Source: Crocosphaera watsonii WH 8501 (GTDB lineage Bacteria; Cyanobacteriota; Cyanobacteriia; Cyanobacteriales; Microcystaceae). Taken from it: a DNA stretch of 64,000 nt. This document shows, in pieces, positions 1 to 64,000 of the stretch. Each line of letters starts with the position of its first letter. Within the stretch, counting starts at the first letter, position 1. The notes below the pieces were generated by a model. The model saw only the letters and a program-made list of their open reading frames with translations, made no database searches and was not told the origin of the DNA. The stretch lies in contig NZ_AADV02000003.1 of the NCBI RefSeq assembly GCF_000167195.1, positions 1 to 64,000 of the forward strand. The letters are read 5' to 3'. The translations under genes were made by a program, and so were the position numbers.

Positions 1-80
1 CCGCCCCGATTTTTTTCGCACTGAATGAGCCTGGTCACATTTTTCATGAACGTTACATAATTTTTTTCCTGAAATTGACT

Positions 81-287
81 TCATAAAGAGATTTCCACCA
101 ATTGCTCATTATCTTTTTGCTCAGGTAATTCTTTTTCATGAGCAACTTCTAACCAACCTTCTATGGCCTCTTTTACCATAACCATCAAATCATCATAATT
201 CTCTGCCCAAGTATGACAACCAGACAAAGCAGGTACTTTAGCACACCAAACATCTTCTTCTTGCCAGACAATCACCTTGATATTCAT
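81..287 (-). CDS. HicB-like antitoxin
   Basis: 68-residue protein with the HicB N-terminal fold: a short beta strand (MNIKVIVWQEEDVWCAKVPAL), a Gly-Cys turn and the helix 'AENYDDLMVMVKEAIEGWLE' typical of the HicB/DUF1902 group. HicB proteins are antitoxins or partial RNase H-like folds that bind the HicA mRNA interferase. No HicA-sized gene lies next to it; the upstream side (its 5' flank) is occupied by an IS200/IS605 element, so a partner could have been displaced or never present. It lacks an obvious C-terminal DNA-binding domain, so it would act by protein contact only. Assignment to the superfamily is good; toxin-antitoxin function is inference. Confidence 0.7.
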   Translation of the reverse strand: MNIKVIVWQEEDVWCAKVPALSGCHTWAENYDDLMVMVKEAIEGWLEVAHEKELPEQKDNEQLVEISL

Positions 288-357
288 AATTTTATATTTT
301 TGATACTGTAGGGGTCAACGTCCGTTATCATTTCCATTATCATCATCCAACTTAAAT

Positions 358-410
358 GTCGGTAAGGGGTCTCCCGCTATACAGATGTTAGCGGGAGGGG
401 AATTACCGAC
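358..410. repeat. IS605 left-end hairpin
   Basis: Two nested stems: an outer GTCGGTAA (358-365) pairing with TTACCGAC (403-410) and an inner ctcccgcta (371-379) pairing with tagcgggag (389-397) around a 9-nt loop. Such subterminal hairpins are the TnpA recognition structures of IS200/IS605 elements. Confidence 0.8.
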
Positions 411-438
411 CAACAAATAAACCGACCGTAGGGAGTCC

Positions 439-861
439 TTAAAGAGCAGGAGATTGTTGTTTTTCAACATATTGTTTAAGTTGTTCAATAGTTACACCAC
501 CACAAGTAGCAACAAAATAAGAACCAGTCCAGAATACAGATTTTTGTCCATAAAATTTAGTTAAATGTTCTGAGTAATCTTTCCTGATTAAACGAGATGA
601 AACAGTTTTTAAATTAGCAATAAATTTACTTAATTGAACTTTAGGATTGAACTCAACAAGTAGATGAACATGATCAGTTTCACCATTAAATTCTACTAAT
701 CGACAGTCCCATTTACTGCAAGTATCTGTGAAGATTCGTTGCAAACGAGACAGAAGATCGTTCGTTATGACTTTTCTGCGATATTTAGTCACTAAGACAA
801 TATGTACGGTAAGTAAATAAACCGACCTATTTTCTTTACTATAACTATTGTTCATTAACAA
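439..861 (-). CDS. tnpA: IS200/IS605 transposase TnpA (Y1 HUH)
   Basis: 140-residue single-strand transposase, the usual size of the Y1 family. The HUH metal-binding motif is visible in 'DHVHLLVEF' near residue 63, and the catalytic tyrosine sits in the C-terminal helix 'IEQLKQYVEKQQ'. TnpA cuts and joins the top strand at the hairpin-marked ends and inserts next to a short target sequence. Its 5' end overlaps the longest possible tnpB frame by 14 bp on the opposite strand, but the better tnpB start lies outside it, so the real arrangement is a back-to-back pair sharing a short promoter region. The frame is complete and looks functional. Confidence 0.93.
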   Translation of the reverse strand: MLMNNSYSKENRSVYLLTVHIVLVTKYRRKVITNDLLSRLQRIFTDTCSKWDCRLVEFNGETDHVHLLVEFNPKVQLSKFIANLKTVSSRLIRKDYSEHLTKFYGQKSVFWTGSYFVATCGGVTIEQLKQYVEKQQSPAL

Positions 862-886
862 CGATAACTGTTACAATAATATTATT

Positions 887-2152
887 ATGATACTTACTTA
901 TGAGTACCGAATCAAGCCAAACTCAAACCAAGCACAGTCATTTGAACAGTGGCTAGAACTCCTGCGTCGTCACTGGAACTATGCACTGGGGCAACGTTTG
1001 GACTGGTTAAGACGGACTCGCTGTGCCATTGATAGATGTAATTTAATTAGTGAACCTATAGGAGAAATAACAGAACAAGTTAATTATTACACTCAACAAT
1101 CAGATTTAAAACAGACAAAAATTCTTTTCCCTGACTATAAGAATATCTACTGCGAAGTTCAACAAATGAACCTTCAAAGATTGGATAAAGCCTGGAAAAG
1201 ATGGCTAATACCCGATAAAAAAGGAAAGAGAGGAGGACGACCTAGATTTAAGAAAGCTGGTCAATTAAGGTCTTTTAGTTTTTCCAGAGTTAATCATCCG
1301 AAAGCTGTTATTAAATTCTCATCCAATTGTATCTGGACAAAGAAATGGGGGGCTATACCCGTAGTCGTTCATCGCCCAATTCCTGATGGTTTTAAGCTAA
1401 AAACCGCTACAATTGTCAAAAAAGCTGATGGATATTATGTTTGCTTAACGGCAGAAGATGATAATATTCCCAATATTATACCCATAGAGAATATCAAATC
1501 AGCAGTGGGAATTGATGTGGGATTGAAAGAGTTTTTAACGACCAGTAAAGGAGAAACAGTTGCCGTTAAAAAGATTTATCTAACCCTCCAAAATCATTTA
1601 GCTCGGCAGCAACGTAAATTAGCCAGAAAAGTTAAGGGTTCAAAAAACTATGATAAACAACAAAAAAGAATAGCTTTAACTCATCAGAAAATTCAACGCC
1701 ATCGAAAAGATTGGCACTACAAAACAGCACATTTGTTGGTAAATAATTATGATTTTATCGCTTGTGAAGACTTAAACATCAAAGGGTTAGCTAGAACTAA
1801 ATTAGCGAAGAGCATTTTAGATGTCGCTTGGGGAAATTTCTTAATAAAACTAGAAGCAGTGGCGGTAAAACGCGGTGTCTGGTTTGTTAAGGTTAGTCCT
1901 CATGGAACGACAGTAAATTGCTCAAGCTGTGGTCATAAAGTCCCGAAAACACTATCAGTTAGATTACATGAATGTCCGAGATGTAATTTGACGATGGACA
2001 GGGATGAAAACGCCGCAGTTAATGTTCTTAATAAGGCATTGCAAATGCACGGGGTGGGTCTCATCCTGTCTGCCTGTGGAGGCTTAGTCGATGGACAGCC
2101 TGTAAAGCAGGAAACTTCTGAAAAAGAGTATGTTCAGCTATCTCTATTTTAG
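887..2152 (+). CDS. tnpB: TnpB, RNA-guided nuclease of IS605
   Basis: About 421 residues from the ATG at 887, preferred over an upstream ATG at 848 because TnpB proteins begin with a motif like 'ILTYEYRIKPN'. The RuvC-like centre is complete: D in 'VGIDVGLKEF', E in 'IACEDLNIKGLA', and the last D in 'TMDRDENAAVNVL'. Between them lies the zinc ribbon (CSSC ... CPRC). TnpB proteins are omega-RNA-guided DNA nucleases that help IS605 elements persist at donor sites. The guide RNA is normally transcribed over the 3' end of tnpB and the right end, so the stretch up to about 2200 is the likely omega-RNA region. Complete and probably active. Confidence 0.93.
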   Translation: MILTYEYRIKPNSNQAQSFEQWLELLRRHWNYALGQRLDWLRRTRCAIDRCNLISEPIGEITEQVNYYTQQSDLKQTKILFPDYKNIYCEVQQMNLQRLDKAWKRWLIPDKKGKRGGRPRFKKAGQLRSFSFSRVNHPKAVIKFSSNCIWTKKWGAIPVVVHRPIPDGFKLKTATIVKKADGYYVCLTAEDDNIPNIIPIENIKSAVGIDVGLKEFLTTSKGETVAVKKIYLTLQNHLARQQRKLARKVKGSKNYDKQQKRIALTHQKIQRHRKDWHYKTAHLLVNNYDFIACEDLNIKGLARTKLAKSILDVAWGNFLIKLEAVAVKRGVWFVKVSPHGTTVNCSSCGHKVPKTLSVRLHECPRCNLTMDRDENAAVNVLNKALQMHGVGLILSACGGLVDGQPVKQETSEKEYVQLSLF

Positions 2153-2158
2153 AAGCCC

Positions 2159-2185
2159 CCGTTATACCGCCTAAGCGGTTAACGG
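2159..2185. repeat. IS605 right-end hairpin / omega-RNA 3' region
   Basis: Just after the tnpB stop, ccgttataccgc pairs with gcggttaacgg around a CTAA loop with one bulged T. Position and form match the right-end hairpin of IS605 elements, which also forms the 3' structure of the TnpB guide RNA scaffold. Confidence 0.75.
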
Positions 2186-2200
2186 CGGGAGAACGTCACC

Positions 2201-2329
2201 ATACTACCGATTAAAGCATTATTGCCAGACAATGATACAGACAATCCAAATGGTAAAATAGGTGAGGTATATCACATCCCACAAGTGACTCGTATTATTG
2301 CGTCATCGAGTCAAATCAATGAAAATTAA
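2201..2329 (+). pseudogene. C-terminal remnant of an unknown gene
   Basis: An open frame without a start codon runs from the right end of the IS605 element to a TAA at 2327 (about 42 residues, beginning ILPIKALLPDND and ending in IIASSSQINEN). The composition looks protein-like, which suggests the 3' end of a gene cut by the IS. I do not recognise the family, and no matching 5' half is visible on the left side of the element. Confidence 0.45.
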
Positions 2330-2441
2330 GTTAAGAGCAAAGGCAATAGCGCATTTTTTCTAGGGTTCCTCGGAGAAATCGAAACTTAGGAGAATTATTG
2401 AGAGCCAAAACTCATAATAAAAACCTACTCAGTATAGAATC

Positions 2442-2669
2442 ATGTTCAAGAAAGTAAAAGCTACCTATCGCAACGGCACATTTATCCCTAACAGTCCTTA
2501 CGACTTACCAGAGAACACAGAAGTAGAATTAATGGTTAACTGTCCTTGTGAGTACGCTCAAGATGTGCTAGATCCAGAAACTCGTAAAGCTATTCTCCAT
2601 GAGTTGTTAACTCGGATGAGCCAAAGCTCTTTAATGCCTCATACTCATCATGCTACCGTTTCAGAATAA
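2442..2669 (+). CDS. DUF104 (AF2212-like antitoxin family) protein
   Basis: 75 residues. The N-terminal half (KKVKATYRNGTFIPNSPYDLPENTEVELMV) follows the DUF104 pattern: a beta strand, a Y-x-N-G-x-F turn, then P-x-x-x-x-D-L-P-E-x-T. DUF104 proteins are small beta-barrels often encoded with PIN or other toxins. The C-terminal 35 residues (helix plus a His-rich tail) are less conserved and may contact a partner. No toxin gene follows; the next gene is clpR after a hairpin terminator. Family assignment is firm, function is inferred. Confidence 0.75.
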   Translation: MFKKVKATYRNGTFIPNSPYDLPENTEVELMVNCPCEYAQDVLDPETRKAILHELLTRMSQSSLMPHTHHATVSE

Positions 2670-2794
2670 CCCATGATGCTTAAACTGACCATTCAAGGAT
2701 TTAGTTCCTAACAGAAACCTACAAATTAGGTGATACTGAGTCCTTTTTCCCGACAAATTCCTCAAAATCAAGTTTTTCCGTCTCTAATATTTCT

Positions 2795-2835
2795 GCTCAT
2801 GATTGTGAAATTGGATCATTGAGCAGCTTTTTTTT
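2795..2835 (+). terminator. Rho-independent terminator
   Basis: Stem gctcatgat / atcattgagc (one bulge) followed by a run of eight T. It separates the DUF104 transcript from clpR. Confidence 0.7.
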
Positions 2836-2916
2836 GGGGAATACTCCTAATAATTCGTTAAAATCAAAGTCAGAGTGATTATTGCTCGTCATCCATCTAG
2901 CCAAAACAACCGACCA

Positions 2917-3597
2917 ATGGAGATTAAAGCCGTTCAAGCTGGTTATTACGGAGATACTAATTTTCGTACTCCCCCACCAGATTTAGAATCCTTACTACTA
3001 AAAGAGCGTATCATCTATTTAGGATTACCTCTGTTCTCTTCAGATGAAATTAAACAACAAGTTGGTATTGACGTTACTCAACTGATTATCGCTCAATTGC
3101 TCTATTTACAGTTCGATAACCCCGAGAAACCCATTTATTTCTACATCAACTCTACGGGGACATCTTGGTACACAGGGGATGCCATTGGTTTTGAAACTGA
3201 AGCCTTTGCCATTTGCGATACCATGAACTACATTAAACCCCCCATCCATACCATTTGTATTGGTCAGGCCATGGGAACCGCAGCCATGATCTTATCTGCT
3301 GGTACAAAGGGCTGTCGTGCCAGTCTTCCCCATGCTACCATCGTCCTTAATCAAAACCGTTCCGGCGCGCAAGGTCAAGCAACAGATATTCAAATTCGCG
3401 CTAAAGAGGTTTTGCAAAATAAGCAGACCATGTTAACAATATTGGCCGAAAATACCGGACAAACTGCTGAAAAAATTGCCAAAGATATCGATCGCACTTT
3501 CTATTTAACCCCCGCAAAAGCCAAAGAATATGGGTTAATTGATCGCGTCTTAGAAAGTACAAAAGAACTTCCTAAAGCCTTAAGTCCTGTTGGTTAA
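2917..3597 (+). CDS. clpR: ClpR, catalytically inactive ClpP paralogue
   Basis: About 226 residues from the ATG at 2917; a GTG at 2875 would add 14 residues, but MEIKAVQAGYYGD is the more typical beginning. The fold is ClpP, but two members of the catalytic triad are lost: the nucleophile serine of GLAASMGS is replaced in 'GQAMGTAAM' (Gly at about residue 120) and the histidine of MIHQP becomes Asn (VLNQN, about residue 145). The ClpP-like Asp region remains. Cyanobacteria and chloroplasts build mixed ClpP3/R rings in which R subunits are structural. It lies 149 bp upstream of active clpP in the same direction, the usual clpR-clpP pair. Confidence 0.92.
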   Translation: MEIKAVQAGYYGDTNFRTPPPDLESLLLKERIIYLGLPLFSSDEIKQQVGIDVTQLIIAQLLYLQFDNPEKPIYFYINSTGTSWYTGDAIGFETEAFAICDTMNYIKPPIHTICIGQAMGTAAMILSAGTKGCRASLPHATIVLNQNRSGAQGQATDIQIRAKEVLQNKQTMLTILAENTGQTAEKIAKDIDRTFYLTPAKAKEYGLIDRVLESTKELPKALSPVG

Positions 3598-3746
3598 TTA
3601 CTGTTTACCCCGAGTTCACAATAAGTTGGGAGTCAGACCAAGTGGTGGGTGATAAAGATTATATTCTCGCAAAAAATCATTTAACTCCGAACTGCGAACC
3701 CCTAACTCCGAACTCACCTTATTTACTTTTACTTTGAGTTAAGCTT
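3598..3746. other. clpR-clpP spacer with heptamer repeats
   Basis: No gene. Contains degenerate copies of the heptamer family aactccg/aacccct (about 3686-3717), the same family found at 55421. Confidence 0.5.
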
Positions 3747-4349
3747 ATGCCTATTGGTGTTCCTAGTGTTCCTTATCGTCTTCCTGGTAGTCAATACGAA
3801 CGATGGATTGATATCTATACTCGTTTAGGCCAAGAAAGAATCATTTTCCTCGGTCAAGAAGTAAGCGATGGTATCGCTAACCGTATTGTTGCTTTACTGT
3901 TATATCTTGATTCCGACGATCCCAATAAACCCATTTATCTCTATATAAACTCCCCTGGGGGTTCTGTGACTGCGGGTATGGCCATTTACGATACCATGCA
4001 GTACATAAAATCTGAGGTCATTACCATCTGTGTTGGTTTGGCTGCGTCTATGGGGTCATTTTTATTGGCCGCAGGAACCCCTGGAAAGCGTTTAGCCCTA
4101 CCCCACGCCAGAATTATGATTCACCAACCTCTGGGGGGAACCGGAGGAAGACGACAAGCGACGGATATTGAGATCGAAGCCAATGAAATTCTTCGTATTC
4201 GCGCCCAGTTGAATCAACTGTTAGCAGATCAATGTGGACAGTCTCTCGAAAAGATCGAAAAAGATACTGACCGAGATTATTTTATGTCTGCTGAAGAAGC
4301 CAAAGAATATGGCCTGATTGATAAGGTAATTGACGAAAAAAGCCTTTAG
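3747..4349 (+). CDS. clpP: ATP-dependent Clp protease proteolytic subunit
   Basis: 200 residues, full length. The catalytic triad is intact: Ser101 in 'GLAASMGSF', His126 in 'MIHQP' and Asp175 in 'KDTDRDYF'. ClpP forms a barrel-shaped serine protease fed by ClpC or ClpX; together with ClpR, whose gene lies just upstream, it would make the heteromeric ring found in cyanobacteria. A hairpin follows the stop codon. Confidence 0.97.
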
Positions 4350-4386
4350 TTAGTCAACCCATTGGTAATGGTTGTATTGATAATCT

Positions 4387-4415
4387 CCCCCATGATCTTA
4401 AATTGATTATGGGGG
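4387..4415 (+). terminator. Hairpin after clpP, probable terminator
   Basis: cccccat pairs with atggggg around about 15 nt, extended by gatc/gatt. The following T tract is weak (tacttt), so termination strength is uncertain. Confidence 0.5.
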
Positions 4416-4575
4416 TACTTTCATGGAAGTTTTCAATCTTATTTTTACTAAATAAACACCTAAGAAGTTGTTAATTTCTTCAACAATAACATTTAGAATC
4501 CTTACCCTTTCAGTCACAGGGAAAGAGTAAGGATTTTCAAAGCTTATCCCTTTTAGCTTAAATCTCGGAAGAAGC

Positions 4576-4617
4576 CCCACGCCGTAAACACTATAAAAAA
4601 CCACGTTTCGGCGTGGG
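4576..4617. repeat. IS605-type end hairpin
   Basis: ccccacgccg (from 4575) pairs with cggcgtggg (to 4617). Position and form suggest the left-end hairpin belonging to the TnpB fragment that begins at 4759. Confidence 0.5.
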
Positions 4618-4619
4618 AC

Positions 4620-4666
4620 GGTTGCTCAAATGATTTGCCGTGCAACGACAAATCATTTGAGCAACC
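4620..4666. repeat. Perfect 18-bp inverted repeat
   Basis: Arms 4620-4637 (ggttgctcaaatgatttg) and 4649-4666 are perfect reverse complements around an 11-nt loop. It lies between the IS605-type hairpin and the TnpB fragment; probably part of the same left end or of a nested element. Confidence 0.7.
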
Positions 4667-4758
4667 TCATGAATTTCGAGCAATAAATTAACCGCGTAGC
4701 GTCCACATTTTCCAAATATGTGTTATCATAATTTATACAAAACCCAGTTTACTCTAAT

Positions 4759-4965
4759 ATGCTCAAGGTCGTCAAAATCAGGCTATATCCAAATACAGAA
4801 CAAAAGCAGTCACTAGAGCAAAGCTTTGGTAATGCCCGTTGGCTGTGGAATCATTGCCTTAACTTGATGAACCAAACTTATGTAGATACTGGAAAAGGCT
4901 TGTCAGGATATGAGATTAAAAAACTTATACCTGAGTTAAAGAAGGAATACGAATGGTTGTCTCTA
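4759..4965 (+). pseudogene. TnpB N-terminal fragment cut by IS630
   Basis: The first ~69 residues match the TnpB N-terminal helix-turn-helix (KIRLYPNTEQKQSLEQSFGN, ARWLWNHCLNL). The frame then runs straight into the terminal repeat of IS630 copy 1 at the TA dinucleotide 4964-4965. The RuvC and zinc-ribbon parts are missing and are not found on the other side of the IS. Confidence 0.85.
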
Positions 4966-4993
4966 GTGCAGCTTAGCAAAAATAATCCACCAG

Positions 4994-5635
4994 TCACTTA
5001 TGATCTTTAAAGCCCTTAAATTTCCAAACGAACGGCTTAGCAAAATGTTGATTAAAGTAATCAATAAAGTTGAGAATTTTTTGGGATAGTTCTTCAGTTG
5101 AACGGACAGTAATTCTTTTGAGTAAACGCCTGACTAAGATCGAAAACCAACACTCAATTTGATTAAGCCACGATGTATGTTTGGGAATATAAACAAAGCG
5201 AATTCGATGAGATTCATCTGATAAAAAATCTGCTCTGCTGTCCATAGATTGCAAAATCCCCTCCTTTCCTTTTCTCCCCAAATCAATAGTAATTTCACAG
5301 CTTTCTGCTACTAATTTGACTAAGCTTTCCGATTTATGAGTGTTGAGTTGATCTACAATAAAAATTCATTCTGCTTTTTCATCAATCTTAATCGTTCTCT
5401 GGATATGTTCAGAAAAATCTTGTTCTGTTCTTGTCGGTCCAATAGAGGGACTAACAACTTTTCCTCTTGCCACATCCCAGTTCGCAATCAAGCTTAAAGT
5501 TCCGTGTCTTTCATATTCAAATTCGATTTTTTCTACTTGTTTAGGCTTGATTCTTTTGTTCGGAAATAATCTCTCAAGAGCTTGAATCCCTGTCATTTCA
5601 TCTGTACTAATTAAATGAATTCCTTGTTCTAACAA
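4994..5635 (-). pseudogene. IS630 transposase, DDE half (nonsense-interrupted)
   Basis: Catalytic half of the IS630 transposase with DDE motifs 'STDEMTG', 'VDQLNTH' and 'LNQIECWF'. Compared with copy 2, the Trp of 'EKAEWIFIV' is TGA here (about 5366-5368), splitting the frame into 5366-5635 and 4994-5281. The substitution is a single base, so this copy should be unable to supply transposase. Confidence 0.85.
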
Positions 5636-5699
5636 AGTTTTAGCTTCTTGATGAAGTTCACAGATATATTTGACTTGCTTTTTAAATTTTAAGGGATCA

Positions 5700-6236
5700 T
5701 CAATTTTGGCATTTAACCAGTAACGAACGAGATGTGGTTGTAATGTCGCTTCTTTTTAAAAAACGCCCCACACTACGGGGGGAAATCTTTTCGACAATTC
5801 CTCTTTTTATGGCTTCATCCGCCAACTCTGAAGGTGTCCAATGGCTCACTGGTCTGTCTGATTTTTCACATTCTTCACAAGCGATCGCTACAATCTGGAC
5901 TACTTGTTCGACCGTAAAGGATTTTGTTGTTCCAGGTCTTGGGCGATCGCTTAAAATTCCTTTGATCAAGACCATTAATGCTTTCTCCGTTACCTGTTGT
6001 TCTTCGGCTGCACTCAGTTTTTCTCTCTCCTCAAACCATCGCGATCGCCACTGACGCACTTGTACTCGGTCTAATTCTAATCTTCGACTAATCGAACTAT
6101 TGCTCTCTCCTGATGCTGCGGCTAAGATTAGCTTGGCTCGTCTAACAAGGCGATAGGGGTTTGTTGTCCCTCTCACTATTTGTTGGAGTACTGTTTTCTG
6201 TAGGTTGGAGAGGTTAATTGGCAATGCTTTTATCAT
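5700..6236 (-). CDS. IS630 transposase, N-terminal HTH half
   Basis: About 178 residues from MIKALPINLSNLQK; further starts up to 6281 lie in the end of the element. It carries the homeodomain-like HTH of IS630/Tc1 transposases (SNSSISRRLELDRVQVRQWRSRW). The frame leaves the DDE half at a T6A5 tract (plus-strand coordinates 5753-5763): translation beyond it in the +1 frame gives KEATLQPHLVRYWLNAK, the expected linker into the catalytic domain. All three copies share this tract, so it may be a frameshift or slippage site. Confidence 0.8.
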   Translation of the reverse strand: MIKALPINLSNLQKTVLQQIVRGTTNPYRLVRRAKLILAAASGESNSSISRRLELDRVQVRQWRSRWFEEREKLSAAEEQQVTEKALMVLIKGILSDRPRPGTTKSFTVEQVVQIVAIACEECEKSDRPVSHWTPSELADEAIKRGIVEKISPRSVGRFLKRSDITTTSRSLLVKCQN

Positions 6237-6345
6237 GGACATCAACTTCGAGATTCTTCCGTTAGTTTCATTGAAACACATTGTCGTGGCTAGTCACGAA
6301 ACTTTCTGTAAAAATCTGGTGGATTACTTTCGCCAAGCTGCACTA

Positions 6346-6716
6346 GGATTTGTTTCAAGACCTCTATATTTATTCAGTCAGTTTTTTCAAGATAAAGCCA
6401 TTGAGAAATTGTTAGGAGAAAGAATCAAACCTGATTACCTTAATGATGATAAAATTGGGAGAGTAATGGATGAATTATATAAATATGGACTAAATGATAT
6501 TTTTATTGAAGTAGTTTTAGAAGTAATTAAAAAATTTAAAATAGACCTTAAATACTCCCATTTAGATTCCACATCATTTCATTTAGATGGAGAATATAAA
6601 AGGGAAGAAGATAAAGAGAAACAGGAAGAAAAAAAAATTATTAAAGAAAGACCAATTTTTATTAAGAAAGGATATTCTCGGGATCATAGACCAGACTTAA
6701 AACAAGGTGATTTCCA
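6346..6716 (+). pseudogene. IS1634-family transposase internal fragment
   Basis: About 124 codons in one frame directly from the right end of IS630 copy 1. 'NDDKIGRVMDELYKYGLNDIF' and 'LDSTSFHLDGEY' are characteristic of IS1634 (DUF4277) transposases, the second containing the first catalytic Asp. The N-terminus is missing at the IS630 junction and the C-terminus is replaced after about 6716 by repeat DNA. A remnant with no function of its own. Confidence 0.8.
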
Positions 6717-6746
6717 CACTTGAATATACCTGCTTTTCCAATTATT

Positions 6747-6777
6747 CCCCCCTTTTTAAGGGGGGTTAGGGGGGATC
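6747..6777. repeat. C/G-rich dispersed repeat
   Basis: ccccccttttt followed by aaggggggttagggggg: a palindromic dispersed motif, also inside the MITE copies at 7055 and 37458. Confidence 0.6.
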
Positions 6778-6947
6778 GTAAGGGATCTCCTTTATCAGAA
6801 ATCACCTTAGATATAGAAGGGCTACGGAATTACTATTGCATTTGGATTGGGGACTATCTAAAGAATAACTCTAAGCTTAATGATAGGGATAAGAAATTAT
6901 GTGATTAGGGTTTATTTCTGACAACTTAATGATGTAAGTCAGATTTG

Positions 6948-7054
6948 ACTTCAGTATTTTTAAGAGTTAATAGAAGGCAATTTAAGTGTGAAAAATGCTC
7001 CAAACCATTTAGCGAAGAGTTGGATTTTGTTAAAAAAAGAAAAAAAATTTTATC
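6948..7054 (+). pseudogene. ISL3-family transposase zinc-finger remnant
   Basis: The frame reads 'FLRVNRRQFKCEKCSKPF' then 'SEELDFVKKRKK', the N-terminal zinc-binding segment of ISL3-type transposases (C-x2-C with a following SEELDFV). The upstream half is absent and the downstream side is cut by the MITE at 7055. The rest of 6778-6947 shows nothing recognisable. Confidence 0.65.
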
Positions 7055-7203
7055 TATAGCAATCAGTCATGGTTCATGAGATTGTCGAGATCCCCCCTTC
7101 AGTTCCCCCTCCCGTTCCCCTCCTGGGAGGGGGTAGGGGTGGGTCGGGGTTAGGGGGGATCAGTTTCAACATTAATTCTCATAACTGAAACCTGATTGCT
7201 ATA
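7055..7203. mobile_element. MITE-like element, copy A
   Basis: 149 bp bounded by TATAGCAATCAG and its reverse complement CTGATTGCTATA. The inner right part (ggggggatcagtttcaacattaattctca) is shared with copy B at 37458-37567, while the centre differs in length. TA at both ends fits an IS630/Tc1-type MITE. It is inserted in the ISL3 remnant. Confidence 0.75.
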
Positions 7204-7355
7204 TGTTAAAATGGAGTAGATGATGATATTAGTATATTGACTCTGAAAGCCAACGTCATACTCCTTATTGTAACCAATATCCGCAGTATTTGAAATTAGG
7301 CTTGTTCTTAGGCTTCTTGAGTGTATTTAATAACTAACGGATCAACTCTTATATA

Positions 7356-7772
7356 ATGCCAGCCAAAGATATTTACCATGATACAGTTAAAAATGCTCTC
7401 ATCAAGGATGGTTGGACAATCACAGATGATCCCTTAAGCCTGAAAGTTGGGAAGAAAGACATTTTTATTGATTTAGCTGCTAATAAATTATTAGTGGCTG
7501 AAAAAAAGGATAAAAAAATAGCTGTAGAAGTTAAGAGTTTTATTGGTACTTCAGAAATAGAAGACCTCAAAAACGCCTTGGGACAATATATTTTATATGA
7601 AAAAGTTCTCCGATCAAAATTATCAGAACGCACTCTTTATTTAGCTATTAGAAAAGATATTTTTGATGGCTTATTTAGTCAAGAAATTGGACAAATTTTA
7701 TTGTCAGATGACTATCTAAAAATTATTATTTTCGACCCTGAAACGGAGATGATTACACAATGGATAAACTAG
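7356..7772 (+). CDS. xisH: XisH-family protein
   Basis: 138 residues, typical XisH length. It has a PD-(D/E)XK nuclease-like core: Asp39 in 'IFIDLAA' and E58-x-K60 in 'AVEVKSF', followed by 'EIEDLKNALGQYILY'. XisH and XisI were named as factors controlling excision of the fdxN element in heterocystous cyanobacteria; most family members occur without such an element and their role is unknown. It overlaps xisI by 13 bp, so the two are co-translated. No xisF-type recombinase is in the window. Confidence 0.93.
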   Translation: MPAKDIYHDTVKNALIKDGWTITDDPLSLKVGKKDIFIDLAANKLLVAEKKDKKIAVEVKSFIGTSEIEDLKNALGQYILYEKVLRSKLSERTLYLAIRKDIFDGLFSQEIGQILLSDDYLKIIIFDPETEMITQWIN

Positions 7773-8095
7773 AAAAATATCGTCAAATCATTTGTCAAAC
7801 CTTAACCCCCTATAGGAATATTACTTACTCTAATGTTCCTGTTCATAACCGTGCAGCATTTGACGTTGAAAACGACCAATATCTAATTATTTCTGAAGGA
7901 TGGAATAAAAGTGAGCATCTTCACAGTTGTTTAGTCCATCTCGAAATTGTTGATGATAAAGTTTGGATTCAATGTGATAACACTGAAGATGGAGTTGCTA
8001 ACGATTTAGTAACAGCAGGTATCCCCAAAAATGATATTGTCTTGGCATTCCATCCCCCAGAAGTTCGTCAATACACTGACTTTGCTCCTATTTAA
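7760..8095 (+). CDS. xisI: XisI-family protein
   Basis: 111 residues, full length for XisI. Conserved segments are visible: 'DKLEKYRQIICQTL', 'FDVENDQYLIISEGW', 'LVHLEIVDDKVWIQ' and the C-terminal 'IVLAFHPPEVRQYTDFA'. XisI is the obligatory partner of XisH and is often regarded as its binding partner or regulator. It begins inside the end of xisH. The pair stands alone between transposon remnants and a kinase gene. Confidence 0.93.
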   Translation: MDKLEKYRQIICQTLTPYRNITYSNVPVHNRAAFDVENDQYLIISEGWNKSEHLHSCLVHLEIVDDKVWIQCDNTEDGVANDLVTAGIPKNDIVLAFHPPEVRQYTDFAPI

Positions 8096-8190
8096 GCTTA
8101 AGAAAAACTGACATGGAATTAACTAAATCAAACGAAATAGGTTTCTCCCGACATTGTAAAACAAAAAGTATAATAGACTAAATACTTAAA

Positions 8191-8264
8191 ATAGTGGGTT
8201 AGATTAAACACAAAAAATTATGCCATTTTCATAAAAATCAACCCTGGACCTAACCCACCCTACA
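8191..8264. repeat. Dispersed inverted repeat gtgggtta...taacccac
   Basis: gtgggtta at 8194 pairs with taacccac at 8251. The same type of repeat, with a different core, is at 15715-15832. It occupies much of the xisI-kinase spacer. Confidence 0.6.
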
Positions 8265-8313
8265 AAGTGTAAGTTTGACTTATCACTATTATTTAAAACC
8301 AATACTAACTAAG

Positions 8314-10518
8314 ATGAAAAATTGTTATTGTATTAATCCTTATTGTCGGGAACCTAATCATCCTAGTAATAATAATACTCAAACTAAGTTTTGTGGCAGT
8401 TGTGGCTCAATTTTACTGTTAAACAATAAGTATCGTGTTAGTCGTTTATTGAGTGACAATAGTGGTTTTGGGATTATTTATGAAGCGTTTGCAGGGTTTA
8501 ATTCTAAAATATTGAAAGTCTTACAAGAAAAATGGAATAATGACACAAAAGCAGTAGAATTATTTAGACGAGAATATGATGTTTTATTATCTTTAACTCA
8601 GCAAAATATAACAGGTATTCCTCAAGCAGAGGATTATTTTCAATATCAAAATAGAGAGGGTAAAATTTTCTATTGTTTAGTGATGGAAAAGGTAGAAGGT
8701 ATTGATTTAGAAAAGTGGGTTAAGAAAGATAATAAATTGCATCAAAAACAAGCATTAAATTGCTTGAGAGAGGTTACATTAATTTTAGATAAGATTCATC
8801 AGCAAAACTGGTTTCATCGAGATATTAAACCAGCTAACATTATGAAGCGGAATAATGGCAAATTAGTTTTGATTGATTTTGGAACAGCAAGAGAAGAAAC
8901 TCAAACCTATTATCAAAAAGTGAAAGGAGAATCAATTACAGGTATTAACTCACCAGGTTATACTCCTAATGAACAACAACACGGTCAAGCGGTTGTACAA
9001 TCAGATTTTTTTGCATTGGGAAGAACTTTTGTTCATTTATTAACTGGAAAACATCCCTCAGATTTATATGATGCACTCAATGATGAGTTTAAATGGAGGG
9101 GAGAAATAAAAGATATTGATCCATTATTTTTAGATTTAATTGATCACTTAATGCAAAGATTCCCCAAGCATAGACCGAAGAATACTAGGGTAATATTAGA
9201 AAAGTTAGATGAAATTGAAAAAAAGATAAATCCACCACCCAAACCGATTAAAAAGCAACCTCAAGTTATTGCTAAAATTCCTCAACCAACAGTTAAACAG
9301 AAACCATCACAAGTTATTTCCAATAAGTCTCAAGGTGTTATTAAGAAAAAAACACCTAAGAAGAAGGAACATATTTTTGTTAGAGTAATTAAAACAGGAT
9401 TGATTTCAACAAGTATTTTCGGTGTATTGGCATTTATATTAGTTGAAGGATATGTTTTGTTTAAATATAAATATAATATTTTAAAAAATTTTACTTATCC
9501 TATAAATTTATTGTATGATTTCAAACTATTATCCTCTGATATACGAAGTAGTCGTTTTCTTGATAAAACCATTCGTGGTCATTTTAAGAGCGTTAATTCG
9601 GTAGCTTATAGTCCAGATGGAAAATATTTGGCTAGTGGTAGTTGGGACAACACTGTCAAAATATGGGAAGTAAAAACAGGGAAATTGATTCGTACTTTTG
9701 AAGGTGATTTTAGCTCAGTAGCTTATAGTCCAGATGGTAGATACTTAGCTACTTACAGGGAACCTGATTTTGATACTATTGAAAACCCTATAAAAATATG
9801 GGAAGTGAAAACGGGAAAATTGCTTCGTACTCTCAAAGGTCATTCTAAGGGAGTTCATTCGATAGCTTATAGTCCAGATGGAAAATATTTAGCCATTAGT
9901 AATTGGGAAAACCCTGTAAAAATACGGGAAGTAAACACAGGAAAATTGATTCGCACTTTTGAAGGTTATTCTATCTTAGTAGCTTATAGTCTAGATGGAA
10001 AATATTTAGCTACTGAGAGCGAGAATACCATCAAAATATGGGAAGCAAAAACAGGAAAATTGGTTCGGACTCTCACAGGTCATTCTGATAGTGTGGTATC
10101 AGTAGCGTATAGTCCAGATGGAAAATATTTAGCTAGTGGTAGTTGGGACAACACTGTAAAAATATGGGAAGTAAAAACAGGAAAATCGATTCGTACTTTA
10201 ACTGGTTTCTCTGGTTGGTTGAGTTCATTAACTTCAATATCCTATAGTCCGGATGGAAAATACTTAGCTGCACGGTGTAATATCGCAAGAGTTTCTCATG
10301 ATTCGATGCTCGATGATACGGTTAAAAAGTGGGATGTAGGCCATCCTATTTGTACTTGGGAAGTAGCTACCGGAAAAGTCATTCAGACTCTGACTGGCCA
10401 TGCTAGTAACATTAATTCAGTAGCATATAGTCCAGATGGAAAGTATTTAGCTAGTAGTAGTTCTGACAGACAGATAAAAATTTGGCGTGTTGAACAAATA
10501 ACTTGTGTAGGGGCTTAA
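8314..10518 (+). CDS. Four-Cys Ser/Thr kinase with WD40 repeats
   Basis: 734 residues from the ATG at 8314; a TTG at 8275 is in frame but upstream of the conserved start. Domains in order: a zinc ribbon (C4, C6, C11 and FCGSCG to residue 31) usual in cyanobacterial Pkn2-type kinases; a kinase domain with an unusual glycine loop (LLSDNSGFGIIYEA, 45-58), Lys68, HRD 168-170 and DFG 188-190; a basic Pro-rich linker; one transmembrane helix near residue 370; then about six WD40 blades with 'YSPDGKYLASGSWDNTVKIWE'. Some blades are degenerate (e.g. 'VAYSLDGKYLATES'). The topology suggests a cytoplasmic kinase with a membrane-separated propeller sensor. Its last codons lie inside a perfect palindrome. 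Confidence 0.92.
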   Translation: MKNCYCINPYCREPNHPSNNNTQTKFCGSCGSILLLNNKYRVSRLLSDNSGFGIIYEAFAGFNSKILKVLQEKWNNDTKAVELFRREYDVLLSLTQQNITGIPQAEDYFQYQNREGKIFYCLVMEKVEGIDLEKWVKKDNKLHQKQALNCLREVTLILDKIHQQNWFHRDIKPANIMKRNNGKLVLIDFGTAREETQTYYQKVKGESITGINSPGYTPNEQQHGQAVVQSDFFALGRTFVHLLTGKHPSDLYDALNDEFKWRGEIKDIDPLFLDLIDHLMQRFPKHRPKNTRVILEKLDEIEKKINPPPKPIKKQPQVIAKIPQPTVKQKPSQVISNKSQGVIKKKTPKKKEHIFVRVIKTGLISTSIFGVLAFILVEGYVLFKYKYNILKNFTYPINLLYDFKLLSSDIRSSRFLDKTIRGHFKSVNSVAYSPDGKYLASGSWDNTVKIWEVKTGKLIRTFEGDFSSVAYSPDGRYLATYREPDFDTIENPIKIWEVKTGKLLRTLKGHSKGVHSIAYSPDGKYLAISNWENPVKIREVNTGKLIRTFEGYSILVAYSLDGKYLATESENTIKIWEAKTGKLVRTLTGHSDSVVSVAYSPDGKYLASGSWDNTVKIWEVKTGKSIRTLTGFSGWLSSLTSISYSPDGKYLAARCNIARVSHDSMLDDTVKKWDVGHPICTWEVATGKVIQTLTGHASNINSVAYSPDGKYLASSSSDRQIKIWRVEQITCVGA

Positions 10519-10549
10519 TATTATTAAGCCCCTACACAAGTTATTTGTT
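10493..10549. repeat. 28-bp perfect palindrome spanning the kinase stop
   Basis: Arms 10493-10520 and 10522-10549 are exact reverse complements with a 1-nt centre. The core taggggcttaata/tattaagccccta belongs to a dispersed family (see 50767-50790). It encodes the last kinase residues and could end transcription, though no T run follows. Confidence 0.8.
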
Positions 10550-10619
10550 ATTCTTGACACTACCTATTATGGTCAGGAGGTTAAAGAGATTCCTCGTTCC
10601 TCGGAATGACAATTATCCA

Positions 10620-13529
10620 TTAACACAAATAAACCCCATCCTCTCCTATTTTGCCCTCTCCGTTTAAGACATAAATACCGGCTGAGTTAGCTTTAACATC
10701 AAAACTGATGGAGTTGCTATTGACATCAATACTGTTACCCGTCACCGCATCACGATAAGTACCGTTGTGGACATCATTAATGGTAATTTGTTGTTGGCCA
10801 CCGATGGTTAAACCGACGACAACATAACTATTACTACCTTGATCTTCCCTAACGAAACTCATCCCACTACCCCACTCATTAACTTGACTCATGGGGGCTT
10901 TTTGTAGCGCAGGAATACGACTACGAATGATGTTTAAGCGTTTAATATGTTGATACAAAGGATGACTTTGAGTCTTTTGAATCGTATCGTCTTCTAAATG
11001 ATCCCCAAAATAAGCTCTTCCTGTCTGATCCAAGGTATCATCATTGCCCATAATATCCTGGGGTTTACCCTTCATAAACTCGATTTCTTCCCCATAATAT
11101 AAACAAGGAATACCTCTGATCGTCCACAACAAATTATAAGCAGCAGCGGCCCATTCTGTATTGCCTCGGAAGCGATCGCGAAAATCATTATCGGGGCCAA
11201 CATCATGGTTTTGTAAGAAGGTGACTAAAGTAGTTGCATCTCCATACACCCAATCATTAGCTAATATAGCCCCAATACCATTAAAACTCCCCCGACTAAG
11301 GTTATCCCGAAAGGTAGAAAATAGGGAAAAATCTAACACCGAGAAACCAGAGTCTCCTCCTGAGTGGGGATCTTTGGGATCGTCTCCTAAGCGTGTATAC
11401 CACCAAGGCCGTAAAAACGACGGTGCATTATCATCCCCAAATAAATCACCCCATCCTGTCCCCTTAACTAAGTTTTCCCCAAAGACAAATAAACTGGGTT
11501 TATGTGCTTTCCACGCATCGATATATTCCAGTAAGTTATTACGCTCAACGTGCTTCACTGTATCAATACGTAGCGCGTCTACTCCCATATCTAAATACTG
11601 ACAAATAGCATTGATCAGATAATCTTTGACATTATCCCGTCTTGTCGCGAGATCGATAGTATCACCGGCCAAATGTTTCGTCTGGATAGCTACACTTTCC
11701 CAGTCTCCTCCAGACATAAACCCGTCTTGATGGTACCAGTTAGGATCTAAATTATTGGCATCAATACCAAAAAAGCGGTTGGGGTTATAACCTTCTTTGG
11801 GAACGGTTTCTCCACTCACAGGATCAACTAAAGGGACCATTCCTTCGGGATCAGATGTTTGTCTCTCTTTAAACCAGTCAGGGGCCACCGGGTTATCATT
11901 ATCTTCACGAAACTCGCTTTGATAGTTGCCTAAGTTTCCTTTATAGGGACCATATTTGATCCTTCCCTGTTGTAGTCCATGAGGTACATAATATTTCACA
12001 GGAAGATGATCGATCCAAACTTTTCCCCTGATCCCATACTGACAAGAATGGTTTACCACCACATCTTGAATGATTTTTAAACCTCTTGCGTGTGCTTCGT
12101 TGATTAAGTCTTGATAGGTTGCGTCGGGAGACTCTAAACGGGCATCGATCTGTGTCCAGTCATAAGCATGATAGCCATGATAATCTAAACCACTTCTATT
12201 TTCCACCGGAGGAGTTATCCAGATAGCGGTAAACCCTAAGTCTTTGATATAGTCCAATTTTTGGATTAACCCTTTAAAGTCCCCTCTCCAATGAGGATCT
12301 TCTGCTTCTCCTCTGTTATTAAATTTAATGCGATCGCGACAGAAAAAGTTGTTACTGGGATCACCATCATAAAACCTTGTCGTCAGCAGAAAATAGATAG
12401 TCTCTTCCCTAAAGTCTCTGGCTTCGACATTATCCCCCACATTGTAATAAAAATCAGCGTAGGTTTCATTTCCTGCACCATCAATAACCAAAAACCTCAC
12501 ATTAGTTGTCTTGTCGAGGATCATTTTCGGCCCAGTTAAACCATTGATAGCATTACCCCTAATATATATGTTGCCATTTCTAGTGGGTTCTGTGCCATCG
12601 TTGGTATAGTAAGCAACCACTGCTGCTTCTCGATCATCCTTAATAGTAAATGTGGGTGCGATCGCTTCTAAATAAGTCCCGGAGTTGACACTGGTAGTTA
12701 TCCTCGGTTTTCTGAAGTCTGCATTAGGATCGGTAGTATAAATAAATTCAAAAATAGCACCTATTTCTCCCAGTGCATTACGTCCTAAACAACGCAGAGT
12801 TGTGTTAGCTTCAATGGAGATAGGTTGCTCGTATAAGGTTGAGTTAACGGTGGGTTGACTGCCATCTGTTGTATAGTAGATAGCATCGTCATCGTTGTTA
12901 CTGGAAAGGGTGATAAGCTGGGACTGTTGATAAGTTGCTCCTTTCGGTGTGGCAATGATCACAGGAAGTGCTGGCCGTTGTGGGTTTTGATCGGACCAAC
13001 TATCTTTTAAATACCATCCTTCTCTACTCCTGGTTAAGTCTTTTGTTTGTCTCCAACTTCCATCGTTAATGAGAAACTTGGCTGTTTCTGCTTCTGCAAA
13101 CTCGTAACGATACCAGTCATTGCCTTCTGCTGTCATCGCAACCCCAGGCCATGATACTGACTGGGAAGAGGGACGAGTCTCCCAATAGTAGATGTTAATG
13201 TTTTTCTCCCAGGAAGCAGGCCGTTTAAAATGGACTACTAAAGGAGTTGCTTCTGTGTCAGGGTGGCGATCGTACCAGCTATCCTGCATAAACCACCCAT
13301 CTTGATCCCTCCAAAAGTCTCCGGTTTGTCTTCTATTACCATCATTAAACAAAAAGCTGGCTTCTTCTATTCCTGAAAAACGATAACTATACCAGTTATC
13401 ACCTTCTTCTGTCATAGCAACCCCCGGCCATTCAACACTAGATGACTTGGGTTGGGTATTCCAGTAATAAATATTGACGCTTTCTCTCCAAAAGTTAGGA
13501 CGTTTGAAGTAGACAACAAGATCGGCCAT
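10620..13529 (-). CDS. Multidomain alpha-amylase (GH13) with starch-binding modules
   Basis: 969 residues. Two tandem starch-binding modules of CBM25/26 type (about 1-90 and 95-187, each 'VxFKRP...IYYW...WPGVAMT'), two chitobiase-C-like beta sandwiches with 'YYTTDGSQPT' and 'YYTNDGTEPT' (about 190-365), then a GH13 barrel and a C-terminal beta domain. Catalytic residues are visible: nucleophile Asp in 'DALRIDTVKH', acid Glu in 'FVFGENL' and Asp in 'FLQNHDVG'. It would hydrolyse alpha-1,4-glucan. No signal peptide is evident (it starts MADLVVYFKRP), so an intracellular role on glycogen or semi-amylopectin is likely. Monocistronic, convergent with the kinase. Confidence 0.93.
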   Translation of the reverse strand: MADLVVYFKRPNFWRESVNIYYWNTQPKSSSVEWPGVAMTEEGDNWYSYRFSGIEEASFLFNDGNRRQTGDFWRDQDGWFMQDSWYDRHPDTEATPLVVHFKRPASWEKNINIYYWETRPSSQSVSWPGVAMTAEGNDWYRYEFAEAETAKFLINDGSWRQTKDLTRSREGWYLKDSWSDQNPQRPALPVIIATPKGATYQQSQLITLSSNNDDDAIYYTTDGSQPTVNSTLYEQPISIEANTTLRCLGRNALGEIGAIFEFIYTTDPNADFRKPRITTSVNSGTYLEAIAPTFTIKDDREAAVVAYYTNDGTEPTRNGNIYIRGNAINGLTGPKMILDKTTNVRFLVIDGAGNETYADFYYNVGDNVEARDFREETIYFLLTTRFYDGDPSNNFFCRDRIKFNNRGEAEDPHWRGDFKGLIQKLDYIKDLGFTAIWITPPVENRSGLDYHGYHAYDWTQIDARLESPDATYQDLINEAHARGLKIIQDVVVNHSCQYGIRGKVWIDHLPVKYYVPHGLQQGRIKYGPYKGNLGNYQSEFREDNDNPVAPDWFKERQTSDPEGMVPLVDPVSGETVPKEGYNPNRFFGIDANNLDPNWYHQDGFMSGGDWESVAIQTKHLAGDTIDLATRRDNVKDYLINAICQYLDMGVDALRIDTVKHVERNNLLEYIDAWKAHKPSLFVFGENLVKGTGWGDLFGDDNAPSFLRPWWYTRLGDDPKDPHSGGDSGFSVLDFSLFSTFRDNLSRGSFNGIGAILANDWVYGDATTLVTFLQNHDVGPDNDFRDRFRGNTEWAAAAYNLLWTIRGIPCLYYGEEIEFMKGKPQDIMGNDDTLDQTGRAYFGDHLEDDTIQKTQSHPLYQHIKRLNIIRSRIPALQKAPMSQVNEWGSGMSFVREDQGSNSYVVVGLTIGGQQQITINDVHNGTYRDAVTGNSIDVNSNSISFDVKANSAGIYVLNGEGKIGEDGVYLC

Positions 13530-13782
13530 GAGTTGCGTTTCCCTTAAGCTGTTTTAAGCTCAACCTATCATCCTGTTACTTCACTTCTTAAGATTCTCAC
13601 AATGTTTTAATGTGCTGTTTTTTTTCTTCTCTACAGCTTTACTTACCGATATACCGTAGGCGCAAGCTTTTTCCACCGTATATATAATACCATGCCAAGT
13701 CAAGCAAAAGCAAGCATTTTTGACATTAATTTTTCTGCAAACAGAATAGATATCATAGAGGTGAAGCAGTAATAATTGAACT

Positions 13783-14349
13783 ATGACAACTGTATTAGAC
13801 TTAAAACCGATTATTAAATTAACCTCAGAGGAATTTTATCAACTCTGTCAAGTTAACCCGGAGTTACCTTTAGAATTAAGTCGTGATGGAGAATTAATTA
13901 TTATGTCACCAGTGGGAGGAGAAAGTGGTAATCAAGAAGCAAATTTAATTGCAGATGTGATTTTTTGGAACCGTCAGAGCAAACTAGGGTTAGTGTTTAG
14001 TTCATCCACCGTGTTTGATTTACCCAATGGAGGAAAACGTTCCCCCGATGTTGCTTGGATATCTCAAGCTCGATGGGATACCTTAACCCCCACAGAAAAA
14101 CAAAAGTTTCCTCCTATTTGTCCCGACTTTGTGATCGAGTTACGTTCCCCCAGCGATCGCTTACAACCTCTACAAGACAAAATGCTGGAATACCTAGACG
14201 CTGGCCTGCGCTTAGGTTGGTTAATTAATCCTCAAGATAACACCGTCGAAATTTATCGGCCTGAACAACAAACAGAAAATTTATCCCTTCCTGTCTCTTT
14301 ATCAGGGGAAAATGTCTTACCTGGGTTCACTTTACTGTTGGAAGTTTGA
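13783..14349 (+). CDS. Uma2-family endonuclease-like protein, copy 1
   Basis: 188 residues, the normal Uma2 (DUF820) length. The restriction-endonuclease-like core is seen in 'RSPDVAWIS' (Asp) and 'PDFVIELRSPSD' (Glu-x-Arg at the usual Glu-x-Lys position), with 'MLEYLDAGLRLGWLINP' at the end. Uma2 genes are greatly expanded in cyanobacteria, often moving as cargo or in tandem; their biological role is not settled. It differs from copy 2 mainly in residues 48-67 (SGNQEANLIADVIFWN), the segment where selection or gene conversion would show. Confidence 0.92.
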   Translation: MTTVLDLKPIIKLTSEEFYQLCQVNPELPLELSRDGELIIMSPVGGESGNQEANLIADVIFWNRQSKLGLVFSSSTVFDLPNGGKRSPDVAWISQARWDTLTPTEKQKFPPICPDFVIELRSPSDRLQPLQDKMLEYLDAGLRLGWLINPQDNTVEIYRPEQQTENLSLPVSLSGENVLPGFTLLLEV

Positions 14350-14504
14350 GCATTATTACCTTTGAAAAGGTTATTACAGGCGCACACCTTTTCCATTATG
14401 TATGTAATACCATGTCAAGTCAAGAAAAAGCAAGCATTGTTTACATTAATTCTTCTCTTAAAACAGAATAGATATCATAGGGTTAAAGCAGTAGGAAATT
14501 AAAC

Positions 14505-15071
14505 ATGACAACTGTATTAGACTTAAAACCGATTATTAAATTAACCTCAGAGGAATTTTATCAACTCTGTCAAGTTAACCCGGAGTTACCTTTAGAATTA
14601 AGTCGTGATGGAGAATTAATTATTATGTCACCAGTGGGAGGAGAAACAGGAAACAAAGAAGCTGATTTAAACTTTCAGGTTAGTCTCTGGAATTATCAAA
14701 GTAAACTAGGGTTAGTATTTAGTTCATCCACAGTGTTTGATTTACCCAATGGGGGAAAACGTTCCCCCGATGTTGCTTGGATATCTCAAGCTCGATGGGA
14801 TACCTTAACCCCCACAGAAAAACAGAAGTTTCCTCCTATTTGTCCCGACTTTGTGATCGAGTTACGTTCCCCCAGCGATCGCTTACAACCTCTACAAGAC
14901 AAAATGCTAGAATATATCGACGCAGGTTTAAACTTAGGTTGGTTAATTAATCCTCAAGATAACACCGTCGAAATTTATCGGCCTAAACAACAAACAGAAA
15001 CTTTATGCCTTCCTGTCTCTTTATCAGGGGAAAATGTCTTACCTGGGTTCACTTTACTGTTGGAAGTTTGA
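14505..15071 (+). CDS. Uma2-family endonuclease-like protein, copy 2
   Basis: 188 residues, near-identical to the preceding gene: identical through residue 47, then a divergent patch (TGNKEADLNFQVSLWNY), then nearly identical to the end with scattered changes (e.g. IDAGLNL for LDAGLRL). The nuclease residues are conserved. The 155-bp spacer repeats the upstream region of copy 1, so both genes carry their own copy of the same promoter region. Confidence 0.92.
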   Translation: MTTVLDLKPIIKLTSEEFYQLCQVNPELPLELSRDGELIIMSPVGGETGNKEADLNFQVSLWNYQSKLGLVFSSSTVFDLPNGGKRSPDVAWISQARWDTLTPTEKQKFPPICPDFVIELRSPSDRLQPLQDKMLEYIDAGLNLGWLINPQDNTVEIYRPKQQTETLCLPVSLSGENVLPGFTLLLEV

Positions 15072-15227
15072 GCATTATTACCTTTGAAAAGGTTATTACA
15101 GGCGCACACCTTTTCCATTAGGTATATAATACCATGTCAAGTCAAGAAAAAGCAAGTATTTTTTACATTACTTTTTCTCTTCAAAGGTCATAGATATTAT
15201 GGGAATATATGATTGTTAATTATTAAC

Positions 15228-15644
15228 TCAAACAGTTTCACTTTCACTTGATTCTTTATCTTCTGTCTGACTCATTAGAAACAATCGTAATTTTAATAAG
15301 CTAAAAGTTTGACCTAAATTAAGGGGTAATAAAGAAATCCCTTCTAAACGAGATTGTACCCAACCGTCACCCCATAACCATTCATGATAACCATCGATTC
15401 CTTGTTGTAAAATCATCCTTAAACAGTTGTCATTGGCAATCTCAACGTGATGTTTAACGGTGACTAATCCCAGGTTACTAGTAAAGTTTGACCCTGTGGT
15501 TAATGTATCGGGAACATCGGAAGATAAAGTTTGAGGAATCAACCATTTTTTTAAGTTATTGCTGTTTAATAAACTATCTCGAATCAAATCATGATCTCCA
15601 GGAACGGCAATACGTAATTGACTTTGTTGAAAGTTGCCTAACAT
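15228..15644 (-). CDS. Conserved hypothetical protein
   Basis: 138 residues, soluble, no signal peptide. It begins MLGNFQQSQLRIAVPGDHDLIRDSLLNS and has a Trp-rich middle (YHEWLWGDGWVQSRLEGISLLPLNLGQTFSLLKLRLFL). I recognise it only as the type of small protein conserved among cyanobacteria; the beta-rich pattern could be a ligand-binding fold. Its tail is acidic (EDKESSESE). It is convergent with the Uma2 genes. Confidence 0.6.
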   Translation of the reverse strand: MLGNFQQSQLRIAVPGDHDLIRDSLLNSNNLKKWLIPQTLSSDVPDTLTTGSNFTSNLGLVTVKHHVEIANDNCLRMILQQGIDGYHEWLWGDGWVQSRLEGISLLPLNLGQTFSLLKLRLFLMSQTEDKESSESETV

Positions 15645-15714
15645 TTGATTATTTAAACTTATTGAGTTAAATTAACTATTCTATCCTAGTTTAGCATAAA
15701 TCTTATCACTAAAA

Positions 15715-15832
15715 TGGTGGGTTACGAAGGATTGTTATGTTCTTGTTATAACCTATATTAACAATTAACAATCCTCTCACTTTTAAGGAGAGGTCAATGT
15801 ACATTGTACATTGCCGTCTAACCCACCCTACT
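15715..15832. repeat. Dispersed inverted repeat ggtgggtta...taacccacc
   Basis: Outer arms as in the repeat at 8191. The core holds a second palindrome, aatgtacattgtacatt. It fills the spacer before the NeuB gene end. Confidence 0.6.
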
Positions 15833-15840
15833 ATGATGTA

Positions 15841-18087
15841 CTAAAAAAAGATTTCTAAGCGTTCTAATGCAAGCCAAAATCCCTCTCCTTCGTTTTTATG
15901 TCCCTGCCAAATTTCAGGTATAAAAGAAGCATTTGGGGCAGTTTTCTTTAAGTCTTCTGCTAAGGCCGGAAAATCAATATCACCGTTTTCTATTTGTAAT
16001 CCTTCTCCGTCTAATCCTTCTGCATCTGCTATGTGCAAATGTGCTGTATAAAAACCTACTTTTTCAACGAACTCTTTAAACGAAAAATTATGATGATTAC
16101 AGGCTAATTTTGAATGAGATATATCTAAACAAATTCGATAATTATGCTGAGAACAAAACTCGGCAATATCTTGAGGAGCAACAAAAAGATTATGATATAT
16201 TTGTCCACCAAAATGCCAGGGAAAAGGTGGCATAGTTTGGGGTATAATTTCAACACCTTCTTGGTCTAATTTGGATAAACTATCTAACAGTAATTCATAA
16301 TACTTTTGCCGTTGGTTAATGGGTAATGGTTCGTCCAAGGTGAAGCCACCAATATTGGTAACAATTAGGGGGCGTGACGCTTTTTTGAAGTAGGGTTTTA
16401 GTTGTCGAGTAATATCGATAACTCGCTGTAATTCTTGGATAGAATGGTTACGATAGTCTTCGTCCAAGGAACATAAATCTAAAACATGATCACCTGCAAA
16501 TAATTCTGGACTATGGACTACAAAATCAAGGTCATAAGTATTATCAAAATATTGCTTAATATCCTGTTCTAAGTCCTTATAACTGAGATGAAATTCTAAC
16601 AAATCGGGGTTAGATTTTATCAATAATTTTGTAAAATCATGATAGCGAACTGGTAAGCCCCAAGGACGATTAAATTTATAGTTTTTAGCGGTAATTTGGG
16701 CTTCTTCTAAATCACTAGCAAAAAAGAAATCGCCGATTTTCAAAGGTCTTTTAGCTTTCTTCCCAATTAATTCTTTTCTCCGATTAGGTTGTAAACCTTT
16801 CCCTGGACTTTTAACCTCGATCATAGCTTCAGTTATAACTTCTCCTGGTTGTAAGTCGCAGTTAATAATTAAACTCTTGGCTAGAGTTTCTCTATTCATT
16901 AATTCTCCTTGACTTAACTGCCTTTCTGAAGCAGTTCCCAATGCTTCTTCTACTTGTCTTACTCCCTCCACCATAGACTTAAATTCTTCAGGTAAGAGGC
17001 TAACTTTATGGTCATTTCCTTCCATTGATTTATCTAAGGTAAAGTGTTTTTCTATTACTTTTGCTCCCTTAGAAACTGCTGCGATCGCAATATTTATACC
17101 CCGTTCATGACCGGAGTATCCCACAGGGCAATCCCCTAATTCTTTTAAGCGGTTAATATAGTTTAGGTTAACATCTTTAAAGGGTGCTGGATAGGTGGAA
17201 TTACAGTGTAATAAGACATACATTGCCCCTAGTTTCTGTAATAGTTTAACCGATTCACTAATTTCTGCTTCTGTGGACATTCCCGTAGAACAAATTAAGG
17301 GTTTTCCAGTCTTTGCTAAGGCTTTCAAGAGTTCATGATTAGTTAAATCAGCCGAAGCAACTTTATAACCAACCATGCCGTAATTTTCGAGAATATTCAA
17401 ACTATCTAAGTCCCAAGGAGTACATAAAGGTAAAATACCTTTCTGCTTACAATAATCAAAAGCTTGTAACATTTCTTCGTCAGAAAGTTGAAACCGGGAC
17501 AATAAATCTAGAGTATATTGTGAGCCTAAATCTTCACTAGCATCGTCAGCATTTCCGGCATTATGATATAGAGACTTGAGGCTTCTAAGTTGAAATTTAG
17601 CACAATTTGCCCCGGCAGCGATCGCTTGATCAATTAACTTTTTAGCTAAGTCTAAACTACCGTTATGATTGTTACCAATTTCTGCAATAATAAAGGTGGG
17701 AGACTCGTTATTAATAATAAAGTCACCAATCTTAATTTCATTGGGACGTTTTCCGGCGATGGCCACTAGGCGATCATTATCATCGAGAAGGGGAATAAAC
17801 TCAATTTGTTCAGAAAAATAACTATTAATTTTTTCGGGATCTTCTTCAAAAGAAGCGTATTTAAACCGCTTATTACTAATATGGGAAACTGCTTGATTGA
17901 GATCGATGGTATTTTGTTCGACTAACCATCGTCGCAAGTCACCATCTGTTAACACACCTTCTAAAACTCCTGACTCGGTGACAGAGAAGATGATGCGACT
18001 TTTATTATCACTAATCTTTTTTAAGGCGTTAAGGATACTGTCTTCAGAGAAGACGATATATTTGGAGAGGTTTCTATCGATTAACAT
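15841..18087 (-). CDS. CBS-NeuB-SAF-sugar isomerase fusion (sialic acid synthase-like)
   Basis: 748 residues in four parts. Residues 1-112: a CBS pair (VLEGVLTDGDLRRW; IPLLDDNDRLVAIA). About 116-390: NeuB-type synthase with 'IIAEIGNNHNGS', 'CAKFQ', 'GYSGHE' and 'KVIEKHFT', which condenses phosphoenolpyruvate with an N-acyl hexosamine to make a nonulosonic acid. About 395-465: an SAF antifreeze-like domain (GEVITEAMIEVKSPGKGL). About 480-748: a TIM barrel of the xylose isomerase/AP endonuclease 2 type (VVHSPELFAGDH; CLDISHSKLACNHH; HLHIADAEG). No other nonulosonate gene (neuA, neuC) is nearby. It probably acts on surface glycan precursors; the exact product (sialic, legionaminic or pseudaminic) cannot be told from sequence. 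Confidence 0.9.
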   Translation of the reverse strand: MLIDRNLSKYIVFSEDSILNALKKISDNKSRIIFSVTESGVLEGVLTDGDLRRWLVEQNTIDLNQAVSHISNKRFKYASFEEDPEKINSYFSEQIEFIPLLDDNDRLVAIAGKRPNEIKIGDFIINNESPTFIIAEIGNNHNGSLDLAKKLIDQAIAAGANCAKFQLRSLKSLYHNAGNADDASEDLGSQYTLDLLSRFQLSDEEMLQAFDYCKQKGILPLCTPWDLDSLNILENYGMVGYKVASADLTNHELLKALAKTGKPLICSTGMSTEAEISESVKLLQKLGAMYVLLHCNSTYPAPFKDVNLNYINRLKELGDCPVGYSGHERGINIAIAAVSKGAKVIEKHFTLDKSMEGNDHKVSLLPEEFKSMVEGVRQVEEALGTASERQLSQGELMNRETLAKSLIINCDLQPGEVITEAMIEVKSPGKGLQPNRRKELIGKKAKRPLKIGDFFFASDLEEAQITAKNYKFNRPWGLPVRYHDFTKLLIKSNPDLLEFHLSYKDLEQDIKQYFDNTYDLDFVVHSPELFAGDHVLDLCSLDEDYRNHSIQELQRVIDITRQLKPYFKKASRPLIVTNIGGFTLDEPLPINQRQKYYELLLDSLSKLDQEGVEIIPQTMPPFPWHFGGQIYHNLFVAPQDIAEFCSQHNYRICLDISHSKLACNHHNFSFKEFVEKVGFYTAHLHIADAEGLDGEGLQIENGDIDFPALAEDLKKTAPNASFIPEIWQGHKNEGEGFWLALERLEIFF

Positions 18088-18169
18088 AGGTTATAGAGGG
18101 TTATATTTTAAAGCTAGTATTAAGCACAACATAAGCATAATATAACATTAACCCTAAAAGTTTTATATT

Positions 18170-19629
18170 TTAGCAATAAGATAAAGCTTTGAGTAATCCT
18201 TGGAATTTTAACTGAATTTCTGCTAATTCTTTGTCTGGTTCCGATCCCTCCACAATTCCGGCTCCTGCGTACAGTCTAGCTTGATTACCCGAAATTAAGG
18301 CAGAGCGAATACCAACGATAAACTCACTATTCCCATTGTAATCAATCCAACCCAAAGGGGCAGCATAAAACCCTCTCTCAAAGCTTTCATAGCGTTTAAT
18401 TTCCTGACAAGTGACTTCTGTAGGGAAACCAGACACAGCAGGAGTGGGATGTAATTCAGCAACCACTTCCAACGGGTGAATATTAGGACTTAACTGTGTG
18501 TAAATAGGAGTCCAAAGGTGTTGTATATTAGATAACTTTAACACTTTTAAAGGGGAAATTTGTGGACTTAATCCTAAACTTATTAAACGTTGTACAATAA
18601 ATTCAATTACAACTTGGTGTTCCCGTCTTTCTTTACTACTTTTTAAAAGGTGTTGGGCTAGATAATAATCTTCTCTTTTGGTGTTTCCCCTGGCAATGGA
18701 ACCAGCTAAGGCATCGCTTAATAATTGGTTATTTTTTAGGCTTATTAAACGTTCTGGACTAGCCCCAAGAAAACAATTATTTTCGCCATTATTAATAGCA
18801 AAAATATAGCAATCGGGATGATTATTTCGTAAATTTCTTAAGCAATTAATAATTGAGATATCATGAAAGCTGCTTAAATCTAAAGCACTAGCCAACACTA
18901 ACTTTTTAAAGTCATTGGCTTCAATTGATTCTAAGACTGAAGCCACCGATGATTTAAAACCCTGTCCTATTTCGTACTTATTCATTAAGTTAACAGGTAT
19001 TTTAATGGGCTTATCAAGATTTTGATAGGTTTTAATTTTAGTGATCAATTTAAGATTAGCCATAGTTTGATGGACTAATTTCTTAATATCTGTCTGATAA
19101 TCTATTAAAAGGTTTAATATTAATATTTGCTTCTCTTTTTGTTTGATAATTTCCAGCTTAGGTAAAAATGCAAAAGCTGAGGGAAAGGGAAATTTTAGTT
19201 GATTAGTTTCAGAAAAAAAGGTAAATCCACAAAAAACATGAGGGGAAGAAGTCGATGAATCATCGTGATTAACTTTAGTTAATTTCTGAAAACAATTGTT
19301 GACAAATTTTTTTGAATCTCTAAATCTACTCTCTATATTTAGTTGACAAGATTCAGTCATACCATACCCTAATATTGCTTCACGATTAGCCTTATTTTCC
19401 CAGTAAAAATAAGTTTCATTCTGAGATAAATCACTATTATTTTCAGAGGTTAAACATTCTAATACAGATAATGTATCAACTTCAGGAATTATCTGATATA
19501 AACTAACAATAGTTGATTGATTTTGTCCCCTCCAAAGTTTGCTTGATGAGACAGAAATAGTTGTTCAAGATTATGTTGATTATACCTGAGCTTTGTAGTC
19601 TCAGGAATGATTGGCGTAGCAACAGACAT
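18170..19629 (-). pseudogene. menF: Isochorismate synthase MenF with frameshift
   Basis: The catalytic part, 18170-19360 and in frame up to about 19545, has the chorismate-enzyme signatures 'FLGASPERLISL', 'DALAGSIARG' and 'ELHPTPAVSGFPTE'. Upstream, the expected segment 'YFYWENKANREAILGYG' is in the same frame, but the N-terminus (MSVATPIIPETTKLRYNQ, start 19629) is in another frame; the switch is near 19520-19550 and needs one extra base. Total length then equals a normal MenF (~486 codons). MenF makes isochorismate for phylloquinone. It is divergent from menA. Either a real lesion, a sequence error, or an internal start giving a shortened protein. Confidence 0.8.
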
Positions 19630-19725
19630 CGTAAAGTTATTTATAATTTGTTTCACTTTAGCCCAATATTGATGGTATGTCTTGTATATTATCCATAACT
19701 TTGATTGAACCCAACCAGACATCTT

Positions 19726-20634
19726 ATGACCACAACATCAAGTGTACCCCCATCAAAAGGAAAATTGTGGCTTGCTGCCATTAAACCCCCTATGTATAGC
19801 GTCGCCGTTATACCAATTACAGTAGGAACTGCAACGGCTTTTGGACAAAACGCAATATTTGACCCCAAAATCTTGGGAATTTTCCTAACCTCAGCTATTT
19901 TGATTATTGCTTGGCTAAATATTAGCAATGATGTTTTTGATGCTGACACAGGAATTGATAAAAATAAAGCCCATTCTCTTGTTAATTTAACAGGAAATAA
20001 AGCCTTAATGTTATGGTTGGCTAATGGTTTTTTAAGTTTAGGAGTTTTAGGTATTTTGTTAATCGCTTGGTTGCAACAAGATATAACCGTCTTATCCATT
20101 ATACTACTTTGTTGTGTTTTGGGCTACACCTATCAGGGGCCTCCTTTTCGTTTAGGTTACCAAGGTTTGGGGGAACTTATTTGTTTTTTCACTTTTGGTC
20201 CAATGGCGATCGCTGCTGCTTATTATTCTCAAACTCAGGAATTTTCTTGGTCAATTTTAGCCCCAGGAACCCTGATCGGAATTAGCACATCTATTATTCT
20301 TTTTTGTTCTCATTTTCATCAAGTTGAAGATGATTTAGCAGCAGGGAAACGTTCTCCTATTGTTCGTTTAGGAACTCAATTAGGCTCTCAAGTCTTAATG
20401 GTAACAACCATTTTATTCTTTGCTTTGATTGTCTTATTTTCTTTACTGGGAATCTTTTCTATTTGGACTTTTCTAACATTTTTGAGTATTCCTCTTGCGT
20501 ATCAATTAGTCAGTCATGTTAACCAAAATCATGCTCAGCCTGATCGAGTTAGTAATTGCAAATTTATTGCAGTTAGACTGCACTTTTTCAGTGGCTTGTT
20601 ACTAGCTTTAGGCTTAATTATCCCTTCAATCTAA
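19726..20634 (+). CDS. menA: 1,4-dihydroxy-2-naphthoate phytyltransferase MenA
   Basis: About 302 residues from MTTTSSVPPSK (ATG 19726; an upstream ATG at 19705 would add 7). UbiA-type prenyltransferase with around eight membrane helices and the Asp-rich motifs 'NDVFDADTGIDK' and 'HQVEDDLAAGKRS'. In cyanobacteria MenA attaches a phytyl chain to form phylloquinone, the photosystem I electron carrier. It faces menF, 97 bp away, so the two share a regulatory region. Its 3' end overlaps the end of gshB by 17 bp. Confidence 0.95.
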   Translation: MTTTSSVPPSKGKLWLAAIKPPMYSVAVIPITVGTATAFGQNAIFDPKILGIFLTSAILIIAWLNISNDVFDADTGIDKNKAHSLVNLTGNKALMLWLANGFLSLGVLGILLIAWLQQDITVLSIILLCCVLGYTYQGPPFRLGYQGLGELICFFTFGPMAIAAAYYSQTQEFSWSILAPGTLIGISTSIILFCSHFHQVEDDLAAGKRSPIVRLGTQLGSQVLMVTTILFFALIVLFSLLGIFSIWTFLTFLSIPLAYQLVSHVNQNHAQPDRVSNCKFIAVRLHFFSGLLLALGLIIPSI

Positions 20635-21589
20635 CTTTAGATAACCATTGGATGACTTCTTGACCTAAATTTTTGCTATCGAGAAGATCAATTTCTCTTA
20701 TTCCTGTGGGACTGGTAACATTGACTTCTGTTAAATAACCACCAATGACATCAATACCCACAAAATATAAGCCATTTTCACTCAATTGTGGCCCAACAAT
20801 TTCACAGATATTATATTCTCTGGGGGTCAACTCTGCTTTTTCAACCCGTCCCCCAACAGCCATATTACCGCGAAATTCTTGACCTGTAGGCACTCGATTA
20901 ACTGCCCCAATGGGTTTACCATCTAAGAGGATAATTCGTTTATCTCCGTTTTTCGCTTCCGGTAAAAATCGCTGGATCATGACTGGTTCTTGACCTTGAT
21001 GGGTACTAACTTCAATTATAGAATTAAAGTTTCGATCGCCCGTTTCTAAAAATAAAATTCCTTCTCCTGCTTTTCCTCCCAAGGGTTTAAGCACAGCTTG
21101 TTTTTTTTCCTCAACAAACCTACGAATAATATCCTTATCTTGACTAACAACGGTTTCTGGCATAACCGAGTAGAATTGTAAGGTATACATCTTCTCGTTA
21201 GCTTCTCGTAGTCCTTGAGGAGAATTAATAACTAGGGTTTTTTCTGGATTAATTAACTCTAAAATATAAGTGGCATAGAGATAACGAATGGTCACTGGGG
21301 GGTCTTTCCGCATAAACACAGCGTCCATGTCTTCTAGACACCTTAACTCAGGAGAAGACAACTCATACCATTGAGGGACACTAAGCCATTTTCCCTCTTT
21401 TAAAGTAACAGGAACTAACTGAACTTGAGAGAGAATAGCCAAGGCTTTCCCATCAATGACACTGAGTTGATGAACTTCTGTGATCCAAACTTCATGACCT
21501 AAAATTTGTGCTGCTTCCATCATAGCCACAGTGCTATCATGGCCAGGATCAAGTTTAGCTATGGGATCGATAATAAAAGCAAGTTTCAT
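20618..21589 (-). CDS. gshB: Glutathione synthetase
   Basis: 323 residues, full length, ATP-grasp enzyme joining gamma-glutamylcysteine and glycine. Signatures: 'LAFIIDPIAKLDPGHDST', 'VFMRKDPP', 'VLKPLGGKAGEGI', 'MIQRFLPEAKNGDKRI' and 'EVNVTSPTGIREI'. It lies downstream of grxC in the same direction, a standard cyanobacterial pair linking glutathione synthesis with glutaredoxin. Confidence 0.97.
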   Translation of the reverse strand: MKLAFIIDPIAKLDPGHDSTVAMMEAAQILGHEVWITEVHQLSVIDGKALAILSQVQLVPVTLKEGKWLSVPQWYELSSPELRCLEDMDAVFMRKDPPVTIRYLYATYILELINPEKTLVINSPQGLREANEKMYTLQFYSVMPETVVSQDKDIIRRFVEEKKQAVLKPLGGKAGEGILFLETGDRNFNSIIEVSTHQGQEPVMIQRFLPEAKNGDKRIILLDGKPIGAVNRVPTGQEFRGNMAVGGRVEKAELTPREYNICEIVGPQLSENGLYFVGIDVIGGYLTEVNVTSPTGIREIDLLDSKNLGQEVIQWLSKVRLKG

Positions 21590-21646
21590 ATAAGGAATAT
21601 TGTTCTGTTTATCCCCTTGGAAAGGGAGGCGAGAAACTATTTTTTG

Positions 21647-21919
21647 TCAAGAGGCGACTGACTGCTCCAACAAGCTATCAAGTTCCCCTGCTAATTCTGT
21701 ATCATATAACTCGTTACAACCTCCAACATGACCATCGTTGATGAAAATTTGGGGTAAACTCCGTTTTCCGTTGGCTCGTTCAGCCATTATCTCCCTTGCG
21801 TCTTCATCCCCATCTATACAGTATTCAGTATAGTTTACCCCTTTTTTGTCTAATAAAGCTTTTGCCCGAATACAAAAGGGACAGGTACTCCAAGTGTAAA
21901 TTTCAACGTTAGCTGCCAT
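21647..21919 (-). CDS. grxC: Glutaredoxin 3
   Basis: 90 residues with the dithiol active site 'WSTCPFCIRAK', the cis-Pro loop 'SLPQIFIND' and the GSH-binding 'VGGCNEL'. It reduces disulfides with glutathione, and is a candidate electron donor for the glutaredoxin-dependent ArsC encoded at 40800. It is the first gene of the grxC-gshB unit, 57 bp upstream of gshB. Confidence 0.96.
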   Translation of the reverse strand: MAANVEIYTWSTCPFCIRAKALLDKKGVNYTEYCIDGDEDAREIMAERANGKRSLPQIFINDGHVGGCNELYDTELAGELDSLLEQSVAS

Positions 21920-22050
21920 CGTTATCTCAAATGTTAATTGTTATTATAGATTGTACTATTTTCTGAGGGTCTATGTGGCGGTCGAATTTCAAGAAATTCG
22001 TCATAATAGAATGCTAAAGCCTGTTGTTGATATAAGTCCATTTAAAAGCC

Positions 22051-22350
22051 ATGATAAAAATCACTTCTATTAGTCTAACTGCCTTGTTCACAACCTTTGG
22101 GTTTATTTTACCCGTTAGAGCCGAAAATTTAGCCCATTTAAGCCAATTATTGTCTACAAAACAATGTCAACTTTGTGACTTAACCGGTTCAGGGTTAGTT
22201 ATGGCGGATCTCAGGGGAGCCTCTTTAATTGGGGCTAATTTAGCCGGAGCTAATCTTTCTCAAGCCAATTTAGCTGGAGCCGATCTCAGGGGGGCGAACT
22301 TAACTGGAGCGTCTCTATACGGAGCAAATTTAACTGGTGCTAACTTGAGT
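22051..22350 (+). pseudogene. Secreted pentapeptide-repeat protein, 3'-truncated
   Basis: A signal peptide ([21 protein letters not shown]), a Cys-containing linker (KQCQLCDL) and then at least ten A(D/N)LxG-type pentapeptides forming a right-handed beta helix. The gene is cut at TA 22350-22351 by IS630 copy 2; the stop used now is inside the IS. Many proteins of this type in cyanobacteria are about 100-150 residues long, so only a few repeats may be missing. Confidence 0.85.
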
Positions 22351-22379
22351 AGTGCAGCTTAGCAAAAATAATCCACCAG

Positions 22380-23021
22380 TCACTTATGATCTTTAAAGCC
22401 CTTAAATTTCCAAACGAACGGCTTAGCAAAATGTTGATTAAAGTAATCAATAAAATTGAGAATTTTTTGGGATAGTTCTTCAGTTGAACGGACAGTAATT
22501 CTTTTGAGTAAACGCCGGACTAAGATCGAAAACCAACACTCAATTTGATTAAGCCACGATGTATGTTTGGGAATATAAACAAAGCGAATTCGATGAGATT
22601 CATCTGATAAAAAATCTGCTCTGCTGTCCATAGATTGCAAAATCCTCTCCTTTCCTTTTCTCCCCAAATCAATAGTAATTCCACAGCTTTCTGCTACTAA
22701 TTTGACTAAGCTTTCCGATTTATGAGTGTTGAGTTGATCTACAATAAAAATCCATTCTGCTTTTTCATCAATCTTAATCGTTCTCTGGATATGTTCAGAA
22801 AAATCTTGTTCTGTTCTTGTCGGTCCAATAGAGGGACTAACAACTTTTCCTCTTGCCACATCCCAGTTCGCAATCAAGCTTAAAGTTCCGTGTCTTTCAT
22901 ATTCAAATTCGATTTTTTCTACTTGTTTAGGCTTGATTCTTTTGTTCGGAAATAATCTCTCAAGAGCTTGAATCCCTGTCATTTCATCTGTACTAATTAA
23001 ATGAATTCCTTGTTCTAACAA
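22380..23021 (-). CDS. IS630 transposase, intact DDE half
   Basis: 213 residues from MLEQGIHLIS to KGFKDHK. All three acidic motifs are present: 'STDEMTG', 'FIVDQLNTH' and 'LNQIECWFSIL'. The true upstream continuation, in the same frame back to the T6A5 tract at 23139-23149, encodes 'EATLQPHLVRYWLNAKIDDP', so the protein would be made as a fusion with the HTH half by frameshifting or slippage. Confidence 0.88.
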   Translation of the reverse strand: MLEQGIHLISTDEMTGIQALERLFPNKRIKPKQVEKIEFEYERHGTLSLIANWDVARGKVVSPSIGPTRTEQDFSEHIQRTIKIDEKAEWIFIVDQLNTHKSESLVKLVAESCGITIDLGRKGKERILQSMDSRADFLSDESHRIRFVYIPKHTSWLNQIECWFSILVRRLLKRITVRSTEELSQKILNFIDYFNQHFAKPFVWKFKGFKDHK

Positions 23022-23085
23022 AGTTTTAGCTTCTTGATGAAGTTCACAGATATATTTGACTTGCTTTTTAAATTTTAAGGGATCA

Positions 23086-23622
23086 TCAATTTTGGCATTT
23101 AACCAGTAACGAATGAGATGTGGTTGTAATGTCGCTTCTTTTTAAAAAACGCCCCACACTACGGGGGGAAATCTTTTCGACAATTCCTCTTTTTATGGCT
23201 TCATCCGCCAACTCTAAAGGTGTCCAATGGCTCACTGGTCTGTCTGATTTTTCACATTCTTCACAAGCGATCGCTACAATCTGGACTACTTGTTCGACCG
23301 TAAAGGATTTTGTTGTTCCAGGTCTTGGGCGATCGCTTAAAATTCCTTTGATCAAGACCATTAATGCTTTCTCCGTTACCTGTTGTTCTTCGGCGGCACT
23401 CAGTTTTTCTCTCTCCTCAAACCATCGCGATCGCCACTGACGCACTTGTACTCGGTCTAATTCTAATCTTCGACTAATCGAACTATTGCTCTCTCCTGAT
23501 GCTGCGGCTAAGATTAGCTTGGCTCGTCTAACAAGGCGATAGGGGTTTGTTGTCCCTCTCACTATTTGTTGGAGTACTGTTTTCTGTAGGTTGGAGAGGT
23601 TAATTGGCAATGCTTTTATCAT
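23086..23622 (-). CDS. IS630 transposase, N-terminal HTH half
   Basis: Same as in copy 1 (one or two residue changes, e.g. WTPLELAD for WTPSELAD, SHSLL for SRSLL). The frame stays open for about 25 codons past the T6A5 tract, giving a tail (RSDITTTSHSLLVKCQN) that is not expected in the family and is probably just out-of-frame reading. Confidence 0.8.
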   Translation of the reverse strand: MIKALPINLSNLQKTVLQQIVRGTTNPYRLVRRAKLILAAASGESNSSISRRLELDRVQVRQWRSRWFEEREKLSAAEEQQVTEKALMVLIKGILSDRPRPGTTKSFTVEQVVQIVAIACEECEKSDRPVSHWTPLELADEAIKRGIVEKISPRSVGRFLKRSDITTTSHSLLVKCQN

Positions 23623-23731
23623 GGACATCAACTTCGAGATTCTTCCGTTAGTTTCATTGAAACACATTGTCGTGGCTAGTCACGAAAGTTTCTGTAAAAA
23701 TCTGGTGGATTACTTTCGCCAAGCTGCACTA

Positions 23732-25231
23732 GCTTTAAAAGGTTACAAAGCAAAGGCACTCTTCCAGGTTTGGATTCCCAAACCTGGAAGAGAAGAAAAA
23801 CGTGGTCTGGGAATTCCCACCATGAAAGATAGAGTAATGCAAGCCTTGGTTAAATCAGCCTTAGAGCCATATTGGGAAGCCCAATTTGGGGGAACATCTT
23901 ACGGTTTTCGTCCAGGCAGAAGCGCACAAGACGCTATACAAAGGATATACACGGTAATCAATTCAAAAGCCAAATATGCTCTAGATGCCGATATATCCAA
24001 ATGTTTTGATAAGATTAACCATGACCACCTACTGTCCAAATTAGATTGTCCTAATAACGTCAAAATAGTCATTAAACAATGGCTAAAATGCGGTGTTATG
24101 GACAAGGGTATATTTGAGGAAACCGATTCAGGAACTCCCCAAGGCGGTGTAATAAGCCCTTTATTGGCTAATATTGCACTACACGGATTGATTAATGATA
24201 TAAGAAACCAATTTCCTGCAAATAAAAAGAGGAAAGATGGTAGCTACAAAACAGGATACCAACCTGCAATCATCCGTTATGCCGATGATTTCGTAGTTCT
24301 CCATGAGGACTACGACGTTATTCTAAAATGTAAAAATCTAATTGCACAATGGTTGAAACAAGTCGGACTGGAACTAAAACCAGAAAAGACTTCCATCAGA
24401 CATACTCTAAAAAGTATTGAACACGACGGAAAAACCATTGACCCTGGTTTCGATTTTCTTGGATTCAACATAAAGTCCTACCCCGTAGGGAAATACCACT
24501 CTGGGAAAACACCCCATCGTGAGATACTTGGATTCAAAACTATAATCAAACCAAGCAAAAAGAAAATACTAGCTCACCATGAGGCGATCAAAAAGGTCAT
24601 AAATGCCAACAAGAATGCCCCACAAGCAGCATTAATTGCAAAATTAAACCCCATAATAAGAGGATGGTGTAATTATTACCGAACTGTATGCAGTAAGGAA
24701 ACGTTCGACACCGAAGACCACATATTATGGAATATGCTGAGAGCCTGGACAGTCAGCAGGAAAAAGAATAAGACCCCACTGATTGAAGCCCTCAGAAAAT
24801 ATTTCTCATACGGAAGACGCGGAAAATGGACATTTCAAACAAATGGAATGGTCCTTTACTACCACGCCGAAACGGAAATAAAAAGACATCAATTGGTTAG
24901 GGCCGAAGTCTCACCATATGACGGAAACTGGACATACTGGAGCAAAAGACGGGGAATATACACTGGAACACCAATGAGAGTGTCAAAACTCTTAAAGAAA
25001 CAAAAAGGTATCTGCCCTATCTGCAAGCAACACTTTACACCCGATGACTTGATAGAAGTTGACCACATAATCCCAAAATCGAAAGGTGGAAAGGACAGGT
25101 ACGACAATCTACAAGCTCTACATCGTCACTGTCATGATGCTAAAAGCAAAAATGACTATCTCTATGATTGGTTAGATAATGGCTATGAATGGAAAGACGA
25201 CGTTTTAACAGTACCCACGACAAGGGACTAA
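23732..25231 (+). pseudogene. Group II intron reverse transcriptase/maturase-HNH, N-truncated
   Basis: About 499 codons. RT motifs: 'VWIPKPGREEKRGLGIPT', 'YGFRPGRSAQDAI', 'DADISKCFDKINHD', 'GTPQGGVISPLLANIAL' and the catalytic 'IIRYADDFVVL'; then maturase domain X ('LNPIIRGWCNYYR') and a C-terminal HNH endonuclease ('CPICKQHFTPDDLIEVDHIIP', 'HRHCHDAKSK'). These are group II intron traits, not those of a diversity-generating RT. The open frame extends upstream into IS630 (to 23591), but that part reads IS DNA backwards and is artefactual. Confidence 0.9.
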
Positions 25232-25238
25232 TTGCCGA

Positions 25239-25272
25239 GAGCCGTGTGAGGTGAAAGTCTCACGCACGGTTC
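25239..25272 (+). ncRNA. Group II intron domain V
   Basis: 34 nt beginning gagccgtg with the AGC catalytic triad (25240-25242), a GAAA-type tetraloop region (gtgaaag) and the closing cacggttc. This is the standard length and layout. It follows the maturase stop by 7 nt. Confidence 0.92.
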
Positions 25273-25315
25273 GGAATGGGAGTCGTGGTAGGTGACTACC
25301 ACTTCGACCCCTAAT
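25273..25315 (+). ncRNA. Group II intron domain VI and 3' end
   Basis: gtggtag pairs with ctaccac around gtga, and tcg/cga extends the stem; the branch-point A would lie on the 3' side in 'cttcgaccccta'. The intron end is near 25312-25316, overlapped by the AATT of the IS5-like insertion. Confidence 0.75.
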
Positions 25316-25316
25316 T

Positions 25317-27010
25317 AGGGTTTGCTGAAAAAGTTTCTCCAAAATTTATGCCACTTTTGACCAAGAATTTTCTGACAAATCAATAAGTTTTAGTACATAA
25401 AAATTGTTTAAAGTATAATCAAAATTAATGAAAGGCGGTTTGATGAGTTCCCCCTGTTCTATTATTAGTAAATAAGGACAAAAAAAGCGACAAAAACTGC
25501 CTCAGAAGTTTAGAAAGATTGACAACTAAAAATGTAATAGCAATAGATGTAATGGAGGTTTCAGGGAGTTTTGTCATCACGAGATTTAGGCTAAATATTC
25601 GTTTAGCTTGTCCAAACTTTCCCTCAATAGCATTACGGAAGCATTCATCGGAGTGGGCTTTTTTCTTTTCTTCTTCACTGACATTTTTCGGAGGTCTTCC
25701 TAACTTCGGACCACTGATTCTTATACCTCTTTCCTTACACCAATTTCTGTTTTCCCTAGTTCGATAAATTTTATCTACATGGACGGATTCGGGATAATAG
25801 CCAAACGTTTCTTTATACTTTTCTACTTGTTCTTTTAAATGACAAGATTCATTGAAGTTTTCCCAACTTATTTTGTCTAGAAACACATAGTTATCTACAC
25901 AGCTTACTGAGAGTTTAGCTCCAAACTCTATTGGTTTTCCTGCTTTTCCCCTCACTATTGGACGAATATGCCGTTGAGTTAAACTTACAATTCTTTGAGG
26001 AACACTCTGGGTCTTATTCTCCCACATTGACTGTTGTTGTTCATAAACTTTTTTGATAGTCTCTAGACAATTTTTCTGTCTTTTACTCAGATTTTCCTGG
26101 GAAGCCCCAGCTTGAATTAAGTCTTCTATATTTCCTAAATTTTTCTTAAGGTATTTTAACTGTTTCCCGATAGCTTTTCTTCTTTCTTGATAAGATACTT
26201 TTCGTTTTTTAGCTACTTTTAAGTATTCCTTTCTAGCAATTATTCTAGAAGTTCTCGGCTTTTTTCTCAATTTTACTCTTAATGGTTTATAAAGATTATC
26301 TATTATTCTTTCTGTCTCAATTCTGGCTTGATTTAATATGCCTAAATCCGTTGGGTATTTGATGTCTGCTGGCGCACAAGTCGCATCTAAAATTAGTTTA
26401 CCTTTATTTTTTATTTTTTCTCCTTTTTCTTGGAGACAATCCTTTTTTTTTACTTCTTTATCACTCTTGTCTATTTCTCTTTTTACTATTTTTTTATTGA
26501 TTTTGTTTATCAATTCTCCATCAATTCTTTTCCTAAAATGAACTAGCATTGAAGATTCCAGTGGTGGCTCTTGTTGATAACAATTTAAACCTATAAAGTA
26601 TTGTAGATAGGGATTTTCTTTAATCTGTTCTATAGTTTCTCTATCACTTGTTCCTAATTTTCCCTTAATAATTAATGTCCCTAATGCCATTCTAAATAGT
26701 TTGGCTGGCGCACCTTTTTCTGCTGAAAAAAGTTTAGCATATTCTTCCTCAAAATCATCCCAAGGTATCAACTCTGCCATGATTACCCAACGATTATTGG
26801 GGGACAATTTGCCCTCGAAAGGTAATTCAAATTTTTCTGGGGGCGGTAAAGGTTGCTCCTCTTTTCGATACATTTGTTCTTGACCAACAACTGGGAGGTG
26901 TTTCTACCAATTATAGCGGTTTGTAGCAGACAAAGCTGATCTTTTTTGCGATCGCGAATATGGGTGTAACCTTTTAAAGAATAGGGTTTTGCTTTTATTC
27001 AGCAAACCCT
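25317..27010 (-). mobile_element. IS5-like insertion sequence
   Basis: 1694 bp. The ends are inverted repeats agggtttgctgaa (left) and ttcagcaaaccct (right), flanked by AATT at 25313-25316 and 27011-27014, which may be a 4-bp target duplication (or part of the repeats, as AATT is its own complement). It carries one transposase gene. Confidence 0.85.
25425..26873 (-). CDS. IS5/IS1182-superfamily DDE transposase
   Basis: 482 residues, uninterrupted. N-terminal DUF772-like region ('RWVIMAELIPWDDFEEEYAKLF', 'ALGTLIIKGKL'), a first Asp in 'LILDATCAPADIKYP', a long basic coiled linker, the second Asp in 'YPESVHVDKIYR' and Glu in 'RNAIEGKFGQAKR'. Assignment between the IS5 and IS1182 groups is not certain from sequence by eye. 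Complete and probably functional. Confidence 0.88.
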   Translation of the reverse strand: MYRKEEQPLPPPEKFELPFEGKLSPNNRWVIMAELIPWDDFEEEYAKLFSAEKGAPAKLFRMALGTLIIKGKLGTSDRETIEQIKENPYLQYFIGLNCYQQEPPLESSMLVHFRKRIDGELINKINKKIVKREIDKSDKEVKKKDCLQEKGEKIKNKGKLILDATCAPADIKYPTDLGILNQARIETERIIDNLYKPLRVKLRKKPRTSRIIARKEYLKVAKKRKVSYQERRKAIGKQLKYLKKNLGNIEDLIQAGASQENLSKRQKNCLETIKKVYEQQQSMWENKTQSVPQRIVSLTQRHIRPIVRGKAGKPIEFGAKLSVSCVDNYVFLDKISWENFNESCHLKEQVEKYKETFGYYPESVHVDKIYRTRENRNWCKERGIRISGPKLGRPPKNVSEEEKKKAHSDECFRNAIEGKFGQAKRIFSLNLVMTKLPETSITSIAITFLVVNLSKLLRQFLSLFLSLFTNNRTGGTHQTAFH

Positions 27011-27014
27011 AATT

Positions 27015-27347
27015 ATGCTACCTAAGTCTATCTTAGGGATTTCAGTATTATGGATACTATTTCCCTTACCAGTTCGAGCATTTCCTAGTGATTCTCAGAT
27101 CACTCAAGCTGCTCAGAGAATATGTAATACTCCGAGAAACTCTTCTGAAAGTCTTGAAAGTATTTTCCTACGTTCGAGGGGAAGATGGTTGTATGATCAA
27201 ACCCTTAGCCTTGAAGAGGCTAGAAATGAAGATAAACAAAATCATTTATATGATTTAGTTGTTCAAAAAGCTTATGATACTTGTCCTGTGAGAGTTTATG
27301 AAATTGCCAATAACTATCAATTTGGTATCCCTGAGAACAATAAATAA
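27015..27347 (+). CDS. Small secreted hypothetical protein
   Basis: 110 residues with a clear signal peptide (MLPKSILGISVLWILFPLPVRA) followed by 'FPSDSQITQAAQRICNTP'. Its mature start resembles that of the next gene (VPTSSQIKYIAQRICQLP), so the two are paralogues with an S-x-S-Q-I-x-x-x-A-Q-R-I-C motif and a second Cys near the end (YDTCPVRV / YAQCQRK), perhaps a disulfide pair. The function is unknown. The IS5-like element ends 4 bp before the ATG, so its own promoter and ribosome binding site have been displaced. Confidence 0.7.
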   Translation: MLPKSILGISVLWILFPLPVRAFPSDSQITQAAQRICNTPRNSSESLESIFLRSRGRWLYDQTLSLEEARNEDKQNHLYDLVVQKAYDTCPVRVYEIANNYQFGIPENNK

Positions 27348-27360
27348 GGAGCTAAGTTAC

Positions 27361-27705
27361 ATGAGTTTCCGTTTACCTATTTCGTTAACCCTATTAACAG
27401 TCTTATCTTTACCTGCTCAAGCAGTACCTACATCCTCTCAAATTAAGTATATAGCTCAAAGAATCTGTCAACTTCCAGAACCAGAAATTTCCCAAACTGA
27501 AGGAACGACAGAATCTTATCAAGATCCTCAAGCGACAGCAATTTATCATCAAGAAATGGGAAAATTATTGGACAATGGAAATTTATTGCCCATTGACTTT
27601 GTCAATGATGATTTCATGGAACCCATACAAAATAGATTAATACAAGAAATTTATGCACAATGTCAGAGAAAGATGACATGGATTGATAATTCAGATTCAG
27701 AATAA
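27361..27705 (+). CDS. Small secreted hypothetical protein, paralogue
   Basis: 114 residues starting MSFRLPISLTLLTVLS at 27361, preceded by AAGGAG at 27347-27352; a longer frame starting inside the previous gene is rejected. Signal peptide, then 'VPTSSQIKYIAQRICQLPEPEI' and an acidic, Cys-containing end. It is 13 bp after the paralogue at 27015 and probably in one operon with it. Confidence 0.72.
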   Translation: MSFRLPISLTLLTVLSLPAQAVPTSSQIKYIAQRICQLPEPEISQTEGTTESYQDPQATAIYHQEMGKLLDNGNLLPIDFVNDDFMEPIQNRLIQEIYAQCQRKMTWIDNSDSE

Positions 27706-27712
27706 GTTAGAT

Positions 27713-27756
27713 TATATAGCGTTTCTTAGACTCAGAAGTATGAGAAGTGCTATATA
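27713..27756. terminator. Hairpin between convergent genes
   Basis: tatatagc pairs with gctatata, extended by ttctta/tgagaa. It stands between the secreted-protein pair and the convergent Ycf66-like pair and may end transcription in both directions. Confidence 0.55.
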
Positions 27757-27761
27757 AACTT

Positions 27762-28094
27762 TTAATCTTCTGATGATTTATTTTGAGGGAAAATTTTAAC
27801 TGTAAATATGAAGATATCTCTTAGTGCAAAATAAATGATAATTATAGTTTGTAAGAATACACAAAACTGTAAAACAGAATCTAGTCTCCATCCTTGGAAA
27901 AATAAAATTATCCCACTTAATCCCAATAATAGACAACTGGAAACCCCTTGAATGATAAATAAAGTCCCTGCTTTAGAACCTATTTTTTCTTCTTGAGTTG
28001 AAGAAAGTACGATATAAACAAATAAGAGTCCCCCAGCAAGAAAAATATCAATTATTCCTAATAATATTGCAAAGTTAAAGGTATAATTAACCAT
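27762..28094 (-). CDS. Ycf66-family membrane protein
   Basis: 110 residues, three predicted membrane helices. The segment 'GIILFFQGWRLDSVLQF' is the Ycf66 signature (helix followed by GWRLDP-like and ILQF). Ycf66 occurs in cyanobacteria and some plastids; its role is not established, though it is linked to photosynthetic membranes. It overlaps the upstream paralogue by 8 bp. Confidence 0.75.
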   Translation of the reverse strand: MVNYTFNFAILLGIIDIFLAGGLLFVYIVLSSTQEEKIGSKAGTLFIIQGVSSCLLLGLSGIILFFQGWRLDSVLQFCVFLQTIIIIYFALRDIFIFTVKIFPQNKSSED

Positions 28095-28401
28095 GTTTTT
28101 TTGAATTACTCATTATTTGAAATAGCATCTTATCCTTACCAACAACATAGATTAATAAAGTAAATTGCAGAAAAAAAGCAAACTGCAAAATAGGATCTAA
28201 TCGCCATCCAAAACCCAATAAAATCAACCCTATTACAATCAAAAAACTAGGCAAAGCTAAGGATTGAATATGATATAAACTTGGGTTTAAAAATTGCCGA
28301 AATAAGGATTTCCAGATAGTACGTGCAACAACAATATAGATAATCCCTAAAATAACATAGCTTAATCCGAGTAGTGAAGCCATATTTAGTCCGAAATTCA
28401 A
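28087..28401 (-). CDS. Ycf66-family membrane protein, paralogue
   Basis: 104 residues with the same plan: 'LLGLSYVILGIIYIVVA', a cytoplasmic loop, then 'GLILLGFGWRLDPILQFAFFL'. It is the first gene of an overlapping pair. The two share the GWRLD-x-(I/V)LQF core but differ elsewhere, so they are not a recent duplication. Confidence 0.78.
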   Translation of the reverse strand: MNFGLNMASLLGLSYVILGIIYIVVARTIWKSLFRQFLNPSLYHIQSLALPSFLIVIGLILLGFGWRLDPILQFAFFLQFTLLIYVVGKDKMLFQIMSNSKKHG

Positions 28402-28514
28402 CCAATCTTTATTGTATCTAGACTTTTTGTCTTGATTTTATTTCAAGCAATAAATCTTAATCCTTGTAATATGATAATAAGAAGTAACCAATACAATAAC
28501 TTCTAATTACTACT

Positions 28515-31394
28515 GTGACAGAACCCAAAAGCTACAAAGATACGGTAAATTTACCCAAGACTGATTTTAGTATGCGGGCCAATGCTGTAAAGCGGGAACC
28601 CGAATTACAGAAATTCTGGGCGGATAATCAAATTTATGAGAAATTATCCCAAGAAAACCCAGAAGAGGTGTTTGTACTCCACGATGGTCCACCCTACGCT
28701 AATGGTTCCCTACACATGGGCCACGCTTTAAATAAAACCCTCAAAGATATTATTAATAAATATAAACTAATGCGAGGTCATAAAGTTCGTTATGTTCCTG
28801 GTTGGGACTGTCATGGACTCCCCATCGAACTCAAAGTATTACAAAGTATGAAGTCAAAAGAGAGGCAAGGTTTAACCCCTCTCAAACTACGCCGTAAAGC
28901 CAGTGATTTTGCCCTTAAAACCCAACAAGAACAGGCCAAAGCTTTCAAAAGGTTCGGCGTGTGGGGAAACTGGGAACACCCCTATTTAACCCTAACTCCT
29001 GAATACGAAGCAGCGCAAATCGGAGTATTTGGGGAAATGGCCTTAAAAGGGTACATTTATCGGGGACTGAAACCGGTTCATTGGAGTCCCAGTTCCCAAA
29101 CTGCCTTAGCTGAGGCAGAGTTAGAGTATCCTGAAGGTCATACTTCCAGAAGTATTTTTGCGGCTTTTCCTATCATTAAAGTGTCAAAAGATTTAGAAGA
29201 AACTTTAAAACCATTCTTAAATAATTTGGGGGTTGCTATTTGGACAACAACCCCTTGGACTCTACCAGGAAACTTAGCTGTTGCCCTTAATCCTGATCTC
29301 AATTATGCTGTGGTAGAACAGAATTCTGATGCTTGTAAATATCAGTATCTGATTGTGGCTGCTGATTTGGTGGAAAGATTATCAACTACTTTTGAAACAG
29401 AGTTAACGGTAAAAGCAACTCTTCCAGGAAAAGCTTTAGAACATACTATTTATCGTCATCCTTTATACGATAGAGAAAGTGAAATTCTTATCGGTGGTGA
29501 TTATGTTACTACTGAGTCTGGTACTGGTTTAGTTCATACTGCACCGGGACATGGACAAGAAGATTATCTGGTGGGACAAAGGTATGGTTTAGGGGTTTTG
29601 TCTCCTGTGGATGCTAAAGGTAATTTTACAGAAGAGGCTGGACAGTTTGCAGGTTTAAATGTTCTTAAAGATGCTAATGAAGTCATTATTAATGAGTTAC
29701 AAGAAAAAGGTTCATTATTGAAAGAAGAAGCTTATCAACACAAATATCCCTATGATTGGCGAACAAAAAAACCGACTATTTTTCGGGCAACTGAACAATG
29801 GTTTGCCTCTGTGGAAGGATTTAGAGATGCTGCTTTAACAGCGATTAAAACAGTTAATTGGGTTCCCTCTCAAGGAGAAAATCGTATTACCTCTATGGTA
29901 GGCGATCGCTCAGATTGGTGTATCTCTCGTCAACGGAGTTGGGGTTTACCTATTCCTGTTTTTTACAACCAAGAAACTAATGAACCTTTACTAACAGAAG
30001 AAACTATCAAATATATTCAAAAAATTTTTGCTGAGAAGGGTTCAGACGCTTGGTGGGAGATGTCTATAGAGGAATTATTACCAGAGCAATACAAAGCAGA
30101 TGCCGACAAATATCGCAAAGGAACTGATACAATGGATGTCTGGTTTGATTCTGGATCTTCTTGGGCTTCGGTTGCAAAACAAAGAGAAGAATTAAAGTAT
30201 CCTGTTGACATTTATTTAGAAGGAAGTGATCAACATCGGGGTTGGTTTCAGTCTAGTTTGTTAACCAGTGTCGCAGTAAATGGGATTGCACCTTATAAGA
30301 CAGTATTGACTCATGGTTTTGTATTAGATGAAAAAGGATACAAGATGAGTAAATCATTGGGAAATATTGTTGATCCTAATGTGATTATCAATGGAGGTAA
30401 TAATCACAAACAAGAACCACCCTATGGGGCAGACTTAGTCAGACTTTGGGTGTCATCGGTGGATTATTCTTCAGATATTCGGATCGGTAAAACTATCCTA
30501 AAACAGTTATTTGATATCTATCGCAAGATTCGTAATACTGCCAGGTTTTTATTGGGTAATTTACACGACTTTGATCCCAAGCAACATACTGTTAGTTATG
30601 AAGAATTACCGGAATTAGATCGTTATATGTTGCATCGCATCACCGAAGTTTTTACAGAAGTAACCGATGCGTTTGATACCTATCAATTCTTCCGTTTCTT
30701 CCAAACTGTACAAAATTTCTGTGTGGTAGATTTATCTAATTTCTATCTGGATATTGCCAAAGATAGACTTTATATTTCTCATCTTGAGTCCATCCGTCGT
30801 CGTAGTTGTCAAACTGTACTAGCAGTGGCAATTGAAAATTTAGCTAAAGCGATCGCCCCTGTTTTATGTCACATGGCCGAAGATATTTGGCAATTTTTAC
30901 CCTACGAAACCCCCTATAAATCGGTTTTTGAGGCGGGATGGTTGAAAACATCAAAACAGTGGGAAAATCCAGAATTAGGGGCTTCCTGGACGAAAATAAG
31001 GGAAATCAGGAATGAAGTGAACAATGCCCTAGAATTAGCCAGAAAAGAGAAGGCGATCGGTTCATCTTTAGACGCAAAAGTTTTACTTTATATCCCCGAG
31101 CAAGAATTAAGACAAAAACTAGAAAAATTCAATCCTGCTGATAGTTTAAGTGGAAACAAGGTGGATGAATTACGTTATTTTGTCTTAGCGTCCCAAGTAG
31201 AGTTAGTGGATAGTTTAGATAGCATTAAACAAGCAGACTATCAAAGCGAGTCAGAGTTAGTTTCTGTGGGGGTTATTAAAGCAGAAGGAGAGAAATGCGA
31301 TCGCTGTTGGAACTATTCTACAAAAGTAGGAGAATTTAAAGATGATCCTACTATTTGCGAACGGTGTAATGATGCTTTAGTTGGTGAATTTTAG
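28515..31394 (+). CDS. ileS: Isoleucyl-tRNA synthetase
   Basis: 959 residues, full length, GTG start at 28515. Class I signatures HMGH at residues 67-70 ('NGSLHMGHALNK') and 'YKMSKSLGN', the CP1 editing domain ('TTPWTLPGNLAVALNP'), and a C-terminal zinc finger (CDRCWNYS ... CERCND). It charges tRNA-Ile and edits valine. A strong hairpin terminator follows. Confidence 0.98.
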   Translation: MTEPKSYKDTVNLPKTDFSMRANAVKREPELQKFWADNQIYEKLSQENPEEVFVLHDGPPYANGSLHMGHALNKTLKDIINKYKLMRGHKVRYVPGWDCHGLPIELKVLQSMKSKERQGLTPLKLRRKASDFALKTQQEQAKAFKRFGVWGNWEHPYLTLTPEYEAAQIGVFGEMALKGYIYRGLKPVHWSPSSQTALAEAELEYPEGHTSRSIFAAFPIIKVSKDLEETLKPFLNNLGVAIWTTTPWTLPGNLAVALNPDLNYAVVEQNSDACKYQYLIVAADLVERLSTTFETELTVKATLPGKALEHTIYRHPLYDRESEILIGGDYVTTESGTGLVHTAPGHGQEDYLVGQRYGLGVLSPVDAKGNFTEEAGQFAGLNVLKDANEVIINELQEKGSLLKEEAYQHKYPYDWRTKKPTIFRATEQWFASVEGFRDAALTAIKTVNWVPSQGENRITSMVGDRSDWCISRQRSWGLPIPVFYNQETNEPLLTEETIKYIQKIFAEKGSDAWWEMSIEELLPEQYKADADKYRKGTDTMDVWFDSGSSWASVAKQREELKYPVDIYLEGSDQHRGWFQSSLLTSVAVNGIAPYKTVLTHGFVLDEKGYKMSKSLGNIVDPNVIINGGNNHKQEPPYGADLVRLWVSSVDYSSDIRIGKTILKQLFDIYRKIRNTARFLLGNLHDFDPKQHTVSYEELPELDRYMLHRITEVFTEVTDAFDTYQFFRFFQTVQNFCVVDLSNFYLDIAKDRLYISHLESIRRRSCQTVLAVAIENLAKAIAPVLCHMAEDIWQFLPYETPYKSVFEAGWLKTSKQWENPELGASWTKIREIRNEVNNALELARKEKAIGSSLDAKVLLYIPEQELRQKLEKFNPADSLSGNKVDELRYFVLASQVELVDSLDSIKQADYQSESELVSVGVIKAEGEKCDRCWNYSTKVGEFKDDPTICERCNDALVGEF

Positions 31395-31404
31395 TCAGGT
31401 TTCA

Positions 31405-31438
31405 AGGTGCGTTAATATTGTCTTAGCGCACCTTTTTA
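31405..31438 (+). terminator. Rho-independent terminator of ileS
   Basis: aggtgcg pairs with cgcacct, followed by ttttta. Confidence 0.8.
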
Positions 31439-31442
31439 TTCT

Positions 31443-31604
31443 ATGAGTGGAATTAACCGTCAACTAATCTTAGAAAAACACGAAGGAATTACTAAAGTTT
31501 ATCGTGCTTCTGAACAAGAATTACTCAAAAATTTATGTCAAGAGGGAGACTTACCTGGATATTTATGGAAACAGGGACTTTTTGGAGGTGTTGATCCAAA
31601 ATGA
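31443..31604 (+). pseudogene. C-terminal vestige of an AAA-type ATPase
   Basis: 53 codons (MSGINRQLIL, then HEGITKVYRASEQELLKNL and WKQGLFGGVDPK). The stop overlaps the start of the DUF4276 gene (ATGA). DUF4276 genes normally follow an AAA/ABC-type ATPase whose C-terminus ends in a similar '...LWxxGxFGG' motif, so this looks like the last ~45 residues of such a partner, the rest deleted. No Walker motifs remain. Its translation could still couple ribosomes to the next gene. Confidence 0.6.
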
Positions 31605-32173
31605 ACCAAGACTATGACTTAGTATTTTTATTGGAAGAACGTTCCATGAAAGAACTATTAGAGGTTTTATTACCGAGAATTATACCGGAAACCGTTACCT
31701 TTAAGTGTATCCATCATGAAGGTAAGCAAGACTTAGAAAAGTCGATCCCCAGAAAACTAAAAGCTTGGAAAACAGCAGGTAGATTTGTTATTATTCGGGA
31801 TCAAGACTCAGGAGACTGTGTAGAAATAAAAAATAACCTAAAAAATTTATCTAATAAGTCTGGACGATCTGATACTTTAATTGGAATTGTTTGTCATGAA
31901 CTAGAATCATGGTTTTTAGGAGACTTAGCTGCTGTTGAAAAAGCATTTGAGCTAAAAACAGGAAAATTGAGTAAAAAACAAAATAATAAAAAATATACAA
32001 ATCCTGATCAACTTAACTCAGCAAAACAAGAACTAAAAAAACTTGTCCATAGTTACCAACCCATCAGTGGTTCTCGCAAAATTGGGGAATATTTAGAAGT
32101 TAAAAACTTAGATAAAAATAAATCTTACAGCTTCAAAATGTTTATCAAAGGATTACAAAAAATCATAGATTAA
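31601..32173 (+). CDS. DUF4276-family protein
   Basis: 190 residues. Family landmarks: 'LVFLLEERSMKELLEVLLPRI', 'HEGKQDLEKSIPRKLKAW', 'RFVIIRDQDSGDC' and 'CHELESWFLGDLAAVEKAF'. The Glu-rich start and D-x-D core resemble a TOPRIM-type metal site. In other bacteria the gene is paired with an ATPase, an arrangement like OLD or PARIS-type defence modules. Here the partner is reduced to a 53-codon vestige, so this is probably an orphaned half. Confidence 0.82.
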   Translation: MNQDYDLVFLLEERSMKELLEVLLPRIIPETVTFKCIHHEGKQDLEKSIPRKLKAWKTAGRFVIIRDQDSGDCVEIKNNLKNLSNKSGRSDTLIGIVCHELESWFLGDLAAVEKAFELKTGKLSKKQNNKKYTNPDQLNSAKQELKKLVHSYQPISGSRKIGEYLEVKNLDKNKSYSFKMFIKGLQKIID

Positions 32174-32361
32174 ATATAAAATCCCAATACTCCCCTGTTA
32201 CTGAGCGAAGTAGAAGTACACTCCCCACACTGCACAAAAGTTCTGTTAGAAATATACTATTGAAGGTGTACCCTAAAAATACTTGCCAAAAAACCCAAGA
32301 GATGTATGGTAAGTAATAGGGACATCCCCCAAGATGATTCATTCAACAGGAAAGGAAACTT

Positions 32362-34878
32362 ATGGCAAAACAGTTACGACTCGTAGGAAGCGGTGAAATT
32401 ATCCCCACAGCGTTACACGCAGAAATGCAGCGTTCCTATCTTGAGTATGCCATGAGTGTGATTGTGGGACGGGCCTTACCGGATGTTAGAGATGGCCTAA
32501 AACCTGTTCACCGTCGTATTCTCTACGCCATGCACGAGTTAGGTTTAACCCCCGATCGCCCTTTCAGAAAATGCGCCCGTGTGGTGGGGGATGTCTTGGG
32601 TAAATACCATCCTCACGGGGATCAAGCGGTGTATGATGCCCTAGTACGGATGGTTCAAGACTTTTCTAGTCGTTATCCTCTTTTGGCCGGCCATGGTAAC
32701 TTTGGCTCGGTAGATAACGATCCTCCGGCAGCTATGCGTTATACTGAAACTCGACTATCTCCCATTGCCGATCAATCGATGTTGACAGAGATCAGCGAGG
32801 CGATCGTTGATTTTAGTAGTAATTTTGATAATTCTCAACAAGAACCCGTTGTTTTACCAGCACAATTACCTAATTTACTCCTTAATGGTTGTACAGGGAT
32901 CGCCGTAGGAATGGCCACCAATATACCCCCTCATAACTTAGGGGAAGTGGTGGATGGGTTGATTGGTTTAATCGATAATCCCGAGTTATCCGACGAAAAG
33001 CTATGGAAAATTATTCCTGGCCCCGATTTCCCCACAGGGGGCGAAATTATTAACAGTCAAGGCATTGAAGAAGCGTATCGTCACGGAAAAGGTATTATTC
33101 CCGTGCGTGGGGTGGTGAAAATTCAACGCATGGATGTGGGCAAAAAACGCCGTAAGGAGAGAACTGCTATCATTGTCACAGAATTGCCCTATCAGGTGAA
33201 TAAGTCCGCTTGGATCGAAAAAATCGCCGATTTGGTCAACAATGGTAGGTTAGACGGTATTGCTGATATTCGTGACGAAAGCGATCGCACGGGAATGCGA
33301 GTGGTGATCGAGTTGAAACGGGATGCTGTGGCAAAAACGGTGTTGAAGGAATTGTATAAAAAAACAGCCCTACAACAAAATTTTGGGGCGATTATGTTAG
33401 CCTTGCTTGATAATCAACCCTGTCAATTATCCCTTCGTCAACTATTAGAAGAATTCCTCAAATTTCGGGAAGATACTTTAACCCGTCAATACAATAATGA
33501 ATTACAAGAATGTCAAAACCGCTTACATCTTTTGCAAGGATTATTAATTTCCCTCAATGATTTAGATCGCACCATTGATATTTTACGTCATGCTGCCGAT
33601 GGCACTACTGCTAAGGTACAGTTTCAAAGAGATTTGAATTTAAGTGAGGCGCAAGCTAACGCAATTTTAGCCATGCCTATGCGTCGTTTAACGGGGTTAG
33701 AAAGGCAGAAATTACAGGCAGAATCCGATGAATTAGAAGGGAAAATTAATGAGTTAGAAACCCTGTTAAATAATCGCCCAGAATTTCTAAAAGTCTTAAA
33801 GAAAGAACTGCGATCGCTCAAACGTAAATATGGGGATACAAGACGTACTCGTATTGTTCAAGCAACTGCCCAAAAAAGTTCATCAACAACAACCTCAACA
33901 TCTCAAAGAAAAAGTACAAATAAAGATAAAGTAGAATCAAAATCTAACCAACAAACGGAAACAGTAACTCAACCCTTTAACTTATTTACTCCCCAAACTC
34001 CTCCCAAAAATGCCATCTTAGAAATGACTTATCAAGGGACAATATGTTGGCGATCGCCTGACGATAAAATACCTGATAACCATTTACCAATTTACAGCGA
34101 ACCTATCCAAGAAAGGGAGCAGTTTGTTGTTATAACTGATATCGGCAAAGCCTATCCTGTAAATGTTGCTGATGTTCCTCCCATTGATATTCAACCAATT
34201 TCTTTACTGAGTTTATTACCTAAAAGCGCACAACGGGATAGTAAGAAAGTTATCTCTGCTTTCTTCGTGTTAGAAAACAAGGAAAATCACGATTTATTAT
34301 TATTGACCAATCAAGGAAAAATCAAACGCATTCAATTATCAGAATTAGACGGTTTAACCAATCGAGGGTTAGTCTTAATTAAACTGAAAGATAATGATTA
34401 TCTTGAGTTTATTTCTCCTACAAAAGAAGGAGAAGAAGTTGCGATAGCCATGTCCAGTGGTCGAGTTTTACGCTTCCCTGTTGTTGATGAAGTTATTCAT
34501 ATTATGGGTCGCAATGCTCAAGGAAATCAAGCATTAAAGTTACGCTATGGGGAAAACATTATTAGTTGTGTTACCCTGGATGAAAATAAGACAGTTTTAT
34601 TAGTGTCTAAATTAGGCTATGCTAAACGATTAAATATTACAGGGTTACGCATGACAAAACTGGGTGATATTGGTACACAGGCTTTACAATTTGCCCAGAA
34701 AACTGATAGTTTATTGGGGATGATTAAAGCTTCAGATGATCGGAATGTGACCTTATTAACTAACCAAAATAATACGGTCAATATAGTAGCCAAAAAGGTG
34801 AGAATTTGGGGGAAAGATGGTCAAGGCGATCGCTTAATTAAATTATCTAATCAAGAAGTTATTGACTATCTAATTTAA
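32362..34878 (+). CDS. Type IIA topoisomerase subunit A (gyrase/topo IV-like)
   Basis: 838 residues; preceded by a purine-rich AGGAAAGGAAAC. Catalytic Tyr in '[12 protein letters not shown]', QRDR-type region '[15 protein letters not shown]'. The N-terminal part covers residues 1-500; then a low-complexity Ser/Thr/Lys linker ([13 protein letters not shown]) and a C-terminal beta-propeller. I do not see a QRRGGKG-like GyrA box where it would lie ('[13 protein letters not shown]'), so it fits the second, topo IV-like A subunit that cyanobacteria carry beside GyrA. It would cut and pass DNA with a ParE/GyrB partner encoded elsewhere. Confidence 0.9.
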
Positions 34879-34907
34879 GAAAGAATTAATTTTTGCCTTT
34901 TGCCTTT

Positions 34908-37333
34908 TTACTTTTGCCTTTGCGAAGCGTGTGGGGATATATTACAGTTTACAAGTCTTTGCGTGAGAGACAAGAACCACGTCCAGCACCCCCCACCTAT
35001 CCACCAACCTGAACCACCAATTAGAGGGAGGTGTCCCACTGGTGTAGAATCTTGTAATTCAAAGATAAGGTCACTGTAATTCACATACCACCGTCCTTTT
35101 CTCCAACCGATGCGATCGCAAAACTTGTCCCAGATTTCTTTATTATAGTCTCTTGTTCCACCAAGTTCATCCATATAGATTTTTTTCTGGGCGCTGAAAC
35201 CAAATTTTCCCTTGCTGTATTTAACCCACAGTTGATCAAGGGTGCGTAAGTCGTCACAGGGGAAAGTATCAAAATCTTTGGTATCAAAAGATTCTCCTTC
35301 CTCTTTCCCAACGGTTTCAATCATTACGCGATAGGTTTCATAGTCAGCGTCTTTGAATTGCTGATTTTTGAGGAGTTGTTCTATTTTTTGGTAAAGGGCA
35401 TTTTTTACTGCGGTAGAGAGGGACTTTAATTTGACTTTGACTTCTACTTCGGGGTCAAGTTGACGAGTAGTTTCTCGGAAACACTGATAAGCTAACTGAG
35501 TAGCAGAATTGGTGTTCAGATTTAATAAATAACGAATAAAGTCAGTAGGATTTTTCAGTTGTGCAGCATAAAGAAGAATAGTATCTTGCCACCATTGTTC
35601 TTGATAATTGGCGTATAGTATTTGTTCTTGCTTAGTTCGTTTAATTTCAGCCGCTGCTAAATACTCTTGAAAATTTTTATGAGCAAATTCGTATTGATCA
35701 TCAATTTTCACGAGCAATTCACTTACTTCTTCAATTTTTTTGAGAAAGTTTGTAGCAGAAACTGATTCATCGATACAAGCAAGATAGTTTGTTAAATTTT
35801 CAAGCCGTAAATCAGGTTCAATTTTTGTTTGATTTTCCTCCATCATCAATAACGCCAATTGCTGTAAAACTTGTTGACTTTCTCCTGGTTCTAAGGGCAT
35901 TTCTACTTGTTTAGCTAGGGGTCTATTTCCTAGTTGTAAGCGAACAATAGAAAGAAACAAATCAGTCCGTCTAGATGGTAATTTTTCTTGTGGATAATTA
36001 GCATCTAAATTAACAATCATATTAAGAAGAAGAGGAATTGTTGCAAAGTCACTTAAAGGGTTAATTTCATTTTCAATAGGTTTAAGTTGTTGACTTAAAT
36101 GAGCAGCCTTTCGTTGCGCTTCATTGGGGTCTAGTTCTTGACTAATATGGCCTTCCCAACTTAAATACCATTTTTCAATAAAACGGTTTTGTAGGTCTTC
36201 ATTTAGAGGTTTGACAAATAAAGGAGTTTGGGGTTTATTTTCTCCTTGATATTGATGATAACCAGCGGGACGAGAGGTCAAAATAAAAAAAGAATTAGAA
36301 TACTTCTTGAGTTGTTGACTAATCCATTCACTGACGGATTTTTGCCATTCTTCTTTCACTTCATCAAAACCATCCAACATAACTAGCATTGTACCATCAT
36401 CTAAATGATTTTTAGCCCAATTAGGAGGTAATTTAAGACTGTCTCCACCAGCAAGACTAGGAAGATGATGCTTTTCAATCAGAGTTGGTAAATCGGGTGC
36501 TTTTTCATCAGCAATTAAGTCTTGCCATTTTCTTAGATAAAGCAACACAGGTAATAATTTTGGAGCATTATAAGCTTTTTGTTCATAGAGATTATTAGTT
36601 GTATAAATATAGGTAATATGACGAACTAAAGTAGTTTTTCCATATCCTCCTTTTGAAATAATTACTAAGGAGCGATAAAGGGGATTTTGTTGTGCTTTTC
36701 GTAGGATATACCAAATACTTAAATCCTTTTGTCTATCCTCATTTTGAGTTAAATTACGTCTCCAATTAAATCCTTGCAACACTGGTGGAGTAAGTCTTCC
36801 TTGAGAATCGGGAAATAAATTACCGCTTAATTCAAGTGGAACAAAAACGTCACTTAATTTAGGTTTAAAAGTATTGAGTCCTTCGGTTTTTAATTGTAAA
36901 CATTCCTTTCCTTGACATTTTAGATATTTCTTATCAGTTCCAGCTAATTGCCAGGTAATGGTTTCCGTAAAAGCTTTCCACATTTTTTTTGACAAGACAT
37001 CAAACTATCAACATCTTGCCGTCCTTTTTCTTTAAAGACTTCTCCTAATCGCTTGAGAAAACTTTCTGTATAGTTAGCCCAAATTACTGTAACTATCATA
37101 ACAGGAAAAGTAAGAACAGCCCTAAACCATTCTTGTTCAAATAAAGCGGAAATAAACGTTACACTACTACCACCTAATGGCATCCACTGAATGAAAACTT
37201 GGACTGATTTTTGGGGTATTTCTGCCAATAAATTACCGAGACTTTTGATAAATTTTTCTGCGTTTTATCGCTCTTGTGAGAGGGAATCTGATGATGTTTC
37301 TTTTTCTGGCTTATCTGGCTTTTCAGAAGTCAT
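34908..37333 (-). pseudogene. NACHT NTPase-GUN4 fusion with three lesions
   Basis: Start ATG at 37333 (MTSEKPDKPEKETSSDS), membrane segment ('WFRAVLTFPVMIVTVIWANYT'), NACHT NTPase with Walker A 'IISKGGYGKTTLVRH' and Walker B 'MLVMLDGFDEV', helical region, and a C-terminal GUN4 domain ('FPCDDLRTLDQLWVKYSKGKF', 'WVNYSDL'-like). Lesions: an in-frame TAA at 37265-37267; a frame change at an A8 tract (plus strand T8 at 36983-36990); and another at a G6 tract (34989-34994), after which the normal end (GRGSCLSRKDL, stop at 34949) is out of frame. GUN4 domains bind tetrapyrroles; NACHT proteins are STAND-type signal switches. Two of three lesions are in homopolymers, so slippage or sequence error should be considered. 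Confidence 0.85.
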
Positions 37334-37457
37334 AAACTATTCAAATATTTTGATTTTAGTATAAGTAATTCAAACACTATTAAATACCTAAACTAATTTA
37401 TCCGTAGGGAAATAATAGTATTTATTGATTGTCATTGCGAGGGAAGTTAATTACTAC

Positions 37458-37567
37458 TATAGCAATCAGTAATGATTTATGAGATTATCGAGTTTCTCCC
37501 TTATTAAGGGGGGTTAGGGGGGATCAGTTTCAACATTAATTCTCACAACTGAAACCTGATTGCTATA
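37458..37567. mobile_element. MITE-like element, copy B
   Basis: 110 bp bounded by tatagcaatcag and ctgattgctata, like copy A at 7055. It lacks the central C/G-rich insert of copy A (ccccctcccgttcccctcct), but shares the start (tatgagatt.tcgag) and the right part (gatcagtttcaacattaatt). Confidence 0.8.
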
Positions 37568-37669
37568 GAATTTGATTTTTATTCATTATATAGCACTACG
37601 CATTATGGTTAGGACGTTGATAAAATTGCACAACCCCGTAGGCCGATGCACTGCCCACCTTACCGGAAA

Positions 37670-39078
37670 ACTGGGTTTAAAGCCCCGTCCTTCTTGCTCC
37701 GTCCCTATGTCTGAGGGAACCTCAGACGGGGCGGTGCGCTTTTAGGACGGCTTTTTATGGCGTGAAATTGGTGTTGTCAATCTGACTTAGATGCGTTATG
37801 ATAGATTGCGTAGTAGGTCGACAACGCAAGATGTTTATCATTGAGTACAAGCTGAGAGGAAAACAACGCCAATATCAAGCCATTGATGAGGCAATTAAAA
37901 CGGTTCAATTCGTCCGTAATAAATGCCTTAGATACTGGGAAGATAACAAAGGTGTGGGTCAAAAGGATGTCTATAAATATGTCACTCAATTAAGAACTGA
38001 ATACCCTTTTGTCAAAGCTCTCAACTCTACTGCTTGTCAGCAAGCTTGCGAAAGAACCTGGACTGCAATTCTTAAATTCTACAATAACTGCAAAAATAAT
38101 ATTCCTGGAAAGAAAGGATACCCAAAATATTCTAAGCGTACTCGTTCTGTTGAATTTAAAAAGTCAGGGTGGAAACTTAATCGAGACACCAAGAGAATAA
38201 CTTTCACTGATGGCAAAAATATAGGGGAGTTAAAGTTAATAGGTAGTCGAGATTTGTTTTATTTCCAAGAGTGGCAAATTCAACGAGTTAGAATAGTTAG
38301 ACGTGCTGATGGATATTTTGTTCAGTTAATATTGAAGCTTGATGTTAGAGATATAACCCCACAATTAGAGCCTACTAAAAAATGTGTAGGTTTAGATATG
38401 GGGTTAAGATACCTTTATGCTGATAGCAACAATAATGTTGTAGAACCTCCTAAATATTATCGTAAAGCAGAAAAACGTATTAATAAACTCAATAGAAGAA
38501 AGTCTAAAAAGTTTAGGAAGGGACAAAAGCAGTCCAATAACTACACAAAAGCTAGAATAAAGTATGCCAAGGGACATTTAAAAGTAAGTAGGCAGCGAGA
38601 AGAGTTTGCTAAGAGACTAGCACTCCGTTTAATTCAGTCAAACGACTTGATAGCCTATGAAGATTTAAAAGTCAAAAACCTTGTACGTAACAAGAAACTA
38701 GCCAAGAGTATTAATGATGCTGGCTGGTCACAATTGAGAAAATGGATTGAGTATTTTGGGGGTAAATATGGTAGGTTAACTATTGCCGTTAATCCTGCAT
38801 ATACTAGTCAAGAATGCTTCAATTGTGGACAACTAATTAAAAAATCTCTATCAGTTAGAACTCATGTTTGTTCCTGTGGATACTCTGAAGATAGAGACAA
38901 AATGGCTGCATTAAATATACTCAAAAAAGCTACGATAGGGCATATCGGAAGCTGGTCGGAAGACCTAAACGCTTGGGGAGATTCGACCTCTGTTTTGGTT
39001 GGTAGCAATACCTGTCAAGGTAAGTTGAGTCAGTGAACCAAGAATCCACTCGCCTTTAGGCCGTGGAGTGTCAAAGTA
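37670..39078 (+). mobile_element. IS605-type element with tnpB only
   Basis: A left-end hairpin cluster (37680-37756: agcc..gtcct pairing with aggac.ggct; an inner ctgagg/cctcag stem), one tnpB gene and a right-end hairpin at about 39046-39070 (ccactcgcc / ggccgtgg followed by agtgtcaa). No tnpA, so it depends on a transposase in trans, possibly from the element at 439-861 if the ends are compatible. Confidence 0.75.
37831..39036 (+). CDS. tnpB: TnpB (IS605 OrfB)
   Basis: About 401 residues from the ATG at 37831 (MFIIEYKLRGKQ); an upstream ATG at 37798 reads through the left end and is rejected. RuvC residues: D in 'VGLDMGLRYLY', E in 'IAYEDLKVKNL', D in 'YSEDRDKMAALNIL'. The last motif has Met where most TnpB proteins have Asn (DRD-x-N-AA). 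Zinc ribbon: CFNC ... CSC, the second half being CxC rather than CxxC. Otherwise complete. It is only distantly related to the tnpB at 887. Confidence 0.9.
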   Translation: MFIIEYKLRGKQRQYQAIDEAIKTVQFVRNKCLRYWEDNKGVGQKDVYKYVTQLRTEYPFVKALNSTACQQACERTWTAILKFYNNCKNNIPGKKGYPKYSKRTRSVEFKKSGWKLNRDTKRITFTDGKNIGELKLIGSRDLFYFQEWQIQRVRIVRRADGYFVQLILKLDVRDITPQLEPTKKCVGLDMGLRYLYADSNNNVVEPPKYYRKAEKRINKLNRRKSKKFRKGQKQSNNYTKARIKYAKGHLKVSRQREEFAKRLALRLIQSNDLIAYEDLKVKNLVRNKKLAKSINDAGWSQLRKWIEYFGGKYGRLTIAVNPAYTSQECFNCGQLIKKSLSVRTHVCSCGYSEDRDKMAALNILKKATIGHIGSWSEDLNAWGDSTSVLVGSNTCQGKLSQ

Positions 39079-39127
39079 ATGCGCTCTAGCAAACTATAAT
39101 TTTTTGAGTAATTGCTATAATTTTTTT

Positions 39128-39187
39128 ATGCCATAACGCACCAAAATCCTGGTTTTTGGTGTATTACGCTACGCTAATACACCCTAC
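39128..39187. repeat. Dispersed hairpin repeat
   Basis: aacgcaccaaaa and ttttggtgtatt form a stem around tcctgg, followed by gctacgctaatacacccta. A cyanobacterial intergenic repeat. Nothing else is recognised between tnpB and 39318. Confidence 0.5.
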
Positions 39188-39317
39188 AACTTAGTGCGAT
39201 CGCCTCTCCGACGAATAAAAAGGCGATCGTTTGATAACCTGAGCTATGATGATAATAGAATAGGTTACTTTAAGATGACCTTTATTTTCCTTGCTTTTTT
39301 TGAGGAGGGAGTTGACC

Positions 39318-39500
39318 ATGTTAGACCATAATAATCATTATTTCACGATATTCTTTCATTATCTCTTCTATTTAATTTTAGTGGGATTGCTCAGTTTTAG
39401 CCTGACTTACTTTATTAATAATGATCAAGATAGTGAAGCAAAAGGCAATCTAGAAAAAACAGCTAGTTTTGTCCTAAAACAGGCACAAAACTCTCGGTAA
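39318..39500 (+). CDS. Small single-span membrane protein
   Basis: 60 residues from MLDHNNHYFTIF (ATG 39318, with GAGGAGGG at 39302-39309 as a good ribosome binding site). One membrane helix (FFHYLFYLILVGLLSFSLTYF) and a charged tail (NNDQDSEAKGNLEKTASF). No recognised family. The good ribosome binding site is the main evidence that it is real. Confidence 0.55.
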   Translation: MLDHNNHYFTIFFHYLFYLILVGLLSFSLTYFINNDQDSEAKGNLEKTASFVLKQAQNSR

Positions 39501-39511
39501 TGATTTATTTT

Positions 39512-39562
39512 TTCAAAACTGGTAACTGGTAACTGTTAACTGGTAACTGGTAACTCCTAACT
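39512..39562. repeat. Heptamer repeat tract (aactggt)
   Basis: Repeated aactggt/aactgtt/aactcct units in tandem between the small membrane protein and ftsW. Short tandem heptamers are common in cyanobacterial spacers. Confidence 0.7.
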
Positions 39563-39563
39563 G

Positions 39564-40724
39564 TTAACCCTTAACTGTCTTTTTCAAGGGAAGAATGTCT
39601 GCTTCATTGCTTTCTCTAGCCACTCGTATTAATAAGGCTGCTAAGGTTAAACTAGCTAAGGTAGAACTTCCCCCATAACTCCACAAGGGAAATGGTAAAC
39701 CAGTGGTAGGTAAACCACCCGTCGCAACACCAATATTTAACAAAGCTTGTCCCACCATCATCACCATCACACCAATAGCAATTAAACGTTTCACCCGATG
39801 CAAACAGTTAACGGCAACCCTCAAGGCAAAAGTAGAATAGGTAAACAATAATAACAGTAAAATAATGCTACCCACAAAGCCAAATTCTTCGGCATAAACA
39901 GAGAAAATAAAATCAGTGTATTGAATGGGTAGATAAAACAGTTTCTGTACAGACTGGCCATAACCAACCCCAAAAGTTCCCCCCGATCCCACTGCCATTA
40001 AACTTTGTACCAACTGATAACCGTTACCCAAAGGATCAGCCCAAGGATCGAGAAAAGCGGTGATCCGTTTACGCTGATACTCCCGTAAACTGATACTGAC
40101 AAAAGCTGTTAATAAACCTCCTAAAGCAGTGGTGGTTAAATACATGGAAGGAATACCCGAAGCTAATGCAATTAACCATAAACTCATGCCACATAAAGCA
40201 GTGGTACTTAAATTGGGTTGTAATAAAATACAGGCTAAAATTACCCCAAAAATTCCCACCCATTGCAGTCTCACTCGCCAAGGATGACGTTCCCAAAAGC
40301 CAAAAATATAGGCACTTTGTATTACTAAACAAGGTTTCATCAGTTCTGAGGGTTGGACTAAAACAGGGCCTAGTTTAATCCAACGGGTGGCCCCATAAAC
40401 TTCGTGCCCTAACCCTGGAACTAAGGTAGCTAAAATTAACCCTAAAAAGAAATAAATACCAAAAGGGGCTAATCTGATGAAGTATTGTAGGGGCGATCGC
40501 ACAATCACATTGAACCCTTGTAACCCGATCCAGATCCAAATGCTTTGACGGATCATATAATACCAACCGTTGCCAGTTTCTGCTAAAGCAACGGGATAAG
40601 AAGCGGAAAATAAGGTAATTAATCCGAGAGATAGCCAAAGAAAGGTTAACCAACGCAAAAAACGCGCTTGTGCAGACCATTTCTCTACAGTGGGATCGAA
40701 AATAGGGATAATATAGCTAAGCAT
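39564..40724 (-). CDS. ftsW: Peptidoglycan glycosyltransferase FtsW
   Basis: About 386 residues (MLSYIIPIFDP), SEDS family with about ten membrane helices. Landmarks: 'GATRWIKLGPVLVQPSELMK', 'NGYQLVQSLMAVGSGGTFGVGYGQS', 'TDFIFSVYAEEFG' and 'GLPFPLWSYGGSS'. It polymerises lipid II at the septum with a class B PBP. Monocistronic here. Confidence 0.93.
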   Translation of the reverse strand: MLSYIIPIFDPTVEKWSAQARFLRWLTFLWLSLGLITLFSASYPVALAETGNGWYYMIRQSIWIWIGLQGFNVIVRSPLQYFIRLAPFGIYFFLGLILATLVPGLGHEVYGATRWIKLGPVLVQPSELMKPCLVIQSAYIFGFWERHPWRVRLQWVGIFGVILACILLQPNLSTTALCGMSLWLIALASGIPSMYLTTTALGGLLTAFVSISLREYQRKRITAFLDPWADPLGNGYQLVQSLMAVGSGGTFGVGYGQSVQKLFYLPIQYTDFIFSVYAEEFGFVGSIILLLLLFTYSTFALRVAVNCLHRVKRLIAIGVMVMMVGQALLNIGVATGGLPTTGLPFPLWSYGGSSTLASLTLAALLIRVARESNEADILPLKKTVKG

Positions 40725-40799
40725 TATCAACCAAATCAGAAGTAAGAGGAGAAAAGTTTTTGGTCTAATCCACCGAATACCCTGATGTTCAAAGCTGTC

Positions 40800-41198
40800 T
40801 TATTGTTCCATTTTCTTAATTAATTCCGTAACTTTTACCTTAATTTCATCTCGAACACGGTAAAATGTTTCTATCGGTTGTCCATCGGGATCATCTAATT
40901 CCCAATCCTCAAAAATATCCCTTAACACCCATTCTTGAGGTAAGTTAACCCCACAACCACACAAAGAAATCACTGCATTATAACTATCTGCATCAAAATC
41001 ACTTAAACCATCGGAAGTTTGATCAGTAATATTAATTCCTATTTCCTCCATAACTTGAATAGCAACTGGATGAACTCGACTTGCTTGTAAACCTGAACTG
41101 GTGACTTCAATTTTGCCCTTTCCTAAAGTCTTAGCGAACCCTTCTGCCATCTGGGAACGGCAAGAGTTACGTTTACAAAAAAACATAACTTTTTTCAT
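40800..41198 (-). CDS. arsC: Arsenate reductase ArsC (glutaredoxin-linked, LMW-PTP fold)
   Basis: 132 residues. The phosphatase-type loop '[11 protein letters not shown]' carries the C-x5-R nucleophile motif, and '[10 protein letters not shown]' supplies further cysteines, as in the Synechocystis-type ArsC that uses glutathione/glutaredoxin. It reduces arsenate to arsenite for export by Acr3. Its start overlaps the arsH stop by 4 bp (ATGA), making it the last gene of acr3-arsH-arsC. Confidence 0.95.
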
Positions 41199-41824
41199 GA
41201 TTTTTCCTTTAATTTTAGTTGTTTCTCTTGACGTTCACTATAACGATCTGTTAGATAATCTACCTTATCTCTTAACAATAAAGTAAATTTATATAATTCC
41301 TCCATGACATCAATAACTCGGTCACGATAAGCAGAGTCTTTCATAGTTCCGTCTTCATGAAATTCCTGATAAGCTTTAGCAACTGAGGATTGATTAGGAA
41401 TAGTAAACATTCTCATCCATCGCCCCAAAATTCTCAGGGTGTTAACCGCATTAAAAGATTGAGAACCCCCACTTACTTGCATCACAGCTAAGGTTTTTCC
41501 TTGTGTGGGACGAACAGAACCAATATTTAAGGGTATCCAATCAATTTGATTCTTTAATATCCCCGTTACATTACCGTGCATTTCTGGAGATGACTAAACT
41601 TGTCCTTCTGACCATTGACTTAGTTCTCTTAGTTCTTGTACTTTAGGATGAGACTCTTCCACTTGTCCCCTCAAGGGTAAGTCATGGGGATGAAAAAATT
41701 TAACTTCTGCCCCCATTTCTTCAATAATTATTGCTGCTTCTTCCGCTAATAAGCGACTATAAGAACGCTCTCTTAATGAACCGTGCAAAAATAAAATACG
41801 GGGTTTATGTTCAAAATTACTCAT
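41195..41824 (-). pseudogene. arsH: ArsH (NADPH-dependent FMN reductase) with nonsense codon
   Basis: A single frame of 209 codons: '[21 protein letters not shown]' (FMN-binding GSLRERS), then '[20 protein letters not shown]', then '[23 protein letters not shown]'. The Trp normally before (C/S)SPE is TAG at 41594-41596. Everything else looks normal, so the mutation is recent or the TAG is read through. ArsH is a flavoprotein giving resistance to organoarsenicals. The mutation lies in the second gene of a translationally coupled operon and might reduce arsC expression. Confidence 0.9.
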
Positions 41825-41883
41825 GGAAGTTGTTACTTATTTCTAGTGCAAAGAATCAATACAATGGGGATCTAGTAACGTTG

Positions 41884-42993
41884 CTATCTCTGGATTTCTA
41901 CGAAACCTATCAGCGGTTTTTTACAGACTTCAACTAACATTAACATCACAGGAACTTCAATCAAAACTCCCACAACTGTTGCTAAAGCTGCCCCAGAATT
42001 TAACCCAAATAACATGACTGCTGTAGCAATCGCAACCTCAAAATGATTACTGGCACCAATTAATGCCGCCGGGGCTGCATCTTCGTAGGTTAAGTTTAGT
42101 TTTAAACCAGCAACATAGGCAATTAAAAAGATAAAGTTAGTCTGAATAAATAGGGGAAGCGCAATTAAGAGAATGTGCAGAGGATTATTAACAATTAATT
42201 CTCCTTTGAATGCGAAAAGCAAGACCAATGTTAGTAATAAAGCAGTGACAGAAATAGGACTTAGATAGTGCAAGAATTTACGCTCAAACCACTCTTTTCC
42301 TTTATGTTTAAAAATCCAATAACGGCTATAAATTCCAACCGCTAACGGTAAACCAACATAGATTAACACTGAGAAAACAATGGTTTGCCAGGGAACTACT
42401 AAATTGTTAGCAGAAAGTAGCCATTTTCCTAGCGGTGCATAAAGAAATAACATCGCTAATGAGTTAACCGCAACCATCACCAAAGTATGACCTTGATTAC
42501 TATAAGAAAGATAGCCCCACATCAGTACCATAGCGGTACAAGGTGCAATTCCTAATAAAATACAACCAGCAATATAAGAGTTTGCTAAGGTAACTTCCGA
42601 ACCTCTAATTATCTCTGTTGCACTTAACATTGGTGCAAACAAATAACCTAGAAAAAACTGAGCAAACACCACCATTGTAAACGGTTTAATTAACCAATTA
42701 ATGACCAAAGTTAAGATAACAGGTTTTGGCGTTTTTGCTGCTTGCACTGCTTGAGAAAAATCAATTTTTACCATGATGGGATACATCATGAAAAATAAGC
42801 AAATAGCAATAGGAATGGAGACATTATAAACACTCATTGCGTCTAATGTCTCGGCCACACTAGGAAAACTTCTTCCTAACACAATACCGACAATAATACA
42901 GACAAATACCCACAAGGTTAGGTATTTTTCAAAAATGTTGAGACTTCCCCCTGCTTTTACAGCTTTGGGATTAATGCGAGTACGAGTGGTCAT
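41884..42993 (-). CDS. acr3: Arsenite efflux transporter Acr3
   Basis: 369 residues from [15 protein letters not shown]; a longer frame to 43077 would read through the operator and is rejected. Ten predicted helices; Acr3 landmarks '[15 protein letters not shown]', the conserved Cys in '[12 protein letters not shown]' and '[17 protein letters not shown]'. It exports arsenite. First gene of acr3-arsH-arsC; arsR is not in the window, as in Synechocystis where it is unlinked. Confidence 0.95.
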
Positions 42994-43000
42994 AGAACAT

Positions 43001-43045
43001 ATCAAAATTATTTGATATATTAACGTTACATCAAAATTATTTGAT
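43001..43045. promoter_or_regulatory. Two ArsR/SmtB-type operators upstream of acr3
   Basis: The 16-bp palindrome-like ATCAAAATTATTTGAT occurs twice exactly (43001-43016 and 43030-43045), 29 bp apart, just upstream of the acr3 start. ATCAA-N6-TTGAT-type sites are typical for ArsR repressors of cyanobacterial ars operons. Confidence 0.82.
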
Positions 43046-43240
43046 ATGTCAACGCCGATAAGTATCCCAGTATACAATCAGCAAAGTTTGTACCCTTATG
43101 GAAGTGTGGGGAGCAAAATATTAATATAGGTCCTATAATTTAATAAATTTAAAGATAATCTAAAGAAAAATAGATTATCTTTAATTACAATGTATGGTTG
43201 TCAATTGTTAACGATTATCAATCATAAAAAGGAGTCTAAA

Positions 43241-43303
43241 ATGGCATCCACATTAATTGAAGCAAAGATAGTTCCTGGTCAAGTCTACTCAGAGAATGGA
43301 TTG
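43241..43303 (+). pseudogene. 5' remnant of an unknown gene
   Basis: ATG 43241 preceded by AAAGGAG (43228-43234) starts a frame of about 21 codons (MASTLIEAKIVPGQVYSENG) that stops in the end of the IS1380 element. It is likely the first part of an interrupted gene; family unknown. Confidence 0.5.
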
Positions 43304-45299
43304 CCCGGATTTCTCACAAATTAATTTGAAAGCCCAATCCAGAGATGAAAAATGATAATTTTTAGGACTAATAGAAATTTTGAATATAGATGAATAAAAA
43401 AATTGACTTTGATTATCCAAAAATTGAGTTTAAGAGGGAATAATTATATTAACTTTTGATTTTCTCCACGATAAATAAGACTAAATGAAAGTATCAGTCA
43501 GTCAACAACTTATGATAGATATCTTTTTTAAAAAACAACTTATTCTACTTATCCAGTATTAGGAATAGTTTTAATTCTTTTGTTAGCAATAGACAAAATA
43601 TCTTGATAAGGACAAGCACTAGCTATAGCGATAATAATTCTTCTACAACTAATCTTTATTCTGGCTCCCAACTTAAGAAGATTTAGACGTATTCTTCCCA
43701 CAGTTGCTTTAGCCAATGAAGTTTTTTTTAAACAGTGTTGACGAAAAGCATTTATGAGAACATAAGCCCAGGAATGTATCCATAATCTTAGTTGATTACT
43801 TTGAAATGTTTGAGTTGAAGTTCTATGAGCTAACAAGTCTAATTGTTGTTCTTTAATCCGATTTTCCATCTCGCCTCTCGGACAGTATTTTTTTGTATAA
43901 AGTTTTGAGGGTGGAATTTTTGAAGCGGGCAAAGATGTCACCACATGGCGCATTTTTAAGCCATCACTTCCATAACAAACTTTTGTCACTACTCTTCTTT
44001 GACAACTCCATGACTTTTCTGTTTTATAACGAATAGAGCGATACCAAGTAGAAATTGGTACTAATTTTTTAACTTCTTCTAAATCTTCTTTTTTCTGAAA
44101 TAAACTATCCATTAATTCAGTTATTGGAGCTAGTTTTTTTTCATATTCATGTTTGGCTTTTTCAATTACATCATCCGCTCGTAACTTAAGAACGCCATTT
44201 GTTCCCATAGCTATAACATAATCAACTAAAGGCTGATTTTCACAAAAATAGAAGATTTATTCACGGGCATAGGCACTATCACCCCTAAATAGGATATGAG
44301 TCTCTGACCATTTTTCTCTAATTAGTCCGATAATTCTTTGTAATTCGTCTAAGGCTCCATCGGCTGGATCTACATTAGATGAACGAAGTTTAGCAACTAA
44401 TAAATGATGCCCACAGAAAATATATAAAGGAGCATAACATACTCCGTGATAATAACTATTAAAAAATGCCCCTTCTTGATTACCATGTACTTGGTCATCC
44501 GTGACATCCATATCTAATATAATACTTAAGGGAGGTTTTTTATAAGACTCTAAACAAAATTCGACAAAAGATTTTTCAATGGCTTCAAAGTTGGGTTCTA
44601 TTTTATGATAACGACTCGTTTTTTGGTCGAGAATAGTCTCAGGACAATATTCCAATCTATTAATTGTACTTTTTCCAGCTAACCATCCCTTTTTATCTTC
44701 AAGTTCATTAAGCTTTTCTAAAGCGATCTTAAGGGCAGGATCGTGACGTAATTTATCATGGTCATTGACATCTTCATAGCCTAAAATAATTCCATAAAGC
44801 CTTTGTGCTAATAACTCATGAACGGAATGATCTACATAAGATTGATGACGATGATCTTGAAAACAGTTACCAAACTTCTCCGTAATTCCCAGTTTTTTAT
44901 CCAACTCAGCTATCCAGACAATCCCCGCATCTGAAGTGATTAGTCCCCCATCAAAATTAGCGATTATTTCTTTTCCTTTCTGTTTACTAAAGTTGATTAC
45001 TTGACGAGGGGTTCGGGGATGACTGGGACTCATTAAATCAGTTTAAGGTAAATTGCTTTAATAATTAAATTATAGCATATTTTATTCTAACAATCTAGTA
45101 CTATTAGAGATTTTATTAATAATTTTTTTGAAAAAATGAGTGATTGATTTATCTTTTCATCTTTGTCTAATTCGGGTTGATTTTAACTTAAAATCTGACA
45201 ACAGACTGTTGGTTGGGGAAATCTGCGATCGCTCTGTTCAAACCCACTTCCTGTAAGGCTTCTGTGTTTGGCGATCGCAGATTTTGTGAGAAATTCGGG
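43304..45299 (-). mobile_element. IS1380-family element
   Basis: Ends cccggatttctcacaaa (43304) and tttgtgagaaattcggg (to 45299) are near-perfect inverted repeats typical of IS1380. One transposase gene, broken. No clear target duplication is visible (left flank gattg, right flank agtag), so deletion or recombination may have altered one side. Confidence 0.82.
43549..45033 (-). pseudogene. IS1380 transposase with nonsense codon
   Basis: 494 codons in one frame. N-terminal half: 'ANFDGGLITSDAGIVWIAEL', 'DHSVHELLAQRLYGIILGYEDVNDHD', 'SIILDMDVTDDQVHGNQEGAFF', 'HILFRGDSAYARE'; then TAA at 44257-44259; then 'IFYFCENQPLVDYVIAMGTNG' and the rest. The pattern is standard for IS1380 DDE enzymes; a GAA-to-TAA change would explain the stop. 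Confidence 0.88.
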
Positions 45300-45300
45300 A

Positions 45301-45492
45301 GTAGCCATAGATGAATATACAGACAGTTTAAGAAATTATACTGCCGGGGTCAGATTCATGCCTGAGCAAGATAATTTTGCAGTAGTTATCTGCCGAGGAA
45401 ATGATCACACAGAAGATAATATTGATGATATTAGACCCACAAGGAGAAATAATCAATGGACTTGTACAAGTAATAGCACCGTTATTCCTTAG
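45301..45492 (+). pseudogene. C-terminal remnant of an unknown gene
   Basis: Open frame from the end of the IS1380 element to TAG at 45490 (VAIDEYTDSLRNYTAGVRFM, then 'DNFAVVICRGNDHTEDNI' and 'WTCTSNSTVIP'). Protein-like, two Cys, no start of its own. It may be the 3' part of the gene begun at 43241, but this cannot be shown from the window. Confidence 0.5.
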
Positions 45493-45600
45493 TCTTTTGC
45501 CTCCTTTTAATTGCCAAAATTTTCTCAAGATTGATTAGAGAATGGTCTCAGTTTAAACAATGACTCTTTTCTGGGTTTGAGCCTAACTAACTTTCTCAGA

Positions 45601-46482
45601 CTACCAACAACTAAGTTCCACAAATACCCATACTGAGGGTATAGTTTTACCAGGAAAAACTTCGGCCAACACATAGCGTCGGTTAGTGGTAGTGTACTGA
45701 AATTCTGGGGGATTACTTTCTGTCCTAAACTGTTCAGGAAAGGGTAGAATGTGTCCAATAATATCACCTTTTTTAGCAAGACCTTTTGGATACAATTTAG
45801 CCTGCATTCCTAAAGCCAGGAGTCGATCAGCACACCAAAAAGGAACATATTTGAATGGTCCAAAAAGAGTAAATAATTTAACAATGTCATTAATTTGCTC
45901 TTGTACTAAGCTATTTCTCCATACTTTTTTGTCAAAATTCTCTTGATGGGGTCCATGATGATATTTGCGTTCTTTAATAAGACAAAGAAGATTAAATTTG
46001 TTTTCTAAGGGACAAATAGGAATTTCTTGTAAGGTTTCTGTTGTTGGTAAATGTCGATCTTCTGCTCTTCTAACTTGGATCTTTGCTAAATTAGTAAATG
46101 GTTGCCATTCTTCTAATAATTTTTCTTGGCTACCGTAGGGATAAAACTTTTGTCTAAGCTTAAATAAGTAACTATTAGGAAATGTTTGGAAATATTCAAC
46201 AACAACATCTTCTATTTTCGGGTATAAATACTCGTCGCAATTAATAGATAAAACATAAGTACCTGACGCATTTAATAACGCAGTAATCCTTTGTAAAACT
46301 TCTCCTCTAATGGGACTTGTAATTTGATGAATACGAGGATCATCATTACTCAGTAAGGGAACTTCAGGGGGATAAACTAAAATAAATTCAACATTTCCCT
46401 CAACTTTTGCCAATGCTTCTATCCAAACTTGAGGAACATTATCCCGCATGGGAATGATAACTGATAAGGTGGGCTTTGTCAT
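45601..46482 (-). CDS. Glycosyltransferase, family 2-like
   Basis: 293 residues. GT-A fold start 'LSVIIPMRDNVPQVWIEAL' and an acidic motif 'INCDEYLYP' at the DxD position; later 'RKYHHGPHQENFDKKVW'. It probably transfers a sugar to a surface glycan; substrate unknown. The C-terminus ends abruptly (FVELSCW), while another frame continues with 'LVVGSLRKLVRLKPRKE' down to 45525. A one-base insertion near 45615-45621 would explain this, so the tail may have been lost. Monocistronic. Confidence 0.7.
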   Translation of the reverse strand: MTKPTLSVIIPMRDNVPQVWIEALAKVEGNVEFILVYPPEVPLLSNDDPRIHQITSPIRGEVLQRITALLNASGTYVLSINCDEYLYPKIEDVVVEYFQTFPNSYLFKLRQKFYPYGSQEKLLEEWQPFTNLAKIQVRRAEDRHLPTTETLQEIPICPLENKFNLLCLIKERKYHHGPHQENFDKKVWRNSLVQEQINDIVKLFTLFGPFKYVPFWCADRLLALGMQAKLYPKGLAKKGDIIGHILPFPEQFRTESNPPEFQYTTTNRRYVLAEVFPGKTIPSVWVFVELSCW

Positions 46483-46754
46483 ATTATTTAATATTTAGTT
46501 CTAGACTAGAATACAATTATTTTTTTAATAGATCGTGCCAAATTTATACATTATAATATTTATTCTGTCAAGTAATTCAACTCTTAATAATTTATGATCG
46601 TTGAATTACTTATTGAAAATTCCATATTAAAATATTAAAAATCAAGCAAGTATGATTAGGTTTACTTAATCTTTGACCTTCTGTCTATGGAAAGATCGTG
46701 AGATTTTTTCTAGCATGATTGAAAGCACTGAAATTATCACCTGAAGCTTAAACC

Positions 46755-47675
46755 ATGAACAATCTAGTTAAGAATTTCTTCAAGTTTTCTATCTTAATCG
46801 CAGCTATGTTATTTTGTTTAGGTTTTTCTTCACCAAGTGTAGGTAAATCAACAATATCCCCGAATTTTTCTCAAGGTATTGACTATTTAAGACAAGAAAA
46901 ATACCAAGAAGCTATTGTTCAATTTACTCAGGTTATTAATGATAAGAGTCAGTGGATGGCTTTTGCTTATAGTAATCGTTGTTTAGCTCATTTACAATTG
47001 AATAATAATCAAGCTGCTAAAAGAGACTGTGAAAAAGCTTTAGAGATGAATTCAGATAATATGGAAGCTTATCTTAATAAAGGATTAGCTGATTATCGAA
47101 TGGAAAATTATCATCAATCTTTAGCTGCTTATCAAGAGGTTATTAAACGGCAGAAAGGTGATTATCGTGCTTATTATAATCAAGGATTAGTCCATTTTCA
47201 ATTAGGTAATTATCAGCAAGCTTTAAATAGTTATGATCAAGCTTTAGAAATAGATCAGGACTATTCTTTGGAGCATAAAACCTTGATTTATCATGATCGT
47301 GCTTTAGCTCATTTAAAACTAGAAGATTTTTCAAGAGCGATCGCTAATCTTACTCATCTTCTTATTTTAAATCCAAAGAACGAACAAGCCTATTATCAAC
47401 GAGGTTATGCTTATCAAAAATCAGGGGATCATAAGGCGGCTTTTCAAGATTTTACAGAGGTAATTACTTTAAACCCTCAGTCAACCAATGCCTATATTAA
47501 CCGAGGAATTTCTGCTGCAATTTTAGGATTTCAGGACTTTGCTTGGCAAAATTTTAAAATTGCTCTTGCTCAGTTTGAAGAACAAAATAACCAGATAGGT
47601 TACAAGCAAACTTTGAAATTAATGCTTAAATTTAAACAAGTTACTTCTAATAGCTATCAACCTCCTATTGGTTAG
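46755..47675 (+). CDS. Periplasmic TPR-repeat protein
   Basis: 306 residues. A signal peptide (FSILIAAMLFCLGFSSPSVG) followed by about seven TPR units (e.g. 'AYLNKGLADYRMENYHQSLAAY', 'AYYQRGYAYQKSGDHKAAFQ'). Such proteins are scaffolds. The 272-bp region upstream (46483-46754) holds only AT-rich DNA with no feature I recognise. It is convergent with the SGNH gene, overlapping by 11 bp. Confidence 0.85.
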   Translation: MNNLVKNFFKFSILIAAMLFCLGFSSPSVGKSTISPNFSQGIDYLRQEKYQEAIVQFTQVINDKSQWMAFAYSNRCLAHLQLNNNQAAKRDCEKALEMNSDNMEAYLNKGLADYRMENYHQSLAAYQEVIKRQKGDYRAYYNQGLVHFQLGNYQQALNSYDQALEIDQDYSLEHKTLIYHDRALAHLKLEDFSRAIANLTHLLILNPKNEQAYYQRGYAYQKSGDHKAAFQDFTEVITLNPQSTNAYINRGISAAILGFQDFAWQNFKIALAQFEEQNNQIGYKQTLKLMLKFKQVTSNSYQPPIG

Positions 47676-48600
47676 TAGAATTAATAATTAATTCACTAAT
47701 ATGTTCACTAACTAATTGCTCACCCAAAGGACTCAGATGAATATGATCTCGATATAAAGTGTCAATATTTTCCTGTTTGGCAAAGATCGGTAAAAAGTCA
47801 ATAAACTCTACATGATTTGTATCTACCCAGTCTTGTAAGCGTTTTCTAGCCACTTTTTCATAATCTCTGGGTTCTGGGTTCATTTCTCGTTTAAGAGGGG
47901 TTAAAACCATCATAAATTGACTCTCATTTTCAGTGGTGATCGCTTTCATTTTCTCGATCGCTTCTAAATTGAATCCCACTCGATCCCCTCTTTCTCCCAT
48001 TATTTTATCCATTCCTGGGATGTTAGGATTACGAGAAAACACTTTTTCTAAAATTTCTTCTACGGCTAAAATCGGTTGTTGATCGGGATAATTGATATCT
48101 TTTCCCACTCTTAAAGGGGTGGGTTTTGTGGCAAATAAATCATCGGTATTAATTACTAAAAGAATTACTGGAGAATCAAAAGTTCCAAACCTTTTTAAAT
48201 AGGCTAATTGATTTCTTGGCCCCCAAGAGTTTGCAGAAGCGTTTAAAACTTCTATGGTTTGTGATAGTTTTTTTTCAATGTCTTTTTGTACCAAGGCGGA
48301 AATAGTTTCGTTTTGATCTGTCCACCAAGCCCCATTAACAATAGAATCTCCTATGAAAAACAGTCGCATGGTATCATTCAAAGGACTAGGTTCAATCATT
48401 TCGTTTCGCATAGAATATTGATTGATAATCGTCAATTTTCCTAAACGACTAACCTTTTGATTAGGGGCTAATAAATAGCCTATTTCATCATCAGCTATAT
48501 AAAGAGGACGTTTACCTAGTCCAAAAAATAATCTTAAGCTACCTTCAAGAATCAGGAAACTAATGATAATAATACCAAGACTGAGCCAGACAATTTTCAT
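47665..48600 (-). CDS. Membrane-anchored SGNH/GDSL hydrolase
   Basis: 311 residues with one N-terminal membrane helix (VWLSLGIIIISFLILEGSL). The hydrolase signatures are block I 'LFFIGDSIVNG', the Asn-containing 'ASANSWGPRNQ' and block V 'DHIHLSPLGE'. It probably removes or adds acyl groups on a periplasmic glycan. Downstream of the DsbA-like gene with a 30-bp gap, so likely in one transcript with it. Confidence 0.82.
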   Translation of the reverse strand: MKIVWLSLGIIIISFLILEGSLRLFFGLGKRPLYIADDEIGYLLAPNQKVSRLGKLTIINQYSMRNEMIEPSPLNDTMRLFFIGDSIVNGAWWTDQNETISALVQKDIEKKLSQTIEVLNASANSWGPRNQLAYLKRFGTFDSPVILLVINTDDLFATKPTPLRVGKDINYPDQQPILAVEEILEKVFSRNPNIPGMDKIMGERGDRVGFNLEAIEKMKAITTENESQFMMVLTPLKREMNPEPRDYEKVARKRLQDWVDTNHVEFIDFLPIFAKQENIDTLYRDHIHLSPLGEQLVSEHISELIINSTNQ

Positions 48601-48630
48601 CTGTTTTATAAGAGAGAGAGTAATATAATT

Positions 48631-49368
48631 TTACAAAGCTTCTTCTAGGGTAGATAAAGGAATTGCCCCTGAAAAAACTTGACCATTGAAAATAAACAAA
48701 GGAGTTCCTTGAATTCCAATTTCTTGAGCGAGTTCCATATCTTTTTCAATGGCAAGATCAGCATTTCTACTATTGCGATCGCGTTCAAATTGCTCCATAT
48801 CAAGATCCAAGTCTTCAGCAAGTTCAATATAGAAATCTTCTCCTAAGTTGTCTTGTTGCTCAAATAAAGCATCATAATAATCCCAAAATTTTCCTTGTTG
48901 TTGTGCAGCCCAAGACGCTTTAGCTGCGGGCAAAGCTTGAGGATGAATGGTAAATAAGGGAAAATGTTTATACACTAAAGTAACCTCATCACCGTGCTTA
49001 TCCATAAATTCTTTAACGGTTTCGTAAGCTTTTTCACAATAAGGACATTGAAAATCAGAAAATTCTAAGAGAATAATCTTCTCACTTAGAGATCCGGTGC
49101 TGGGCGAGTCAGCGATAATGGTTTGAGGTTTGCTTTTCAGTTGTGATGCAAAGGACTGTCTGGCTTGTTGTTGTTGTTCTTGTTGTTGTTTTTGATATGC
49201 TTGAACCGATTCGATCAGAACTTCGGGGTGTTTACGAATAATCTCTAAAACTGTTTCCTCCAATTCAGGTTCAATAACCGCTTGTGCAGAAGGTACAATG
49301 ATAGTGGGTGTCCATGTCAGACCCATAATCAGCAATAATGCCATTAAAACATTTAGTGCCTTTTTCAT
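48631..49368 (-). CDS. DsbA-family thiol-disulfide oxidoreductase
   Basis: 245 residues from MKKALNVLMALLLIMG (an ATG at 49380 adds four residues). Signal peptide or anchor, a Gln-rich coiled region (YQKQQQEQQQQARQSF), then a thioredoxin fold with 'FSDFQCPYCEKAYETVKEFM', the DsbA helical insertion and cis-Pro 'GIQGTPLFIFNG'. CPYC is an unusual but known active-site dipeptide. It would act in the periplasm or thylakoid lumen. Confidence 0.9.
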   Translation of the reverse strand: MKKALNVLMALLLIMGLTWTPTIIVPSAQAVIEPELEETVLEIIRKHPEVLIESVQAYQKQQQEQQQQARQSFASQLKSKPQTIIADSPSTGSLSEKIILLEFSDFQCPYCEKAYETVKEFMDKHGDEVTLVYKHFPLFTIHPQALPAAKASWAAQQQGKFWDYYDALFEQQDNLGEDFYIELAEDLDLDMEQFERDRNSRNADLAIEKDMELAQEIGIQGTPLFIFNGQVFSGAIPLSTLEEAL

Positions 49369-49468
49369 AACAGTCCTCAATGTTTAGTTGATATTATTGA
49401 CGGTATTATATAAATGCTCTCAAGTCAATTAACAACGGGATTTAAACTAAAATTTATCTCAAAATTCT

Positions 49469-49954
49469 ATGACTCAAACTATTACCGTACAACTGGATCA
49501 CATAGCTGCTTTAGATATTACTCCTGTCAGAGAAATAATTGAGCCAATATTAGAAAAAAAGGCGATCGCAACCCTAGAACAAACCTTATCCTTTGAAATT
49601 CAATACCCTCGTGAACCTAATGATCCTAGAGAACTTTCAGAAATTCCTGAAGTTCGTTTATGGTTTGTTCGTTTAGACACTATTTATCCTTGGTTACCCT
49701 TTGTTTTAGACGCAAAACAAGGAGAATTACCCAGATATACAGCTATGTTAGTTCCCCATCAATTTAACCGTGTTGAAGGGATTCAATACAACCCCGAAGC
49801 GTTAGAAATTTTTGTTATGAATAAGTTATTTGTTCTTTCTGACTGGTTACAAAAACAAGGTCTTTATTCCCAGTTTCGTTTGAAATCTCTAGCTCAACTT
49901 TTTGGCTATGATATCGATGATAGTTTTTTTGCAATGATCAAAAATAATTATTAG
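49469..49954 (+). CDS. crr6: CRR6-family NDH-1 assembly factor
   Basis: 161 residues, full length for CRR6 (DUF1817). Conserved segments: 'REPNDPRELSEIPEVRLWFVRLD', 'YPWLPFVLDAKQGELPRYTAMLVPHQF' and 'FVLSDWLQKQG'. In cyanobacteria CRR6 assists maturation of NdhI in the photosynthetic NDH-1 complex; in plants CRR6 does the same in chloroplasts. Confidence 0.92.
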   Translation: MTQTITVQLDHIAALDITPVREIIEPILEKKAIATLEQTLSFEIQYPREPNDPRELSEIPEVRLWFVRLDTIYPWLPFVLDAKQGELPRYTAMLVPHQFNRVEGIQYNPEALEIFVMNKLFVLSDWLQKQGLYSQFRLKSLAQLFGYDIDDSFFAMIKNNY

Positions 49955-50121
49955 CTTTTTGATCATATTTTGGAACAGTTAATTATCAATGGATAATTGA
50001 TAATTTGTTAAAAACCCTCTCCTTTCAAGAAGAAAAAAAGATACATTTCTTTTTTTTTATCCTCTTCCCTTGACAGAAGAGGTAATTATCCATTATTGAA
50101 CTTTCATGATGTTTCTTCTAA
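49955..50121. other. Intergenic region
   Basis: AT-rich. Contains a 7-bp hairpin (cctcttc / gaagagg) at about 50060-50082 but no gene. Confidence 0.4.
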
Positions 50122-50352
50122 CTATCTGGCTGTTTCTGTTATATTATAATATGAATTAATTGGCTCAATTTGATTAGAAGTTACAGCAATAATAGTATAT
50201 CCTTGACCATTTTCATTTAACAGTTCTAATAAATAACCTTCTTCTTGTTGATTTTTACAGTGTTCTACAATAATAGCAGAACAACCTTTAGTTAAATTAT
50301 AGTTAGGTAAATCAGTAGTTAGTCTAACTTCTGAGAATAGTGGTAGTTGCAT
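50122..50352 (-). CDS. DUF4926-family protein
   Basis: 76 residues: 'LFSEVRLTTDLPNYNLTKGCSAIIVEH' and 'YLLELLNENGQGYTIIAVTSNQIEPI' match the small SH3-like DUF4926 family, often found next to a DUF6883 gene in cyanobacteria. The pair resembles a toxin-antitoxin module in size and order, but no activity is known to me. It lies 13 bp after the DUF6883 gene. Confidence 0.75.
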   Translation of the reverse strand: MQLPLFSEVRLTTDLPNYNLTKGCSAIIVEHCKNQQEEGYLLELLNENGQGYTIIAVTSNQIEPINSYYNITETAR

Positions 50353-50365
50353 AATAAGTTCCTTG

Positions 50366-50686
50366 TTAGTTAGGTAATAAAGTCACAAATTTAGTTTCTT
50401 TTGTCTCTCTATCAATAATCCAAAAAGTGGCAATATTAAGATTTATGCCATTAGCTCCTTTTAAAACTCCTTCTATTTTATAAATTGTACCAAAGTTCGT
50501 TTCGTGATCTAAAGTTGCAGGTAAGCTTAATTGTTGTCTCAGTTTTTCTTCTAGTTGTTTCCAATTATCTATTGTATAACCTGCTTGAGCTAAATAGCCT
50601 GATTTATCGTTTTTAGTTAATTTAACCAGTAGATATTGAGTTAATTTTGCTTGCGGAATCAGTGCATTTTCATCTAGGTAGATCAT
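50366..50686 (-). CDS. DUF6883-family protein
   Basis: 106 residues beginning 'MIYLDENALIPQAKLTQYLL', with 'DKSGYLAQAGYTIDNWKQLEEKLRQQL' and 'IATFWIIDRETKETKFVTLLPN'. The start with 'DxxKLxxYLL' and the final beta hairpin are what I associate with DUF6883. First gene of a two-gene unit with DUF4926. Confidence 0.7.
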   Translation of the reverse strand: MIYLDENALIPQAKLTQYLLVKLTKNDKSGYLAQAGYTIDNWKQLEEKLRQQLSLPATLDHETNFGTIYKIEGVLKGANGINLNIATFWIIDRETKETKFVTLLPN

Positions 50687-50766
50687 TGATTAACAGATAA
50701 ATCTTTAACTTTCTTGTCAGTTTAACAGTGTCGTGGGTTTATAAGTTGAGTATAACTGGGTTTAGG

Positions 50767-50790
50767 CTTAATAATATTAAGCCCCTACAA
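50767..50790. repeat. Dispersed palindrome, degenerate copy
   Basis: aggcttaataatattaagcccct: a shorter relative of the palindrome at 10493-10549. Confidence 0.5.
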
Positions 50791-50880
50791 TTAACCATCA
50801 AAACAAAATTGTGATATCATACAATTGATGAATAAATTGCCTATTTTTTACCCAAAATCACCCGTAGGGGTTTAACACTG

Positions 50881-50939
50881 TTAAACCCACACAAGGTTAA
50901 ACCCACACAAGGTTAAACCCACACAAGGTTAAACCAACC
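50881..50939. repeat. 16-bp direct tandem repeats
   Basis: ttaaacccacacaagg is present three times exactly, then a partial copy (ttaaaccaacc). There are no spacers, so this is not CRISPR. Followed by ggtaaaa/agggtaaa tracts up to 51037. Confidence 0.85.
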
Positions 50940-51037
50940 TAAACCCCATTTTTCCCCAAAAAATCGATCCGCGCTGACGCGCGTCTATAAGGGTAAAGTT
51001 GAGAGGGTAAAGGGCAAAAGGGTAAAAGGGTAAAGGG

Positions 51038-52500
51038 TTAGAGAGTTCTCCCGAACACACATACTAACCGAAAAGCGCCATTGTCGTTGCGGTCTTCGCG
51101 CCTATAGTCGTTGACGCGAATCGCGGAACGGCAGTTATTAGGAATGCTGACCCAAGAACCGCCTCGCAGACTCTTACATTGAGAATTATTAGCAAGAAGA
51201 ATATTGGGTGCAAAAGAGGCTGAAACCAGCATCACTGCGTTTGCAGTTACCTTGTTTGCGTCTTGTTGAAAATTCTTATTATTAGCCTGATAATTTTTTT
51301 CATAATCATCTTGACACCATTCCCAGACATTACCGTGCATATCATGCAACCCAAAGCCATTAGCTGGAAAACTACCGACTTCCGTTGTTTCTTGGCGATA
51401 AACCCCTTTTTTACTCTCTCCATACACATACTTACCGTTATAGTTAGCAATATCTGTACTCAAGGTTTCCCCATAATAAAAGGGGGTAGTTGTCCCTCCA
51501 CGACAAGCATACTCCCATTGCGCTTCTGTGGGTAAGGTAAACGTTAACCCCGTTTTTTCTGACAGTTTCTCACAAAACTCTTGACAATCATTCCAAGAAA
51601 CCTTTTCTACAGGATATTTACCCCCTTTCTTAAAGGATGCAGGGTTATTTCCCATAATAGCTTGCCATTGTTCCTGGGTAACTTCATATTTACCTATATA
51701 AAAATCATCTACCGTCACTTGCTGTTGCGCTTCATCATCATCCCTTCCCTCTTCACTTTCAGGGGAACCCATCATAAACGTTCCCCCTGGTATCTGTACC
51801 ATATCCAAAAAGACATCATTCCCTAAGTCAACAGCAAACTGTGTCCCTTGTTTGGTTTGTCGTTGAATAATGTTTCCTTGGGGATCAACTTTCACCGTCT
51901 CAAAACTAAAGGTTTCTAGAGGAAAACCCCCTACAGTTGGAGTCGGAGAAGGAATGGGAGGAATAGGAGAAGGAGTCAATAACTTTCTTATTACAGCAAA
52001 CACCCCAACGGAAACAACACCTATCCCTCCATATCCCAAATATTGTAAAAACTTTCGTCTATTTTTCTGTTGCGGTTGAGAAGGAGTTTGTATCTGAGTT
52101 GGTTGTATAGGTTGACTCTGTTTCTGTTGCGCAATAGTTGGGGAAGTAGAAGAAGATGTTTGACTCTGTTTCTGTTGCGCAATAGTTGGAGATGAAGAAG
52201 ATGGTGTTTGACTCAACTGTTGTGCAACAGTTGAGGGAGCAGCAGAAGGTGTTTGACTCTGTTTCTGTTGCGCAATAGTTGGAGATGAAGAAGATGGTGT
52301 TTGACTCTGTTGCTGTTGCGCAATAGTTTCTAATGCGGTTAAAACCTCCGTTGCTGACTGATAGCGATCGCTTCTATCCTTCTGTAATAACTTATCTAAA
52401 ACCTGCTTTAACTCATCACTAATAGGTTGCTGTAGATGAGTTGGCCACTGTTTCACCCATTGATAACCCTGCTCTAACAATAACTCGTAAGGATCAACCC
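51038..52500 (-). pseudogene. Ser/Thr kinase-FGE fusion, 5'-truncated
   Basis: What remains: the end of a kinase C-lobe ('GYQWVKQWPTHLQQPISDELK', 'LLQKDRSDRYQSATEVLTAL'), a repetitive linker built of 'SSSPTIAQQKQSQT' units, one membrane helix ('YGGIGVVSVGVFAVIRKLL') and a formylglycine-generating-enzyme/SUMF1 domain ('PGGTFMMGSP', 'YIGKYEVTQEQWQAIMG', 'LPTEAQWEYACRGG', 'MHGNVWEWCQDDY', 'SLRGGSW'). The kinase ATP lobe, HRD and DFG are gone because IS630 copy 3 sits at TA 52501-52502. Before GGSW there is an atypical ~40-residue insert (AVMLVSASFAPNILLANN). The last ~35 residues have the pattern of a DGR variable region. Confidence 0.87.
51041..51170 (-). other. Putative diversity-generating retroelement variable region
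   Basis: The FGE C-terminus reads 'LRGGSWVSIPNNCRSAIRVN', then 'DYRREDRNDNGAFRLVCVFG'. Cyanobacterial DGR targets of the FGE/C-type-lectin fold end in an Asn-rich version of this (e.g. CRSANRNNN, NNxGFR). The residues seen at Asn-rich positions (V, S, I, D, Y, R, E) can mostly arise by substitution at adenines of AAY codons. The segment is also more GC-rich than its surroundings. No template repeat or DGR RT is in the window. Confidence 0.55.
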
Positions 52501-52530
52501 TAGTGCAGCTTAGCAAAAATAATCCACCAG

Positions 52531-53172
52531 TCACTTATGATCTTTAAAGCCCTTAAATTTCCAAACGAACGGCTTAGCAAAATGTTGATTAAAGTAATCA
52601 ATAAAATTGAGAATTTTTTGGGATAGTTCTTCAGTTGAACGGACAGTAATTCTTTTGAGTAAACGCCTGACTAAGATCTAAAACCAACACTCAATTTGAT
52701 TAAGCCACGATGTATGTTTGGGAATATAAACAAAGCGAATTCGATGAGATTCATCTGATAAAAAATCTGCTCTGCTGTCCATAGATTGCAAAATCCCCTC
52801 CTTTCCTTTTCTCCCCAAATCAATAGTAATTCCACAGCTTTCTGCTACTAATTTGACTAAGCTTTCCGATTTATGAGTGTTGAGTTGATCTACAATAAAA
52901 ATCCATTCTGCTTTTTCATCAATCTTAATCGTTCTCTGGATATGTTCAGAAAAATCTTGTTCTGTTCTTGTCGGTCCAATAGAGGGACTAACAACTTTTC
53001 CTCTTGCCACATCCCAGTTCGCAATCAAGCTTAAAGTTCCGTGTCTTTCACATTCAAATTCGATTTTTTCTACTTGTTTAGGCTTGATTCTTTTGTTCGG
53101 AAATAATCTCTCAAGAGCTTGAATCCCTGTCATTTCATCTGTACTAATTAAATGAATTCCTTGTTCTAACAA
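52531..53172 (-). pseudogene. IS630 transposase, DDE half (nonsense near the third acidic motif)
   Basis: As copy 2, but the Ser after 'NQIECWF' is TAG (52678-52680; TCG in copy 2), removing the last ~48 residues. A second change is 'FECERHG' for 'FEYERHG'. Probably inactive. Confidence 0.85.
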
Positions 53173-53236
53173 AGTTTTAGCTTCTTGATGAAGTTCACAG
53201 ATATATTTGACTTGCTTTTTAAATTTTAAGGGATCA

Positions 53237-53773
53237 TCAATTTTGGCATTTAACCAGTAACGAACGAGATGTGGTTGTAATGTCGCTTCTTTTTAAAAAA
53301 CGCCCCACACTACGGGGGGAAATCTTTTCGACAATTCCTCTTTTTATGGCTTCATCCGCCAACTCTGAAGGTGTCCAATGGCTCACTGGTCTGTCTGATT
53401 TTTCACATTCTTCACAAGCGATCTCTACAATCTGGACTACTTGTTCGACCGTAAAGGATTTTGTTGTTCCAGGTCTTGGGCGATCGCTTAAAATTCCTTT
53501 GATCAAGACCATTAATGCTTTCTCCGTTACCTGTTGTTCTTCGGCGGCACTCAGTTTTTCTCTCTCCTCAAACCATCGCGATCGCCACTGACGCACTTGT
53601 ACTCGGTCTAATTCTAATCTTCGACTAATCGAACTATTGCTCTCTCCTGATGCTGCGGCTAAGATTAGCTTGGCTCGTCTAACAAGGCGATAGGGGTTTG
53701 TTGTCCCTCTCACTATTTGTTGGAGTACTGTTTTCTGTAGGTTGGAGAGGTTAATTGGCAATGCTTTTATCAT
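53237..53773 (-). CDS. IS630 transposase, N-terminal HTH half
   Basis: Nearly identical to the same gene in copies 1 and 2 (here VQIVEIACEEC). The T6A5 tract lies at 53290-53300 and the +1 frame beyond it again gives the expected linker. Confidence 0.8.
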   Translation of the reverse strand: MIKALPINLSNLQKTVLQQIVRGTTNPYRLVRRAKLILAAASGESNSSISRRLELDRVQVRQWRSRWFEEREKLSAAEEQQVTEKALMVLIKGILSDRPRPGTTKSFTVEQVVQIVEIACEECEKSDRPVSHWTPSELADEAIKRGIVEKISPRSVGRFLKRSDITTTSRSLLVKCQN

Positions 53774-53882
53774 GGACATCAACTTCGAGATTCTTCCGTT
53801 AGTTTCATTGAAACACATTGTCGTGGCTAGTCACGAAAGTTTCTGTAAAAATCTGGTGGATTACTTTCGCCAAGCTGCACTA

Positions 53883-54272
53883 GTCCGCGCCCTAGTCCAC
53901 GAAAGTAACTCACAATAGAAAGAATCAGGAATATTAGTAAACTTGTCCATCCTATCACCTGGTTTTCTACACTAGAGATATCAAAAATATAAACAACTAA
54001 GCCTCCAGCAATAGCAGAAAAGAAACTAGATAGCCCAATAAACAAGAATGCCACCAATAATATATCATCCAGGGTTTTTGTAGACCTGCTGTTGCTCCAG
54101 TAAAGTTTGCCCCTATAAGGGTTGCTCCTTTAAAGTTTGCCCCTCGGATATCACAGTTACTAAAGTTGGCACCTGATAAGTTTTGTCCAGCAAAGTTTTT
54201 TCCCCTCAGTTTTTGCCCTGAGAAGTCTCGGTTTCCATTTTTATAACTGTTTATAACTGCTGATGCTTTCAT
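53883..54272 (-). pseudogene. Pentapeptide-repeat membrane protein, frameshifted and truncated
   Basis: Start [20 protein letters not shown] at 54272, four to five pentapeptides ('[26 protein letters not shown]'-like), then two or more membrane helices in another frame ('[24 protein letters not shown]', 'IGWTSLLIFLILSIVSYF'). The frame change is at an A5 tract (plus T5, 54075-54079): six A would restore '[16 protein letters not shown]'. The 3' end is cut by IS630 copy 3 after 'FRGLGRGL'. The start of this gene is copied three times in the array upstream of it. Confidence 0.8.
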
Positions 54273-54276
54273 GATT

Positions 54277-55476
54277 GGTTCTAGGTAGGGGCGAACGGCC
54301 GTTCGCCCCTACGGGGTTAATTATGGGGGTTGAGAAAGATAAGAAAGGGAACAGTTTTAAGCATTCATTATGGGTTAATGATAAACAATAATTTTTTTCT
54401 AAAAAGCTCAACATAAAAATTCTTCCCACATTCTCTATTGAGGTTAGTGAGCAGTACAAAAAAAGATTAGGACATCACTGTAAGGTGGGCAGTGCATCGG
54501 CGTTTCCATTTTTATAACTGTTGATAACTGCTGATGCTTTCATGATGACCTGAGTTCGACATAAGGAAATTGATACAGAATTGGCAAAATTGACAAGTCT
54601 CAAACCCTAATGATTTCGTCGCTAAAATTATAACTCCGAACTCCTAACTCCTAACTCCTAACACCGAACTCAGGTTGATGGGTTCTAGGTAGGGGCGAAC
54701 GGCTGTTCGCCCCTACGGGGTTAATTATGGGGGTTGAGAAAGATAAGAAAGGGAACAGTTTTAACCATTATGGGTTAATGATAAACAATATTTTTTTCTA
54801 AAAAGCTCAACATAAAAATTCTTCCCACATTCTCTATTGAGGTTATAGCAGTACAAAAAAAGATTAGGACACTACTGTAAGGTGGGCAGTGCATCGGCGT
54901 TTCCATTTTTATAACTGTTTATAACTGCTGATGCTTTCATGATGACCTGAGTTCGACATAAGGAAATTGATACAGAATTGGCAAAATTGACAAGTCTCAA
55001 ACCCTAATGATTTCGTCGCTAAAATTATAACTCCGAACTCCTAACTCCTAACACCGAACTCAGGTTGATGGGTTCTAGGTAGGGGCGAACGGCCGTTCGC
55101 CCCTACGGGGTTAATTATGGGGGTTGAGAAAGACAAGAAAGGGAACAGTTTTAACCATTATGGCTCGATTATAAACAATAATTTTTTTCTAAAACGTTCA
55201 ACATAAAAATTCTTCCCACATTCTCTATTGAGGTTATAGCAGTACAAAAAAAGATTAGGACACTACTGTAAGGTGGGCAGTGCATCGGCGTTTCCATTTT
55301 TATAACTGTTTATAACTGCTGATGCTTTCATGATGACCTGAGTTCGACATAAGGAAATTGATACAGAATTGGCAAAATTGACAAGTCTCAAACCCTAATG
55401 ATTTCGTCGCTAAAATTATAACTCCGAACTCCGAACTCCGAACTCCGAACTCCGAACTCCGAACTCCGAACTCTGA
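54277..55476. repeat. Threefold ~400-bp tandem array upstream of the pentapeptide gene
   Basis: Units begin at 54277, 54681 and 55071 with ggttctaggtagggg. Each contains (i) a ~28-bp palindrome gtaggggcgaacgg|ccgttcgcccctac (54285-54312; one mismatch in the copy at 54689; 55079-55106), (ii) a conserved AT-rich block, (iii) gtaaggtgggcagtgcatcgg, (iv) the first 14 codons of the pentapeptide gene in minus orientation (ATG at about 54543, 54939 and 55329) and (v) a heptamer tract. Units differ by small indels. Confidence 0.9.
55421..55476. repeat. Heptamer tract actccga x7
   Basis: Seven exact copies of actccga plus one variant (actctga). In the other two units of the array the tract is shorter and mixed with actccta. 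Copy number variation is the main difference between the units. Confidence 0.9.
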
Positions 55477-55549
55477 TCACTTGGCAAAGGACTCCTTACA
55501 GGGGACAATAGATAGAAGTGACTATTGAAAATTTATTTATTTCTACTTC

Positions 55550-56287
55550 GTGGATAATATTCGTACTGTTTCTGATACCAAGCGTAAATTTTATGGCTAC
55601 CACACCCAGCCCATAAATTCTATTTATCGGCGGTTTGTAGAAGAATTGCTGGTAGAAATGCACCTCCTGTCCGTCAACATCGATTTTAGCTACGATCCCA
55701 TCTACGCTCTGGGAGTTGTCACCTCTTTTCAAAGGTTTATGCAGGGATACAGTCCCGAAAGCGATAAACCTTCCATTTTCAACGCCTTATGTCAAGCAGT
55801 AGATGGCAGTAGTGAGAAATATCATCAAGAAGCTGAGGCGATCTTAAATGAAGCCAAAGGACTCTCTATTGTTGATTTCAAAGACAAACTAACTCATGTT
55901 ACCGATAACCAAGTAGGAGAAGGTGTCTTATGGGGAACCTTTGGGGCGATCGCAGCTAACCCCAAATTTAAGTACAGTCGTTTGTTGGCCATCGGTTTAT
56001 ATACCCTATTGATGGAAATTGACTCTGATCTGCTCAAAGATGAGGAAAAACGTACCGAAACCATCAAAGAAGTTTCTGAAGCCCTCAAATTTTCCCCAGA
56101 AAAACTGCGAAAGGATCTCGATCTCTATCGCAGTAACCTAGATAAAATGCAGCAGTTATTGACAGTTATTGAAGATAGCTTGGAAGCCGATCGCAAAAAA
56201 AGAGCTTCAACTGAAGGCAAAACATCGGCAGAAGTCGTTGAGCAAACAGAAACTCCAGAAACTCAACAATCTGAAAATAATGTGTAG
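55550..56287 (+). CDS. psb29: Photosystem II biogenesis protein Psb29/Thf1
   Basis: 245 residues, GTG start at 55550 (NNIRTVSDTKRKFY-type N-terminus). Core: 'HTQPINSIYRRFVEELLVEMHLL', 'YDPIYALGVVTSFQRFM', 'FGAIAANPKFKYSRLLAIGLYTLL'; coiled C-terminal tail ending in acidic, Gln-rich residues. Thf1 associates with thylakoid membranes and FtsH proteases and supports PSII repair. Only 74 bp separate it from the repeat array, so its promoter must lie within or beside the array. Confidence 0.95.
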   Translation: MDNIRTVSDTKRKFYGYHTQPINSIYRRFVEELLVEMHLLSVNIDFSYDPIYALGVVTSFQRFMQGYSPESDKPSIFNALCQAVDGSSEKYHQEAEAILNEAKGLSIVDFKDKLTHVTDNQVGEGVLWGTFGAIAANPKFKYSRLLAIGLYTLLMEIDSDLLKDEEKRTETIKEVSEALKFSPEKLRKDLDLYRSNLDKMQQLLTVIEDSLEADRKKRASTEGKTSAEVVEQTETPETQQSENNV

Positions 56288-56350
56288 GTCCCAACTCTAA
56301 AAAATCTGGCATAATAACGGAGAGCAACTAGATTATGGTTAGAGTCATCT

Positions 56351-58585
56351 GTGAAACTGCCTTTTTTTTCCAAACCAGCCCTAAAAGATCCCCCATCGGG
56401 TTTAGGAACCTTCGGGGGGGTTTATACCCCTTCTATCCTCACCATCCTGGGCGTAATCATGTATTTACGCTTCGGTTGGGTGGTGGGGAATGCCGGTTTA
56501 ATTGGAACCGCCTTAATCGTTATTTTAGCTAACACCATCACCCTTTTAACAGCCCTTTCTGTATGTGCGATCGCCACGGATCGTGTGGTAAGAACAGGAG
56601 GGGCGTATTATATGATTAGTCGCTCTTTGGGGGTGGAAACAGGAGGAGCAGTGGGTATTCCCCTCTATTTTGCCCAAGCTTTATCCGTTGCCCTATATAC
56701 CATCGGTTTTGCCGAAAGTGTGGTCACAGCTTTTCCCGCCTATAATCTCAATCAACTCTATATTGCCTTAATAGTTACTATTGGGGTAGGAGTATTAGCC
56801 TTTGCTTCGGCGGATATCGCCATCAAAGCCCAATACTTTATCATGGGGGCGATTATTCTATCCCTATTGTCTTTTTACTTTGGACAGCCTGTAGAAGAGA
56901 CTACCATGGAACTCTGGGTAACGGATAAAGAACCCTTTTGGGATGTATTTGCGGTATTTTTTCCGGCGGTAACAGGGATCATGGCCGGGGTGAATATGTC
57001 AGGGGATCTACGTGATCCCATTAAAGCTTTACCCACAGGAACTTTAGCGGCCGTTGGTACCGGATTTGTTATTTATCTTACTTTACCTCTTTTTTTAGCC
57101 ACCCGAGCTAGTGGTGGTACCTTGATCGACGAACCCTTCATCATGGAAAAGATGGCGGTTTGGGGACCAGCTATTTCTTTAGGGGTTTGGGGGGCAACCC
57201 TCAGTAGTGCTATTGGCAGTATATTAGGGGCCCCACGCATCCTCCAAGCCTTAGCCAGAGACGGTATTTTACCCCCCTGGATGCGGTTTTTGGGGCAGGG
57301 AAGTGGTGACAAGGATGAACCGAGAATAGGTACTTTAGTCACCTTTGCCGTAGCGATCGCCGCTGTTTTTATTGGGGACTTAAATTTAATTGCCCCGGTA
57401 TTGAGTATGTTTTTCTTAACCACTTATTTAGTCTTAAATGTTTCGGCCGGGTTAGAAGGGTTGTTAAATAGTCCTTCTTTTCGCCCTTCTTTTAAAGTTC
57501 ATTGGGCCTTATCTTGGTTAGGGGCGATCGGCTGTTTAGGGGTGATGTTTCTCATCGATCCTCTGGCAACCTGTGTGGCAGGAATTATTGTTATTGCTAT
57601 CTATTTTTGGGTACGTCAACGGGAGTTATTGGTAACGTGGGGTGATGTAAGACGGGGGATATGGATGGCTTTATTACGGACGGCCATTCTACAGATGGAT
57701 CGTCAAACTGATGATACTAAAAATTGGCGGCCTCAATTTTTGGTGTTGTCTGGGGCCCCAACCAAACGCTGGCCTTTGATCCAGTTAGCACAAGCTCTAA
57801 CCCATAATCGAGGGTTGATTACTGTATCGACTGTTTTACCCCAAGGATCACGGGATGTTGCCAGTCAAGCTGTGTCAGAAAGGCGTATTCGGGACTATTT
57901 AAAACGTCATGGGGTACAAGCTTTAGTAAGATTAATTACGGCACCGAACCCTTTTGATGGGGCGGAAAGATTGGTGGAAACCTACGGGTTAGGTTCTATT
58001 GTGCCTAATACTATCTTATTAGGTGATTCTCAACAAATGACCCACCGCGATCGCTATTGTCAAATGATCGGTAATCTTCATAAGGCACAACGCAACATTA
58101 TCGTTTTGCGAGAAAACCAGGATTTAGCTAACGATCCCTGGGAAGACTCCAAAAGTCGTCGTTCTCGCATCGACGTTTGGTGGGGTGGCGGAATAGAAGG
58201 AAATGGTAGTTTAATGCTGATTTTAGCTTATCTGCTCCATTCTAATCCTAAATTGCAAAAGGGACAGATTCATCTTAAGTTAGTGGTAATGGAGGAGGGT
58301 GCTGTTAATGAGGCAAAAAATAATTTAAATAAATTACTGGAAGATTTACGTATTGATGCTGTATCTGAGATTATTTTGGCCAATGGCCGTACTTTTGCCA
58401 CTATTCTTAAACAGTCATCTAAGGGTGCGGATTTTATATTTTTGGGGATGCCTTCTCCCAGTGATGATAAGTTGTTTGTTACTAACTACGAAAGACTACA
58501 ACAATGGACTAAAGATTTACCCACTACTGTTTTTGTTTTGGCTGCACCTGAGTTTAATTTTCAGGAAGTATTGGGGGAAAATTAA
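56351..58585 (+). CDS. Cation-chloride cotransporter-like APC permease
   Basis: 744 residues, GTG start at 56351. N-terminal APC/SLC12 transporter with about 12 helices: 'GTFGGVYTPSILTILGVIMYLRFGWVVGNAG', split here as 'GGVYTPSILTILGV' and 'MYLRFGWVVG', then 'TGGAYYMISRSLG' and 'GIMAGVNMSGDLRDP', all NKCC/KCC-like. The C-terminal ~300 residues form a cytoplasmic USP/SLC12-like domain ('WRPQFLVLSGAPTKRWPLIQLA'). It probably moves K+, Na+ and/or Cl- together. It lies 63 bp after psb29 and may be co-transcribed. Confidence 0.88.
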   Translation: MKLPFFSKPALKDPPSGLGTFGGVYTPSILTILGVIMYLRFGWVVGNAGLIGTALIVILANTITLLTALSVCAIATDRVVRTGGAYYMISRSLGVETGGAVGIPLYFAQALSVALYTIGFAESVVTAFPAYNLNQLYIALIVTIGVGVLAFASADIAIKAQYFIMGAIILSLLSFYFGQPVEETTMELWVTDKEPFWDVFAVFFPAVTGIMAGVNMSGDLRDPIKALPTGTLAAVGTGFVIYLTLPLFLATRASGGTLIDEPFIMEKMAVWGPAISLGVWGATLSSAIGSILGAPRILQALARDGILPPWMRFLGQGSGDKDEPRIGTLVTFAVAIAAVFIGDLNLIAPVLSMFFLTTYLVLNVSAGLEGLLNSPSFRPSFKVHWALSWLGAIGCLGVMFLIDPLATCVAGIIVIAIYFWVRQRELLVTWGDVRRGIWMALLRTAILQMDRQTDDTKNWRPQFLVLSGAPTKRWPLIQLAQALTHNRGLITVSTVLPQGSRDVASQAVSERRIRDYLKRHGVQALVRLITAPNPFDGAERLVETYGLGSIVPNTILLGDSQQMTHRDRYCQMIGNLHKAQRNIIVLRENQDLANDPWEDSKSRRSRIDVWWGGGIEGNGSLMLILAYLLHSNPKLQKGQIHLKLVVMEEGAVNEAKNNLNKLLEDLRIDAVSEIILANGRTFATILKQSSKGADFIFLGMPSPSDDKLFVTNYERLQQWTKDLPTTVFVLAAPEFNFQEVLGEN

Positions 58586-58588
58586 ATC

Positions 58589-58620
58589 AATTAACAATTA
58601 ACAATTAACAATTAACAATT
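58589..58620. repeat. Heptamer repeats (caattaa)
   Basis: Four tandem copies of caattaa between the transporter and the metallopeptidase-like pseudogene. Confidence 0.75.
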
Positions 58621-59140
58621 AATTATTTAGTTGACAATTTTCTCTGAGTAAAGATAATGCCAACTCAAAACTATTGGGTTGTGTTTGCACGGTATATGCT
58701 TCTCTTTCTAAGTCCCTTCGATGGGTTTCAGTATAGCCTTGGAAAAAAGGGCGGGCTTGGTTGATGGGTTCTAGGGTTAATCCTAATACTTTAATTTCTC
58801 CGTTTCCTGCACAAACTTGTGAGGCATGAACGGATTCATGAATAAGAGTTGCTAGGGCAATATGGAGATCGAAAGTTACGGGATTAATCCATATTTTTTT
58901 TGTACTAACTTGTAAGAGTCCATAAGCACCTCTTCTGGGTGGTAATTCTAAAATAACCTCGAATCCTGATTTTTATAATTCTTGTTTTAATTGATTAAAT
59001 TGTTCAGTTTTTTCGCTATTTTGAGCAATTATTTGACTGTTTTCAATAACTTCAATATGACTTATTGATGGATTAGCTGATAATTGATGATTAATATTAA
59101 AAGATAATAATACCAAGGAATTGAAAAATAATTTAAACAT
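58619..59140 (-). pseudogene. Zinc-metallopeptidase-like secreted protein with nonsense codon
   Basis: A single frame of 173 codons: signal-like start (MFKLFFNSLVLLSFNINHQLSA), then 'EKTEQFNQLKQEL', TAA at 58973-58975, and 'KSGFEVILELPPRRGAYGLL', 'HIALATLIHESVHASQVCAG' (an HExxH zinc motif) and 'EREAYTVQTQPNSFELAL' to the stop at 58619. HExxH followed by a downstream Glu fits a gluzincin-like site. The stop lies before the active site, so the protein cannot be made whole. Confidence 0.75.
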
Positions 59141-59216
59141 CGATAGTTTGAATCTCCTAAAATTTTAGTGCGCTGCTCTTGTAGGGTGCATAATATTTCT
59201 TACCTAAAGTTAACCA

Positions 59217-59432
59217 CTAAGCAACTTGAAAAAGCGGTTTAATGGTGGGTAAAGGTTTATTTTCTTCAATTAAGGATTCAATTAATAATTCTAGCACTTC
59301 CTGGGCATTTTCAAAGGCTTCTTGATACGTTTCACCATGAGTAACTGGCTCCATTACGTCCTCAAATTCGGGTAAAAAGACAACAAAACAGTTATCTTCA
59401 TTTGACCATTGAATAACAATTGTATATTTCAT
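59217..59432 (-). CDS. HicB-family antitoxin
   Basis: 71 residues: 'YTIVIQWSNEDNCFVVFLPEFEDVMEPVTHGETYQEAFENAQEVLELLIESL', here in pieces 'YTIVIQWSNEDNCFVVFLPE' and 'HGETYQEAFENAQEVLELLI', the standard HicB core, ending in KPLPTIKP. Better conserved than the copy at 81-287. No hicA is adjacent (neighbours are a pseudogene and cobT), so it is solitary. Confidence 0.85.
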   Translation of the reverse strand: MKYTIVIQWSNEDNCFVVFLPEFEDVMEPVTHGETYQEAFENAQEVLELLIESLIEENKPLPTIKPLFQVA

Positions 59433-59516
59433 ATTTTCTAAAGATATGATACCCTTTTTCTACGATTATAGCGGATATTGATAATAATAGTGTTAAATTA
59501 GCTAGTCGAAATATAC

Positions 59517-60626
59517 CTAGTTTCTTATTTGATAATAATTATTAACTAGATTTTTAATACTATTTAATAACTTTTCTTGAGTCCAATTAAACGATAAAGA
59601 AGCAGCGACCGCACATCCTCCAGCACCCACACCTTCTTTAACATAACCCTGTTCATACATTTTTAATTGTTCATAAGAAGAATTAGAAAAATTAAGTTTA
59701 GTTGCTAACAAAGGAACTGTCCCAATAGACTTAGCTAACCCAACAGTATCCCCTGTCAAATCTTCTGCTACCCAGCGTGTTGTACCGACAATAATATTAT
59801 CTAAATTAATATCATATTCAGAAGTATTAATAATGCTTTTAATTAAAGCATAAACCGCTAACATTTGGGTTCCTCCTGCTAACATCACTCCTGTTTTTAT
59901 ACTCGCACTAATGGCCATTCCTGCTACTACAATTTGCATTGGATCACCCACAGCAGCGACTAATTGAAAAGGATTAAGCGGTTGTAAATAATCATAGTGT
60001 CCAGCATTTGTCAAGCCTTTTTTGACGATTATTTCTTTTTGTTGATGATTACAATTAGGATGACTACTATTAACTTTTCCTGTAGCATCAATTCCTAATC
60101 CTGTTAAAATTGCTAAGGCTGTTGTTGTCCCTCCTACAACACATTCACTGAGAATTAAAAAGTTTTTTGTTGCATTTTTTGACAACTTTTTACCCCAGTT
60201 TAATCCTTGTTGAAATAAATCATAAACTAAGGATAAGGGTAAGGCTTTTCCCGTGGTTAAACAGTTAGCTGGTTGTCCTTTTAAATCAATGAAAGAAACA
60301 GAAGGAGGGATGGGTAAACCAGCATTGAATAAATGAATGGGGATATTACAAGCTTCTACAATAGCACGAGTAATAAACACAGGAGAAACCCCTTGATGTA
60401 AAGGGGGTAAAGGATAGTCATAAGAAGATTTTACCCCATTCATCAAAAATTCTGCATCGGCGATCGCAGTATATTTTCTCGCTTCTGGAGTCGCCCCTGC
60501 TGCCGAAATACCAGGAATTAAACCCGTGTCAGTAAAGCCTAAAATACAAGCAAAAATAGGGGAATAATCTTCATAAGTATCAACCCATTTTTGTCCTAAT
60601 GATTGAGAGGTATATATACGAAACAT
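59517..60626 (-). CDS. cobT: Nicotinate mononucleotide-dependent phosphoribosyltransferase CobT
   Basis: 369 residues of the TIGR00303 type found in cyanobacteria and archaea: 'GISAAGATPEARKYTAIADAE', 'ILSECVVGGTTTALAILTGLG', 'VAAVGDPMQIVVAGMA', 'GVMLAGGTQMLAVYAL' and 'GVGAGGCAVAASL'. It activates the lower-ligand base (in cyanobacteria usually adenine, for pseudocobalamin) as its riboside phosphate. It is monocistronic. Confidence 0.9.
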   Translation of the reverse strand: MFRIYTSQSLGQKWVDTYEDYSPIFACILGFTDTGLIPGISAAGATPEARKYTAIADAEFLMNGVKSSYDYPLPPLHQGVSPVFITRAIVEACNIPIHLFNAGLPIPPSVSFIDLKGQPANCLTTGKALPLSLVYDLFQQGLNWGKKLSKNATKNFLILSECVVGGTTTALAILTGLGIDATGKVNSSHPNCNHQQKEIIVKKGLTNAGHYDYLQPLNPFQLVAAVGDPMQIVVAGMAISASIKTGVMLAGGTQMLAVYALIKSIINTSEYDINLDNIIVGTTRWVAEDLTGDTVGLAKSIGTVPLLATKLNFSNSSYEQLKMYEQGYVKEGVGAGGCAVAASLSFNWTQEKLLNSIKNLVNNYYQIRN

Positions 60627-60631
60627 CAGTT

Positions 60632-60680
60632 TTTTCAGTTATCAGTTATCAGTAACCAGTGATCAGTTTTCAGTTGTTGA
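60632..60680. repeat. Heptamer repeats (cagttat)
   Basis: Tandem cagttat/cagtaac/cagtgat/cagtttt units upstream of cobT. Confidence 0.65.
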
Positions 60681-60763
60681 CACTTTCTTATTCTTAATTA
60701 GGATTGCAATAATAGCACTCACAGATTTATGATGTTTATGGCTTGTGCAATTGAAAAATGGAT

Positions 60764-60803
60764 AAATTATCCATTATCAATTATCCATTATCAATTATCC
60801 ATT
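60764..60803. repeat. 14-bp direct repeats upstream of purD
   Basis: Units of attatccattatca repeated nearly three times, ending just before the purD start. They give the upstream in-frame ORF extension a repetitive, non-protein-like sequence. Confidence 0.75.
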
Positions 60804-60811
60804 GTAAAACC

Positions 60812-62071
60812 GTGAAAGTCTTAGTTGTTGGAAATGGAGGGCGGGAACACGCCCTAGCTTGGAAACTACTTCAATCTCCTCAAGTACAGCAGTGTTTTTG
60901 TACTCCTGGCAATGGAGGAACTGCTTTATTAGAGGGATGCGAAAATCTCTCTTATACTGTGGATGACTTCGCTAATATTGCTAGGTTTGTGCAACAAGAT
61001 AAAGTTGATCTAGTAGTGGTGGGGCCAGAAGTTCCCTTGGCCCAAGGGATAACTGATTATTTACAAGGCTATAATATTAAGGTATTTGGACCGACTCAAG
61101 CTGGCGCACAAATCGAGTCGAGTAAGTCCTGGGCAAAAAAATTGATGGCCGATGCAGGTATTGCCATCGCCCAGGGAGAAACCTTTAAAGACGCAGACGC
61201 GGCCAAAGCTTATATTGCTAAACAAGGGGCCCCTATAGTGGTGAAAGCCGATAAGTTGGCCGCTGGGAAAGGTGTTATTGTGGCTCAAACCATAGAAGAA
61301 GCACAAACTGCGGTGGATGAGTTGATAGGAACGGGTTTTTCTTCTATTGTGGTCGAAGAATTTTTACAGGGGGAAGAGGTATCTATTTTAGCTCTAACCG
61401 ATGGGAAAACGGTACGGCCTTTATTACCAGCACAGGATCATAAACGCATTGGGGAAGGAGATACTGGACTTAATACCGGGGGAATGGGAGCTTATGCACC
61501 AGCACCCATCGCAACCCCTGAGCTATTGGCAAGGGTGCAAACAGAGATTTTAGAACCTACTGTTACTGCCTTGCGTCAACGGGGTATTAACTATTGTGGG
61601 GTATTATATGCAGGGTTGATGGTGACACCAGAAGGAGATCCCAAGGTATTAGAATATAACTGTCGGTTTGGTGATCCTGAAACTCAAGCGGTGTTACCTC
61701 TTCTAGAAACACCCTTAGATGAATTATTGATGGCCTGTGTTGAAGGCCGTTTAGAGGAGTTTCCCCCGTTACAATGGTACGACGGTAGTGCTGTGTGTGT
61801 GGTGGCTGCTTCTGAGGGCTATCCTGGCAGTTATGAGAAGGGGAAAGTTATTCAAGGGATCACTAAAGCTGAAGCTTTAGGATCAACGGTGTTTCAGGCA
61901 GGAACAAAATTGGAAGGAGATACCCTCTTAACCGACGGGGGAAGAGTATTAGGGGTTACTTCTAGGGGTAAAGATTTTAACAAGGCGATCGAGACAGTTT
62001 ATGGATGTCTAGAAGCTATTGATTTTTCGGGTCAATACTATCGTCGTGATATTGGTCATCGAGTTCGTTAA
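60812..62071 (+). CDS. purD: Phosphoribosylamine-glycine ligase
   Basis: 419 residues from the GTG at 60812 (VKVLVVGNGGREHALAWKL), the usual PurD start; an ATG at 60758 would add residues encoded by direct repeats. ATP-grasp motifs 'KADKLAAGKGVIVA', 'EEFLQGEEVSILALTDG', 'QDHKRIGEGDTGLNTGGMGAY' and 'EYNCRFGDPETQAVLP'. Second step of purine synthesis. Confidence 0.97.
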   Translation: MKVLVVGNGGREHALAWKLLQSPQVQQCFCTPGNGGTALLEGCENLSYTVDDFANIARFVQQDKVDLVVVGPEVPLAQGITDYLQGYNIKVFGPTQAGAQIESSKSWAKKLMADAGIAIAQGETFKDADAAKAYIAKQGAPIVVKADKLAAGKGVIVAQTIEEAQTAVDELIGTGFSSIVVEEFLQGEEVSILALTDGKTVRPLLPAQDHKRIGEGDTGLNTGGMGAYAPAPIATPELLARVQTEILEPTVTALRQRGINYCGVLYAGLMVTPEGDPKVLEYNCRFGDPETQAVLPLLETPLDELLMACVEGRLEEFPPLQWYDGSAVCVVAASEGYPGSYEKGKVIQGITKAEALGSTVFQAGTKLEGDTLLTDGGRVLGVTSRGKDFNKAIETVYGCLEAIDFSGQYYRRDIGHRVR

Positions 62072-62084
62072 AGGTAATGAAAAA

Positions 62085-63050
62085 CTAACGACGAGTGATA
62101 TCTTTGATCTTCTTATCAAAGATATTACCAACGGCCTTAAAGCCCTTATCATTTGGATGTAACTCATCAAACCAGTTGTTATCTCCTACAACGCCTCGGT
62201 AGTCAACATGATGTACAAGTCCGGCAAACTGTACATCTTCAATTAAGCTAATTTGTGCTTCGTTTAATCTATCAATTATTACTCTGATAATATCTTTTTG
62301 CAAATCAGGGTCTGTAATATCTCTCGTTTCCATGGGCTTACCGAGAGAGTTTCCATTGTTTGGGATTGCATAATCGTACCCGTGAAAAATAATTTTTAAG
62401 TTGGGGAAACGTGATAGAAGGCGAATGAAAATATCTCGATAAAGTTGGATTATTTCTCTCAAAAAAACGTCAAACTCTTCATTGATATAATCTTCAGGTG
62501 TTCTTTCCTTCTCAGAATCAAACTGGTTTAGAAAGTTTGCAAGGTTCCCATCAGCAACAAGATCATTGCCACCTCCACTTATCAAAAAGACTTCAGGCTT
62601 TTCAGCTTCGATTGCCTGAGTTATTTCATCTTCGTTTACTATGTCTCTCAGCAAGTCACCAGCTGCACCCAGGCTGAATACTGCATATCCATCAAGACCA
62701 TCCAATGGGTCCAATGGATTGAATCGGAATAGCTGATCTATGACATCTTGTAGGATTAGTGGAAACTGAAACCAGGAGTCCCCTTCAGAAACAATTTTCT
62801 GGCCACGAAAAAAAGGGTTATTAACTCTGAGTTTATATTGGAGTTGACGGCGTTCTCTTGCTACACGATTGACCCCAGCAAGTAGCCCGTCTAAAGCCAT
62901 CGAACGAATGTCGACAGTGTCCGGGTTTGCACGAAATAATGGTTCAAAGTTATCACGAGATTCTTCATCAAGCAAAACTAGGTCCCGCAGTTCGGAATCC
63001 GGAACTCTAGGGTTGATGAGCTTTTGGCGCAATTCACCGGGGCTAATCAT
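62085..63050 (-). CDS. SGNH/GDSL-type hydrolase
   Basis: 321 residues, no signal peptide. Block I 'KIVSEGDSWFQFPL' (Ser nucleophile), the Gly/Asn block 'FLISGGGNDLVADG', 'IIFHGYDYAIP' and block V 'WFDELHPNDKGFKAVG' (Asp/His). The EGDSWF form is typical of a bacterial SGNH group, sometimes found as a domain of larger enzymes. An N-terminal helical extension of about 85 residues carries no known motif. Base composition is more balanced than that of its neighbours, which may mean transfer. Substrate unknown. Confidence 0.83.
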   Translation of the reverse strand: MISPGELRQKLINPRVPDSELRDLVLLDEESRDNFEPLFRANPDTVDIRSMALDGLLAGVNRVARERRQLQYKLRVNNPFFRGQKIVSEGDSWFQFPLILQDVIDQLFRFNPLDPLDGLDGYAVFSLGAAGDLLRDIVNEDEITQAIEAEKPEVFLISGGGNDLVADGNLANFLNQFDSEKERTPEDYINEEFDVFLREIIQLYRDIFIRLLSRFPNLKIIFHGYDYAIPNNGNSLGKPMETRDITDPDLQKDIIRVIIDRLNEAQISLIEDVQFAGLVHHVDYRGVVGDNNWFDELHPNDKGFKAVGNIFDKKIKDITRR

Positions 63051-63531
63051 TGACTACCTCCTATACTGCTTCATGAAACCTATACAAACCTAGACAGGCT
63101 TGATGTTCAATTCCTGCTTCAACCAAGGGAGTCGGCTCCTTCTTGTCCACAGGCGTTCACCGATAAGCCATCGGTATTATTAAACAAAATTTTGTTGTTT
63201 TTGGAGGTATATAAAGGGTGTCTAGAACTTATTTATAGATTCTTCTGTGATACTTTCTCTAGCTTTGTTTTCGCTTATGTGAGAAAAGATGAACCTACGA
63301 AGTCTCCTTTACGAATCCCACCAATGCTTTGTATCCTAACACTTGATGTTAAAGTAAGTCAATGCTTAACTGGTTAAGATTGAAAGAGAATTCCTAGACA
63401 TAAATTTCTAGTTTTGTCGAGGAATGTCTAGGTTTTTATCTTCTAGAAAAAGCTCTTCAATGAGTGAACAACAATTTGAGGGTTATATCATTTTATCATC
63501 TATAAGGAATGAGTTTAATTATTAAGTGGAT
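63051..63531. other. Intergenic region
   Basis: About 480 bp without a supported gene. Short open frames here have no start signal or recognisable sequence. The imperfect repeat 'aattcctagacataaatttctag' followed by 'aggaatgtctaggttttta' (63392-63438) may be a hairpin. Confidence 0.4.
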
Positions 63532-64000
63532 TCAATCTAACAGGTTTTGGCAGATCCATCCACTCCAAAAGTAAGGATGGGAGAGGGGATAAATTGTGTC
63601 TTGACTAATAGTATCATCTATGTTAAGAACCTCAATATCAATCAATTCTTGAATGATTTGATTGCCTATTTTACTTTGTTTAAGGTCTGCAAAGGAGAGG
63701 TTTTGAATGGTGTTTTGTGCTTTTTATAAGGCAAGATGGGGACTAATTCTAGCCTTACGGTTGTCGAAGAATAAGGTTAATAATAGCACGGTAGCGTGTG
63801 CTGGAACACTCCATAAACTCATTAAAAGGGTTTTTGTTCCAGCAACAACAAAAGCACGTCTTAAACCGAAGATTCCTTCTCCTGCGTTGACGTTTCCTAT
63901 TCCTGTTTGACAAGCACAAAGAACGGTTAAATCATTCTCCCATAAGTCTAGTCCAGCGACATCTTTTGCTAATAGATGACCAGTTCCTGCTTCGTTGGGA
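63532..64000 (-). pseudogene. CHAT-domain (caspase-like) protein, C-terminal part with nonsense codon
   Basis: The frame enters from the window edge: 'GTGHLLAKDVAGLDLWENDL', 'LTVLCACQTGIGNVNAGEGI' with the catalytic Cys of the ACQTG motif, 'GLRRAFVVAGTKTLLMSLWS' and, after the stop, 'HPYFWSGWICQNLLD' to TGA at 63532. An in-frame TAA at 63724-63726 breaks 'LAL*KAQNTIQNLSF', removing the last ~60 residues. CHAT proteases are caspase relatives, usually with N-terminal TPRs in cyanobacteria; that part is outside the window. Confidence 0.85.

Follow-up and report, generated by a model that had tools for sequence, protein, structure and literature searches.

A probable orphaned variable region of a former diversity-generating retroelement target in Crocosphaera watsonii WH 8501

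Background

Is the 3' end of a truncated kinase-FGE gene of Crocosphaera watsonii WH 8501 the variable region (VR) of a diversity-generating retroelement (DGR) and, if so, is it still being diversified? The gene lies in a stretch of 64,000 nucleotides (contig NZ_AADV02000003.1, positions 1 to 64,000; hereafter the window), in which the reverse transcriptase (RT) belongs to a group II intron. A sequence-only reading had proposed that the C-terminus of the FGE domain is such a VR and that a DGR encoded elsewhere in the genome might act on it. Treponema TvpA is a DGR target. Much has been published on DGRs and on the targets that they act on at a distance; to our knowledge, however, the fate of targets after loss of the mutator is hardly documented.

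Among cyanobacteria, remote targets have been assigned to a DGR of the same genome (Vallota-Eastman et al. 2020, PMC7517822). In the same report, gene all3226 displayed remnant homology between template repeat (TR) and VR and had no RT nearby, while its genome keeps two DGRs.

Results

The window gene is an FGE-domain ORF of 498 aa on the minus strand (51038..52534), composed of the end of a kinase C-lobe at the N-terminus, a linker and the FGE domain. Pfam recognised one domain only, FGE-sulfatase PF03781, at residues 244-491 (E=6.8e-46). The kinase remnant, at 52486-52322, was recognised by its 34% identity (58 residues aligned, E=0.005) to a paralogous kinase, of which it matches residues 199-254. 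The ORF is still open over its 498 codons; its 3' end encodes LRGGSWVSIPNNCRSAIRVNDYRREDRNDNGAFRLVCVFGRTL with the stop exactly at 51038, and the C-terminus displays the layout GGSW-xxx-P-xx-CRSA-x-R...FR-VCVFGRTL up to the stop codon. TvpA (2y3c) was the second-best match of the window protein in a PDB sequence search (E=5.8e-20), with FGE among the relatives. Scanned against the genome-contig database, the protein matched distant FGE proteins, and none of the records could be recognised as belonging to the same genus. An AlphaFold model based on 12 sequences (mean pLDDT 54, below 50 in the VR) was too poor to place the VR residues. The near-invariant APxDGSAW segment of aligned relatives was missing from the window FGE domain and replaced by QANNKNFQQDANKVTANAVMLVSASFAPNI (51172-51285); the genome search yielded no second copy of this segment, which is possibly a compensated frameshift.

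The kinase part is truncated by an IS630-type element on the minus strand (about 52501..53882), identified from its genome copies and its matching inverted ends (TAGTGCAGCTT / AAGCTGCACTA), with a DDE_3 transposase in two ORFs. Full or partial copies, 98-100% identical, were found at several other places of the genome. The same element occurs three times in the window (4964-6293, 22350-23679 and from 52501) with at least 99.4% identity, a level that makes recent activity likely. The missing kinase half was sought across the element and the gene found there was unrelated; an IS-mediated rearrangement has probably eliminated this half. The C-lobe remnant and the insertion thus agree with the earlier view of a target deprived of its kinase.

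A search of the whole genome at the DNA level (6.24 Mb, a draft of 323 contigs, 99.95% complete) with the VR stretch of the window gene retrieved three other copies, at C323:289221 (81%), C211:4234 (75%) and C321:179007 (75% over 60 nt), the first two aligning along nearly the whole stretch with 75-81% nucleotide identity. The VRs were in codon register, third positions being constant and first and second positions altered. Between the window and C211, codons differed at positions 1/2/3 in 50/46/12% of cases within the VR, as compared with 33/27/47% in the rest of the domain (Fisher p=5e-4); for the other VR pairs the same test gave p=1e-6 to 0.01. Ordinary divergence would give the opposite pattern, whereas adenine-directed mutation of AAY codons gives this one; the DGR-like layout goes beyond chance.

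A TR inferred from the four VRs, with AAC/AAT at variable codons, was searched in 59 related genomes. Three of them, all congeners, proved to contain a real TR that matched it: G004 (93%), G006 (91%) and G002 (89%), with E-values down to 5.9e-47. In G004 and G006, the TR adjoins an intact RT of about 352 aa carrying IGNLTSQ and YVDD, and the same locus contains a bAvd gene (PF22296, E=1.2e-22) as well as two FGE targets with VRs; in G006, VMAP-C and MoxR-like genes precede the DGR locus. These RTs are 66-68% identical to those of other lineages. All mismatches between TR and VR in these two genomes were at TR adenines (13/13, 18/18, 11/11 and 19/19 for the four VRs, 61/61 altogether). By their sequence makeup, these loci are intact DGRs of the types described in PMC7517822 and PMC10907252.

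When three VRs of C. watsonii WH 8501, including that of the window, were compared with two of the congener TRs, 27 of the 33 TR adenine columns were variable as against 10 of the 80 non-adenine columns (p=2.2e-12). The window VR was tested against congener TRs only, the lineage's own TR being gone: it was changed at 14/34 adenines and 7/80 other positions of the G004 TR (p=1.2e-4) and was 81% identical to the G006 TR. Several of these seven non-adenine differences are common to sister VRs and so were probably present in the lineage's own TR. Two changes on the minus strand were private to the window VR, G>T at 51067 (GTA>TTA, Val>Leu) and G>C at 51075 (GGT>GCT, Gly>Ala, in the GFR motif). Private non-adenine changes also numbered two in the C323 VR and none in the four VRs of the intact G004 and G006 loci, and among VRs of congeners with no detected DGR RT two were counted in G003_b and one in G007_b; all these numbers are small, and some of the private changes may be divergence of the lineage's cognate TR.

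The fourth VR, in a caspase-FGE gene (C321:179007), fitted another TR, that of G002:C34: adenines accounted for 16 of its 18 changes (p=1.3e-9). Its match to a second TR family suggests that the lineage once had two DGRs.

The core of the window VR, GGSW...VFG, extends over 51050..51163 on the minus strand, as delimited by the TR/VR comparison with congeners and by the three other VRs. Its 3' end, GTGTTCGGGAGAACTCTCTAA (51038..51059, minus strand), is a candidate initiation-of-homing (IMH) edge with a presumed function in homing: it is identical to the VR ends of the intact congener DGRs, while the TRs differ there (GTGTTCGGGATAACTCC or ...AAAACTCC). Differences are concentrated at TR adenines in the 3' end of a gene with the CLec/FGE fold, and the features of remote variable proteins were also observed, with a CLec module on a kinase/peptidase gene and a VR/TR identity above 50%, but in a genome without the RT. 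Judged from these comparisons, window 51050-51163 (minus strand) is a DGR variable region, and the domain that carries it is of the C-type-lectin/FGE kind. The adenine-focused variation, the three sister VRs and the cognate-type TR, RT and accessory gene of congeners confirm the sequence-only reading on this point. The GAFR/GFR layout on which it had partly relied was right as to GFR, usual in the other VRs; the GAFR of the window, however, is itself the private non-adenine departure at 51075.

Only one of the four target genes has escaped breakage. Besides the window gene, the C211 gene (trypsin-FGE) is interrupted by one in-frame TAG, and the C323 gene has kept an intact kinase but has lost its FGE domain by deletion, its VR remaining out of frame. 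The caspase-FGE gene (C321:178-179 kb) is open and intact.

Simple repeats were observed downstream of the VRs. Runs of CCCTTTACCCTTTTGCCC directly follow the VR stop codons in the window (51000-51037), at other loci of this genome and in congeners (L002, L058, L096-L098). Farther on, window positions 50868-50935 contain an inverted repeat, GGGTTTAACA/TGTTAAACCC, then three tandem copies of ACAAGGTTAAACC(C). A search for inverted repeats 3' of the VR stop yielded, within the window, nothing beyond pairs of GGGTTTAACA/TGTTAAACCC, and there was no hairpin in common with G006. A scan of viral contigs (IMG/VR) for the TR pattern returned four contigs. Two of these putative viral contigs, L226 and L227, carry an apparent full DGR (FGE target, Avd-like protein and RT with IGNLTSQ); considered as a relative of the window locus, it was rejected as a DGR of another type.

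The machinery itself was not retrieved from C. watsonii WH 8501. Among the 39 RVT_1 matches listed genome-wide, all those with a readable motif 4 were of the group II type (QGG-V/I-V/I-SPLLA) and none had SQ; a DGR RT used as query against the genome likewise matched group II-type proteins only (best identity 27%). A search for bAvd, performed with a one-protein query and not with a family profile, gave no match in this genome, although bAvd is present in G002, G004, G006, G037 and G039, and a search of this genome for the MoxR partner gave none either. Genome searches at the DNA level with the VR and with both TR-RT cassettes (families I and II) returned only the four VRs. Of what marks an active DGR, namely a DGR-type RT with SQ and YxDD, a TR identical at non-adenine positions and Avd, nothing was found in this genome. 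As the assembly is 99.95% complete, a single-copy RT gene is unlikely to have been missed, which is not proof; in a draft of 323 contigs, a DGR could fall into a gap or belong to a replicon that was not assembled.

DGR loss is repeated in the genus, where RTs range from intact to broken or missing. In G002, which by a housekeeping gene is the nearest of the genomes (89%), the orthologous RT (G002:C177, 8442-9808) is broken by a 23S_rRNA_IVP-type gene replacing residues 199-273, including YVDD. The sequence flanking this RT carries a simple tract of the GGGCAAAAGGG type, which likewise occurs downstream of VR stop codons. Two other DGR RTs with different TRs look intact in G002 (G002:C34, about 3100-6500, and G002:C39), suggesting that three DGR families existed in the genus. 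G007 (99% complete) has neither bAvd nor RT. Between two VR-bearing FGE targets, where these genes lie in G006, it has an IVP-type gene (G007:C179, 7033-7389), the second one observed at a lost DGR core. No DGR RT was found in G001, G003 and G008, an absence that is uncertain as these genomes are 79-91% complete.

Discussion

These data make it very probable that window 51050-51163 is the orphaned, frozen and decaying VR of a former remote DGR target, and that two DGRs are extinct in the lineage. In an ancestor, a DGR of the congener type (bAvd, RT and TR beside a VMAP/MoxR/FGE-target locus) made cDNA from its TR, with the errors falling on adenines, and several genes with an FGE domain received these copies at their 3' ends, as the comparisons show; the homing step is presumed from the family. 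This locus would then have been lost, as would a second DGR with a different TR, which diversified the caspase-FGE gene (C321:178-179 kb). Frozen for want of RT and TR, the VRs would now take ordinary point mutations while their host genes break up through the IS630-type cut, the TAG codon and the FGE loss. Some function may remain, as suggested by the open window ORF and the intact caspase-FGE gene.

The window protein is similar to TvpA (PDB 2y3c) in its FGE/C-type-lectin fold but differs in that its gene, of the regulator type, is truncated and lies in a genome without DGR. The targets resemble the cyanobacterial remote variable proteins (PMC7517822) in their C-terminal CLec/FGE module with a 3'-terminal VR, in the fusion to a kinase or orthocaspase and in their dispersal to sites remote from the DGR, some of them close to transposases. 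Unlike those, they are orphans, no DGR RT having been found in the genome, and the nearest precedent is all3226. The congener loci are comparable to the clade 5 MoxR/VMAP ternary conflict DGRs (PNAS 2024, PMC10907252), with VMAP-C, MoxR-like AAA, long and short FGE targets, bAvd, RT and TR. Degraded loci and transposon damage were reported for clade 5, but there each class still has a complete DGR in the same genome (PMC10907252), whereas the machinery is missing genome-wide here.

It could be considered that no DGR was ever involved and that the FGE paralogues diverged in the ordinary way, in a loop that tolerates change, since FGE C-termini vary generally and the paralogues are only about 50% identical. 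However, the variation falls on columns that are adenines in TRs retrieved independently from relatives (p=2e-12), the codon-position pattern within the VR is inverted, opposite to that of drift, and E-values down to 5.9e-47 exclude chance TR matches, so that this explanation has virtually no probability left and is counted as refuted. A more serious question is whether the VR is still diversified in trans by a DGR situated outside the assembly, in a gap, on a plasmid or in some cells of the population. Congeners do possess intact DGRs, the 3' edge of the VR is intact, and in Thiohalocapsa PB-PSB1 DGR parts absent from the reference assembly were found in long-read variants (PMC10907252). Against this stand a 99.95% complete genome with no RT, bAvd, MoxR or either TR family, the private non-adenine changes and the broken state of most targets, and we regard ongoing diversification of this kind as improbable. 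An occasional recharging of orphan VRs in trans, by a DGR present in some cells only or on a mobile replicon, appears still less probable. The group II RT of the window had rightly been set aside as the acting enzyme by the sequence-only reading; its suggestion of a DGR at work elsewhere in the genome found no support, given the missing components and the private changes. The genome search it had called for, for a TR and a DGR RT, came back empty, which speaks against ongoing diversification and leaves past diversification standing.

Alternatively, the DGR may have been removed after a useful variant arose, the frozen VR being kept by selection as a fixed binding domain. For Nostoc all3226, it was suggested that removal followed the selection of an optimal variant (PMC7517822), and two of the ORFs concerned, that of the window and the caspase-FGE gene (C321:178-179 kb), remain open. 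The loss of the window kinase, the nonsense codon of C211 and the FGE deletion of C323 are difficult to reconcile with such selection, as are the lack of the APxDGSAW segment and the two non-adenine coding changes in the window FGE domain; maintenance as a fixed domain is thus unlikely. A decaying relic of past diversification is the reading that we retain.

A genome with two lost DGRs and four VRs, in a genus with intact, broken and missing RTs, provides a natural test between discard of the mutator after a good variant and joint decay of mutator and targets. The three broken targets out of four point to decay. A VR alone must not be counted as evidence of active diversification.
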